Below are positions 1-44,161 of a stretch of 44,161 bases of DNA, in pieces (the stretch's first letter is position 1; the number at the start of each line of letters is the position of its first letter). The DNA lies in the NCBI GenBank assembly GCA_018645475.1, contig JABGWU010000266.1, forward strand, positions 1-44,161. Reading direction: 5' to 3'. The stretch is from Opitutia bacterium. Its GTDB lineage: Bacteria; Verrucomicrobiota; Verrucomicrobiia; Opitutales; Seribacteraceae. A program made the position numbers and the translations under genes. A model generated the notes under the pieces. That model was not told the origin of the DNA and ran no database searches. It was given only the letters and a program-made list of their open reading frames with translations.

Positions 1-1034
1 CAGAAAGTCTTGCCATAGAGCGTGCAAAATCACTTTTTGGAGCCGAACATGCCAATGTACAACCACACTCAGGAAGTCAGGCAAATACAGCGGTTTACTT
101 TGCAATGCTCCAACCACAGGATAAGATTTTGACGATGAGCCTTCAAGACGGTGGCCACCTTACCCACGGACATCCGAAAAATTGTAGTGGAATGCTTTAT
201 GAAGTTGTTAATTATGGGGTTAATCCAGAAACGGGATATATCGATTATGATTCCATAGAGGAAATCGCCAATCGAGAACTTCCAAAGTTAATAACTGTAG
301 GTGCATCGGCTTATCCTCGAATCATCGATTTTGAAAGAATGGGAAATATAGCCAAAGGTTGCGGTGCCCTTCTTCTTGCAGACATTGCTCACATTGCGGG
401 TCTTGTTGCTGCTGGACTTCATCCTTCTCCAGTGCCTCATGCAGACTTTGTGACCACCACTACACACAAGACCCTCCGGGGACCGCGAGGGGGCCTTATT
501 CTTTGTAAGGAGGAACATGTAAAACCAATCGATTCCGCGGTTTTCCCTGGCAATCAAGGAGGTCCATTGATGCATGTAATTGCAGCCAAGGCGGTATGTT
601 TTGCGGAGGCATTAAAACCTTCATTTAAAGATTACCAACAACAAGTGATCAATAATTCATCTGCTCTCGCATCAGCTTTATCAGAAAAAGGCTTTCACTT
701 GGTAAGCGGTGGAAGCGACAACCATTTAATGTTACTCGATCTTCGCCCTTCACATCCTGACCTTACCGGGAAACAAGGACAAATTGCATTGGATGGGGCT
801 AATGTTACTCTAAACCGTAATACCGTTCCAGGTGAAACCCGGAGTCCTTTTCAGACAAGTGGACTAAGGATTGGTACTCCTGCAGTAACCTCAAGGGGGA
901 TGAAAGAAAATGAAATGTCTGAAATTGCAAATATAATTTCTCAAGTATTAGCAAACACAGAAGATACAGATGCGATTGCAGATGCACAAAAGAAGGCACT
1001 TGCGCTAAGTGATCGTTTTGCTTTACCTTATTGA
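1..1034 (+). CDS. glyA: Serine hydroxymethyltransferase, 5' end cut by window
   Basis: This enzyme converts serine and tetrahydrofolate to glycine and 5,10-methylene-tetrahydrofolate in the cytoplasm, with PLP as cofactor. The reading frame is open from base 3, so the N-terminal part (roughly 80-100 residues by comparison with the family) lies outside the window. The visible part starts with the conserved [12 protein letters not shown] segment, then GGHLTHG, then the PLP-binding motif TTTTHKTL (Schiff-base Lys codon at 468-470) followed by GPRGG. The C-terminal domain is complete and ends in a TGA at 1032-1034. An internal ATG at 105 is not the start, because homology continues upstream of it. 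The next gene begins 41 bases downstream. The family assignment is certain. Confidence 0.97.
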
Positions 1035-1075
1035 ATCGTATTTAAATAAGCCATTAACCGTAATCAGTTACTTTT

Positions 1076-1795
1076 ATGAATCAAAAACAATCCAAGAAAA
1101 AAGGTTTCACTCTTATCGAGCTTTTAGTAGTTATCACAATTATTGGCATACTGGCAGGGATTGCATTTGTTGGGTTTGGCGATGTTTTTGGCACTGCGGG
1201 AAGGACTGCTGCCCAGAAGAATTTAAAAACTATTTATGAATCTCTTGTAACGAATAGCCAATTTTCTTTCCCCATGAGTGATGATGTTAAAAGCTCGGCA
1301 GATTTTGCAATTTGGTATCGTAAAAAAACGAACGATACAAGACCTGAACTTTGGTTTCTTCCTGATGATGAAAAAGTTCGCGACTTAGTTGATGATGACA
1401 GCAGCAATGGAATTCCTTCTCAAATTCCAGGTGAATATGGAGAACTCGATGATGTTAAAGACGCAATTGGTTACTCTGTTGCAATTCCAGGTGACGATGC
1501 TGAAAGCAGAAAATTCAACAGGAATCTTAAAAGTGGATCCTACCCAATCATCTGGACTCGAGGTCTTGAATCTGGCTCTGACAAATGGAAAGTGGATTCA
1601 CCATGGGCCGGGGAAGGCGGACATGTGCTATTTAGTGATGGAACCATTCGTTGGTATGACGACACGAAAGGTCAGGATGAAAATGGAGTTTTTACCGCGG
1701 CCATCAACAAGGAAGACGGAGCCGATAAAAAGTCCGAACCTACCAATGACATTTCTGCAGCCCTTCCTATTGGCTGGGAAATGACTAAAGATTGA
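1076..1795 (+). CDS. Type II secretion/type IV pilin-like prepilin (pseudopilin)
   Basis: A 239-residue protein with a textbook class III prepilin leader: a short basic stretch (KKKG), predicted prepilin-peptidase cleavage after Gly10, Phe at +1, Glu at +5 (FTLIE) and a hydrophobic helix to about residue 35. The globular C-terminal part has HVLFSDGTIRWYDD at about 183-196, a DGT-type ending familiar from the large pseudopilin families of Planctomycetes and Verrucomicrobia. It probably sits in the inner membrane or a pilus-like fibre. No other secretion or pilus gene lies nearby, so it is an orphan here. The start ATG is followed closely by the leader and has no Shine-Dalgarno. Its exact role is unknown; the prepilin fold is well supported. 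Confidence 0.85.
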   Translation: MNQKQSKKKGFTLIELLVVITIIGILAGIAFVGFGDVFGTAGRTAAQKNLKTIYESLVTNSQFSFPMSDDVKSSADFAIWYRKKTNDTRPELWFLPDDEKVRDLVDDDSSNGIPSQIPGEYGELDDVKDAIGYSVAIPGDDAESRKFNRNLKSGSYPIIWTRGLESGSDKWKVDSPWAGEGGHVLFSDGTIRWYDDTKGQDENGVFTAAINKEDGADKKSEPTNDISAALPIGWEMTKD

Positions 1796-1836
1796 ATTTA
1801 ATTAAAAGTATTCTCATTTCAAATTTTTTAAATTTT

Positions 1837-1871
1837 AGACTCCGTGGGCAAAGATAAAGTCCACGGAGTTT
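1837..1871 (+). promoter_or_regulatory. Hairpin enclosing the rnr start codon; terminator-like
   Basis: A perfect 9-bp inverted repeat ACTCCGTGG (1839-1847) / CCACGGAGT (1861-1869) encloses a 13-base loop. It extends by one G-U and one A-U pair to 1837-1871 and is followed by a T-rich stretch. The GTG start of rnr (1844-1846) lies inside the 5' arm. It could be a terminator for the pseudopilin gene, a control of rnr translation, or both. The pairing is seen directly; the function is inferred. Confidence 0.6.
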
Positions 1872-3865
1872 TGTATTTTGGTAAGCAAGGACGAGCAAAA
1901 GTCGTTTTTGATGAGGGAAATGAGCCAATTTCTCTAGCTAAAGGTGCATCTGGAACTGCCCTACATGGTGACACAGTTCAATTGAGGTTGCTTCCGCCTA
2001 GGAAAAAGAAATTTGACCGAAGAAAAAAAGATAAGAAATCGGTAAAAAAACGGTATGAAGTGCTTAAAGTTATAAAACGTGGCACTACCGACTTCCTTGG
2101 TTATCTACGAAAAGATATTGGGCGATCACTCGTTCAGGCCGAAAATTCCAGGCTATTCGTCCCCTTCAAAATACTAGGAGAGACAAGACGAGCAGAGGAA
2201 CATGATAAAGTTTTGGCTCAATTTGTACGTTGGGACCCACCGGCACGAATTCCAATGTGTAAAATACTCCGTGTACTTGGCCCCAGTGATGACCCATTAA
2301 CTGACCATAAAGGTATATTAGCTAAGTACGGTTTAAGCGGCACTTTTCCAGATAAAGTATCTCAGGAAGCAGAAGCATGCCCTGAAAAGGTAACTCAAGA
2401 AGATATTCAAAATAGAGAAGATATTCGAAATATCTTCACTCTAACCATAGATCCATTGGATGCCCGAGATTTTGACGATGCCCTATCAATCAAAGAGATT
2501 CAAAATGAAGGGTGGGAAATAGGAGTCCATATTGCCGATGTATCCCATTATGTTAAACAGGGATCAGCGTTGGACCGCGAGGCCAATAAAAGAGGAAACT
2601 CCACCTACCTTGTTGGTGAAGTCGTCCCCATGCTACCCCATCGTTTATCGAGCGGAATCTGCAGTTTGGTCGAAGGAGAAGAACGACTAGTAAAATCTGT
2701 ATTCTTCACCTTTTCAAAAGATGGAAACCTACTTAAATCAAAAATAGCTGAGTCAGTAATCCTAAGCGACAAAAGGCTCACTTATGAACAAGCAAGCCTC
2801 TTTCTCCAAGAAAAAGATTTAGAAAAAATTCGTTCCGCTAAACCTCCCCCTAGTCGCTATTCAGGCAACCCTGGAAAACCCCTCAATGAAATTTCGGATG
2901 AAATTCTAAGTAAGCTGCAAAAAAGCATTAAGAAAATTGCCTCTATTGCATCCTTGCTTCGGACAGATCGGATGAAGAAAGGTGCACTCAATCTTGAATC
3001 TGCTGAAGTTAAAATTCTCGTTGATAAAAAAGGGGAACCAGAAAAAATCTTGCAGTCAGAAAGCGATGAGAGTCATCATATGATTGAAGAATTTATGCTT
3101 CTTGCCAATGAAACTGTGGCACGTGAATTAAGAAAGCAGAAATTGCCTGGCATTTTTCGGGTCCACCCTGATCCCGACCCTGAAAACTTAGAAGAATTGA
3201 GAGGGTTCCTTAAAGCTTTTGGGATTTCCTGTGGTGAATTAACTGGGAGAAAAGAAGTTACTAAAATGCTAACTGCAGTGAACAAGCATCCCATATCTCA
3301 AGTCCTTAGGATTAAATTCTTGAGAAGTCTAAAACAGGCATGCTACAGAAGCACTCCTGATGGACATTATGGATTAGCAAAAAATGATTACCTCCATTTC
3401 ACCTCTCCAATCAGAAGATATGCTGATTTGATCGTTCATCGAATAATTGAAGATTTGCTTCGCAAAAGAAAACGAAAGAAAATCGACTACAGCCGCTTAG
3501 AAATGACAGCTAAACACATTTCAAGTACTGAAAGGAACAGTGTAGATGCAGAACGCGAATCCATAAAGGATAAGCTACTTCTTTATTATAAAAAAGATAT
3601 TGGAAAACGCCCATCCGTGCGTCACCGGGCAATTATTACCGAAATTTCTCGAAGAGGATTCTTTATTGAACTTGTTGAAACTCTTGCTCGCGGGTTTGTT
3701 CCTATTCGTACATTACCACGGGAACTGGGATATCGGGTAACTTCCAATGGAACTGCACTCGTGGCAAGAAACCCGAAGCTTAAACTAAAACTTGGGCAGG
3801 AGATTAATGTCTGCATCGACAAAGTTTTTGTGTCAGATAAGCAGCTTGATTTTCGCCTCGGGTAG
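1844..3865 (+). CDS. rnr: Ribonuclease R (RNB family 3'-5' exoribonuclease)
   Basis: A processive 3'-5' hydrolytic exoribonuclease of the RNase II/R family that degrades structured RNA. In the 673 residues: a truncated N-terminal OB/cold-shock-like part (about 5-50), a Lys/Arg-rich linker (53-70), a second OB domain, then the RNB domain with the metal-binding signature DPLDARDFDD (about 203-212), IGVHIADVSHYV, and the late RNB motif FTSPIRRYADL. An S1 domain closes the protein (about 590-670). It is shorter than the E. coli enzyme (about 813), lacking the N-terminal helix-turn-helix and the long basic tail. The start chosen is GTG; upstream the frame is open only back to 1832 with no ATG, and a TTG at 1871 is the next option. 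The start codon lies in a stem-loop. Confidence 0.95.
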   Translation: MGKDKVHGVLYFGKQGRAKVVFDEGNEPISLAKGASGTALHGDTVQLRLLPPRKKKFDRRKKDKKSVKKRYEVLKVIKRGTTDFLGYLRKDIGRSLVQAENSRLFVPFKILGETRRAEEHDKVLAQFVRWDPPARIPMCKILRVLGPSDDPLTDHKGILAKYGLSGTFPDKVSQEAEACPEKVTQEDIQNREDIRNIFTLTIDPLDARDFDDALSIKEIQNEGWEIGVHIADVSHYVKQGSALDREANKRGNSTYLVGEVVPMLPHRLSSGICSLVEGEERLVKSVFFTFSKDGNLLKSKIAESVILSDKRLTYEQASLFLQEKDLEKIRSAKPPPSRYSGNPGKPLNEISDEILSKLQKSIKKIASIASLLRTDRMKKGALNLESAEVKILVDKKGEPEKILQSESDESHHMIEEFMLLANETVARELRKQKLPGIFRVHPDPDPENLEELRGFLKAFGISCGELTGRKEVTKMLTAVNKHPISQVLRIKFLRSLKQACYRSTPDGHYGLAKNDYLHFTSPIRRYADLIVHRIIEDLLRKRKRKKIDYSRLEMTAKHISSTERNSVDAERESIKDKLLLYYKKDIGKRPSVRHRAIITEISRRGFFIELVETLARGFVPIRTLPRELGYRVTSNGTALVARNPKLKLKLGQEINVCIDKVFVSDKQLDFRLG

Positions 3866-3913
3866 AGTTCCTTGGTTGACATATTCGCGGAAGTTTTCTG
3901 AAACACTTTCTTT

Positions 3914-4438
3914 ATGAATTTTAATTATCAAAAAGAATTAGTAAAAATTTGGGAGAAAGGAGTCGAACTTTACAAGAACGGCCATACAAACTCTGATACT
4001 TTCCCCATTAATGATGATATGACTTTCTTAGAAAGTATCGGATTAAATAAAATGGATATTTTTGATTATGTTGAAGATTGGATCTGCGAAGGAACTCCCG
4101 ATCTTGCGACTTTTCTTCTCATACATGATTTGCGAAGAGATTTCTTTATCGAGGAACAAAAAAGAATCCCGTCCCAAGACCGGCTAAATTCAAAAGAATT
4201 ACCGGGAAAGCAAGATGAATTAGAGGGTATCGTCTGGTTACCCAGGGTGATTGCTAAAGCAAGGGCCAAATTATGTGGAGAACTGCCAAAAGAAACAATG
4301 TTTTGCTGTGGAGGAGATCGGGCATTTTTTCAAATGAATGATATTCATCCTGCTGAGTTTTTACGTATTGTGAAAAAAGCAGGAAATGAGGATAAAACAA
4401 TTATTCAATGGGTTGTAAAAAGAACCAAACCTGCCTAA
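3914..4438 (+). CDS. DUF5069 family protein
   Basis: A soluble 174-residue protein of unknown function. The C-terminal half carries the features I associate with DUF5069: WLPRVIAKARAKLCGELP followed shortly by a conserved GGDRAFF patch and a C-terminal Trp-containing strand. There is no signal peptide or membrane segment. It sits 48 bases after rnr and 22 bases before dapF, so the three could be co-transcribed. A perfect TTGACA (3876-3881) lies 32 bases before the ATG, but no good -10 follows it, so a private promoter is uncertain. No Shine-Dalgarno is seen. The family call is from recall of the motif pattern; no biochemical role can be given. Confidence 0.7.
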   Translation: MNFNYQKELVKIWEKGVELYKNGHTNSDTFPINDDMTFLESIGLNKMDIFDYVEDWICEGTPDLATFLLIHDLRRDFFIEEQKRIPSQDRLNSKELPGKQDELEGIVWLPRVIAKARAKLCGELPKETMFCCGGDRAFFQMNDIHPAEFLRIVKKAGNEDKTIIQWVVKRTKPA

Positions 4439-4460
4439 TAATTAAATTATAATATCACCA

Positions 4461-5309
4461 ATGAAATTTGAAAAATATCACGCACTTGGAAATGACTATT
4501 TGGTGTACAATCCAAATGAAGAGAATTTTATATTTTCCGAATCGGACATAATTCGAATTTGCCATCGAAATTTTGGACTTGGGTCGGATGGAATTTTGGT
4601 TGGCCCTACACAATCACAACAAGCTACTTTTAAACTTCAAATTCTAAACCCGGATGGAAGTGAGGCTGAGAAAAGCGGTAATGGATTACGAATTTTCGCA
4701 AGATATTTAAGGGATATTGGAAAAGTAGACACGAACTCTTTCCAAGTAGATACTTTGGGCGGCATAGTTACATGTCAGGTTTCAGAAGATAAATCCATTA
4801 TTACGGTTGAGATGGGGAAAGTAAGTTTTCAGAGTGATGTTATTCCCGTCAACATTGATGGAGAACCAAGGGAAGTATGCAATGAGACAATCGAAGTAAA
4901 TGGAAGGGTTCTGAATTATTATGCCGCGACGATAGGAAACCCACATTGTGTAATCCCAGTTGAAAGTGTTAGCAAGGAACAGACGATTGAATTGGGTTCA
5001 TTTATTGAAAATCATCCTAACTTTCCGAATCGAACCAATGTACAATTTTTAGAAATCCTTGATCGCAACAGAATCAAAATCGAAATCTGGGAACGCGGAG
5101 CAGGTTACACACTTGCATCAGGAAGCAGTAGTTCTGCTGCCGGTGCGGTTGCTCGGAAAATGGGTGTCTGCGATGAAAGTATTACAGTTGAAATGCCAGG
5201 CGGAGATATAGGCTTGATTATCGACGATAATTTTAATGTTCAAATGACAGGTCCTGCAACCCGAGTGGCAACGATGGAACTGTATTCAGAATGCCTAAAA
5301 AATCATTAA
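4461..5309 (+). CDS. dapF: Diaminopimelate epimerase family protein with Ser in place of both catalytic Cys
   Basis: DapF interconverts LL- and meso-diaminopimelate for lysine and peptidoglycan synthesis using two cysteines as acid and base. This 282-residue protein aligns over the whole family length: KYHALGNDYL at the N-terminus, NPDGSEAEKSGNGLR at about 64-77 and ERGAGYTLASGSSSSA at about 211-226. In characterised enzymes the first motif reads ..CGNG.. and the second ..ACGTGA... Here both Cys are Ser: Ser72 (AGC at 4674-4676) and Ser220 (TCA at 5118-5120). The fold is clear but the chemistry is not. I have an impression that Ser-bearing homologues are annotated as DapF elsewhere, but I know of no functional proof. 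A TATAAT lies 7 bases before the ATG. The stop overlaps the convergent methyltransferase by 4 bases. Confidence 0.82.
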   Translation: MKFEKYHALGNDYLVYNPNEENFIFSESDIIRICHRNFGLGSDGILVGPTQSQQATFKLQILNPDGSEAEKSGNGLRIFARYLRDIGKVDTNSFQVDTLGGIVTCQVSEDKSIITVEMGKVSFQSDVIPVNIDGEPREVCNETIEVNGRVLNYYAATIGNPHCVIPVESVSKEQTIELGSFIENHPNFPNRTNVQFLEILDRNRIKIEIWERGAGYTLASGSSSSAAGAVARKMGVCDESITVEMPGGDIGLIIDDNFNVQMTGPATRVATMELYSECLKNH

Positions 5310-6073
5310 TATTTACCGTCTGGTTTTCTAGCTACCCAAAATCGACACTCGTCTGAAAAATCTTTAACTATTTGAGACTCATCAGAAATTTTAGAACGAA
5401 GAACATCACGTTCCAATAAAAAACCAACTTCCTTTAAATCCTTTCGAAGTTCCATAGAATCGGGTACATGAATAAATAATTTTCCATTTGGAGTTTCACC
5501 ATATCGATCACCAAATTCTACAAGAGCTTTATCTTGCAGCCCTATTCTCCATTTTTTCTTTTCATTTTCCCAAAATTTTTTCCATTTTGGAATATTTCGG
5601 TCATGAGATGTGAAAATAAATCGGCCATTAGGTCTTAACACCCTGAAAGATTCTCGCATTGCTTGTTTTCGATTTTCTCGGTGTGGAATTTGCATCAATC
5701 CGTTAAATCCAAAAATAATACCATCAAAAAAATTTGATTTAAAAGACAATTGGGTGGCATCCTCCTGATCAAACTGAATCAAACTTTTTCGTTTATTCTG
5801 AATATTAATGGCACGCTTAACCATTTTCTTGGAAACATCTGTTGCTGTTAGGTTTTCATAGCCCATCATCCAGAGTGAAAAGCTAATCCTCCCCACCCCA
5901 CAACCCAATTCCAATAGCTTTGTAGAATATTTAGGGAATGAGTGTTTAATAACAATTTCCTCTGATGCCCAAAGTCCCACTCTGTTGGTTGCATCTTCAT
6001 AATGATCAAGTACGGATCTTTTCTCAAAATATGAAAGAACATTTTGTCCGTCAACTTGTTCCACATTTTTCAT
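5306..6073 (-). CDS. Class I SAM-dependent methyltransferase
   Basis: A 255-residue cytoplasmic methyltransferase of unknown substrate. Motif I is clear (LLELGCGVGRISF, about 53-65), followed by an acidic residue after the second strand (TATDVSKKMV), motif II/post-II (FFDGIIFGFNGLMQIPH) and RESFRVLRPNGRFIF, the layout of UbiE/Methyltransf_11-type enzymes. The substrate-binding C-terminal part is not diagnostic. It is a single gene transcribed against dapF, with which it shares the palindromic stop TTAA (5306-5309). Its start faces away from rplU across about 100 bases. The ATG is preceded by an A/T-rich leader without a Shine-Dalgarno. Confidence 0.85.
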   Translation of the reverse strand: MKNVEQVDGQNVLSYFEKRSVLDHYEDATNRVGLWASEEIVIKHSFPKYSTKLLELGCGVGRISFSLWMMGYENLTATDVSKKMVKRAINIQNKRKSLIQFDQEDATQLSFKSNFFDGIIFGFNGLMQIPHRENRKQAMRESFRVLRPNGRFIFTSHDRNIPKWKKFWENEKKKWRIGLQDKALVEFGDRYGETPNGKLFIHVPDSMELRKDLKEVGFLLERDVLRSKISDESQIVKDFSDECRFWVARKPDGKY

Positions 6074-6171
6074 TAGTATCTAGTTAACAAATCATAAAAC
6101 AGGAATTAGGGAAAGCTAAGATGACGCTTGCCAATCTAAAACTTAAATGGTTTTATATTTGATTTCTTATA

Positions 6172-6489
6172 ATGAAAGCCACTATCCAAACTCAAGGCAG
6201 TCAATTTACTGTCCAAAAAGGCGATATACTTTTTGTAAATCGCTATCCAGACACAAACGAAGGTGATCAAGTAAGCATTGATCAAGTTCTCATGCTTGTA
6301 GACGAAGGTAAAGCAACCTTTGGCACCCCTACCGTGGAAGGTGCTACTGTTAAGGCTAAGATTCTCGAAAACAAGAAAGATAAGAAAATAATTATCTTTA
6401 AAAAGAAAAGAAGGCAGGGATACAAAAGAAGAAAAGGGCACCGCCAACATATATCTGTGGTTCAAATTGAATCTATTGATCTCAAATAA
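6172..6489 (+). CDS. rplU: Large ribosomal subunit protein bL21
   Basis: A 105-residue protein of the usual bL21 length. It begins with a beta-rich segment ([20 protein letters not shown]), has the [11 protein letters not shown] region, and ends in the basic C-terminal RNA-binding motif [21 protein letters not shown]. It binds 23S rRNA in the 50S subunit. The gene is followed 18 bases later by rpmA, the near-universal bL21-bL27 pair. There is no Shine-Dalgarno. A TATAAT hexamer overlaps the start codon (6168-6173), which is probably chance because it could not serve this ATG. Confidence 0.97.
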
Positions 6490-6507
6490 CTGGTAAACAA
6501 TTTAGAC

Positions 6508-6756
6508 ATGGCACATAAAAAAGGACAAGGAACCTCTCGGAACGGAAGAGATAGCAACAGTAAGCGCTTAGGTGTTAAAAAATTTGGCGGCGAAGCTGTT
6601 ATTGCAGGTAACATCATTTTAAGACAACGAGGCACAAAGTATCACCCTGGTGCAAATGTGGGATTAGGACGAGACCATACACTTTTTGCCCTCGCCCCAG
6701 GTAAGGTAGAATTTGATAAACCTCACCGCTTGGTGAATGTAGTCGCGAGCAACTAA
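6508..6756 (+). CDS. rpmA: Large ribosomal subunit protein bL27
   Basis: An 82-residue bL27, normal length. It begins [16 protein letters not shown] with no N-terminal extension of the Firmicutes type, so no proteolytic maturation is expected. The central part ([26 protein letters not shown]) is conserved. The N-terminal tail reaches the peptidyl-transferase centre in known ribosomes. It lies 18 bases after rplU and is probably co-transcribed with it. No strong terminator is seen in the 72 bases before the next gene. Confidence 0.97.
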
Positions 6757-6828
6757 TTTTACGACTCCTTTGTTTCAAAAACATACTCAATTAATCTAAA
6801 CTCCAAGCTCTTTCTAAATATATAATTT

Positions 6829-7530
6829 ATGGAAGATGCAGATGAGATTGATAGTTTAGTAGAACTATCTTTTGAAGAAACAAGAGTACTCGGTTCATTA
6901 ATTGAAAAAGAGCTAACCACTCCAGAGTATTATCCAATGAGCCTCAACGGTTTGGTTAATGCCTGCAATCAAAAAAATAATCGTCTTCCAAAAACTGATT
7001 TAGATGAAGATGAAGTCAAACAGACCATTGAAGAATTACGTATTAAACGGCTTGTTCATCGTGTTGACCTAGTAGGTTCTAGGGTACCCAAATTTCAACA
7101 TAATGCAGAAAAAGAATTAGATCTAATTAAGGCAGAACGAGCTCTTTTAGCAGAATTATTAAACCGCGGACCGCAAACCACTGGAGAACTTAATAATCGA
7201 GCAAATCGGATGTTTGCTTTTGATGGAATTAACGATGTCGAAGAAACACTTCAAGAATTGATGGAGAGGGAACCATCATTAGTCGGAAATATGGACCCTG
7301 CTCCTGGTCAAAAAGAAAAAAGGTGGTTTAATAAGCTTGCCCCCCCCCCTATTGTAGAGGAAATGAAGGACGGTTCATCTTTCTATGTTCCAGGACCTGA
7401 CAAGCGAATTAATCAAGTTGAGGAAATGACCAAAGAATTTACTGAACTTAAGGAGGAGGTCGAAACTCTCCGTTACCAACTAAGAGAAATATCCGACGAG
7501 TTTAAAAATTTTCGAAAACAATTCGAATAA
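6829..7530 (+). CDS. YceH (DUF480) family protein
   Basis: A 233-residue protein with two winged-helix-like repeats typical of the YceH/DUF480 family: it opens with FEETRVLGSLIEKELTTPEYYP and NGLVNACNQKNNR, followed by a second unit with LLNRGPQTTGELNNRANRM. The function of the family is not established. The last 35 or so residues are a heptad-rich coiled coil. Codons for Ala-Pro-Pro-Pro contain a run of ten C (7340-7349), a slippage-prone tract that would frameshift the last quarter of the protein. TATAAT lies 2 bases upstream of the ATG. It ends convergently with fcl. Confidence 0.85.
   Translation: MEDADEIDSLVELSFEETRVLGSLIEKELTTPEYYPMSLNGLVNACNQKNNRLPKTDLDEDEVKQTIEELRIKRLVHRVDLVGSRVPKFQHNAEKELDLIKAERALLAELLNRGPQTTGELNNRANRMFAFDGINDVEETLQELMEREPSLVGNMDPAPGQKEKRWFNKLAPPPIVEEMKDGSSFYVPGPDKRINQVEEMTKEFTELKEEVETLRYQLREISDEFKNFRKQFE
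7340..7349 (+). repeat. Homopolymer run of ten C inside the yceH-like gene
   Basis: Ten consecutive C residues encode the Ala-Pro-Pro-Pro junction at about codons 171-174. Runs of this length are unusual in an A/T-rich genome and are typical sites for replication slippage. Gain or loss of one C would remove the C-terminal coiled coil. The tract is seen directly; phase variation is only a possibility. Confidence 0.9.
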
Positions 7531-7535
7531 ATTTT

Positions 7536-7560
7536 GAAGCGTTAAGTTTCTTAATACTTC
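7536..7560. terminator. Possible bidirectional stem-loop between convergent genes
   Basis: GAAGCGTTAAG (7536-7546), loop TTT, CTTAATACTTC (7550-7560). The stem has one C-A mismatch and one G-U pair. It lies exactly between the yceH-like stop and the fcl stop. Neither side has a proper T-run, so this is a weak candidate. Confidence 0.35.
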
Positions 7561-7561
7561 C

Positions 7562-8503
7562 TTAGATACGGGCTGTTCCTGCCTGTAAACCTTTTAAAAA
7601 GTCATCGTAAGCGGACTTTACACCATCCTCCAATAAAATTCTTGCTCTCCATCCAAGGGCATTCACAACTGAAACATCCAACCTTTTCACAGGCATTCCG
7701 TCTGGTCTGGAAAAATCGTGAACAATTCTTCCATTATAACCAATTACTCGCTTTACCAATTCAGCTATTTCAATAATTGAATGATCGATTCCTGTACCTA
7801 AATTCACCCAATCGGGAGGATTTTCCTGTTCAAGTAGAAAAAGAACACCTTGTACCAAATCATCAACATGCATCAACTCACGTCTTGGTTTACCAGTCCC
7901 CCAAATCATAACCTCTTCGGCGTCTGCTCCTTTGGCTTCATGAAATCGACGGATCATAGCAGGGAGAACATGTGAATTCTCTCCATGATAATTGTCACCA
8001 GGACCATAAAGATTGGTGGGCATAGCACTATGAAAAAGCACTCCATACTGGTTTCTGTAATGACGGCACATTTCCAAACCAGCAATTTTAGCCAAGGCGT
8101 ATGCCTCATTAGTTTTTTCAAGAGGCCCAGTCAGTAAATATTCCTCCTTGATTGGTTGCTTACTTGCACATGGATAAATACAGGAACTCCCAAGGTTTAA
8201 AAATCGTTTGACCCCGTTTTCCCAGCCAGAATGAATTAAATTCGTGTTTATGAGAAGATTTTGGTGAATAAATTCGGCGGGATATGTATCGTTTGCATGT
8301 ATACCTCCAACCTTGGCAGCTGCATTAATGACGACATCAGGTTTTTCTTCTTCAAAAAATTTACTAACTGAAGACTGATTTAATAAATCAAGTTGATCAC
8401 GCGAGGCTAAAATCAAATCGCATCCAAAATCATTCTTCTGAAATGCTCTAACTAACGCGGAACCTACCATTCCGTTATGTCCGCTGACAAATACTTTTTG
8501 CAT
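7562..8503 (-). CDS. fcl: GDP-L-fucose synthase
   Basis: A 313-residue SDR-fold epimerase/reductase that turns GDP-4-keto-6-deoxy-mannose into GDP-L-fucose using NADPH. Visible features are the nucleotide-binding GHNGMVGSAL (8-17), NAAAKVGGIHANDTYPAEFI, the catalytic Ser in NLGSSCIYP (about 104-111) and the Tyr135-x3-Lys139 pair (YALAK). It directly follows gmd, the enzyme that makes its substrate; the stop of gmd and the ATG of fcl share one base (TAATG), implying translational coupling. The product feeds surface glycans, fitting the polysaccharide operon at the other end of the window. Confidence 0.95.
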   Translation of the reverse strand: MQKVFVSGHNGMVGSALVRAFQKNDFGCDLILASRDQLDLLNQSSVSKFFEEEKPDVVINAAAKVGGIHANDTYPAEFIHQNLLINTNLIHSGWENGVKRFLNLGSSCIYPCASKQPIKEEYLLTGPLEKTNEAYALAKIAGLEMCRHYRNQYGVLFHSAMPTNLYGPGDNYHGENSHVLPAMIRRFHEAKGADAEEVMIWGTGKPRRELMHVDDLVQGVLFLLEQENPPDWVNLGTGIDHSIIEIAELVKRVIGYNGRIVHDFSRPDGMPVKRLDVSVVNALGWRARILLEDGVKSAYDDFLKGLQAGTARI

Positions 8504-9519
8504 TAAGAAAGATTAGCTTCTGCCAAGGCTTTTTCCTGTTGTGCAATCTTCAGATCTTCCTCAACCATTAAAGAAACAAGTCCCTTAAATGTGGTCTTAG
8601 GTTCCCACCCCAAGTGAGTCTTAGCTTTTTGGGGATTTCCAATTAAAAGATCCACTTCCGCTGGGCGCTCATATTTTTTATCAAATCCAACACACTGTTC
8701 CCAATCCAAGTCCAGGCAGGTAAAAGTCTCCTCAAGGAATTCACGCACGGTATGGGTTTCATTAGTAGCAATGACAAAATCATCCGGTTTGTCCTGTTGT
8801 AACATCAACCACATTGCTTCTACATATTCTTTCGCGTACCCCCAATCTCTTTTCGAATCCAGGTTCCCAAGAATCAATTTTTTTTGTAAACCTAATTTAA
8901 TGCGAGTGGCGGCACGGGTAATCTTTCGGGTAACAAAAGTTTCTCCTCGTCTAGGGGATTCGTGATTAAATAGAATTCCACTATTGGCATGCATGTTATA
9001 AGACTCACGATAATTCACCGTTAACCAATGAGCATAGACTTTTGCACAAGCATAGGGTGAGCGTGGCCAAAACGGCGTTGTTTCAACTTGAGGAACTTCT
9101 TGTACTTTTCCGTACATCTCAGAAGATGATGCTTGATAATATCGAACCTTCTCTACTAATCCAGCTTCACGAATTGCTTCCAAAATACGCACCGCACCAA
9201 GCCCAGTAACATCACCTGTATACTCTGGAATGTCATAAGAAACTCTGACGTGACTCTGCGCACCGAGATTATAAATTTCATCAGGTTGTAAATCATAGAG
9301 TAGTTTGACCAACTGAACAGCATCTGCAAGATCACCATAATGAAGATATAATTTTGTATCATCGAGCAATGGATCTTTATATAAATGATCCAATCGCGAT
9401 GTGTTGAAAGTGGATGCACGCCTTACTATGCCATGAACTTCATATCCTTTATCAAGTAATAATTCCGCCAAATAAGAACCATCTTGTCCAGTAATACCAG
9501 TTATTAACGCTTTTTTCAT
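8503..9519 (-). CDS. gmd: GDP-mannose 4,6-dehydratase
   Basis: A 338-residue NADP-dependent SDR enzyme making GDP-4-keto-6-deoxy-D-mannose from GDP-mannose, the first step to GDP-L-fucose and GDP-rhamnose. It has the [15 protein letters not shown] Rossmann motif (8-22), the catalytic Tyr156-x3-Lys160 (SPYACAK), and the hallmark [18 protein letters not shown] and [20 protein letters not shown] segments. It is first gene of the gmd-fcl pair. A promoter with TATAAT ends only 9 bases before the ATG, so the mRNA may be almost leaderless. Confidence 0.96.
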
Positions 9520-9528
9520 AAAGAATCT

Positions 9529-9557
9529 ATTATATACTTAGAAATAAATTTCGTAAA
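9529..9557 (-). promoter_or_regulatory. Putative sigma-70-type promoter of gmd-fcl
   Basis: Read on the minus strand: -35 TTTACG (9557-9552), a 17-base spacer, then a perfect -10 TATAAT (9534-9529). Transcription would begin near 9522, about three bases before the gmd ATG (9519). This is a sequence match only. Confidence 0.5.
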
Positions 9558-9593
9558 GAGTACATTCGTAATAATATAGGGAACTCTAGTTCG

Positions 9594-9599
9594 TTGACA
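9594..9599 (+). promoter_or_regulatory. TTGACA, possible -35 element of tRNA-Val
   Basis: A perfect TTGACA lies 40 bases upstream of the tRNA 5' end. No convincing -10 is found at 16-18 bases, so the assignment is weak. The same stretch forms a short inverted TTGAC/GTCAA (9594-9598 and 9615-9619). Confidence 0.3.
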
Positions 9600-9639
9600 C
9601 TTCATTAGTTATTCGTCAAAAAGATTTCTATCAAAAAGG

Positions 9640-9716
9640 GGGGGATTAGCTCAGTTGGTTAGAGCGCATGCATGACACGCATGAGGTCGGCAGTTCGAAT
9701 CTGCCATCTCCCACCA
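9640..9716 (+). tRNA. tRNA-Val (anticodon GAC)
   Basis: A complete cloverleaf of 77 bases. Acceptor GGGGGAT (9640-9646) pairs with ATCTCCC (9706-9712) with one G-U; D arm GCTC/GAGC; anticodon stem CATGC/GCATG with loop ATGACAC, giving anticodon GAC; T arm GGCAG/CTGCC with loop TTCGAAT. The 3' CCA is encoded (9714-9716). It stands alone between the gmd promoter and the sulfatase-fold gene. Confidence 0.96.
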
Positions 9717-9919
9717 TTTGGTACATAGCCTTAGAATATACCCGGTATAGATATTATAGAGCAGTTGGAGTAAACTGTAATACCCGCTTTACCATTTCTC
9801 AAAAAGTAAATAACTTTCCATTTTATATTCTCTAATGAAATTATGCGTGATAACTAAATCTCAACATGGCTTTGGTAATCACCTAGATCTTCTTTTAATG
9901 GCTTTTTAGTTAATTGGTG
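9717..9919. other. About 200 bases without a firm gene between tRNA-Val and the LTA-synthase-like gene
   Basis: This A/T-rich stretch holds only one short open frame (9835-9909, listed separately). I see no strong hairpin, no duplicated tRNA 3' end that would mark an attachment site, and no convincing promoter. Confidence 0.6.
9835..9909 (+). CDS. Possible 24-codon upstream ORF
   Basis: An ATG-initiated frame of 24 codons (begins MKLCVITKSQHG, ends in TAG) finishes 10 bases before the ATG of the LTA-synthase-like gene. The start MKLCVITK resembles the first strand of many glycosyltransferases, so it could be a remnant, a leader peptide or chance. There is no codon-level evidence either way. 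Confidence 0.2.
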   Translation: MKLCVITKSQHGFGNHLDLLLMAF

Positions 9920-11755
9920 ATGAATTTCTACTATGCACTAATTTCAAATTGGATCGTATTACTTCTTGTATACTCATCCTCGAGAGTAGCCTTTCTTGTC
10001 TCTAATTTCCAAAGTTTCCCAAGTTTTTCTTATTGGGATTTTATTGAAGGTATCAGATTTGATTTATCCGCATTAGCATACATTAATGCTATCTATTTTT
10101 TACTACTTTCTATTTCTTCGAATAATAAAAAAAGAAGAGCTTATTATTTAGTACAAAAATATTTCTTTATTATGACGAACAGTTTATTCGTTATTTTGAA
10201 TAACATCGACATAGTTTATTTTAAATTCAACCTAAGGAGAAGTTCCAATGAAATATTTAACTTAGTGGAAAATAGCCAAGATATTTTGGTACTCATACCA
10301 AAATTCATTCTATATTACTGGCCCGTTACCCTACTTACGATTCTTCAATTATGGCTATTGCTTCGGGCGACTCCAAGCATCTCCACAAACCCTCCTAGAA
10401 ACCTTCTCGTTAATGTATTTAGAATATTAACTATCATTGGATCGAGTATTTTGTTTGCTCGAGGAGGTATACAACTTAAACCAATCAAACCAATTAATGC
10501 AGGTGAGGTTTTTCAATCACTAAATAGTGCCTTAGTGCTTAACACACCATTTTACTTAATTCATACTTTTAATAAGAATGAGTTAGAAAAGATTTCCGAG
10601 TTTTCGAAAAGCGAAATCAATTCTGCTTTTAACACTACCAAGCATTACAATAAAAATAGCATAAGGGATTTAAATGTTGTAATTATTATAGTCGAAAGTT
10701 TATCCAAAGAATTTGTGGGGTATTACAATAATGGAGAAGGCTATACTCCATTCTTGGACAACTTAATGAAAAATTCATTAGTTTTCGAAAATGCTTTTGC
10801 AAATGGGTTAAGATCTATTGATGCCGTTCCTGCAATTATTTCCTCCGTTCCCAGCTTGATGAATGATCCATTTATAAACTCAAAATATGCGAATAATAAT
10901 GTGCCTAGTTTGTCTTCGATTTTAAATAAAGAAGGTTATAAAAGCTCTTTTTTCCACGGCGGAAGGCGTGGGACGATGGGATTTCTGGGATATTGCAATC
11001 AGGTAATGTTTGATCAGTACATAGGGATGGAAGATTTTCCTGAACAAAGATATTTCGATGGGGATTGGGGAATTTATGATGAACCATTTTTAGTATTTTC
11101 AGCGAATGAACTGATCAAAGCAAAAAAACCTTTTTTTACCACTATCTTTACATTATCATCTCATCCTCCCTTCAATCTTCCTAAAAAATTTACTAACTTT
11201 TTCCCTAAAGGTGAAAACAAAATCCATGAATTAATTGGATATAGCGATTATTCGCTTAAGATGTTCTTCAATAAAATAAAAAATAAAAATTGGTTTAAAA
11301 AAACACTTTTCGTTATTACTGCCGACCATACATCAAGCGAGACTTTTCATTCAAAATCTAATGGATATTTAAATAGACATAAGATCCCGCTATTCTTTTA
11401 CCTTGGTGATAATTCACTTAAAGGAAATCAATTTAATATCACACAACAAATTGACATTATGCCTACTATTCTCGATTTAATTGGCTACGATAAAAAGTTC
11501 TTTTCTTTTGGCAAATCTGCACTAAGAAAAGAAAGTTGGGCAGTAATTGGAAACGATCAAGAAAAGTTTCTTCTTACTGAGAATGGCATATTGCACAAAA
11601 ATTTAGCTAAATTTAAATCCTATAAAGATTATCAATTAAAAGAATCAATTAACATAAAGTCTAAAGACGCGATCAAACTAAGAGCAATTGAACAAAGTTT
11701 TAATAATCGAATGATAAACAACCACTTTGAAACAGAAAGGCTACCCAGTGATTGA
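9920..11755 (+). CDS. Inner-membrane LTA synthase/phosphoglycerol transferase-like sulfatase-fold protein
   Basis: A membrane protein of about 611 residues with around five hydrophobic segments in the first 190 residues, then an extracytoplasmic sulfatase/alkaline-phosphatase-fold domain. Conserved elements: the metal-binding Glu in VVIIIVESL (about 255-263), NGLRSIDAVPAI, where Ser301 (numbered from TTG 9914) is the likely nucleophile in the place of the LtaS Thr, FFHGGRRGTMGF, TLSSHPPF and the metal site TADHTSSE. Relatives transfer phosphoglycerol or phosphoethanolamine to glycans or lipids. In a Gram-negative setting a periplasmic glucan or LPS decoration role is likely; the substrate is unknown. 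The frame also has TTG (9914) and GTG (9917); I prefer the ATG at 9920. A short membrane protein follows. Confidence 0.82.
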   Translation: MNFYYALISNWIVLLLVYSSSRVAFLVSNFQSFPSFSYWDFIEGIRFDLSALAYINAIYFLLLSISSNNKKRRAYYLVQKYFFIMTNSLFVILNNIDIVYFKFNLRRSSNEIFNLVENSQDILVLIPKFILYYWPVTLLTILQLWLLLRATPSISTNPPRNLLVNVFRILTIIGSSILFARGGIQLKPIKPINAGEVFQSLNSALVLNTPFYLIHTFNKNELEKISEFSKSEINSAFNTTKHYNKNSIRDLNVVIIIVESLSKEFVGYYNNGEGYTPFLDNLMKNSLVFENAFANGLRSIDAVPAIISSVPSLMNDPFINSKYANNNVPSLSSILNKEGYKSSFFHGGRRGTMGFLGYCNQVMFDQYIGMEDFPEQRYFDGDWGIYDEPFLVFSANELIKAKKPFFTTIFTLSSHPPFNLPKKFTNFFPKGENKIHELIGYSDYSLKMFFNKIKNKNWFKKTLFVITADHTSSETFHSKSNGYLNRHKIPLFFYLGDNSLKGNQFNITQQIDIMPTILDLIGYDKKFFSFGKSALRKESWAVIGNDQEKFLLTENGILHKNLAKFKSYKDYQLKESINIKSKDAIKLRAIEQSFNNRMINNHFETERLPSD

Positions 11756-11772
11756 TTCAAAACTAACTTACT

Positions 11773-11958
11773 ATGACAGATAAACCTAAAAATCGCTTAG
11801 AAAAATTGATTATTATAATTCTATCTGTTGCCTTTGGTACGATTTGGTTACTAGCTCATTGGAATTTGTCTCGCCAACCACCACACCATAAAGGTCCGGG
11901 TAGTGTTGGATATGAAGACCCCGTCGCCACATCTCCCTCCAATTCAGATAGTGAGTAA
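11773..11958 (+). CDS. Small single-span membrane protein, unknown function
   Basis: A 61-residue protein: basic N-terminus (about 1-11), one hydrophobic helix (about 12-28, LIIIILSVAFGTIWLLA), then a hydrophilic Pro/Ser-rich tail with a His pair (PPHHKGPG). It lies 17 bases after the LTA-synthase-like gene and its stop overlaps the GTG start of the SDR gene by 8 bases, so it is very likely translated as part of this operon. I do not recognise a family. Topology suggests the tail is periplasmic or cytoplasmic depending on orientation; the positive N-terminus favours N-in. Confidence 0.6.
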   Translation: MTDKPKNRLEKLIIIILSVAFGTIWLLAHWNLSRQPPHHKGPGSVGYEDPVATSPSNSDSE

Positions 11959-12628
11959 AATTGCCTGTATAAGCGGTTGTTCACGTGGACTAGGACGTGC
12001 CATGGCCCAAGAATTTTCTGCACGCGGGTGGAAAATTGCAGGAGGTGCACGTAACATTAAGGAATTAGAAAGTTTAAAATCTTTGCTGCAAACTGACCAT
12101 CTTCTTCACCCCTTTGATATAACTATTTCCGAAGAAGTTGATTCTTTTTCCCGATTAGTCGAAAAGAAATTAGGTATACCAGACCTCCTAATTAATAACG
12201 CTGGACTGATTAATCAAAACGCTCCCTTGACAGAGATATCTTCAAAAGAATTTGCCTCCGTTATCGCGGTCAATCTTGGAGGTATTCATAATATGATTCG
12301 TTCCTTCGTACCCTTAATGGAAAGAATTGAAAAAGGTATAATAGTAAATTTTAGTTCTTATTGGGGACAATCGAGTGCAGCGGATGTTGGTCCCTATTGT
12401 GCATCAAAATGGGGAGTGGAAGGATTAACGAGGTCCCTTTCTCAGGAACTGCCAAATAACTTAGGTGCAGTTGCTTTTAACCCAGGTATCGTCAATACAG
12501 ATATGCTTCGCTCTACATTTGGAAAAGAAGCTGAAAACTATGAATCACCTGACCAATGGGCTAAACATGCAGTCAGCAAACTTGAAGAATTATCTCTCAA
12601 AGACTCAGGCAAAACCATTATCGGATAA
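11951..12628 (+). CDS. Short-chain dehydrogenase/reductase (SDR)
   Basis: A classical SDR oxidoreductase of about 226 residues with unknown substrate. It shows the cofactor motif SGCSRGLGRAMA (a TGxxxGxG variant), LLINNAG, a Ser in NFSSYWG and the catalytic YCASK, followed by the typical NPGIVNTDM loop. I chose GTG at 11951 because the Rossmann strand (KIACISG) begins right after it; the open frame runs upstream to 11903, but those 16 extra residues look unrelated and lie inside the preceding small gene. The 8-base overlap (GTGAGTAA) suggests coupled translation. Confidence 0.85.
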   Translation: MSKIACISGCSRGLGRAMAQEFSARGWKIAGGARNIKELESLKSLLQTDHLLHPFDITISEEVDSFSRLVEKKLGIPDLLINNAGLINQNAPLTEISSKEFASVIAVNLGGIHNMIRSFVPLMERIEKGIIVNFSSYWGQSSAADVGPYCASKWGVEGLTRSLSQELPNNLGAVAFNPGIVNTDMLRSTFGKEAENYESPDQWAKHAVSKLEELSLKDSGKTIIG

Positions 12629-12701
12629 AAGCTAGGCTTGTAATGCCAATTTCAACTAAAATACTCTTTATCTTATCTTATAAACAAGTTACCAAATTAA
12701 T

Positions 12702-13001
12702 ATGCTTATCCATACTGTTATTTTTTGGCTAAAAGAAGGACTGAACGACGAAGAACGAAATAAGTTTTTTAAAGGAGTTGAAACTTTAGGTTTAATAAAG
12801 TCCGTCGAACATACTTTTATCGGGACTCCGGCTGACACGCCTGAAAGGCCCGTTGTGGATAATTCTTATGATTGTGCCTTAACCGTGGTTATAAGAGATT
12901 TGGAACAACACGATGATTATCAAGTAGATCCCATTCACTTAGAGTTTATAAAGGAATGTGCGAACCTTTGGCAAAAAGTACAAATTTTTGACGCAGACTA
13001 G
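12702..13001 (+). CDS. Dabb (stress-responsive A/B barrel) family protein
   Basis: A 99-residue protein matching the dimeric ferredoxin-like Dabb family: it opens with MLIHTVIFWLK and ends with the typical DPIHLEFIKEC helix that follows a DLEQHDDYQVDP segment. Members include olivetolic acid cyclase and many stress-induced proteins; most bacterial ones have no known reaction. The gene is 73 bases after the SDR gene. Its TAG overlaps the convergent permease stop (palindromic CTAG, 12998-13001). Confidence 0.8.
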   Translation: MLIHTVIFWLKEGLNDEERNKFFKGVETLGLIKSVEHTFIGTPADTPERPVVDNSYDCALTVVIRDLEQHDDYQVDPIHLEFIKECANLWQKVQIFDAD

Positions 13002-14161
13002 ATTTTTTCCTTAGAATTGGATTGATTTGCCAGGAATCGAACTAGACCATAGGCAAGAATTACTGCCATAGGACCAATAATAAAACCCTGCGGGCCATAG
13101 GAAAGTATTCCACCAATGATGCCAAGGAAAAGCATAAAACTTAGCCAGGCACCTTGATCATGAAGCCTTCTGCCCATGCGAATTCTAATTTGACTGATCG
13201 CATAATTAGATAGTAAACACAAACTAGCCATGACTAGAGCAGTTACAGGTTCACCTTTTGTCCAAACCAAAGAGGACAAAGGAAGCCAAACCATAGCACT
13301 ACCGACAACAGGAACCAGTCCAATAAAGGCACCCAAGAAGAAAACAGGAAGAAAAAAGAAGCCACCTATTAAATGTGCAACTAAAGCTAATGCCACGCCT
13401 CTCACAAGTGATGTAAGAACAGTATCATTTAATAAACGAAGGGTAATTTTGCGATGCAGATTTAACCAAGAATGAACTTCTGCCTGCTCAAAACCGCCAA
13501 TTCTCATAGCTCCTTTAAGAAAACCTCCTCCGTGTGCATAAAGGAAAGAAAGAGCAATCAAAGCAAGTGCCAATTCAGCCACAAAACCTTGAGTCCCCTT
13601 AAACAGGAACTCTAAAAAAGTTCCCGAAAACTCGCGAGTATCACCGACCATATTAGAAACAAACTGAACCGTTTTCTCTTCATCAATTGGAAGGCGGGGA
13701 TAGATAGCTTGAATTTCTTGAATACGTCCAGATATGCTACTCAAAAGGGCATCCCTCCCCTCCTCTTCGCCTAATGCAATAGAAATAATTGTATCAATCA
13801 TACCCTGACGGGGATTCGATGCTTCCCAAATAATCAATAAAAATGGAGAAAGAATAACTAATAACAGAGATAATGTTGCCAGAACTGCACATAGTTCTGA
13901 ACGTCTTCTCACATTTAAATTAGGAAGAATTTTCTTACCTAAATACTCAATTGGTCGAAAAAAAACAGGGTATGTTAATGCAGCTAAAGAAACTGCAAAA
14001 AGGATGAATTCAAAAAGAGGTGAAAAGGTTCCATACAATGGAATAATTAGAAGCAATAGAGCAATTAACAGAAGTCCCCGTTTCTTCCATAATAGCCAAA
14101 ATGCATCTCTTTTTAAAGAAAGTAGATCTTTAGTCTCTTCATTTTCGCTAATGTCTTGCAT
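12998..14161 (-). CDS. AI-2E family transporter (permease)
   Basis: A polytopic inner-membrane protein of 387 residues with the AI-2E/UPF0118 layout: two to three N-terminal spans, a central amphipathic soluble region (about 130-190), then a block of five or so spans containing GLVPVVGS and the glycine-rich ending LGIIGGILSYGPQGFIIGPMAV. Members export signals or sodium/protons; the substrate here is unknown. The annotated frame can also begin at TTG 14164; the ATG at 14161 directly follows it and is preferred. It lies 27 bases downstream of the uvrA-like gene and may be co-transcribed with it. Confidence 0.85.
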   Translation of the reverse strand: MQDISENEETKDLLSLKRDAFWLLWKKRGLLLIALLLLIIPLYGTFSPLFEFILFAVSLAALTYPVFFRPIEYLGKKILPNLNVRRRSELCAVLATLSLLLVILSPFLLIIWEASNPRQGMIDTIISIALGEEEGRDALLSSISGRIQEIQAIYPRLPIDEEKTVQFVSNMVGDTREFSGTFLEFLFKGTQGFVAELALALIALSFLYAHGGGFLKGAMRIGGFEQAEVHSWLNLHRKITLRLLNDTVLTSLVRGVALALVAHLIGGFFFLPVFFLGAFIGLVPVVGSAMVWLPLSSLVWTKGEPVTALVMASLCLLSNYAISQIRIRMGRRLHDQGAWLSFMLFLGIIGGILSYGPQGFIIGPMAVILAYGLVRFLANQSNSKEKI

Positions 14162-14187
14162 CAAAGATTACTATGTTAATTGAATGC

Positions 14188-17064
14188 CTAAGCCCTCGCA
14201 AGATGCTTTCGTAAGAAGGTGCCAGTTAATGTATTTTCTTGCGTTAATTGTTTCGGGTTTCCAGTAAATACTAATTTTCCGCCTTTTTTTCCCCCCATTG
14301 GGCCAATCTCAATAATATGATCTGCTAGGCGAATGACATCAAGGTTATGTTCAATTACGATGATTGTATTACCAGCATCTCTAAGTTTAAATAATAAATT
14401 CATAAGACGCTGAATATCCAACCAATGCAGGCCTGTGGTTGGTTCATCTAACAAATAAAGTACTTTACCACTTTGCTTGCGACTCAACTCCAAAGAAAGT
14501 TTAAGGCGTTGCGCCTCTCCTCCAGAAAGTGTGTTTGAGGGCTGACCTAATTTTAAGTAGCCTAGACCTACAGCCTCCAAAGTATCTAGTTTAGCAAGAA
14601 CTGAAGGATTTTTTAAAAAGAGTTCTCTTGCATCAGAAATAGTCATGGCAAGAATATCGGCAATATTATAACCCTTAAAGCGTACCTCCAAGGTTTCCCG
14701 ATTATAACGCTGCCCTTTGCAACTCTCGCATTCAACAAAGACATCAGCAAGAAATTGCATATCTAACTTGACCATTCCATCTCCCTTACATCGCTCGCAG
14801 CGCCCGCCAGGTAAATTAAAACTGAACCGACCGGGACTATATCCACGAATTCGACTTAATGAACATTGAGAGAATAACTTTCTCAGTAAATCGAAAAGCT
14901 TAACATATGTGGCTGGATTAGAACGGGGACTTTTCCCAATAGGAGATTGATCCACCCGAACGGCTTGATCGAAAAATTCAACTCCTTCAATTCCAGAATG
15001 AGCACCTGGTAATTGTTTTGCGCGATGCAATTGATTGGCGGCCGACTTGGCAAGGACTTCATTAACCAGTGTACTTTTACCGGACCCCGAAACTCCACAA
15101 ACAACTGTAAGAAGACCAACTGGAAAAGACACATCAATTTTCTTAAGATTATTTGCCCGAGCAGAGCGTATGGTCAATTCAGCTTTTGTCGGAAGTTTAT
15201 CAATACCATCTTTTTCAACTTTTTCCTTACCGGAAAGAAAAGGTCCGGTCGAACTACCATCATCCTTCATGCAAGACCTAACATCACCAGAAAACATTAA
15301 TTCTCCCCCTTGAGTTCCGGGCCCAGGTCCAACCTCCAACAAATGATCGCAGGCAAGAAGGGTATCTGCATCATGTTCAACAACCACAACTGTATTTCCT
15401 CTATCACGTAAACCGTAGAGGACTTCGATTAAACGATGATGGTCAGAGGGATGCAAACCCACGCTAGGTTCGTCCAGTGCGTAAATAACTCCAACTAAAC
15501 CCATTCCAAGTTGTGTGGCTAAACGAGCCCTTTGAGCCTCTCCACCACTTAATGTTGAATATGGCCTATCTAAATTAAGATAGCCTAGTCCAACTTGATT
15601 GAGAAAGCCCAGTCTTTGCTCCAATCCATTTATAGCATCAAAAACTTTTTTGTACTTAGCATTTTTTAAAACATTATTTAATACAAATTGCCAAGCTTCC
15701 TCAGAAGGAAGTGATAAAAAATAGTCAAAAGATTTTTCTCCCAACAAAACTGAACGAGAAAAAGATGAAAGCCGGTGCCCGGAACAAGTCGAACAAGTTG
15801 TGCCAATTTGATAGCTTAATAATCGTGTTCGTAAACTTTCACTACTTGTACTCCTCATAGTTTGAGAAAGATCTTTTAAAATGCCGGGAAATGTCTGTTT
15901 CTTTGCCTTACCACGCCCAATCTGGAGTTTTATTTCAAACTTGGTAATTTCATCTCCATGCAAGAGAAATTTTTTTGTTTCCTTGGGTAAATCAGACCAT
16001 GGCAACTTTAAGTCAAGTGGCATCTGTTCAGAAAGTTGTTTTAGAATATTCTTTCTCAAATTAACCATTTTTCTTGATCCAAGTCTCCATGCCTTAACTG
16101 CACCTTTGGCTAATGAAAGTGACACATCTGGAATAATTAAGTCCTCTCGAAAAGAAAGAACCTGTCCTAGACCGCCACAAGTTTCACAAGCACCATCCGG
16201 ATGATTCCATGAAAAATGTCTCGGGGTTAAATTAGGGTAGCTTAAACCACATTTTTCACATGCATAACCTTGAGAAAAAAAAACTTCTTCATAAGAACCA
16301 TCAGCAGTTTCTATTAGAGCAAAAGCCCTCTCTTCCCCTTCATTAAAAGCTAATTCCAGAGAATCAGACAATCGACTTCGACTATTTTGATCAACCTGCA
16401 CTCGATCAACCACCAAATCTACTTGAAGTATTCGTCCCTTTGTTTTTTCTGGAATCAGATCTCGATCATCTAATCGCTTAATGTCTCCCTCAATTCGAAC
16501 TCGCTGAAAACCCCTTCTTTCAAAATTAGGCAATTCCTCCCTAAGAATTGAAGCTTTTGCTTCAAAAATCGGGGCCAAAATCAAAATCTTTTTCTCCATT
16601 GCATCGCATAATAACTGATCAACGCAATCATCAAGACTCCTTTTTGAAACACTTGCTCCATCTAGAGGACAGTAGGGAGAACCAACAGTTGCCCAAAGTA
16701 ACCTAGAATAATCTGCAATTTCTGTTGCCGTGGCTAGAGTACTTCGAGGTCCAGTTGCCCCTGCAACCGCTTGCTCAATTGAAAGAACAGGTGATAAACC
16801 TTCAACATAATCTACATCTGGTCGCCTAACTTTCTCCAATGCCTGCCGTGCTTTGGTAGACAAACTTTCAACATACTTCCTATGCCCCTCTGCAGCCAAA
16901 ACATCGAATACGAGAGAGGACTTACCAGAACCACTTACGCCCGTTACACCTGTTAGTTGTCCACGGGGAAAAAAGGCGGTAACATTATTTAAATTATTTT
17001 CACGAGCACCTTTGACATGAATAAATGTACTATTCTTTTTTTTCACTTCTTGCCTCTTACCCAC
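14188..17064 (-). CDS. uvrA: UvrA-family excinuclease ABC subunit A
   Basis: A 958-residue double ABC ATPase. Walker A motifs occur at 42-50 (GVSGSGKSS) and in the second half (GVSGSGKSTLV), with both signature motifs (STLSGGEAQRARL and NTLSGGEAQRLKL) and Walker B (YALDEPSVGLHP, YLLDEPTTGLH). Cys-rich zinc modules are present (CEKCG...CETCGGLG, CSTCSG and CERCKG...CESCKG). The UvrB-binding region is present (DLVVDRVQVD). Length is that of canonical UvrA, which scans DNA for lesions and loads UvrB. Some usually strict positions differ, such as LSIEQAVAGATGPRSTLATA in place of the common IDQK..NPRSTVGTV, so it could be a paralogue. The start is GTG. It diverges from a glutaredoxin gene across 96 bases. 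Confidence 0.88.
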   Translation of the reverse strand: MGKRQEVKKKNSTFIHVKGARENNLNNVTAFFPRGQLTGVTGVSGSGKSSLVFDVLAAEGHRKYVESLSTKARQALEKVRRPDVDYVEGLSPVLSIEQAVAGATGPRSTLATATEIADYSRLLWATVGSPYCPLDGASVSKRSLDDCVDQLLCDAMEKKILILAPIFEAKASILREELPNFERRGFQRVRIEGDIKRLDDRDLIPEKTKGRILQVDLVVDRVQVDQNSRSRLSDSLELAFNEGEERAFALIETADGSYEEVFFSQGYACEKCGLSYPNLTPRHFSWNHPDGACETCGGLGQVLSFREDLIIPDVSLSLAKGAVKAWRLGSRKMVNLRKNILKQLSEQMPLDLKLPWSDLPKETKKFLLHGDEITKFEIKLQIGRGKAKKQTFPGILKDLSQTMRSTSSESLRTRLLSYQIGTTCSTCSGHRLSSFSRSVLLGEKSFDYFLSLPSEEAWQFVLNNVLKNAKYKKVFDAINGLEQRLGFLNQVGLGYLNLDRPYSTLSGGEAQRARLATQLGMGLVGVIYALDEPSVGLHPSDHHRLIEVLYGLRDRGNTVVVVEHDADTLLACDHLLEVGPGPGTQGGELMFSGDVRSCMKDDGSSTGPFLSGKEKVEKDGIDKLPTKAELTIRSARANNLKKIDVSFPVGLLTVVCGVSGSGKSTLVNEVLAKSAANQLHRAKQLPGAHSGIEGVEFFDQAVRVDQSPIGKSPRSNPATYVKLFDLLRKLFSQCSLSRIRGYSPGRFSFNLPGGRCERCKGDGMVKLDMQFLADVFVECESCKGQRYNRETLEVRFKGYNIADILAMTISDARELFLKNPSVLAKLDTLEAVGLGYLKLGQPSNTLSGGEAQRLKLSLELSRKQSGKVLYLLDEPTTGLHWLDIQRLMNLLFKLRDAGNTIIVIEHNLDVIRLADHIIEIGPMGGKKGGKLVFTGNPKQLTQENTLTGTFLRKHLARA

Positions 17065-17160
17065 ACTAAATTAGCATGATAGTACTTTTAAAAAATGCAA
17101 AACAAAGAATCTTATCTATTCGCTTTAATAACTAGTTAAACAGAAAATAAATTAATTAAT

Positions 17161-17424
17161 ATGAGCTTACCAATTTTATATATTAAGCAAGGCTGTCCCT
17201 GGTGCATTGATGCATTGGAATATTTCAAACAGGTAGACCTTAAACTTGAAGTGGTGGATGTCATCCAAAACCCAAGCAGAATGTCAGACTTGATTGAATG
17301 CAGTAGCCAAAACAAAACTCCGACTTTAAAAAACGAAGATTTTATTGTGAAGGATTTTGATGTTCAAGAATTCAAGCAAGCAATGCTTGAAAATCCAACA
17401 GAAGCTAAGAAATTAGGTCTGTAA
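17161..17424 (+). CDS. Glutaredoxin-like thiol oxidoreductase
   Basis: An 87-residue cytoplasmic thioredoxin-fold protein with a dithiol active site CPWC (residues 12-15) and the cis-Pro motif TPTLK (about 58-62). It would reduce disulfides or mixed disulfides with glutathione or another low-molecular-weight thiol. The usual C-terminal GGxD glutathione site is replaced by KDFDVQEF, so thiol specificity is open. It is a lone + gene between the - strand uvrA-like and lipoprotein genes. No Shine-Dalgarno; the upstream region is A/T only. Confidence 0.85.
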   Translation: MSLPILYIKQGCPWCIDALEYFKQVDLKLEVVDVIQNPSRMSDLIECSSQNKTPTLKNEDFIVKDFDVQEFKQAMLENPTEAKKLGL

Positions 17425-17462
17425 ATCTTAGTTCAAGATCCAAGGTAAAGTTTCGAAAAAGA

Positions 17463-18173
17463 TTATCGGTCTAAAGCCTGAATCCTACGATTTAATTCCT
17501 GCATCTTAAGCTCCAATTGTTGCATTGAAGAACCTAAGTTCGCAGGCGAAGCTGCATTATCAGAAGGTGCATCTAAATCCAAAATTTGTACTCCCGCTGA
17601 GGTATCATAAACATTCGCAGAAGCAGTTACATATGGAGTAATATTCCCAGAAGTTGTAATCTTAGTGGCTTCACGACCATTTCTTTCGACAGTATAAGTT
17701 TGAGGAGAATCATCTAACAACTGAGTCTCCGTATCATCGGTATTAAATCTCTTAACTTGTCGGTAATTTTTATTGGTTGCCCGACGGCCAACAACTTGAG
17801 TTTTAGCTGTTTTGAAAATCAGGAAATTGTGTTCCACGGTATGAAAGTGTGGATCAACTATAAAATGGTCGGGTTGCCCATCCAATGCTTTGTAAACGGC
17901 AGACTGCATAGACTGCTTAACCACGGCACCACCAAGATCATGCTCTTGGGGTCTAGCCCGAAAAGTTGCTCGCCCAGGGTCTCCCCAACGAATGAACCCA
18001 AGCAATTCTGCTCTTGTTCCCTCACCTCTTACAGGCTCACCGATTTCGATATCGTTTGTAATTTCAGGATATGGTTTAATAGGGCCTGTTTTATTTGCAG
18101 TTCTGGTGCAACTGGAAATCACGAAGCTAGTTAGTATGATAAATGCGAAAGTATAGAAATTTATATTCTTCAT
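17463..18173 (-). CDS. Predicted lipoprotein, possibly TRL-like
   Basis: A predicted lipoprotein of 236 residues from ATG 18173 (a TTG at 18191 is less likely). The signal peptide ends in a lipobox-like VISSC. A segment GEGTRAELLGFIRWGDPGRATF recalls the TRL-like domain (GxxxGxAxxxxxLGLxxxGDxS), but I am not certain of that. The C-terminus, after a low-complexity Ala/Ser stretch, ends in a short heptad repeat (MQQLELKMQELNRRIQAL) likely to form a coiled coil. It starts 22 bases after the stop of the outer-membrane-type gene, so they are probably one operon. Function unknown. Confidence 0.6.
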   Translation of the reverse strand: MKNINFYTFAFIILTSFVISSCTRTANKTGPIKPYPEITNDIEIGEPVRGEGTRAELLGFIRWGDPGRATFRARPQEHDLGGAVVKQSMQSAVYKALDGQPDHFIVDPHFHTVEHNFLIFKTAKTQVVGRRATNKNYRQVKRFNTDDTETQLLDDSPQTYTVERNGREATKITTSGNITPYVTASANVYDTSAGVQILDLDAPSDNAASPANLGSSMQQLELKMQELNRRIQALDR

Positions 18174-18194
18174 GGTGTATTTAATGATCAAAGA

Positions 18195-19127
18195 TTAAAA
18201 ATTTGCTTTTGTGGAAAGATAAAACTCCATTCCATGCTCAATCACTTGATGCCCTCCTATACCAGCAATTCCAAGGCTAAAATTCCATGGGGCGTTTGGC
18301 ATCAATATAAACTCGGAACCGAACTCTAACCAATCGGAATCAGTAAGCGTATCCCCAGTAGAAATGTTGTATCTTAAAAATGGCAGCATAGTAAAATTCT
18401 TGTGCATATGATAATGGAGACCTAATCCAAATTTGAATAACCAAAAGGACTGATCATTCATTTCATTACTAGGAAAATATCTTCCAAGTGATAATCGACC
18501 AGACCAATTCATACCGTATGCTTCGCTAGATTCAGCCATTACTTCAAAAGATGTACTTGTCATTGATTCGTCGAATATTGGAAAATCACTGGATGAATTG
18601 ATGTGTGCAATATTAACTCCCCATGCTACATATTGATTAATTTGGTAATTAGGAAATAATTCAATTCCTGAGACCATTCCACTATCATCAAGATTGCCCA
18701 CATCAAACTCAGATATCGAAAGTGGAACTCGGACAATTAGATTCGGATTATCACCAAGCTTGAATCCAAAAGTCAAACCATACAAACTATTCTCAATCGG
18801 TTCATCTGAGACAGAAGAAGCTTCAGCTTCATCAGTAAAGAAATTTCCGTTAAATTCCTGATTGGCATAATGAAAATCAATATAAAGAGACTTAAAGAAA
18901 CCGCTCGTAGTTGGTATGTCCTGCGATCTGCGGAGTTCTCTCATTTCATCGGCTAAACTATTAAAACCCAAGTAGTAACCGCTAGTTACCCCTTTCCTCA
19001 TACCAGAGCTTACCTTAGAAGGCTCGTTCGTTTTAAGTGCGTCAGTAAGTGTAAGTTTCGTTGATTGTCCAAAAACAAATGAAGTTAATGTACAAAAAAG
19101 AAATGTAATTTTGATTAATAGTTTCAT
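18195..19127 (-). CDS. Secreted, probable outer-membrane beta-barrel-like protein
   Basis: A 310-residue protein from ATG 19127 with a clean Sec signal peptide (MKLLIKITFLFCTLTSFVFG, then Q). The body alternates hydrophobic and polar residues, is rich in Gly and aromatics, and ends in a stretch MEFYLSTKANF with a C-terminal Phe, the usual mark of an outer-membrane barrel. Phrases such as LYGLTFGFKLG, FKFGLGLHYHMH and WNFSLGIAGIGG look like barrel strands. I do not recognise a family. A GTG at 19157 would add ten residues before the signal peptide and is less likely. Confidence 0.6.
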   Translation of the reverse strand: MKLLIKITFLFCTLTSFVFGQSTKLTLTDALKTNEPSKVSSGMRKGVTSGYYLGFNSLADEMRELRRSQDIPTTSGFFKSLYIDFHYANQEFNGNFFTDEAEASSVSDEPIENSLYGLTFGFKLGDNPNLIVRVPLSISEFDVGNLDDSGMVSGIELFPNYQINQYVAWGVNIAHINSSSDFPIFDESMTSTSFEVMAESSEAYGMNWSGRLSLGRYFPSNEMNDQSFWLFKFGLGLHYHMHKNFTMLPFLRYNISTGDTLTDSDWLEFGSEFILMPNAPWNFSLGIAGIGGHQVIEHGMEFYLSTKANF

Positions 19128-19199
19128 ATATAAATTGTTAAATCTAATACTTAACACATCATTTCTTTCGTCAACAAATAAATTCTATTGATCTAAAGC

Positions 19200-20387
19200 T
19201 TAATTAAGATTGTTACAGAATTTTCGTATACGATTAAGCCCATTTTCAATGATTTCATCAGCAGTCGCGTAGCTTAATCTAATATAACCCTCGGCTCCAA
19301 AAGCGTGTCCTGAAACGACAGCTACTTTTTCTTCTTCCAGTAAACGGGCGGAAAAATCCTCCGAGCTTAATCCATAAGAGGAAATATTGGGAAAAAGATA
19401 AAACGCACCTTCTGAACGCTGACAGGTAATTCCCGAGATGCCTTGCAAACCATCTAGTAATTTCAACCTTCGCCGATCAAAATGAATAAGCATACCCTGT
19501 ACAGCGTCCATCGCTTGATCCCAATTCTCCATCGCTGCTAAGGCACCAAATTGGGCAAATGTAGTTGCGTTTGAAGTAGTCTGGCTTTGCAAATCAGCCA
19601 CTGCTTTAGTAATAGTTGGATTTGCAACCAAGGTACCGAGGCGCCATCCGGTCATCGAAAATGTTTTACTAAAACCGGAAACAGTGATTACCCGATCAGC
19701 TGCTTCAGGACTAAAAGATGCCGGGCTAAAATGTTCAGCATTATCGTAAAGTAAATATTCATAAATCTCATCAGACATAATCAACAGATCATGCCTACAA
19801 GCCAACTCAACAATCGCCTCCATTTCCTGATGACTGTAAAGACAACCGGTTGGATTAGATGGACTATTTAAGATAATCAATTTGGATGACGGGGAAAGCA
19901 CCTCTTCAATTTGTGTTGGTGTAACCTTAAATCCTTGATTGTCACCAGCAAAAACGATTCTTGGTGTGGCACCGGCCAATTTAACCATTTCCGGATAGCT
20001 AACCCAATACGGAGCTGGAATAATTACCTCATCCCCGGGACCACAGGTTGCAAGAATAGCAAGATAGCAGGAATATTTTCCGCCGGGACTCACAATTACT
20101 TGAGCTGGATTCTTTTCAGAAAGGACACCTTTCTCATGATATTTTTGAGCTAAAGCATTACGAAGATCCGGAATACCGGCAGCGGGGGCATATTTGGTCT
20201 TCCCATCCGCGAGTGCCTGAGCACATACATCTTTGATAAAAGAGGGTGTATCAAAATCAGGTTCGCCGGCTCCAAATCCACAGACATCCTCGCCAGCGGC
20301 TTTGAGTGCTTTTGCTTTTGCGTCAACTGCTAAGGTAGGAGATGGAGAGACATTTTTTGCCCATGAAGATAGGTATCCGTTTTTCAT
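19200..20387 (-). CDS. aspC: Aspartate/aromatic aminotransferase, class I/II PLP enzyme
   Basis: A 395-residue fold-type I PLP transaminase close to the AspB/Thermus-type aspartate aminotransferase group. Landmarks: [15 protein letters not shown] (about 37-51), [21 protein letters not shown] with the conserved Asn, [11 protein letters not shown] with the Asp that contacts the PLP ring, the Schiff-base Lys241 in [15 protein letters not shown], and the C-terminal YIRLSYA with the carboxylate-binding Arg. It makes aspartate from oxaloacetate and glutamate; some members also act on prephenate. It is a single gene with its own probable promoter. Confidence 0.9.
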
Positions 20388-20411
20388 ATATTAAATTACA
20401 ATTTTTAGAAT

Positions 20412-20442
20412 GTTAAAGAAGCAAACAAACTTTTTTTGTCAA
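20412..20442 (-). promoter_or_regulatory. Putative promoter of the aspartate aminotransferase gene
   Basis: Minus strand: perfect TTGACA (20442-20437) and, 19 bases later, TTTAAC (20417-20412) as a weak -10. It lies about 25-55 bases before the ATG in an otherwise gene-free gap. The spacing is long, so this is tentative. Confidence 0.35.
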
Positions 20443-20454
20443 GATTTCCTATTT

Positions 20455-21381
20455 TTATTTTGTGGATATGAAAGTATCCAAAGGGATGACCGGAGTTCCT
20501 AGTAATCCACCAGGAGAAAAAAGAGACATATCAAGATCGAGATTTAAAGCAGCCGAAGTTACTTCAAATCGAGTGTTTGATCGATCTTGGAGATTTTTAC
20601 AATCAAGGGATTTTACAATCCAATGGTCAGCAATTTTTTTCATACCATTTAAAATAAAAGTGCGAGACGGCACATTCGATCTAGAAAAAGTTTCAATACG
20701 TAATGGTGCTTCATAACTTTGATCAAGTGCCATAACAATTTCTTTGATATCGGGACGGATATCTTTAACCCATTGGGGAGGTAAAAAGGAATAAAGGTGG
20801 GAAGGACGACCTGCAACTTTGCCAGATTTGATATAAGTGGCATTCCAAAATACAAAAGGCATAAGCAAATCGAAAGTTGATTGATTCATTCCATTTAGAA
20901 TTGGTTTAAAAAGTTCAGCATCCTGTAATAATTTACTTTCTTGCTCACTAGATGAAAATTTCCAAACTTTCGGCCTTGGTCCATTATACAAAAGAAACTT
21001 TGTAGTAGGGACCCCAGAATCAATTGAATCTAAATCAATTCGAGAAAGTCCATGCCCAAGGGCTAATCCAAATATTGTACCGGTTTTAGAAAACTCTTCT
21101 CCCCTTCTTGGCATGTGTCGCAATCTAAAACGAAATGCATATGCCTTGTGAAAACTAGTAGTATTTAAATCTCTAACAATAAAAGAGCGATATCTATCCA
21201 AACGATCAGATGCTTCATCTTTTGTTAGGATCTTTGCAAATCCTCTGGCAGGAAAAGCAGTTTTTCCCTCTAGGAAAAAGTGGGTTTTAAAACAACCGAA
21301 GAAAAAAAGGAAAAAAAAGAAAAGATTCGGAAGCAGAAATATTTCTCTACTTACTCGAATTAATCTCTTGTGCGGATTCAT
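20455..21381 (-). CDS. Outer-membrane lipoprotein-sorting (LolA-fold)-like protein
   Basis: A 308-residue exported protein. After a basic start comes a very hydrophobic Phe-rich helix (PNLFFFFLFFFGC) that may be a signal peptide with a degenerate lipobox. The rest fits the LolA/LppX-like half-barrel family often called outer membrane lipoprotein-sorting protein: an early SDRLDRYRSF segment and a C-terminal IADHWIVKSLDCKNL followed by alternating strands and LFSPGGL. It starts inside the secG coding sequence (35-base overlap). A tract of A7-GG-A8 on the + strand (21302-21318) encodes the Phe run and may be slippage-prone. The family call is moderate; lipid or lipoprotein transport is inference. 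Confidence 0.5.
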   Translation of the reverse strand: MNPHKRLIRVSREIFLLPNLFFFFLFFFGCFKTHFFLEGKTAFPARGFAKILTKDEASDRLDRYRSFIVRDLNTTSFHKAYAFRFRLRHMPRRGEEFSKTGTIFGLALGHGLSRIDLDSIDSGVPTTKFLLYNGPRPKVWKFSSSEQESKLLQDAELFKPILNGMNQSTFDLLMPFVFWNATYIKSGKVAGRPSHLYSFLPPQWVKDIRPDIKEIVMALDQSYEAPLRIETFSRSNVPSRTFILNGMKKIADHWIVKSLDCKNLQDRSNTRFEVTSAALNLDLDMSLFSPGGLLGTPVIPLDTFISTK

Positions 21382-21772
21382 TCACAACAGGAGTTTGATC
21401 AACAGGCGTGGGTGATGGAACCTCATCCGGATTAGGCATAGATGTCGCATCAGCAGCACCAACAGGATTAGGAATGGCTTGTAATGGATCTGATTGTAAA
21501 ACAGGCGTACCTGTGCCAAGCCTTTGAAGATTATCGGAACCGCCTGCTTCACTTTGGTAGAAGGCATAGAGGGCGAAAGACAAAATAAAGTATCCGAGAA
21601 TGAACCAAACCGTCATCTTAGTTAGTTGGGCAGCTGAACCAGCACCAAGAACTTGATCTGCGGCTCCCCCACCAAGGGCAGAACCCATGCCCCCAGAAGT
21701 TCTTTGTATCATAATAAGCAATACAACGACCAAGCACAACAGAATCAAAAGAGTAGTAAGAAAAACGATCAT
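21347..21772 (-). CDS. secG: Preprotein translocase subunit SecG
   Basis: A 141-residue two-span inner-membrane subunit of the SecYEG channel. The signature is LIMIQRTSGGMGSALGGGAADQVLG between two hydrophobic helices (about 2-22 and 53-70). The last 70 or so residues form a long Pro/Ser/Asp-rich tail not needed in the E. coli protein (about 110 residues). The end of the gene overlaps the next coding sequence by 35 bases. It follows parB by 53 bases on the same strand. Confidence 0.92.
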   Translation of the reverse strand: MIVFLTTLLILLCLVVVLLIMIQRTSGGMGSALGGGAADQVLGAGSAAQLTKMTVWFILGYFILSFALYAFYQSEAGGSDNLQRLGTGTPVLQSDPLQAIPNPVGAADATSMPNPDEVPSPTPVDQTPVVNESAQEINSSK

Positions 21773-21825
21773 TTTTAAAAGAAAAAGGTCATCATGCCAA
21801 TTTTTGGAAAAAAAGGCAACCTCGT

Positions 21826-22797
21826 TTAATCAATTCCGACTCCAAGGTTTTCTAATAGTTGAAGTAAATCATTTTCGCCACTAAAAGATAAAGTAATTCG
21901 CCCATGTCCAGAATTATCAGATTGTATGGATACTTTTCTGCTAAGCGATTGTTGTGCATCTTTTTCAAAATGAGAAAAAAGATTGATATTTTTACTATTC
22001 ATTTTTTTAGTAAATTTTTTCGGATTGCGAAGCTCTTCAACCGCTCTCTCACATTCTCGAACAGTCAATCCCTCTTCGACAATTTTTTTGCCAAGTTTAT
22101 TCCTCGCTTCTAAATTTTCCACCCCAAGAAGAACTTTTGCATGACCGATGCTCAGTTTTTGGGAAGACAGAAATACCTTTAATTCATCATCTAACTGTAA
22201 AAGCCTCAATAAATTAGCCACATGAGCACGACTTTTTCCAACACGCTCTGCAACTTTTATTTGAGTTAAACTAAATTCATTAATAAGAGAATGGTAACCC
22301 ATCGCTTCCTCAATGGGGTTTAACCCTTCCCTTTGAAGATTTTCAATCAAAGATAGAGACGCCGAAGAAATATCTGAGGCAGATAAAATTCGGACTAATA
22401 TTTTATTTCGACCCAAGTGTTGATGAGCACGCCATCTTCTTTCCCCAGCAACAAGTTCATAAACATCCCCAACCTTACGAGCAACCACTGGTTGCAAAAG
22501 ACCTTCTGCTTTGATACTTGCAGCCAATTCGACTATTGCGTCTGGTTCAATTACCTTCCGAGGTTGATAAGGGTTCGGTACTAATAGGTCCGTGGATATT
22601 TCAAATAAGTTTTCTATTCCTAAATCAGTTCCGGTATGTTGGTTTTTGTTTGATATCGCAGAAAGATTCGAGGGATCTGCCGATTTTAAATCAATTGAAC
22701 TCGTAGAGGGAATGGATGGATTTTCAGTCTTTGCCTGAGTACCCCCAGCAATTAAGCTACCTAATCCCCTACCTAACCTTGACGATGCTTTAGACAT
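21826..22797 (-). CDS. parB: ParB/Spo0J chromosome-partitioning protein
   Basis: A 323-residue ParB. N-terminus RLGRGLGSLI (the ParA-interacting box), then LVPNPYQPRKVI, the CTP-binding GERRWRAH motif, and a helix-turn-helix (TQIKVAERVGKSRAHVANLLRLL). The C-terminal dimerisation part is present. It loads on parS sites and works with ParA and SMC in origin segregation. Unusually no parA is adjacent: the gene upstream encodes a LysM protein and the one downstream is secG. I found no good parS site in the window. Confidence 0.93.
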   Translation of the reverse strand: MSKASSRLGRGLGSLIAGGTQAKTENPSIPSTSSIDLKSADPSNLSAISNKNQHTGTDLGIENLFEISTDLLVPNPYQPRKVIEPDAIVELAASIKAEGLLQPVVARKVGDVYELVAGERRWRAHQHLGRNKILVRILSASDISSASLSLIENLQREGLNPIEEAMGYHSLINEFSLTQIKVAERVGKSRAHVANLLRLLQLDDELKVFLSSQKLSIGHAKVLLGVENLEARNKLGKKIVEEGLTVRECERAVEELRNPKKFTKKMNSKNINLFSHFEKDAQQSLSRKVSIQSDNSGHGRITLSFSGENDLLQLLENLGVGID

Positions 22798-22802
22798 AAA
22801 AG

Positions 22803-23396
22803 TTATTTTTGAGGAACAAATAATTCTTTACCTATAAAGACTTTCTTAGGATCAACAATTTGATTGGCATTTATAATCCATTTCGTTTGGGATTTGTATT
22901 TCTTTGCAATACTCGAAATGGTTTCGCCTTTTTCAACAACATGAACAAATCCTTTCTGTGGATAATTCTGTTCAAATTTTGGGGTTGAAGAAGAAATTGA
23001 AGGAGGCGAACCAACTTGATCGAAACCCTTGTTCATTTGGGAAATCAAATCTTTTATTTTTAATTCAATGCTTTTCTGCAAAGCTAATTGAGATTTTTCG
23101 TTTTGGTTTAATCGATTCTCAATAGAAACCATGCGGTCAGAAATTCTTTGTAATACTTGAGTGGAATTACCCACATTTGAAGATTGTTTACGTGTGGATT
23201 GTTCGACTTGAATGCGCAATTGAGCATTCTCCCTTCGTAATAATTCTACTTCTGTCCTCAAACCCGCCAACTCGCGAGAGACCAATTCCATATCCTGCTT
23301 TAGATTAGCAACACGAACCGTGATGTCCGCAAAGGAACAAACACTCCAAGAGCAAATAAAAAGAAATGTAAAAAATGCTTTTACTGAAATCGCCAT
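22803..23396 (-). CDS. LysM-domain periplasmic/cell-wall coiled-coil protein
   Basis: A 197-residue protein from ATG 23396 (an upstream TTG-type extension would place 25 unlikely residues before the signal peptide). It has a Sec signal peptide (AISVKAFFTFLFICSWSVCSFA), a long coiled coil (about residues 25-120, with heptads such as LKQDMELVSRELAGLRTEV), a Ser/Pro linker and a C-terminal LysM domain (VHVVEKGETISSIAKKY...ANQIVDPKKVFIGKELFVP). It probably binds peptidoglycan. Its stop lies 5 bases before parB, so it is likely co-transcribed with it. Confidence 0.8.
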   Translation of the reverse strand: MAISVKAFFTFLFICSWSVCSFADITVRVANLKQDMELVSRELAGLRTEVELLRRENAQLRIQVEQSTRKQSSNVGNSTQVLQRISDRMVSIENRLNQNEKSQLALQKSIELKIKDLISQMNKGFDQVGSPPSISSSTPKFEQNYPQKGFVHVVEKGETISSIAKKYKSQTKWIINANQIVDPKKVFIGKELFVPQK

Positions 23397-23496
23397 TAAA
23401 ATATTCCCATAAACTTGACTATTAATCCAATCACCAAAATTTAAAATGAAATAATTATTACATGGAAGCAAGAAATCTTTTGTGATTAAGTATACT

Positions 23497-24483
23497 CTAC
23501 TCTTTTGTGGGAATTACGAGTTGTGCCATGTCATAAGATTCAAGAGTTTGCCCAACAGGAAATTCATAGCCTCTTAAAAAATCTGATGATTTAAGCATTT
23601 TACCTCCTGGTCTTTGTAATTCATGTAGGATGAGAATACCTTCCCCAGTGCCGATCATTACATTTCCATCCGAATCTATTTGAGTTACCCCGACATCTAA
23701 TAAAATATTATTTTCTAGAGACTTAGCTGATCCAATTCGAAATTTTTGTCCGTCAATTAATAAACCACAACCTGGCCATGATCTGAAAGCCCTTATGCGA
23801 TCGACCAAATGTGATGCCTTTGCGGAAAAGTCAAGATGTCCATCTGCTTTATTTATTTTTCTACAATAAGTTGCTAAAACAGGATCTTGGGGATTTTCAT
23901 TTATATTTCTTACAAGCAAATTCTGGATATTTCTTTGAATTAGGGGCACACATGAATCAGCAATCTTTGATCTCACACTTTTCCCAGTATCAGCCTGCTC
24001 TATGTCCAAGGATTCTAAATCAACAATTGGCCCGGCATCCATTTTAGGAACAACCCTCATAAGAGTTACGCCCGTATTGTCCTCACCCATCGCAATTGCA
24101 GTTTCTATTGGAGAAGCTCCTCGATATTTAGGAAGAATAGAAGCATGAAAATTGAAACAACCAGCTGGCGCCAATGTTAAAAACGATTTTTTTAAAATAT
24201 GCCCGTAAGCCATTACCAAAATAAGGTCGATGTTCTGCTCTCGTAGCCAATCACATTCAAGATCAGAGGGTTTTTCGGGGCTTCGGCAAGAAATGGAATG
24301 ATTTTCCGCCCATGTTTTAATCGCATTAGAAGCCATTTTTCGCCCCCTGCCTGACCTTCGGTCCGGTTGCGTGAGTACAGCACTCACATGAACAAAAGGG
24401 CATTGGTCATTTAAAAAATTTAAAAAAGGCAGAGAAATTTCATCCGAGCCAAAGAATGCAATTTTGTAAGTTTGAGAGGTCAT
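23497..24483 (-). CDS. fmt: Methionyl-tRNA formyltransferase
   Basis: A 328-residue Fmt that formylates initiator Met-tRNA with 10-formyl-tetrahydrofolate. It has the N-terminal FFGSDEISLPFL, the catalytic Asn/His of FNFHASILPKYRGASPIE and the Asp of KMDAGPIVD, and the C-terminal OB-like anticodon-arm domain (SRPKD-type region RSWPGCGLLIDGQKFRIGSAK). It lies between the LysM gene and der on the same strand, but a terminator separates it from der. Confidence 0.94.
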   Translation of the reverse strand: MTSQTYKIAFFGSDEISLPFLNFLNDQCPFVHVSAVLTQPDRRSGRGRKMASNAIKTWAENHSISCRSPEKPSDLECDWLREQNIDLILVMAYGHILKKSFLTLAPAGCFNFHASILPKYRGASPIETAIAMGEDNTGVTLMRVVPKMDAGPIVDLESLDIEQADTGKSVRSKIADSCVPLIQRNIQNLLVRNINENPQDPVLATYCRKINKADGHLDFSAKASHLVDRIRAFRSWPGCGLLIDGQKFRIGSAKSLENNILLDVGVTQIDSDGNVMIGTGEGILILHELQRPGGKMLKSSDFLRGYEFPVGQTLESYDMAQLVIPTKE

Positions 24484-24532
24484 AAAGAAATTTAGAAAAA
24501 AGAATTAAACTTGGTCACACAACGAAAATGGC

Positions 24533-24558
24533 AAAAAAAAAGCCGTAAAAACGGCTTT
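24533..24558 (-). terminator. Rho-independent terminator after der
   Basis: Stem AAAGCCGT/ACGGCTTT (24539-24546 and 24551-24558) with a 4-base loop. On the minus strand it is followed by nine T (24541-24533). It lies 24 bases after the der stop. This is the clearest terminator in the window. Confidence 0.88.
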
Positions 24559-24581
24559 AATTCATTCAATTAAATATTTGC

Positions 24582-25985
24582 TTAGGTTTTTTCTTCTTGG
24601 TAGCGGATTTCTTTACCGGCAAGAGAAAATTTAAGAGGGCATCCTGCTAAACCAAATTTTTGCTGAATGCCTTTTTCGAGATAACGCCGGTATTGGTCGT
24701 TTAATTTTTCTTCTCTATTACAAAAAAGTTTGATTCGGAAAGGTCGGCTTTCTACTTGAACGGCATAATAAACTTTAAATCGTTTCCCCTTAACTTTAGC
24801 CGGCGGGCGGTGTTCCCACATTTCTCCTATTACTTTATTGAGAGCGGAGGTGGAAAGAGCTTTATCCATTCTGGAATCTAGGTCGCGAGCGACTTGTAAG
24901 AAATCTTTGATAGAATATCCGGTCAAAGCTGACACAAAACTAATAGGCGAGTCCGGGAGGAAAAAAAGCTCTTTACGAATTGATTTAATATAACTTTTTC
25001 TAAAGTCTTTCTCGGATTCATATCCAGGCAAAGGATCTTTCCTAAAACTTTCTAAGGCAAGATCCCATTTATTAACCAGTATGGACAATGCTCTTCCTTC
25101 TTTAAGAACATGATCAGCCATAATTTTATCCTGTTTAGTTACTCCTTCCCTAGCATCAAGAACAAGAAAAACAACATCAACAGATTCAATTGCTTTTTTA
25201 GTACGGACTGCGGAAAAGAAATCTAGCGATGTATCAATGCGTTTATGCCTCTTTAAACCAGCAGTATCATAAAGCCGAAATTTCCATGAGTCGCCGGTTT
25301 CTTCAACTTTAAAATCTAAGTCTAATTCAACTGTTTCTCGAGTGGTACCAGGAACATCGCTTACAATTAGACGATCCATTGCAAGTAGACGATTGCACAA
25401 AGAAGATTTCCCGACATTAGGTCTACCTATAAAAGCTATTCTTGTTCGCTCTGCTTTATCGCCCGAAGGTAAAATATTATCATTAAGAGGAATCTTCCCT
25501 CTTATTTCTTCGAGTAAATCTTCGAATCCATTCCCATGCTCAGCCGAAACTCCAACTACATTTCTAAAACCTAACCGGTCAAATTCAGAGATTGAATAAA
25601 TTTTTTCCGGTTCATCCAATTTATTAACCACTAAAATTGGGTCCTTACCCATTTTTCTGAATTTTTTTGAGAGCGTCTCATCGAGTGGAATGAGCCCCTC
25701 TCTTCCATCTACAACAAATAGAAGTAAATCAGCAGCACGGATCGCAAAATCTGCCTGATATTCCGTTGCATCTTGAATTTCTGTGGGGGTCATTTCTGGG
25801 AGCATTCCGATTCCTCCCGTATCCATCAGACTATAACCCTCGGGACTATCGGCAACAACAACATCACGAGTCACGCCCGGACGATCATGCACGATGGAGA
25901 TTCTCCGTCCAGCCAGTCTATTAAACAAACGACTTTTGCCCACATTAGGACGGCCAACAATGGCAACACTTTGTATAAGGCTCAT
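24582..25985 (-). CDS. der: Ribosome biogenesis GTPase Der (EngA)
   Basis: A 467-residue double-GTPase needed for 50S assembly. Two complete G domains: G1 motifs GRPNVGKSRLFNRL (about 11-24) and GRPNVGKSSLCNRL (about 187-200), DTGG and DTAGL switch regions, and NKLD / NKWD specificity motifs. The C-terminal KH-like domain (about 375-460) carries RPPAKVKGKRFKVYYAVQ. The gene is followed by a terminator, so it is the last gene of its transcript, probably shared with the aminotransferase and Lrp genes upstream. Confidence 0.96.
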   Translation of the reverse strand: MSLIQSVAIVGRPNVGKSRLFNRLAGRRISIVHDRPGVTRDVVVADSPEGYSLMDTGGIGMLPEMTPTEIQDATEYQADFAIRAADLLLFVVDGREGLIPLDETLSKKFRKMGKDPILVVNKLDEPEKIYSISEFDRLGFRNVVGVSAEHGNGFEDLLEEIRGKIPLNDNILPSGDKAERTRIAFIGRPNVGKSSLCNRLLAMDRLIVSDVPGTTRETVELDLDFKVEETGDSWKFRLYDTAGLKRHKRIDTSLDFFSAVRTKKAIESVDVVFLVLDAREGVTKQDKIMADHVLKEGRALSILVNKWDLALESFRKDPLPGYESEKDFRKSYIKSIRKELFFLPDSPISFVSALTGYSIKDFLQVARDLDSRMDKALSTSALNKVIGEMWEHRPPAKVKGKRFKVYYAVQVESRPFRIKLFCNREEKLNDQYRRYLEKGIQQKFGLAGCPLKFSLAGKEIRYQEEKT

Positions 25986-26018
25986 AATGAGAGCATTTTA
26001 AAAATCATAGAAAAAGAA

Positions 26019-27212
26019 TTAAACCGCAGCGGGTTCTTTATTTTCAGAATCAAGACAGTAAACAAATTTCTCAATTCGATCAGTCGCATCCACCAATTTA
26101 TCATAGGAAGTGGAAAAACTTGCACGGACGTGATTTACACCATGCTCGCCAAAGGCCGTGCCCGGAACAACAGCAACCTCCTGTTCACGAAGTAATCGAT
26201 GACAAAAATCAATTTCATTTAAGCCTGTACTCGAAATAGAAGGAAAAGCGTAAAAAGATCCACGAGGAAGATGACAATTAAACCCAATTTCATTAAAGCG
26301 ACGGACAACAAAGTCTCGTCTTTTATGATACTGATCTCGCATTTGCAAAACATCTTCTGTCCCATTTCTCAATGCCTCAATGGCCGCTTCCTGGCTTAAA
26401 ATTGGTGCACACATCATACAATACTGATGAATTTTCATCATCGCTTCAATCAACCAATCTGGACCACATCCAAAACCTACTCGAAAGCCTGTCATTGCAA
26501 ATCCCTTGGAAAACCCGTGTAAAAGTAAAGTACGCTCCTTCATCCCTGGTAATGATGAAATGCTGACATGATCACCTTCGTAGGTTAATTCAGCATAAAT
26601 TTCATCGCTAATTACAATAAGGTCTTTCTCTTTTGCAAATTTAGCTAGTCGTTCCAATTTTTCTCGATCAGCCGTTCCACCCGTTGGGTTGGTTGGGAAA
26701 TTAAGCATTAATACCTTACACCCTGGTTGCCATGCTTTCTCAAAGGCTTCAGGATCTAATGAGAACTCTTGACCAGGGGTAGTTGCAACTGGAATAGGTT
26801 CTCCAAAAGCTAAAGTGACACTTGGGGCGTACGAAACATAACAAGGTTCATGGTATAAAACCTTATCACCTGGATTCAGAATTGAACGCAAGGCAATGTC
26901 AATTGCTTCGGACACCCCTACTGTAACAAGTATTTCAGATACTGGATCATAATCTGGTCCAAAGAAAGAAGTGCAATATTTTGAAATTTCTTTCCTTAAT
27001 GAAAGCAATCCTCGATTATCCGTGTATGATGTTTTACCCTGCTCTAATGCAAAGATAGAGGCTTCGCGAATTTTCCATGGAGTTACAAAATCAGGTTCTC
27101 CAATTCCCAAAGAAATTGCTTGGGGCATTTCCGAAACAATTGCAAAAAAATCTCTAATCCCCGAGCGTGGTAAGTTCTTAACATGATCTGCTATAAAATT
27201 TTCAGAATTCAT
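26019..27212 (-). CDS. PatA-like aminotransferase, class I/II PLP enzyme
   Basis: A 397-residue fold-type I transaminase. It matches the Bacillus PatA-type group in its first motif (SGIRDFFAIVSE, LGIGEPDFVTP), SYTDNRGLLSLR, LNFPTNPTGG, ISDEIYAELTY, Schiff-base Lys236 in HGFSKGFAMTGFRVGF and the C-terminal NHVRASFS. Relatives transaminate N-acetyl-LL-diaminopimelate, aspartate or aromatic acids; the substrate here is open. An Lrp/AsnC gene ends 5 bases upstream of its ATG, so amino-acid-responsive regulation is likely. This is the second class I/II transaminase in the window, clearly distinct from the one at 19200-20387. Confidence 0.85.
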   Translation of the reverse strand: MNSENFIADHVKNLPRSGIRDFFAIVSEMPQAISLGIGEPDFVTPWKIREASIFALEQGKTSYTDNRGLLSLRKEISKYCTSFFGPDYDPVSEILVTVGVSEAIDIALRSILNPGDKVLYHEPCYVSYAPSVTLAFGEPIPVATTPGQEFSLDPEAFEKAWQPGCKVLMLNFPTNPTGGTADREKLERLAKFAKEKDLIVISDEIYAELTYEGDHVSISSLPGMKERTLLLHGFSKGFAMTGFRVGFGCGPDWLIEAMMKIHQYCMMCAPILSQEAAIEALRNGTEDVLQMRDQYHKRRDFVVRRFNEIGFNCHLPRGSFYAFPSISSTGLNEIDFCHRLLREQEVAVVPGTAFGEHGVNHVRASFSTSYDKLVDATDRIEKFVYCLDSENKEPAAV

Positions 27213-27217
27213 GAGAT

Positions 27218-27700
27218 TCAGGGACTGATCGAGGGTTTTTCTTGATTTTCAGTTTCCTCAGCCAAAAGATGCCCGTGATCCTTATATGGTCTCAATAGAA
27301 AATGAGTGGCAGTTGAAAGTACGCCTTGAATTGTGGCTAACCGTTCAGATATGAACGAAGCAACAGACTTAAGATTCTTACCAGTAACAAATACTAAAAG
27401 ATCATATCCACCAGACATCAAATAACAGGATTCAACTTCTTCAAACTTAGAAATACGGAGAGCCATTCTATCAAACCCTCCCTCCCTTTCAGGGCTTATT
27501 TTAACCTCAATCACTGCCCTAACTTGTTCTGATTGACCCTGAATAGGATTCAATATTGGCATCCAGCCTAGCAAAGTCTTATTTCTCCGTAACTCTTCCA
27601 ACTCATTTTCAACTTCCTGTGGAGTGGATCCTAGAATTTTTGCCAACTTCTCGGGACGAGGGTCAGCAGTGTCTTGAAGTACAGTTAAGAGATCACTCAT
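27218..27700 (-). CDS. Lrp/AsnC family transcriptional regulator
   Basis: A 160-residue regulator with an N-terminal winged helix-turn-helix (RPEKLAKILGSTPQEVENELEELRRNKTLLGW) and a C-terminal RAM/AsnC ligand domain (VRAVIEVKIS..., ESCYLMSGGYDLLVFV, FISERLATIQGV). It likely senses an amino acid and controls the transaminase gene that follows it. The ATG has no properly spaced Shine-Dalgarno; instead a 9-base GGAGGTGAT lies 15 bases upstream (27716-27724, minus strand). Confidence 0.88.
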   Translation of the reverse strand: MSDLLTVLQDTADPRPEKLAKILGSTPQEVENELEELRRNKTLLGWMPILNPIQGQSEQVRAVIEVKISPEREGGFDRMALRISKFEEVESCYLMSGGYDLLVFVTGKNLKSVASFISERLATIQGVLSTATHFLLRPYKDHGHLLAEETENQEKPSISP

Positions 27701-27789
27701 TTTGGCGTTATGTATATCACCTCCACATGATTTCGTAAAGAAGCAAAGCCCAACGAGATAAGAATGGAATGAATGTTGTAATAAAGGGT

Positions 27790-28347
27790 TTAGCCTATCT
27801 CCAATTCCATCATGAGATGAAATATGGCATTAACTCCAATAGAATGAGAAATCTCACCGGACTTCACCAAATCTCTCAAACTTCCAATCGGCACTTTTAC
27901 GGTTTCCAACTCTTCATGGGGGTCAAATGAGACATCTGCTGACTTTTCCACATCGGTTAACATTAAAAAATGGCATCGGTTCGCCATTATCGCAGAATTC
28001 GCAAAAACATTTCCAATTATCTTGGGATTTTTGCCAGAATAACCGGTTTCTTCAAGTAGTTCCCGTTGACCGGCTAATATCGGATCTTCTCCTTTTTCAA
28101 TCACTCCACCCGGTGGTTCCAAAGAATAACCTTCTGTTCCGTATCTAAATTGCCTAACCAGAATAATTTCCTGATTAGAAGTAACAGGTAAAACATTTAC
28201 CCAGTCATTTGTCTCAATCACATAGAACTCGCCCTCTTTTTGGTCTGACTCACGAAGCATTTTTCGTTTATGCACTTCGAAAATCCTGCAATCCGCGTGC
28301 ATATGATCACTCAAGACTCTCCACTTACTGGGTAATTTTAAATTCAT
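27790..28347 (-). CDS. Nudix hydrolase
   Basis: A 185-residue NUDIX hydrolase. The box GX5EX7REUXEEXGU is complete at residues 81-103 (G81, E87, R95-E96, E99-E100, G102). The N-terminal part and the RQFRYG motif match ADP-ribose/ADP-sugar pyrophosphatases, which cleave nucleotide-sugar diphosphate bonds. The metal is bound by the box glutamates. It lies 5 bases downstream of the GmhB-like gene in an operon with a heptose kinase, so a role in nucleotide-sugar clearance is plausible but unproven. Confidence 0.88.
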   Translation of the reverse strand: MNLKLPSKWRVLSDHMHADCRIFEVHKRKMLRESDQKEGEFYVIETNDWVNVLPVTSNQEIILVRQFRYGTEGYSLEPPGGVIEKGEDPILAGQRELLEETGYSGKNPKIIGNVFANSAIMANRCHFLMLTDVEKSADVSFDPHEELETVKVPIGSLRDLVKSGEISHSIGVNAIFHLMMELEIG

Positions 28348-28352
28348 AAGAT

Positions 28353-28892
28353 TTAGAATAAATGGGATCTGCAGAAAGAAGAGAGATCCTCACAAATTGG
28401 CACTTTTTGGGCAGATGCAAGAATTTCGGTTTCTGTTGGGATGGTTTTTCCCGTTCTTACCAAGGCTGCATTCATGTTTGATCTTAATCCCGTTTCTGCA
28501 TCAATCCATTTATCCCCTATCATCCAGCATAACGATGGGGTTAAATTATATTTTTGTACCATTTCCAATTCGTACTTTTCAGAAGGTTTTCGATATCCAA
28601 GTTCTTCACCATCTGGAGATTCAGGTGCGATACAAATACCGTCCCAAAAATCTGTATTTAATTTATACAATTCCAACATTTTTTGGTTACATGCATGAAC
28701 ATCTTCCCAGTCATAATATCCTCGGGCAATGCCCGACTGATTAGTATGCATAAACATAAGGTAACCTGCATTTTTAATTTTACGCAGAGCCTCGGAGACT
28801 CCTTTAATAATTTTAATGTCAGCTGGATCTTTTAAGTAATGAACATCTTGAATAAGAGTGCCATCTCGGTCTAAAAAAATTGCTCGAGTCAT
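28353..28892 (-). CDS. HAD-IIIA phosphatase, GmhB-like but without the zinc loop
   Basis: A 179-residue HAD-superfamily phosphatase. It has motif I FLDRDGTLI (nucleophile Asp8, acid/base Asp10), motif II Thr in MHTNQSG, a RKPS motif III and motif IV MIGDKWIDAETG, the order of D,D-heptose 1,7-bisphosphate phosphatase (GmhB) and histidinol phosphatases. Known GmhB proteins carry a Cys/His zinc loop before RKP; here that region reads CIAPESPDGEELGYRKPS with a single Cys, so the zinc site is absent. It sits next to a heptose kinase gene, supporting a heptose role. Confidence 0.8.
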   Translation of the reverse strand: MTRAIFLDRDGTLIQDVHYLKDPADIKIIKGVSEALRKIKNAGYLMFMHTNQSGIARGYYDWEDVHACNQKMLELYKLNTDFWDGICIAPESPDGEELGYRKPSEKYELEMVQKYNLTPSLCWMIGDKWIDAETGLRSNMNAALVRTGKTIPTETEILASAQKVPICEDLSSFCRSHLF

Positions 28893-28900
28893 GAAAACAC

Positions 28901-29851
28901 TTACAATACTGAAAGGATTTCTTCGGTAGTAACAGAAGCTGTACCTACTTTTCCTACTACTATACCAGCAGCCAAATTAGCCAATTGTGCAGACTGCTCA
29001 AAACTTCCATTTGAAACCAATGCCATCGAAAGCACAGCAATCACTGTATCTCCTGCACCAGATACATCAAATACTTCTCGAGCGGCAGTAGGAATAATCT
29101 TTTTTATTTTCTCATCTTGAGCCAAAAGCATGCCATCTGAACCCAAAGTTATCGCCAACTTATTCGGAGAGAATTTTTTAAAAATTTCTTGAACAACCTC
29201 AGTTTTCGGAAACTCGTGCTTCGTTAAACGAGACTTACCAGCCAATTCAAGAGCCTCTAACCGATTCGGGGTTAATAGATCAGGACTTTGATAATGAAGT
29301 AATCGACTTGGTTTAGGATCAATCGAAACAAAAGATGCGTTTTCCCGAATTAATCGAAGTAATTCATTACCCACGAAACCCTTTCCATAATCTGACACTA
29401 TAACGACATCAGAAGAAGTTACTTTTGAGACCAAAATCTCTTTTAAAATAGCAAGATCCGGTATGTAAGAATCAGGATCATTCTCCCGGTCAACTCGACA
29501 CACTTGATGATTGGATGAAGTGACTCTTGTTTTACTGATTGTTGGGGCACCAGAAAATAAGAACGATTCATCAACCTGCACACCTTTATCAACAAGTAAT
29601 GCTCTTAATTGCTCCCCTTGACTATCATCGCCAAACCATCCACATACTTCCACATTAGCACCAAGAGCTGCAGCATTTAGCGCTACATTTGCCGCCCCAC
29701 CCGCGACAATCTTTTCCTCTTCGACAGTCAATACAGGCACGGGGGCTTCAGGAGAAATTCGATGAACACCGCCAATTACATATCGATCCAGCATTACATC
29801 CCCTATTACTAAAACACGAAGTCGCTTGATTTGATTAAGAAGATCTTTCAT
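28901..29851 (-). CDS. hldA: HldA/RfaE1-type D-glycero-beta-D-manno-heptose-7-phosphate kinase
   Basis: A 316-residue PfkB-family sugar kinase matching the kinase domain of HldE (RfaE domain I): VLVIGDVMLDRYVIGGVHRISPEAPVPVL at the N-terminus, GGAANVALNAAALG, CGWFGDDSQGE and the GAGD catalytic motif (DVSGAGDTV). It phosphorylates heptose-7-phosphate at C1 for ADP-heptose, used in LPS core. It lacks the C-terminal nucleotidyltransferase domain, which must be a separate gene elsewhere. It leads a three-gene - strand unit with GmhB-like and Nudix genes. Its ATG lies 5 bases from the oppositely oriented DUF192 gene. Confidence 0.88.
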   Translation of the reverse strand: MKDLLNQIKRLRVLVIGDVMLDRYVIGGVHRISPEAPVPVLTVEEEKIVAGGAANVALNAAALGANVEVCGWFGDDSQGEQLRALLVDKGVQVDESFLFSGAPTISKTRVTSSNHQVCRVDRENDPDSYIPDLAILKEILVSKVTSSDVVIVSDYGKGFVGNELLRLIRENASFVSIDPKPSRLLHYQSPDLLTPNRLEALELAGKSRLTKHEFPKTEVVQEIFKKFSPNKLAITLGSDGMLLAQDEKIKKIIPTAAREVFDVSGAGDTVIAVLSMALVSNGSFEQSAQLANLAAGIVVGKVGTASVTTEEILSVL

Positions 29852-29856
29852 GAGTT

Positions 29857-30387
29857 ATGATAATGAAACAAATTAAGGTAATTCTCAATTTTCAATTTTC
29901 GCTATTAATTCTACTTGCATTTTCTTCATGTAAAAAAGGAAAATCAGAAGAACAAAACAAACAGATTGAACAACAATATTTTACATTTCAAATCGGAGAG
30001 GCAAAAATTAAAGCAGAACTCGCGATATTACCTGAGGAAAGACAAAAAGGGTTAATGTATAGAAAAAAAATGGAACCTGGGACTGGAATGCTTTTTGTTT
30101 TTGAGTATGGAACACCTCAAAAGTTTTGGATGAAAAATACGAGAATTCCCTTGGATATTGCCTACTTTTCTCCAAAAGGAAAATTAATGGAAATCCATGC
30201 AGCCAAGCCATTTGATTTAAACGGTGTACCTTCGCATTCGAAAAACATACAGTTTGTATTGGAATTGAATTTGCATGATTTTCGAAATCAAAAAATTAAA
30301 ATTGGAGATCGATTGGATTTATCCGAAATAAGAAATGCAATTAAACTGCGCGGATTAAATCCTAAAAATTACCAGCTCCACCCTTAG
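29857..30387 (+). CDS. DUF192 family predicted lipoprotein
   Basis: A 176-residue exported protein: hydrophobic signal (LILNFQFSLLILLAFSSC, lipobox-like ending) then a KGKSEEQNKQ-type linker and a DUF192 domain with LAILPEERQKGLMYRKKM, GTGMLFVFEYG, FWMKNTRIPLDIAYF and the C-terminal FVLELN. The function of DUF192 is not established. An alternative ATG lies at 29863. The gene diverges from hldA with only 5 bases between start codons, so its promoter must overlap that coding sequence. It ends convergently with galE (5 bases apart). Confidence 0.85.
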   Translation: MIMKQIKVILNFQFSLLILLAFSSCKKGKSEEQNKQIEQQYFTFQIGEAKIKAELAILPEERQKGLMYRKKMEPGTGMLFVFEYGTPQKFWMKNTRIPLDIAYFSPKGKLMEIHAAKPFDLNGVPSHSKNIQFVLELNLHDFRNQKIKIGDRLDLSEIRNAIKLRGLNPKNYQLHP

Positions 30388-30392
30388 CAAAA

Positions 30393-31412
30393 TCAGCCCG
30401 TGTACCCTTCAGGGTTTTTCGTTTGCCAATTCCATGCATCACTAAGCATTTCATCTAGGGAATATCTCGCACTCCAGTTCAATATTTTTTGTGCGTAACT
30501 AGGATCTGCCCATGCTTCTGTAATATCTCCCTCACGACGATCTGCTAATTCGTAGGGAATATTTACACCAGTAACTTTTTCAAAAGTTTGAATTAACTCC
30601 AATACTGAGTGCCCCTTTCCTGTTCCAAGATTACAGGTTAAAACTCCATCATTTTTGGGTAAAGCTTCCAACGCCTTTAAGTGTGCCTCAGCAAGATCAG
30701 TAACATGTAGATAGTCTCTAACAGCGGTTCCATCCCTCGTAGGATAATCAGAACCAAAAACCTTGAGCTTTTGCAATTTCCCCGTGGCAACTTGGCAGAC
30801 AAAAGGTACTAAATTATCCGGAATACCATTGGGATTTTCTCCGATTTCTCCACTCTTATCAGCCCCCACTGGATTAAAATAGCGTAGTAAAGCAGCCTTG
30901 AGATTAAAATTAGCGGAACAGGCATCCATAATTACCTCCTCCATCATCGATTTTGTTCTCCCGTAGGGACTGGAGACGCTTCCGATAGGATGAGATTCAT
31001 CAATGGGTAACTCTTGGGGTTCTCCATAGACAGTACAAGATGAACTGAACACTAAATTATTAACCCCTGCCCTCTCCATTTCCTGTAGAAGCACAATGGA
31101 TCCAGCTACATTATTTTCATAATATCTCAAAGGATCTTTTGTTGATTCCCCAACAGCTTTTAGTGCAGCGAAATGAATGACTGCAGATAGATCGGTGTGT
31201 GAACTAAAAACCGATCTCATCAAGGAAGAATCTAAAATATTACCTTCTATTACACTTGCTTCCTTTGAAGCTAATTTCATGACTCGCTTCAATGCGATTT
31301 TACTTGAGTTGGAATAGTTATCTAGCACAACCACATCGAACCCTGCTTTAAGCAAAGCGAGCGTAGTGTGGCTACCAATATAACCCGCTCCCCCCGTAAC
31401 AAGAATCTTCAT
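30393..31412 (-). CDS. galE: UDP-glucose 4-epimerase
   Basis: A 339-residue extended SDR that interconverts UDP-glucose and UDP-galactose (possibly also the N-acetyl forms). It has TGGAGYIGSH (6-15), HFAALKAVGES, SSSCTVYG (catalytic Ser area about 123-130) and the Tyr150-x3-Lys154 pair (SPYGRTK). The rest follows GalE closely, including LRYFNPVGADKSGEIGENP. It is the last gene of the polysaccharide operon, joined to the phosphoglycosyltransferase gene by a TAATG overlap. Confidence 0.94.
   Translation of the reverse strand: MKILVTGGAGYIGSHTTLALLKAGFDVVVLDNYSNSSKIALKRVMKLASKEASVIEGNILDSSLMRSVFSSHTDLSAVIHFAALKAVGESTKDPLRYYENNVAGSIVLLQEMERAGVNNLVFSSSCTVYGEPQELPIDESHPIGSVSSPYGRTKSMMEEVIMDACSANFNLKAALLRYFNPVGADKSGEIGENPNGIPDNLVPFVCQVATGKLQKLKVFGSDYPTRDGTAVRDYLHVTDLAEAHLKALEALPKNDGVLTCNLGTGKGHSVLELIQTFEKVTGVNIPYELADRREGDITEAWADPSYAQKILNWSARYSLDEMLSDAWNWQTKNPEGYTG
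30404..30420 (+). terminator. Weak terminator-like hairpin after the DUF192 gene
   Basis: ACCC (30404-30407) and GGGT (30412-30415) form a 4-bp stem with a TTCA loop, followed by a T5 run (30415-30419). It lies 16 bases past the DUF192 stop and inside the 3' end of galE. The stem is short, so confidence is low. Confidence 0.3.
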
Positions 31413-32737
31413 TACCTACTGCCTTTAGTTAGGGATCGTAAAGTTGACAACATAATCTCCAAATCAAGAAAGAAAGAGGCATTTTTAACATAATACAAAT
31501 CGTATGCTAATTTCTCTTCCGAACTTTCCATATCAGATGCATATCGAAAGCGAATTTGTGCCCAACCTGTCAGTCCAGGCTTCACAAGATATCGACATTT
31601 CCAAAAAGGGAGACGTTCATTAATTTCATTTTCTAATTCGGGTCTCTCCGGACGAGGTCCGACAATTGACATTTCACCTTTTAACACATTCCAAAATTGA
31701 GGAATTTCATCGATTCTCCATCTTCGTAAAAATCGCCCGACCCGCGTGACCCGTGCGTCCCCTTCTTTAGCCCACTCAGCACCTCTAGATTCAGCATTTT
31801 GTCGCATGGTTCTAAGCTTGTGTAAAACATAGGTTTGCCCCAGTAAACCCGAACGCCTTTGGTGAAAAAAAAGCGGAAAACCTGACTCCAAGGCAATTGC
31901 TAAACAGGCGATCAACAACAAGGGAAAAGAAATTATCAAACCCACGACTGAAAAAAACAAATCTAACACTCGCTTTACTCTACGAACAATTGGGTCTCGT
32001 TGCCGCAAATCCAATTTAGTTAGCCATGTACTATCAACTTCTGAAGAAGGAATTTTATGGCATAAAGATTCTACAAAAGATTCAACCTCAAGGATCCGAA
32101 CTCCTGACGCAAGCAAATCCATAACATCTAATTTCAGTTTGTCTTCATTCTTCTGATCTAAGAGAATAATATCTACTCCTTTATGATCACAATACTTTAC
32201 CGTCGCACACTCCGATAAAGGTTTCCTAGTATCAACCCAAAGAATATCATCTGACCCACGACCTAGATATGATTTTAATTGCTGAAAGCGATTTTCATCA
32301 AATAAAGCAAGTACTCTCAAGGAGTTTCGACTACTGATTGAATGTTGAAATGAAAGGAAAATATAACTTAGAGCCCCGGTCCCAAATACTATTTTAAGGA
32401 CAGCAAAACGACCGACAAAATCAAATTCTATAATCCAAACAGACAATAAAAGTCCCAAAGCTCCGAACCCGGATGATAAAAGAGCGAGAACTAGCCGCTT
32501 CCATAAAAGCTTTTGACCATTATTAGTAACAAATAATCCTGTAATTTCACCGGCCAATAGAAAAGAAAAACCAAAAATTAAAGCATAAATAAAAAGGCGT
32601 TCTCGATTAACCTGAAACAAGGTCTCGCTCGTTGGAGAAGCAAAGAGAATCACGCTAACGCAAACAGCCATGGCAATACTTTGACAAACTGACAACTTGG
32701 CCAACTTACTTACATTCCAGTGTTCCTTTCTTTGCAT
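31412..32737 (-). CDS. Initiating polyprenyl-phosphate sugar phosphotransferase (WbaP/EpsB type)
   Basis: A 441-residue membrane protein that starts repeat-unit synthesis by moving a sugar-1-phosphate to undecaprenyl phosphate. The N-terminus has about four spans (about 15-140), then a CoA-binding-like domain with a region of 32 or so residues including DDILWVDTRK, then the catalytic bacterial sugar transferase domain (from about 253): RVLDLFFSVVGLIISFPLLL, HKLRTMR, RRWRIDEIPQFWNVLKGEMSIVGPRPERPE and the end VKPGLTGWAQIRFRYAS. The donor (glucose-, galactose- or N-acetyl sugar) cannot be told. It lies next to galE. Confidence 0.92.
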   Translation of the reverse strand: MQRKEHWNVSKLAKLSVCQSIAMAVCVSVILFASPTSETLFQVNRERLFIYALIFGFSFLLAGEITGLFVTNNGQKLLWKRLVLALLSSGFGALGLLLSVWIIEFDFVGRFAVLKIVFGTGALSYIFLSFQHSISSRNSLRVLALFDENRFQQLKSYLGRGSDDILWVDTRKPLSECATVKYCDHKGVDIILLDQKNEDKLKLDVMDLLASGVRILEVESFVESLCHKIPSSEVDSTWLTKLDLRQRDPIVRRVKRVLDLFFSVVGLIISFPLLLIACLAIALESGFPLFFHQRRSGLLGQTYVLHKLRTMRQNAESRGAEWAKEGDARVTRVGRFLRRWRIDEIPQFWNVLKGEMSIVGPRPERPELENEINERLPFWKCRYLVKPGLTGWAQIRFRYASDMESSEEKLAYDLYYVKNASFFLDLEIMLSTLRSLTKGSR

Positions 32738-32738
32738 T

Positions 32739-33884
32739 TTATAGAATCTTATGAATAGATTGAAAATAAGACTGAGCTATTTTTCTTCGCCCGTAATTCT
32801 TACGATTTAAAATTACCTGATCTCGCATAGCCGATAACTGATCCGGATTATTTTTAAGATCAATAATGGTACGGGCAATTTTTTCAGGGTTAATTTTCTT
32901 AATACTCACTCCTGCACCAATCTTTGAAATAGACATGCTTAACTCTCCTTCGGGTCCAACTAATTGAGGTAGACCCGCCCCAATATAATCATAAACTTTT
33001 GCAGGAAATGCACTTTTCATTGCTGGTAAATCTCTTAATAAACAAATCCCCAAGTGACAACTTGCCAATTTGACGCTTAGGTCCTTTAGGCTCATCATTG
33101 GCATAACTTGTAAGTTAGGCTTATGGTATGAAAGTATTTCAACTGGAAGATCACCAATCATTAAAAAACGAATCTCAGAATCCAATTTCCCAACTAAATC
33201 AATTACTTTTAAATAAGTTTCATGATCATAAAATCGCCCAAGCCTTCCGTGATATACAACAGTAAATGAAGTATTTTTTCTTTTACCAAGTAATTCTTTA
33301 TTAAAGATATTTTCATCAAAACCGTTTCGTACCAAACGAACATCGACATCAGGAAATTCATCTTTAATTTCCTCAAATAATCCTAAAGTCACTGTGGTAA
33401 CTTGCTTTGCCCCGCGATAAACCGAGGTTTCTACACCTTGAAGTATTCTACCCAGAAAGCTCGATAATTTTAGAACTTCTAGATCGGCAAGAACACGAGG
33501 ATAACGATCACGCACATCAAAAATATAAGCAATGCCGGATAAACGAGCAAAAAACGCACATATACTGGCCATAAAAAAAGGAGGCGATGTAATGATACAA
33601 AGTCTGATTTTATTCTTTTTTAAAAAGATTCTTAATCCTAAATCAAAACCAAGAAGTAATTCTTGAATTAACCTTATTGGTAGTGCCGCTTTATTACTTG
33701 GAGTTGGGAAAAAAGATTTTTCCACTAATTTTTCATTTTCAGCAACCGAAGATGAGGACAAAACAACGGTTTTGAAACTTAGCTTCATTAGCTCGGCAAC
33801 CCATGGTATTACACGAGAAGCCGCTGCCGCAGGGATTGGAGAATATTCTGAAGAAACAACTAAAACCAATTCGTTCAAACGCAC
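32739..33884 (-). CDS. Family 4-type glycosyltransferase
   Basis: A 381-residue GT-B glycosyltransferase. The N-terminal domain begins LVLVVSSEYSPIPAAAASRV and the C-terminal nucleotide-sugar domain has VVYHGRLGRFYDHETYL (about 215-231), LMIGDLP, the later KVYDYIGAGLPQL motif with the typical donor-binding region, and an IARTIIDL tail helix. Start is GTG and, unlike most genes here, it has a proper Shine-Dalgarno (AGAAGGA, 33898-33892, spacing 7). It overlaps the preceding glycosyltransferase gene by 10 bases. Donor and acceptor are unknown. Confidence 0.85.
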   Translation of the reverse strand: MRLNELVLVVSSEYSPIPAAAASRVIPWVAELMKLSFKTVVLSSSSVAENEKLVEKSFFPTPSNKAALPIRLIQELLLGFDLGLRIFLKKNKIRLCIITSPPFFMASICAFFARLSGIAYIFDVRDRYPRVLADLEVLKLSSFLGRILQGVETSVYRGAKQVTTVTLGLFEEIKDEFPDVDVRLVRNGFDENIFNKELLGKRKNTSFTVVYHGRLGRFYDHETYLKVIDLVGKLDSEIRFLMIGDLPVEILSYHKPNLQVMPMMSLKDLSVKLASCHLGICLLRDLPAMKSAFPAKVYDYIGAGLPQLVGPEGELSMSISKIGAGVSIKKINPEKIARTIIDLKNNPDQLSAMRDQVILNRKNYGRRKIAQSYFQSIHKIL

Positions 33885-35020
33885 GACATATTCCTTCTAG
33901 ACAAAACTGCTTTATAGTCATTAACAACCCGTTGAGTTATTTGCCGCGGGTCATGCCAATTTTTCAAATAAGAAATTCCCCGCTCAGCCAATCTAATTCT
34001 TTCCTCATGGTTCATTTTCATTACCGATATAATTTTATTTTCTAATGTATTGGAATCAGCATTAATCATGGGTAATTCATTTAGCATTGCTTTTGGGACA
34101 AAACGCATCCCCCTACCACCTAAAAAACAAATCACTGGTCTTCCAATTGCAAGAACTTCAAGAGAGACAACCCCGTACCAGCCAATTACTAACTGATCTA
34201 TAAATAAATCGATTCCCTCGAACTTACTTTGTGCCTCTTGACGACTAACTCCTTCGATTAACTCAAGGCGAACGTTATGCCCCTTAGATCTCATTTTTTT
34301 AACTACATCAATCACATCATTGGTACCTTTTACGATACGATGGGTTGGTGCATGTCCGACAACAAATTCTTCACGATTAATGAAAGGCAGTACTTTTGCC
34401 TGCAAAGTTGATTCAGTAGCGTAAGGAAGGAATTCAGCACCTTTAGGTAAAACTTCTAAGAGGTCAGGATTTAAAGAATAGATTTTATCTGCTATTTCAG
34501 ATAAGAGAATTTTTTTTCTGCGAATTGATTGATTGCTATTTCCTGAGCGTGAAACGACAGATTCAGCAAGTCCATTTTTTTGGTATTTATCAATAAAACA
34601 TTTAGTTTCCCGTGCATCAGATCCCTGAAAAGTAAGAAAAATACATTTTGGATTAAGACGATAAACCGACATCTCGAATTGTTGTAATAATTTTGCGTAC
34701 ATCCTAATTAAAAATCTTAAGATCGAAGAAAATTTCTCTTCTCTAGGGTGTACCCCTGCACCAAAAAAAGGCGTTATAAATCTGCCATTGTTCAAATGAA
34801 CGATATCAGCTTTTGTCAAAATATTAAAAATCAATTTTATTCTTTGAACTTCAAGATTTAACAAACCACTATTCTTACCTGAAAGTAATGAATCGGATGA
34901 TTGTCCAATATAATTGGACTTCTCGGAAATACTTATACTATCAAGTCCAAGTTCTCTTTCATGCTTAGCGAGAACAGCGGGATTACCGCCAATTTGACTT
35001 GGGCAGTGAAAAACTTTCAA
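33875..35020 (-). CDS. Glycosyltransferase, GT-B fold (paralogue A)
   Basis: A 381-residue GT-B protein. It starts at TTG (no ATG or GTG in frame upstream) with VFHCPSQIGGNPAVLAKHER, a common opening of glycosyltransferases that act on surface glycans. The C-terminal donor domain contains HAPTHRIVKGTNDVIDVVKK, IDLFIDQLVIGWYGVVSLEVLA and GRPVICFLGGRG. The same blocks occur in the genes at 35050-36252 and 38575-39885, showing a shared origin. It overlaps the next gene by 10 bases, typical of an operon. Specificity unknown. Confidence 0.8.
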   Translation of the reverse strand: MKVFHCPSQIGGNPAVLAKHERELGLDSISISEKSNYIGQSSDSLLSGKNSGLLNLEVQRIKLIFNILTKADIVHLNNGRFITPFFGAGVHPREEKFSSILRFLIRMYAKLLQQFEMSVYRLNPKCIFLTFQGSDARETKCFIDKYQKNGLAESVVSRSGNSNQSIRRKKILLSEIADKIYSLNPDLLEVLPKGAEFLPYATESTLQAKVLPFINREEFVVGHAPTHRIVKGTNDVIDVVKKMRSKGHNVRLELIEGVSRQEAQSKFEGIDLFIDQLVIGWYGVVSLEVLAIGRPVICFLGGRGMRFVPKAMLNELPMINADSNTLENKIISVMKMNHEERIRLAERGISYLKNWHDPRQITQRVVNDYKAVLSRRNMSCV

Positions 35021-35049
35021 TTTAAAAGTTTTATCAAGACTTGGATGAG

Positions 35050-36252
35050 TTAAGGACTATTGGGGTTAGATGGCATTACTCCAATCTGTCCATTTATTTC
35101 ATGAAAAACGGAACCAATATAATCAATGGAATGATGTTCTTTTACATATGTAGGACCACGGTTCGACAAATCTTTTAGTAAATCATAGTCATGAATTAAA
35201 ACCCGTAAATCACTCAATAATTTCCTTGGTTCTGTACTGAAGATAGGTGGATCATTATCGTTCAAAAGCAAGGTGTTTTTGTATAACTCAAGCAAATCCT
35301 CTCGCAAGTAACATACAACTGGAGTTCCCAAAGATAATGCCTCCAAAGTAAACATTGCATACCATCCTATAACTAATTGATCTATAACTAAATCTGCACT
35401 CTCAATTTCTTTTAAAACTACATCATTACTGACTTTTTCCAGTAACTTTAATTCAATGTTCTCGCCTTCCTCCTGAAGTTTTTTAATTGCCTCAATAACA
35501 AATTCAGTGCCTTTGATGTTTCGATGATTAGGTGCATGTAAAATACGGATTTTGTTGCCGTTTTTAGGAAACTTGAAATCCTTTTTATTTGCTCTCTCTA
35601 AATCTATTGAAAAATGAGCAATCATAAGGGTGTCCCAATGATGCATATAGTCTACCCAGTCACATCCACCGATCACATGGTTGGCGGATTTTGACCAAAG
35701 ATCTATTTGTGTTTCGATTCTATTATTTCGAAATTTGTAATTTGGATAATCCAAGGACAATGTATGCTTGTACAAAAGATTGGGGGTTCTATCCATTTTA
35801 GAAATATCGCCACCATAAGGCATAACGACCGTTTTTATGCCAGCAATACCTAGAAGAAAAGGCTCAAGCCGCCACAACAAAATGGATGATTGAAGACAAC
35901 CGCCATTGAAGTACAGATATAGGCATTTATGTCGAAAGATTGAATAAATAAAATCAATGTGCAGAACACGAATAAACAAAGTGTGCAAAAAATTAATTTT
36001 AAAAACGAATTTGGTATCGAAGTTGTCCGTAATAAAAAATAATTTACTGACAAATGTCTCTACTTCATAGCCAAATAATTGAAGTGCTTTTTTATGATAA
36101 ACATTATTAATCATTGGAATTGGACCCAATCCAATATCAAACCTTCTTGGATAAAATCTTGAAAGAAATGTAAATATTAGTAACGGGAAAAAATATAAAA
36201 TTTCAAAGATTCCTAAAACAAACTTCAAGGTACTTAACTGCAACAATTTCAC
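35050..36252 (-). CDS. Glycosyltransferase, GT-B fold (paralogue B)
   Basis: A 400-residue protein with a hydrophobic N-terminal stretch (about 7-32) that may anchor it to the membrane, then GLGPIPMINNVYHKKALQL. Its C-terminal donor domain reads LHAPNHRNIKGTEFVIEA, then IKKLQEEG and ADLVIDQLVIGWYAMFTLEALSLGTPVVCYL, closely matching paralogue A in the second block and paralogue C in the first. The start is GTG and shares bases with the TGA of the preceding epimerase gene (GTGA, 36252-36249). It transfers an unknown sugar in the polysaccharide pathway. Confidence 0.75.
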   Translation of the reverse strand: MKLLQLSTLKFVLGIFEILYFFPLLIFTFLSRFYPRRFDIGLGPIPMINNVYHKKALQLFGYEVETFVSKLFFITDNFDTKFVFKINFLHTLFIRVLHIDFIYSIFRHKCLYLYFNGGCLQSSILLWRLEPFLLGIAGIKTVVMPYGGDISKMDRTPNLLYKHTLSLDYPNYKFRNNRIETQIDLWSKSANHVIGGCDWVDYMHHWDTLMIAHFSIDLERANKKDFKFPKNGNKIRILHAPNHRNIKGTEFVIEAIKKLQEEGENIELKLLEKVSNDVVLKEIESADLVIDQLVIGWYAMFTLEALSLGTPVVCYLREDLLELYKNTLLLNDNDPPIFSTEPRKLLSDLRVLIHDYDLLKDLSNRGPTYVKEHHSIDYIGSVFHEINGQIGVMPSNPNSP

Positions 36253-37115
36253 ACTAAATCATGAATATTTTCTGATAACGAAAATATTGGCGAATGGAGA
36301 TTCTGCTTCATTAAAGAAATATCGGCTATAATATCACTTGTACCTCCCCCGGAATTTTGAAAAATTGGATCTTGTCCGGTAAACTCACCAATATATTCGG
36401 AAATTTGTCGAAGAGATAAATTCTCAGGACCAGCCAAGTTATAAATTGAAGAATTAGTTTCATTCAATAAAGCAATAACAGATTTTGCTGCATCATCTAC
36501 ATGAATAGGGTTTATACTTATACCATTTTCATTATCCAGAACTATCGGAGTATTGTTACTAATGTTATCGTATAAGCGAGGAAGAAGCATATTCCTTTTT
36601 TGTCCTGAACCGTAAATAAAAAATGGTCGAATAATAGAAGTTTGTAAAATTGCTGAGTAAGTTTGAACTAAGATTTCACCACTTATTTTACTTCCCAAAT
36701 AAAGTCCTAATTTACATTGTTCTAATATGGGAGATTTTTCATTTAAAGTGTCAATTGAGGGTGAATAAACTCCGCCCGAAGATGCGTAGATAAAATGGGA
36801 GACATTATTCTTTCTAGCATATTCCAAAAGTTGATGCGTAGACGAAACATTTACTTTAAATACATCAGTTGCTCCATCTGGAAAATCTTTATATCTATTC
36901 GATTGAGCGAGGTGTAAAACACAAGAAATATTTATTGGAAAATTGTCAAAAGCAATGTCTTTAGAAAGATCTGCGTAAACATAATTTATCGAATCTAGTT
37001 TAATAGGTGGTTCAGACTTAACAACAGCATGAACTTCCCAATTTTCTTTAACTAAATTATTACAAATGTTTCGTCCTAATAAACCATTTGCTCCGGTAAC
37101 TAATATTTTTTTCAC
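36249..37115 (-). CDS. NAD-dependent epimerase/dehydratase (extended SDR)
   Basis: A 288-residue nucleotide-sugar modifying enzyme. It has the Rossmann motif VTGANGLLGRNICNNL (5-20), HLAQSNRYKDFP, YASSGGVYSP and a YLGSK active-site motif, with an Arg-rich segment IRPFFIYGSGQKRNM later. It is shorter than GalE and lacks a clear family-specific signature, so it could be a 4-ketoreductase, epimerase or dehydratase. Start is GTG (37115). It follows the flippase by 24 bases and overlaps paralogue B by 4 bases. Confidence 0.82.
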   Translation of the reverse strand: MKKILVTGANGLLGRNICNNLVKENWEVHAVVKSEPPIKLDSINYVYADLSKDIAFDNFPINISCVLHLAQSNRYKDFPDGATDVFKVNVSSTHQLLEYARKNNVSHFIYASSGGVYSPSIDTLNEKSPILEQCKLGLYLGSKISGEILVQTYSAILQTSIIRPFFIYGSGQKRNMLLPRLYDNISNNTPIVLDNENGISINPIHVDDAAKSVIALLNETNSSIYNLAGPENLSLRQISEYIGEFTGQDPIFQNSGGGTSDIIADISLMKQNLHSPIFSLSENIHDLV

Positions 37116-37139
37116 AAATAAACAACCATTCCTATCTTA

Positions 37140-38582
37140 TCATGATAAATCGCCACGAGAATCAAATCTAAAATGATTCCGTATTACGAAAAACCCTAAT
37201 ATTCCAAAAAGTAACAACAATGTAAGTTTCATTACAAAACCCGGAAATTCTAGAATTTCCGAACAAAGTTCAATGCTACAAAATAACAGACCGAATCCAA
37301 GCAATAACAAAATAAAAATTTTCAACTTTTTAAAGAATATACCATGCAACTTTTCAGAATAATACATATAGGAAAAAGTTATAAAAATATAACAAATCAA
37401 AGTGGCTAAAGAAGCACCTGTTGCCCCATAAGCAGGTATCAAAAGGTAATTAATTGTTATGTTAAGAATTAATGAAATCCAGGCAATGCGAGAGAACAAA
37501 AAAGTCTTTTTTTCTATGGAAATCCCGATTGCAGTTATTTGTTGAGTCCCATACAACCCGACACCAAAACTTAGAAAAATTAAAGCAATTGCACTATCTC
37601 GGTATGATTCGTTCATCAAAAGGTTTATAATTTCTCCGCTAAATAGACTTATAGTCCCCGATATAAAAAGTATCACGAAAAGAAAAACTAAGAGTAAATC
37701 GGCGTAAATATTTTTATAAATATTTGGGTTATCTGTCTTTAATTTTATGGCAATAGGGCCCCATGCCATACCGAAAGCGGTACTAATAAATAATATAACA
37801 CTAGAAAACCTGTAAGCCACAGAATAATTCCCCACTTCATCTAAAGAAGTAAAAGCAGCAAGCATCCAACGATCGACTGACCCAAGTAACCAAAAAGCAA
37901 TTCCAGCAAAAATAAAAGGATAACCAAATCTTAAAGTTTCTCGCAACCAAACTTCAGAGACTTTTAAGGTAATATCCTTCTTTATTAAAAAACATGCAAA
38001 AGGAAACAATACTACCATTACAATTGCTTGAGCGAATAGGAAACCATCCAACCCCCACCCCAATACAACTACTGCAAAACAGGCAAATATCGAACCTATT
38101 ACTTTGCTTGACAATGAAATGCTAAGAAAACGAAAAGGTGCTAGATGCAACCGAGTTATATCTAAAATATAAACAAACCAAATCTTAAAAATCATTAGAA
38201 CAATTGCAGACGCAATAGCGACCCAAGTCATAGTAACAAATGGAAATGTAAAATATTTTGAGTATATAAATAATGTTAAACAGCCAATAAAAAGAATTAT
38301 TAAACCCAATACTATTTGAATTAAAAAAGCCGAAGACACTAAGGTCGGTCGATTATATGGTTTTGTATTTTCGTCCCAATAAAATCGCTGCACTGAATTA
38401 TTTAATCCACATTGAACCAACATTCCGAAAAGACCTGTAGTAGTAACAATGAGTTCTAGCAGTCCAATTGACTTCGGGGGTAATACAGCAGCTATTAGGG
38501 GAAATGTTATGAGGGCAATTATTTTAGCCCCAAAGTCCGCTCCTCCATATATTATTGAATCCTTTGCGAGGAGTTTAAGAAT
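37140..38582 (-). CDS. wzx: Wzx-type O-antigen/exopolysaccharide flippase, non-canonical start
   Basis: A polytopic MATE-like flippase that moves lipid-linked repeat units across the inner membrane. The first ATG is at 38423 (427 residues), but the same frame continues upstream through 53 more residues (KLLAKDSIIYGGADFGAK, then LPPKSIGLLELIVTTTGLFG) that are plainly the usual Wzx N-terminus: the first helix and the GLLEL loop leading to RFYWDE. No ATG, GTG or TTG occurs between the upstream in-frame stop (38609-38607) and 38423. I place the start at ATT (38582-38580), giving 480 residues, a normal Wzx length; ATA codons further upstream are alternatives, as is a frameshift from the preceding gene, whose stop (38577-38575) lies inside this extension. 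About 12-14 hydrophobic segments follow. Confidence 0.75.
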   Translation of the reverse strand: MLKLLAKDSIIYGGADFGAKIIALITFPLIAAVLPPKSIGLLELIVTTTGLFGMLVQCGLNNSVQRFYWDENTKPYNRPTLVSSAFLIQIVLGLIILFIGCLTLFIYSKYFTFPFVTMTWVAIASAIVLMIFKIWFVYILDITRLHLAPFRFLSISLSSKVIGSIFACFAVVVLGWGLDGFLFAQAIVMVVLFPFACFLIKKDITLKVSEVWLRETLRFGYPFIFAGIAFWLLGSVDRWMLAAFTSLDEVGNYSVAYRFSSVILFISTAFGMAWGPIAIKLKTDNPNIYKNIYADLLLVFLFVILFISGTISLFSGEIINLLMNESYRDSAIALIFLSFGVGLYGTQQITAIGISIEKKTFLFSRIAWISLILNITINYLLIPAYGATGASLATLICYIFITFSYMYYSEKLHGIFFKKLKIFILLLLGFGLLFCSIELCSEILEFPGFVMKLTLLLLFGILGFFVIRNHFRFDSRGDLS

Positions 38583-39885
38583 TGGATGTTTGTATCTTAT
38601 TATTTTTTAAAGGATGACAAACTTTGGGAGTTCGATTTGGATACTCGCCTAGAATTGGGTGGTACATGTTGATCAATGACTCTCGATTTCCATGTAAATA
38701 ATTAATAACTTCTTTAAACAAATACTGACCTGCTTCAAAACCGTGGTATTTTTCTACATAAACTCTACCTGCTTCACCTAAATTAACCCTTAGTTCAGGA
38801 TTCAAAATAAGCGAACGCATGTTTTGTAATAGATTTTCCGGGCAAGTAGAAACGATAGGACATTCATCTAAAAAAGACCACCGTCTTAGATGCCTGGTAT
38901 AAGAATCATCTTCTAAATTTGACAAAACTGGTAATCCACAAGCCAATCCTTCCAAACCATTTAAAGCATGCCCTGTAAAAATTATTTGCTCTACTAAAAT
39001 ATCAGTATCTTGTTGTAGAATTTTTTTGACTTCATAATTTTTTAATTTTTCCAATAAATTAAGCTCCACCTTAAGTCCCTCTTCTTGAAGCTTTTTCACC
39101 GCTTCAATTATAAATTCAGATCCCTTAAACCCTCTAAAATTTGGAGCATGGGTTATTTTAACAACACCAGAGGTTCCGTTGGCTTGACTATTCCTTTGCG
39201 AAACATGCCATTGCTTTAAGTCAATAATTAATGGAGAGGGAACGAGAACATCCCAACGTCCAAAACCATCTGGACCCATAAATCCTGGGATTACAACATC
39301 TGCTTTTGCACACCAATGATCAACGCGATTAGAAATTTGGCTCTGATTCATTGCGGCTAGTGGCAATGAGCTATTCAAGCCGTGTATCAAAGAAACTGAC
39401 CTTACATTCTTATATGAATATGAGTCACATCCAAATGGAATAATTACTATTTTCTTATTTGCTAACTTTAAAAAGAAAGACTCAAAGTTTCTTAATATCG
39501 TTCTCCATAAAAAATATCCGTTAAAGGATATAAAATAAATATTGTATTTAAATAGTGAATCAATAAAGGCGAAATAGTATTTTAAAAATAAAGGAATAAA
39601 TAAGTATTCGTCTTGAATAACCCTGTCGTACTCATTTCTTTGATTAATTAGGTAACAATAACTATCAGTGAATGTTTCCGAATTAAAACCTGCTTCTTTC
39701 ATGCAATTGGACCAATAAACATTGTTTATAATAGGAGCTTCCCCCCACACCAAACTCGGGGTTTTATTTTTTCGAACAAAAAACCTGGCAATTATTGCAC
39801 CAAAAGTAATAAGAGGTAAAAGAATTGGAAATAAAATACATTCTATAATTGAAATAATTAAATATCTAAATTTTTGCTTACTCAT
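38575..39885 (-). CDS. Glycosyltransferase, GT-B fold (paralogue C)
   Basis: A 436-residue protein with a hydrophobic N-terminal segment (about 7-32) and then WGEAPIINNVYWSNCMKE, similar to paralogue B. The donor domain has ITHAPNFRGFKGSEFIIEA, VKKLQEEG and DILVEQIIFTGHALNGLEGLACGLPVLS; the DQLVIGWY of the other two paralogues is replaced by VEQIIFTGHALNG. It is joined to the formyltransferase gene by TAATG (39885). Its own stop (TAA, 38577-38575) lies within the extended flippase frame, so the two overlap by 8 bases if that start is right. Confidence 0.78.
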   Translation of the reverse strand: MSKQKFRYLIISIIECILFPILLPLITFGAIIARFFVRKNKTPSLVWGEAPIINNVYWSNCMKEAGFNSETFTDSYCYLINQRNEYDRVIQDEYLFIPLFLKYYFAFIDSLFKYNIYFISFNGYFLWRTILRNFESFFLKLANKKIVIIPFGCDSYSYKNVRSVSLIHGLNSSLPLAAMNQSQISNRVDHWCAKADVVIPGFMGPDGFGRWDVLVPSPLIIDLKQWHVSQRNSQANGTSGVVKITHAPNFRGFKGSEFIIEAVKKLQEEGLKVELNLLEKLKNYEVKKILQQDTDILVEQIIFTGHALNGLEGLACGLPVLSNLEDDSYTRHLRRWSFLDECPIVSTCPENLLQNMRSLILNPELRVNLGEAGRVYVEKYHGFEAGQYLFKEVINYLHGNRESLINMYHPILGEYPNRTPKVCHPLKNNKIQTSNS

Positions 39886-40805
39886 TAATGAAGCCTACTT
39901 CTAGTCGATTTTATTACTTTTCTTGGATGACCCCGATAGCTCCCAGCACTTATAGAATTGATCCTTAACTTGCCCTGACCACAGGCAACTTCGACATAAT
40001 TCTCACCTAACATCGTTATTTGTCCTGGGACCGCCAAAAAAATTTCTTGGTCATCAACAATACTAGCATCCCATATAATAATTTTTTCTGCTCCGAACAG
40101 ACAGTAAGCACCGGCAAAAGGCTCACTACTTGCGTTAATAACTCTTAATATTTGGCTCGAACTCAATGCCCAATTAATCAGACCATCTTCTGGTTTCCGT
40201 GGGTAACAACGAAGAATTTTTGATACATCTCGTGATTGAGCTTCCAGAACATATTGACGGTTTTCCTTAAGTTGCATGATAGCTTCGGCAAAAAGAAGCG
40301 GAACTTTTTTATGAATCCATCGAAAAACTTCGTCAATTTTGGTTACTTCAGAAATTTTCAGATAATCCCGGGATATAATATCACCGCTATCAATTTCACC
40401 ACCGATCATTTTATGAATGCATAAACCGATTTTTTTTTCACCGTTAATAATTGCCCATGCTTGACAGGCATTCCCACGATACCTAGGTAAATCACCTCCA
40501 TGAGCGTTAAGAATACCAAATTTAAAAATATCAATTATGGATTGAGGAATAATCCCCGTATAATTCATACTTACTCCAATGTCTGGACTAATATCGATTA
40601 ACTTGTCCTTAAAGTCATTGATGTTATGACCTATTACAAATGGAACTTTCAACTCTTTTGCCAACAAAGAAAAATCAGATGAAGTTCTAGAATACTCAGG
40701 GGCTTCCTTTGCTGTAATTATACAAACAATAGAATGACCATGCCCAATCAAAGTTCGTGCTGAATCGTATAAAGTTTCTGTCCTTCCTATTAAGGCGATT
40801 CTCAT
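39885..40805 (-). CDS. Formyltransferase-fold protein, probable sugar N-formyltransferase
   Basis: A 306-residue protein with the formyltransferase N-terminal fold. The catalytic trio is visible: Asn and His in LNAHGGDLPRYRGNA and Asp in MIGGEIDSGDII, like Fmt and the sugar N-formyltransferases that use 10-formyl-tetrahydrofolate. The C-terminal part differs from Fmt. A true Fmt is encoded at 23497-24483, so this one is not the initiator-tRNA enzyme. Its place between a deacetylase-like gene and a glycosyltransferase suggests formylation of an amino sugar. It is linked on both sides by TAATG overlaps (40805 and 39885). Confidence 0.82.
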   Translation of the reverse strand: MRIALIGRTETLYDSARTLIGHGHSIVCIITAKEAPEYSRTSSDFSLLAKELKVPFVIGHNINDFKDKLIDISPDIGVSMNYTGIIPQSIIDIFKFGILNAHGGDLPRYRGNACQAWAIINGEKKIGLCIHKMIGGEIDSGDIISRDYLKISEVTKIDEVFRWIHKKVPLLFAEAIMQLKENRQYVLEAQSRDVSKILRCYPRKPEDGLINWALSSSQILRVINASSEPFAGAYCLFGAEKIIIWDASIVDDQEIFLAVPGQITMLGENYVEVACGQGKLRINSISAGSYRGHPRKVIKSTRSRLH

Positions 40806-41572
40806 TAAATGTTATCGACCAATACATCACTAGATTGAGTCTTTATAATATCTAGTAATTTAATTAATAAAGTTCTAGTACCAATACCACCAAACCTCTT
40901 TGCTATAAGTTTTTCTGGATTTTGATGAAGCGGCCGACTTGATTCATAGCGGGTAACATTTTCGGTGTTTAGGAATACATGAATTGGATGAAAGTTAAAA
41001 ACACAATAAGACCCAGAAAGTTCATTTTGACTGGGAAAGGGAAGATTCATTTTCAGAGCAACATTATCTTGCCAACAATGGGGGGCCATTACAATGTCAT
41101 CCCATATAGAAAATGGTTGCAGTTTTATTCCGGAACTATGAGGGATAAAGCAATTTGAAATGTGTGTTAAACCTTTTTCATGAAAAACATCGACCAGTCG
41201 CTCGCTATGAAAAAGGCTATGGGAACGAACTGACTTTGCCTCCGGTACTATACCAAGTAATTCACCTACAATATTTTCCATCTCATGAATACCTGTAAAG
41301 GGGGTTTCTTGAATGGAATTAAAATTCGGATGAATCCCTAGCTCGGCATCTTTTAAATTCCGAAGTTCATCTAAAATTGAACTTTCATGGGTAATAAACC
41401 ATGTACTAGAAACACCTGATTCTTTAATTAATTCTAATGTGTCCAATATTACTTCATCATGAGCCCAATCGAGGTCAAAAGTGATAAAAATTTTTTGAGA
41501 CCAAGTCTTAGGTTTTTTAGGCTCGATACAACAAATTCTTGAAGATGAAAACATTAATTCAAAATCCCCCAT
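40805..41572 (-). CDS. NodB-fold polysaccharide deacetylase-like protein
   Basis: A 255-residue protein resembling the carbohydrate esterase 4 / WbmS-type deacetylases. It opens the fold with FITFDLDWAHDEVILDTL (Asp in place of the TFDDG motif 1), LGIHPNFN in the position of motif 2 and RSHSLFHS after it, then VFNFHPIHVFLN near the end. The classical HxxxH of motif 2 appears as HPN, so metal binding may differ from NodB. It would remove an acetyl from an amino sugar, feeding the formyltransferase next to it. The ATG directly abuts the asnB stop. Confidence 0.7.
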   Translation of the reverse strand: MGDFELMFSSSRICCIEPKKPKTWSQKIFITFDLDWAHDEVILDTLELIKESGVSSTWFITHESSILDELRNLKDAELGIHPNFNSIQETPFTGIHEMENIVGELLGIVPEAKSVRSHSLFHSERLVDVFHEKGLTHISNCFIPHSSGIKLQPFSIWDDIVMAPHCWQDNVALKMNLPFPSQNELSGSYCVFNFHPIHVFLNTENVTRYESSRPLHQNPEKLIAKRFGGIGTRTLLIKLLDIIKTQSSDVLVDNI

Positions 41573-43453
41573 TCACATGTCAAATTCATGTAAAAAAGAT
41601 TCTACATTCAAAAGCGACCAAATTAATAAACGTCTATTTCTCGTCCCAGATAAATGTTCATTAATTAAATTTTGAACTGTGGTTCGATCTAGTAATTCAT
41701 AAATTCGAGCATCATTAGAAAGTAAAGAATTTCTAACAAAATCTATACTCTCACCTTTAAACCATGAGGCGTCAGGTGAAGAAAAACCCTGTTTTGCTGC
41801 CTTGCTAACACATTTAGGAATATAATTAGACATTGCGTCCCTAAGAATTTGCTTACCGTCATTAGTCTTGGAAAAATATTTACTAGATTTCCTCCCAACT
41901 TCATTTTCATTTAATCGAACCACCTCTCCCAAATTATTTAACTTCAAATTTACTGGGCAACTCATTGCAAAATCTACCAGATCGTTATCCAAAAAAGGTA
42001 CTCTACTTTCTAAGCTATGTGCCATGCTTAATTTATCTTCTACTACAAGAAGCCCATGAAGGAATGTCTTACTTTCAAAATACAAAGAATGATTGATAAA
42101 GTCCTCAGGTGTATTTAATTCATTTTCGTGTGTAGAAAAAACATCTTTAAAAATATCCCTAGTCCATACATCTTTTACATCAGTCCAAATTGGTGCGAAA
42201 ACATTAGAAATAACACTGTTTGGAATTAGCCTTTGCCAATAAAGATAGTATTCGTCGATGTATTCATCGAAATTCTGGGATGTAGCACCTCGATAATATC
42301 GCCATGGATAACCACCGAATAATTCATCTCCGCCCGCACCAGAAAGAACAACTTTTACAAACTTACTCGCAAGTTTAGAAGCGTAGAAATTTGGATAACT
42401 TTGCCCAACTCGTGGTTCCTCTAAGTGCCAAGCCAATTTGGGTAAACATCTTTCCATATCACCTGCCTTAAGAACCATTTCGTAATGCTCAGTCTTAAAT
42501 TCAGCAGACATTGCCTCAGCTGCTTGCCTCTCATCGAAAACTAGTTCAATTCCAGAAGCGGAACTTAAATCGAAACCAACCGTAAAACTTTTTAAATCCT
42601 TGAATCGTTGACCAGCAATAGCAGTTATCGAACCTGAATCCATACCTCCACTAAGATAACTTCCCAACTCAACATCGCTTACAAGTTGACTGTTTACAGA
42701 ATTACGAAACAGGCGATCTAATTCTTCTACATACTCCATATGTGAAGCTGGTTTACCAGGTTCGCAAAAACTAAAATCCCAATATTGTCTACGTTCAAAC
42801 TTTGGAGTTTTCATTTTCATATCAATCTTACCGTAGTGCCCAGGAGGTAAAAGAGTTATGCCATCAATCAAAGTTTGATCAGTAAAGATATTTTGAAAAG
42901 TAAAATATTCGAGTAACGCTTTTCGGTTAATCGATCTATCAAAACTAGATTGACTAAGAATTGCCTTCTGCTCTGATCCGAAAAAAAACGAAGTTCCCGA
43001 AGTGGCATAATACAGAGGCTTTATTCCGTACCGGTCGCGAGCAAGTAAAAGAGACTTTTCTTTCCTATCCCAAAAAGACAATGCAAACATACCATTAAAC
43101 TTCAGAATGGCTTCTTCCCTCCATTCAATCAAAGAATATAAAACTACCTCAGTATCAGAGTTAGACCGAAATAAATATCCTTTTGACTCAAGTTCTATTC
43201 TTAATTTTTTGAAGTTATAAATTTCTCCATTATACGAAAGTATATACCTGGAGTCAGTTGATACCATTGGTTGACTAGCTTCTTGAGACAAATCAATAAT
43301 TGCCAACCTACGGTGTCCTAAACCAATTTCACCTTCTATCCAATGACCTTGACCATCAGGTCCACGATGTGCAATTGCATCAGTCATTCTCTCCAAACAC
43401 TTATTAGAAACTGGAGTATTATCTAAATTAAGCTGCCCCGCGATTCCACACAT
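41573..43453 (-). CDS. asnB: Asparagine synthetase (glutamine-hydrolysing) family amidotransferase
   Basis: A 626-residue AsnB-type protein. The N-terminal Ntn glutaminase has Cys2 (MCGIAGQL), AHRGPDGQG, the LGHRRLAIIDL segment and SYNGEIYN; the C-terminal synthetase has the PP-loop LSGGMDSGS (about 268-276), GAGGDELFGGYPW and the ending EHLSGTRNRRLLIWSLLNVESF. It uses glutamine and ATP to amidate a carboxylate. In polysaccharide loci such genes amidate uronic acids as well as making asparagine; position in this operon favours the former, which is inference. It is preceded by a 71-base gap with an inverted repeat. Confidence 0.88.
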   Translation of the reverse strand: MCGIAGQLNLDNTPVSNKCLERMTDAIAHRGPDGQGHWIEGEIGLGHRRLAIIDLSQEASQPMVSTDSRYILSYNGEIYNFKKLRIELESKGYLFRSNSDTEVVLYSLIEWREEAILKFNGMFALSFWDRKEKSLLLARDRYGIKPLYYATSGTSFFFGSEQKAILSQSSFDRSINRKALLEYFTFQNIFTDQTLIDGITLLPPGHYGKIDMKMKTPKFERRQYWDFSFCEPGKPASHMEYVEELDRLFRNSVNSQLVSDVELGSYLSGGMDSGSITAIAGQRFKDLKSFTVGFDLSSASGIELVFDERQAAEAMSAEFKTEHYEMVLKAGDMERCLPKLAWHLEEPRVGQSYPNFYASKLASKFVKVVLSGAGGDELFGGYPWRYYRGATSQNFDEYIDEYYLYWQRLIPNSVISNVFAPIWTDVKDVWTRDIFKDVFSTHENELNTPEDFINHSLYFESKTFLHGLLVVEDKLSMAHSLESRVPFLDNDLVDFAMSCPVNLKLNNLGEVVRLNENEVGRKSSKYFSKTNDGKQILRDAMSNYIPKCVSKAAKQGFSSPDASWFKGESIDFVRNSLLSNDARIYELLDRTTVQNLINEHLSGTRNRRLLIWSLLNVESFLHEFDM

Positions 43454-43490
43454 TAGTTAATAAAAAATTTAAAAGTGATATACATAACAT

Positions 43491-43515
43491 CCCATAACAT
43501 TAATTATGTTGTGGG
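43491..43515 (+). repeat. Inverted repeat between the NDP-sugar epimerase and asnB
   Basis: CCCATAACAT (43491-43500) and ATGTTGTGGG (43506-43515) with a 5-base loop TAATT. On the + strand the stem is complete with one T-G pair; on the - strand, the transcribed strand, one A-C mismatch results. No T-run follows on either strand, so it is not a typical terminator. An operator or processing site is possible. Confidence 0.6.
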
Positions 43516-43524
43516 TGGAAATTC

Positions 43525-44161
43525 TTAGTTGGCACGCCAAGTAATCAAATCGCGAAGTCCTTCTTCCAAATCAATCTGGTAATCGAAACCCAAGTCTGCC
43601 TTCGCATTTTTAGGACAACCGATCCGATTTTGAACCATTCTCCGGGCATCATCCTCAGAATATGGATTATATGAAACTTTAAGGTTTGATTTTCTAAGTT
43701 CTAAAATTTTATCGCATAACTGTGCGATACTTGTCTGCACTCCGGTACCCACATTATAAAATTCATCCGTAGCAGTTGATTGTAGTGCCAAAACATTACA
43801 ACGAGCAACATCTCTCACATCAATGAAATCATATGCCTGAGAACCATCACCATTTATTGTAGGAGCTTCATTTGCATCAATTTTATTTAGCATGATAGGA
43901 ATAACACCAGTATATGCCGCCGTTTGATCCTGATGAGGTCCATATACATTCATATACCGAAGACCTACATAATCCAGACCGTAACGATCATAAAATGCTC
44001 TGCACATTGCTTCGCCTGCGATTTTAGTAGCTCCATAAAAATTCTTGTTATTAAAGGGGTGAGATTCTGTCATAGGAACCTCACTCGCATCCCCATAAAC
44101 TGAAGCAGAAGATGAATAAATTAATCGTTTAACTTTATTTTTAACGCACGCTTCCAATACA
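43525..44161 (-). CDS. NDP-sugar epimerase (extended SDR), N-terminus beyond the window
   Basis: The C-terminal 212 or so residues of an NAD-dependent sugar epimerase or dehydratase. The frame stays open to 44161; a TTG at 44157 is not the true start because the Rossmann motif is missing. Visible are the catalytic Ser area (YSSSASVYGD), Tyr-x3-Lys (FYGATK) and RYMNVYGPHQDQTAAYTG, features of UDP-glucose/UDP-N-acetylglucosamine 4-epimerase and WbpP-type enzymes. It is the first gene of the polysaccharide operon visible here; more of the cluster probably lies beyond the right edge. Confidence 0.85.
   Translation of the reverse strand, partial: VLEACVKNKVKRLIYSSSASVYGDASEVPMTESHPFNNKNFYGATKIAGEAMCRAFYDRYGLDYVGLRYMNVYGPHQDQTAAYTGVIPIMLNKIDANEAPTINGDGSQAYDFIDVRDVARCNVLALQSTATDEFYNVGTGVQTSIAQLCDKILELRKSNLKVSYNPYSEDDARRMVQNRIGCPKNAKADLGFDYQIDLEEGLRDLITWRAN

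Follow-up and report, generated by a model that had tools for sequence, protein, structure and literature searches.

A flippase gene without a canonical start codon in two species of one genus, best read as AUU initiation by termination-reinitiation

The locus described here raises the question of how a flippase gene is translated when no standard start codon precedes its conserved N-terminus. The window, a stretch of 44,161 nucleotides from an Opitutia bacterium (assembly GCA_018645475.1, contig JABGWU010000266.1), carries on its reverse strand a frame that follows an in-frame TAA (38609-38607) and remains open from 38606 to 37143. Its first ATG, GTG or TTG is the ATG of codon 54 (Table 1), and the 53 codons from 38582 to 38424 spell ILKLLAKDSIIYGGADFGAK...PPKSIGLLEL... 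The initial annotation, which had pointed out this start-less stretch before Met 38423, gave its coordinates and residues correctly. The gap alone proves nothing, since start-less runs of 53 codons are not rare in long frames: 607 of 6160 such stretches, which overlap one another and come from a six-frame count with shadow frames kept in, lacked ATG, GTG and TTG in long frames of sampled DNA from the same genome. The gap becomes meaningful through homology, because the N-termini of six homologues align to this stretch, the match to PF01943 begins at residue 5, and the one close relative has the same defect.

Table 1. Features of the flippase junction and its neighbours (positions in the window).
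Feature	Position	Strand	Remarks
NAD-dependent epimerase/dehydratase, downstream	36249..37115	-	PF01370; GTG start in the window and G013
MOP/PST-family polysaccharide flippase (Wzx-like)	37140..38582	-	480 codons, ATT 38582 to TGA 37142-37140
First in-frame ATG, rejected as start	38421..38423	-	Protein would lack helix 1 and almost all of helix 2
First 53 flippase residues	38424..38582	-	Helix 1 and most of helix 2; AlphaFold model; pN/pS against G013
Inferred start codon ATT (AUU), read as fMet	38580..38582	-	ATT CTT AAR in the window and G013
Overlap ATTCTTAA of flippase start with upstream-gene stop	38575..38582	-	8 nt; identical geometry in G013
Upstream gene, probable glycosyltransferase	38575..39885	-	436 aa; ends ...KIQTSNS*

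The codons from 38582 to 38424 had been taken for a normal Wzx N-terminus, and this was borne out: when the 480-residue protein was aligned with its six homologues, similarity began at codon 1 and not earlier. PF01943 (Polysacc_synt) matched residues 5-278 (E 1.5e-20; 74.2 bits against a curated cut-off of 28.2) and PF13440 matched with an E value of 1.8e-10, and the NCBIfam Wzx_EPS and HfsF models matched far below their cut-offs. The AlphaFold model, built from seven sequences, reached a pTM of 0.82 and a mean pLDDT of 80.7, with helix 1 spanning residues 2-33, helix 2 spanning residues 36-57 and a pLDDT below 50 for residues 1-6. It resembles MurJ (6nc6_B, TMq 0.75), WzxE (9g9n_A, TMq 0.66) and MATE transporters in the PDB. 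As modelled, the first 53 residues would make up helices 1 and 2 of a MurJ/WzxE-like fold, so that a start at Met 38423 is not credible.

The close relative, G013, is another species of the same genus, and its flippase is identical to that of the window at 320 of 473 aligned residues (68%). The cluster is syntenic in both, and the G013 copy of the upstream gene is 79% identical and ends ...KIKFYNS*. The search for a start codon at this junction in close relatives found none in G013 either, whose flippase frame contains no canonical start before the GTG of codon 23. As the first canonical codon differs between the species, no shared internal start rescues the gene. Codons 1-53 gave a pN of 0.132 and a pS of 0.753, compared with 0.205 and 0.729 for the whole gene; judged by these values, the N-terminal stretch is at least as constrained as the whole gene and is under purifying selection. 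Met 38423 was rejected as a start because the 53 residues before it are under this selection and form helices 1-2, and the GTG of G013 was rejected because the residues before it are likewise selected and belong to the same helices. In nine other syntenic genes inspected, an ATG, GTG or TTG lies near the aligned N-terminus in both species.

These comparisons also bear on two explanations in which no unusual initiation takes place. A point mutation confined to the strain, or an assembly error, could be suspected in a genome as fragmented as that of the window (375 contigs, 82.6% complete), but the independent assembly of G013, at 68% protein identity, has the same missing start and the same junction shortened by 1 nt; unless both assemblies contain an error at this very place, the explanation is refuted, and we give it almost no weight. 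The initial annotation had allowed for such an error beside a real non-AUG start or coupled reinitiation; of its proposals, a non-AUG start or coupled reinitiation is the one supported. The second explanation is that the flippase, having lost its start, has ceased to be produced, its role perhaps being served by a second flippase on contig C92. A pseudogene would fit the absence of a canonical start, the ATG-started second copy in the same assembly and the pN of codons 381-470, which at 0.37 is the highest of five segments. A gene dead since before the species split would have decayed, however, whereas 480 codons are free of stops in both species and codons 1-380 show a pN of 0.13-0.21 against a pS of 0.64-0.79; we therefore consider a pseudogene very unlikely. 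Between the window and G013, synonymous divergence approaches saturation, which places the loss of the start far back and indicates that the gene has been maintained ever since.

With regard to the codon that is used, the AUU at 38582, which had been proposed as the first candidate, is the only near-cognate codon before the conserved LAKDS motif that is common to the window and G013. The sequence reads CCA ATT CTT AAA in the window and ACA ATT CTT AAG in G013, the codon preceding ATT being different, and in G013 the frame is closed by a stop 12 nt ahead of the ATT. Other near-cognate codons are present in the window, but the ATA codons at 38603 and 38600 have no counterpart in G013, given that stop, and a start at the ATA within KDSII would remove the LAKDS motif; initiation at any of these three is highly improbable. 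No canonical start is compatible with the conserved N-terminus, as is asked of AUU-initiated genes, and we infer that the AUU itself is used.

The remaining five homologues are more distant (41-45% identity) and all have canonical starts: ATG in the C92 flippase, G034, the Herbaspirillum MAG L004 and the SAR86 MAG L003, and TTG in G024. The ATT position lies one codon after the ATG of C92, G034 and L004, which is aligned with the CCA of the window and the ACA of G013, and two codons after the TTG of G024, and an AUU at this codon is found in two of the seven aligned homologues, those of the window and G013. The junction is also dual coding, with AAT TCT TAA, the end of the upstream gene in both species, in one frame and ATT CTT AA in the other. 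Since only two sequences carry the feature, selection on AUU is inseparable from dual coding or shared descent.

Six junctions with the same upstream gene tail could be compared, namely those of the window, G013, C92, G034, L004 and G024. The HPL-like motif in the tail of the upstream gene and the D-S motif of the flippase are separated by 55 nt at the junctions of the window and G013, and by 56 nt at the other four. Start and stop overlap by 8 nt in the former two; the overlap measures 4 nt (TTGA) in G024 and a single nucleotide in C92, G034 and L004. Counted from the motif, the upstream gene of the window and G013 runs on for 13 codons, three more than the 10 of C92, G034, L004 and the G024 fragment. 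Overlaps of -1, -4 or -8 nt mark pairs suited to termination-reinitiation, and the window and G013 have the -8 form. Among coupled gene pairs the commonest distances are -4, -1 and -8, with -8 in third place; -8 is described as the shortest possible overlap in phase 1 and as reinitiating less efficiently than shorter overlaps (PMC10666635).

Taken together, we consider it probable that the flippase is a working gene whose AUU start is reached by termination-reinitiation after the ancestral loss of 1 nt. The simplest route starts from an ancestor with a 1-nt overlap (TGATG or TAATG), in which a net loss of 1 nt at the junction would have removed the ATG and changed the phase of the flippase with respect to the gene before it. 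The upstream frame would then have run three codons further, to the TAA inside ATTCTTAA. A ribosome terminating at the UAA (38577-38575) would hold UCU in its P site; a back-shift of 2 nt would then place AUU in the P site, where reinitiation with fMet-tRNA could follow. We are less sure of a further step, in which flippase output would be low, coupled to that of the upstream gene and responsive to IF3. IF2 has been reported to aid reinitiation and an excess of IF3 to lower it (PMC2268962). In Staphylococcus aureus reporters, output from AUU and AUA starts was about 10% of that from AUG, with one AUA reaching up to 30% in rich medium (PMC13009471). If the figure of about 10% applies, low coupled output of the flippase is to be expected, and it is plausible here.

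The initial annotation had also considered a +1 frameshift from the preceding gene. A glycosyltransferase-flippase fusion would result if ribosomes shifted in this way, or the transcript slipped, close to the upstream stop; the two frames have the +1 relation that this requires, TCT TAA is common to the window and G013, and an A6 run lies just upstream in the window. The A6 run is absent in G013, however, and because the flippase frame of G013 opens only three codons before the ATT, a shift there would be confined to the last few upstream codons. By inspection of the window against G013, neither a conserved slippery P-site codon with stop of the RF2 type (CUU UGA) nor any other shared slippery run was found, which weakens the frameshift proposal. 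It can further be reasoned that the P-site tRNA, once shifted by +1 from TCT, would lie opposite CTT and pair poorly, and the other five homologues have start codons of their own. A fusion is accordingly unlikely in our estimation.

The initiation context was examined for signals that could assist the AUU. A core Shine-Dalgarno (SD) tetramer was present at 14 of 155 conserved starts, compared with 20.6 expected from background, and these starts thus show no SD signal; they were drawn from sampled stretches (for example, the window and L066-L190), all but at most a few of them from this genus. At the flippase AUU, no strong extended SD motif was found in the window or G013, with duplex energies of -1.5 and +1.6 kcal/mol, respectively, as against -2.2 to +0.3 kcal/mol for four canonical homologues, all computed with a generic anti-SD sequence. 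SD-less initiation of this kind resembles that of Bacteroidetes (PMC6847099, PMC3155529). A more specific reading of the proposed reinitiation is that terminated ribosomes choose their start by position (-8) more than by codon identity, so that loss of the ATG was tolerated and the AUU has been kept, with a low coupled dose of flippase. This reading, which draws on the lack of an SD signal in the lineage and on the retention of the AUU until synonymous sites approached saturation, is tentative.

A general AUU habit acting through IF3 (the IF3-AUU loop) was also considered and rejected, as all 21 full-length infC frames recovered from the genus have ATG as their first canonical codon. There were 22 loci in total; the remaining one, L065, lies at the edge of a contig, scored weakly and below the family cut-off, and was left out. 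Five of the 27 genus genomes, G013 among them, had no infC match. With ATG at infC throughout, there is no other sign of AUU use in the lineage, and this counts against the AUU explanation.

To place the flippase among other genes, frames of at least 80 codons in sampled stretches were surveyed after removal of pairs above 97% identity. At least five aligned codons preceded the start in both members of 73 of the 484 frame pairs, a set in which antisense shadows and aligned leaders were frequent. Dropping 104 pairs (shadow frames, or alignments over less than 60% of the shorter frame) left 380, mainly among G000, G009 and G013, and nine of these had at least 12 aligned columns before the first canonical start of either member. 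In seven of the nine, the starts were no more than three columns apart and identity upstream fell below the overall value, which is the pattern that leaders or overlaps would give, whereas in the flippase pair, also among the nine, identity was 0.82 upstream against 0.67 overall. The ninth pair is an 89-codon frame near infC (L053, about 38-304, forward strand) aligned to G009, with 0.58 against 0.53 and starts that are not aligned; whether gene or shadow, it counts against the uniqueness of the flippase. That short frame aside, the 380 homologous pairs hold no other clear gene without a conserved start. An earlier, smaller survey had covered 66 frames with matches.

Further relatives of the flippase with at least 40% identity were found neither in 134 relatives and 27 genus genomes nor in samples of 384 class genomes and 372 order genomes, the last by profile search. 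Viral contigs held no homologues, plasmids gave distant matches only, and the genome contigs searched held two homologues. In 42 genomes of the family, together with samples of 372 from the order and 387 from the phylum, further copies of the upstream gene above 50% identity came from G008 and G041 alone, with no flippase frame directly after them. The copy in G041 and one of those in G008 have the short type of ending, and another G008 copy ends IVDESS*. Within the window genome, the 5.6-kb contig C92 (L025) carries a second pair consisting of the end of a glycosyltransferase and a flippase, with the ATG in a TGATG overlap, and this flippase is about 42-43% identical to that of the window. 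In G024, the stretch of contig C12 between the stop of the upstream gene and the TTG-started flippase (L042, about 4734-4973) contains a disrupted flippase N-terminus along with another copy of the upstream gene's C-terminus; these remnants are likely the trace of a flippase replacement by recombination.

The flippase belongs to a polysaccharide operon comprising an asparagine synthase-like amidotransferase, WbmS-like deacetylase, formyltransferase, probable glycosyltransferase, flippase and epimerase, with a polyprenyl glycosylphosphotransferase and GalE further down. The probable glycosyltransferase has no Pfam match and is named from a match to a family 1 glycosyltransferase at 30% identity and 32% coverage. 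Neighbours such as the polyprenyl glycosylphosphotransferase suggest that the flippase transports a lipid-linked sugar. In both the window and G013, the four genes that follow the flippase (32739-37115) have GTG, GTG, TTG and GTG, respectively, as their first start codons, and weak starts therefore look common in this operon. Elsewhere in the window, a leader (27701-27781, reverse strand) that precedes a gene of 160 residues (27218-27700) is 63% identical in frame over 27 codons, and the ATG of that gene is at a position common to the window and G013; the conserved leader is possibly an upstream element.

The missing start is thus best read as a real oddity common to two species, and it has practical as well as mechanistic consequences. 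Gene callers limited to ATG, GTG and TTG would miss the first 53 residues of the window flippase and the first 22 of its G013 counterpart. If the AUU is used, the junction is a natural case of coupling standing in for both an SD sequence and a standard start codon, and it makes testable whether reinitiating ribosomes relax their choice of start codon. It also bears on the origin of non-canonical starts, which here apparently lies in a net loss of 1 nt at an overlap.

A survey of titles and abstract openings, which does not establish absence from print, found neither an AUU-started flippase nor an AUU start in an overlapped gene pair. The window flippase shares its fold and Pfam family with Wzx/PST flippases of the MOP superfamily (WzxE, MurJ), but five of the six Wzx/PST homologues aligned begin with ATG or TTG, G013 being the exception. 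The E. coli genes infC (IF3) and pcnB are AUU-initiated (PMC9410913) and resemble the present case in having an AUU start in a conserved protein; in the flippase, by contrast, the start overlaps an upstream stop within an operon and has no SD sequence, and infC of this genus has ATG. In S. aureus, the non-canonical starts of cvfC1 (AUU) and ccpN (AUA) are conserved across species, as here, but are described with extended SD pairing (PMC13009471), and none was found at the flippase AUU. The RcsD-Hpt of Yersinia likewise combines an AUU start with a frame change in the history of the gene, but that start is internal to a single gene and has a putative ribosome-binding site (PMC10191623). A match in geometry is provided by termination-reinitiation at -8 overlaps (PMC10666635), which the flippase junction shares exactly, except that the start here is AUU and not a standard codon. 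AUU starts are thus known elsewhere, and what is unusual is their occurrence in an overlapped, SD-less setting in a membrane flippase.
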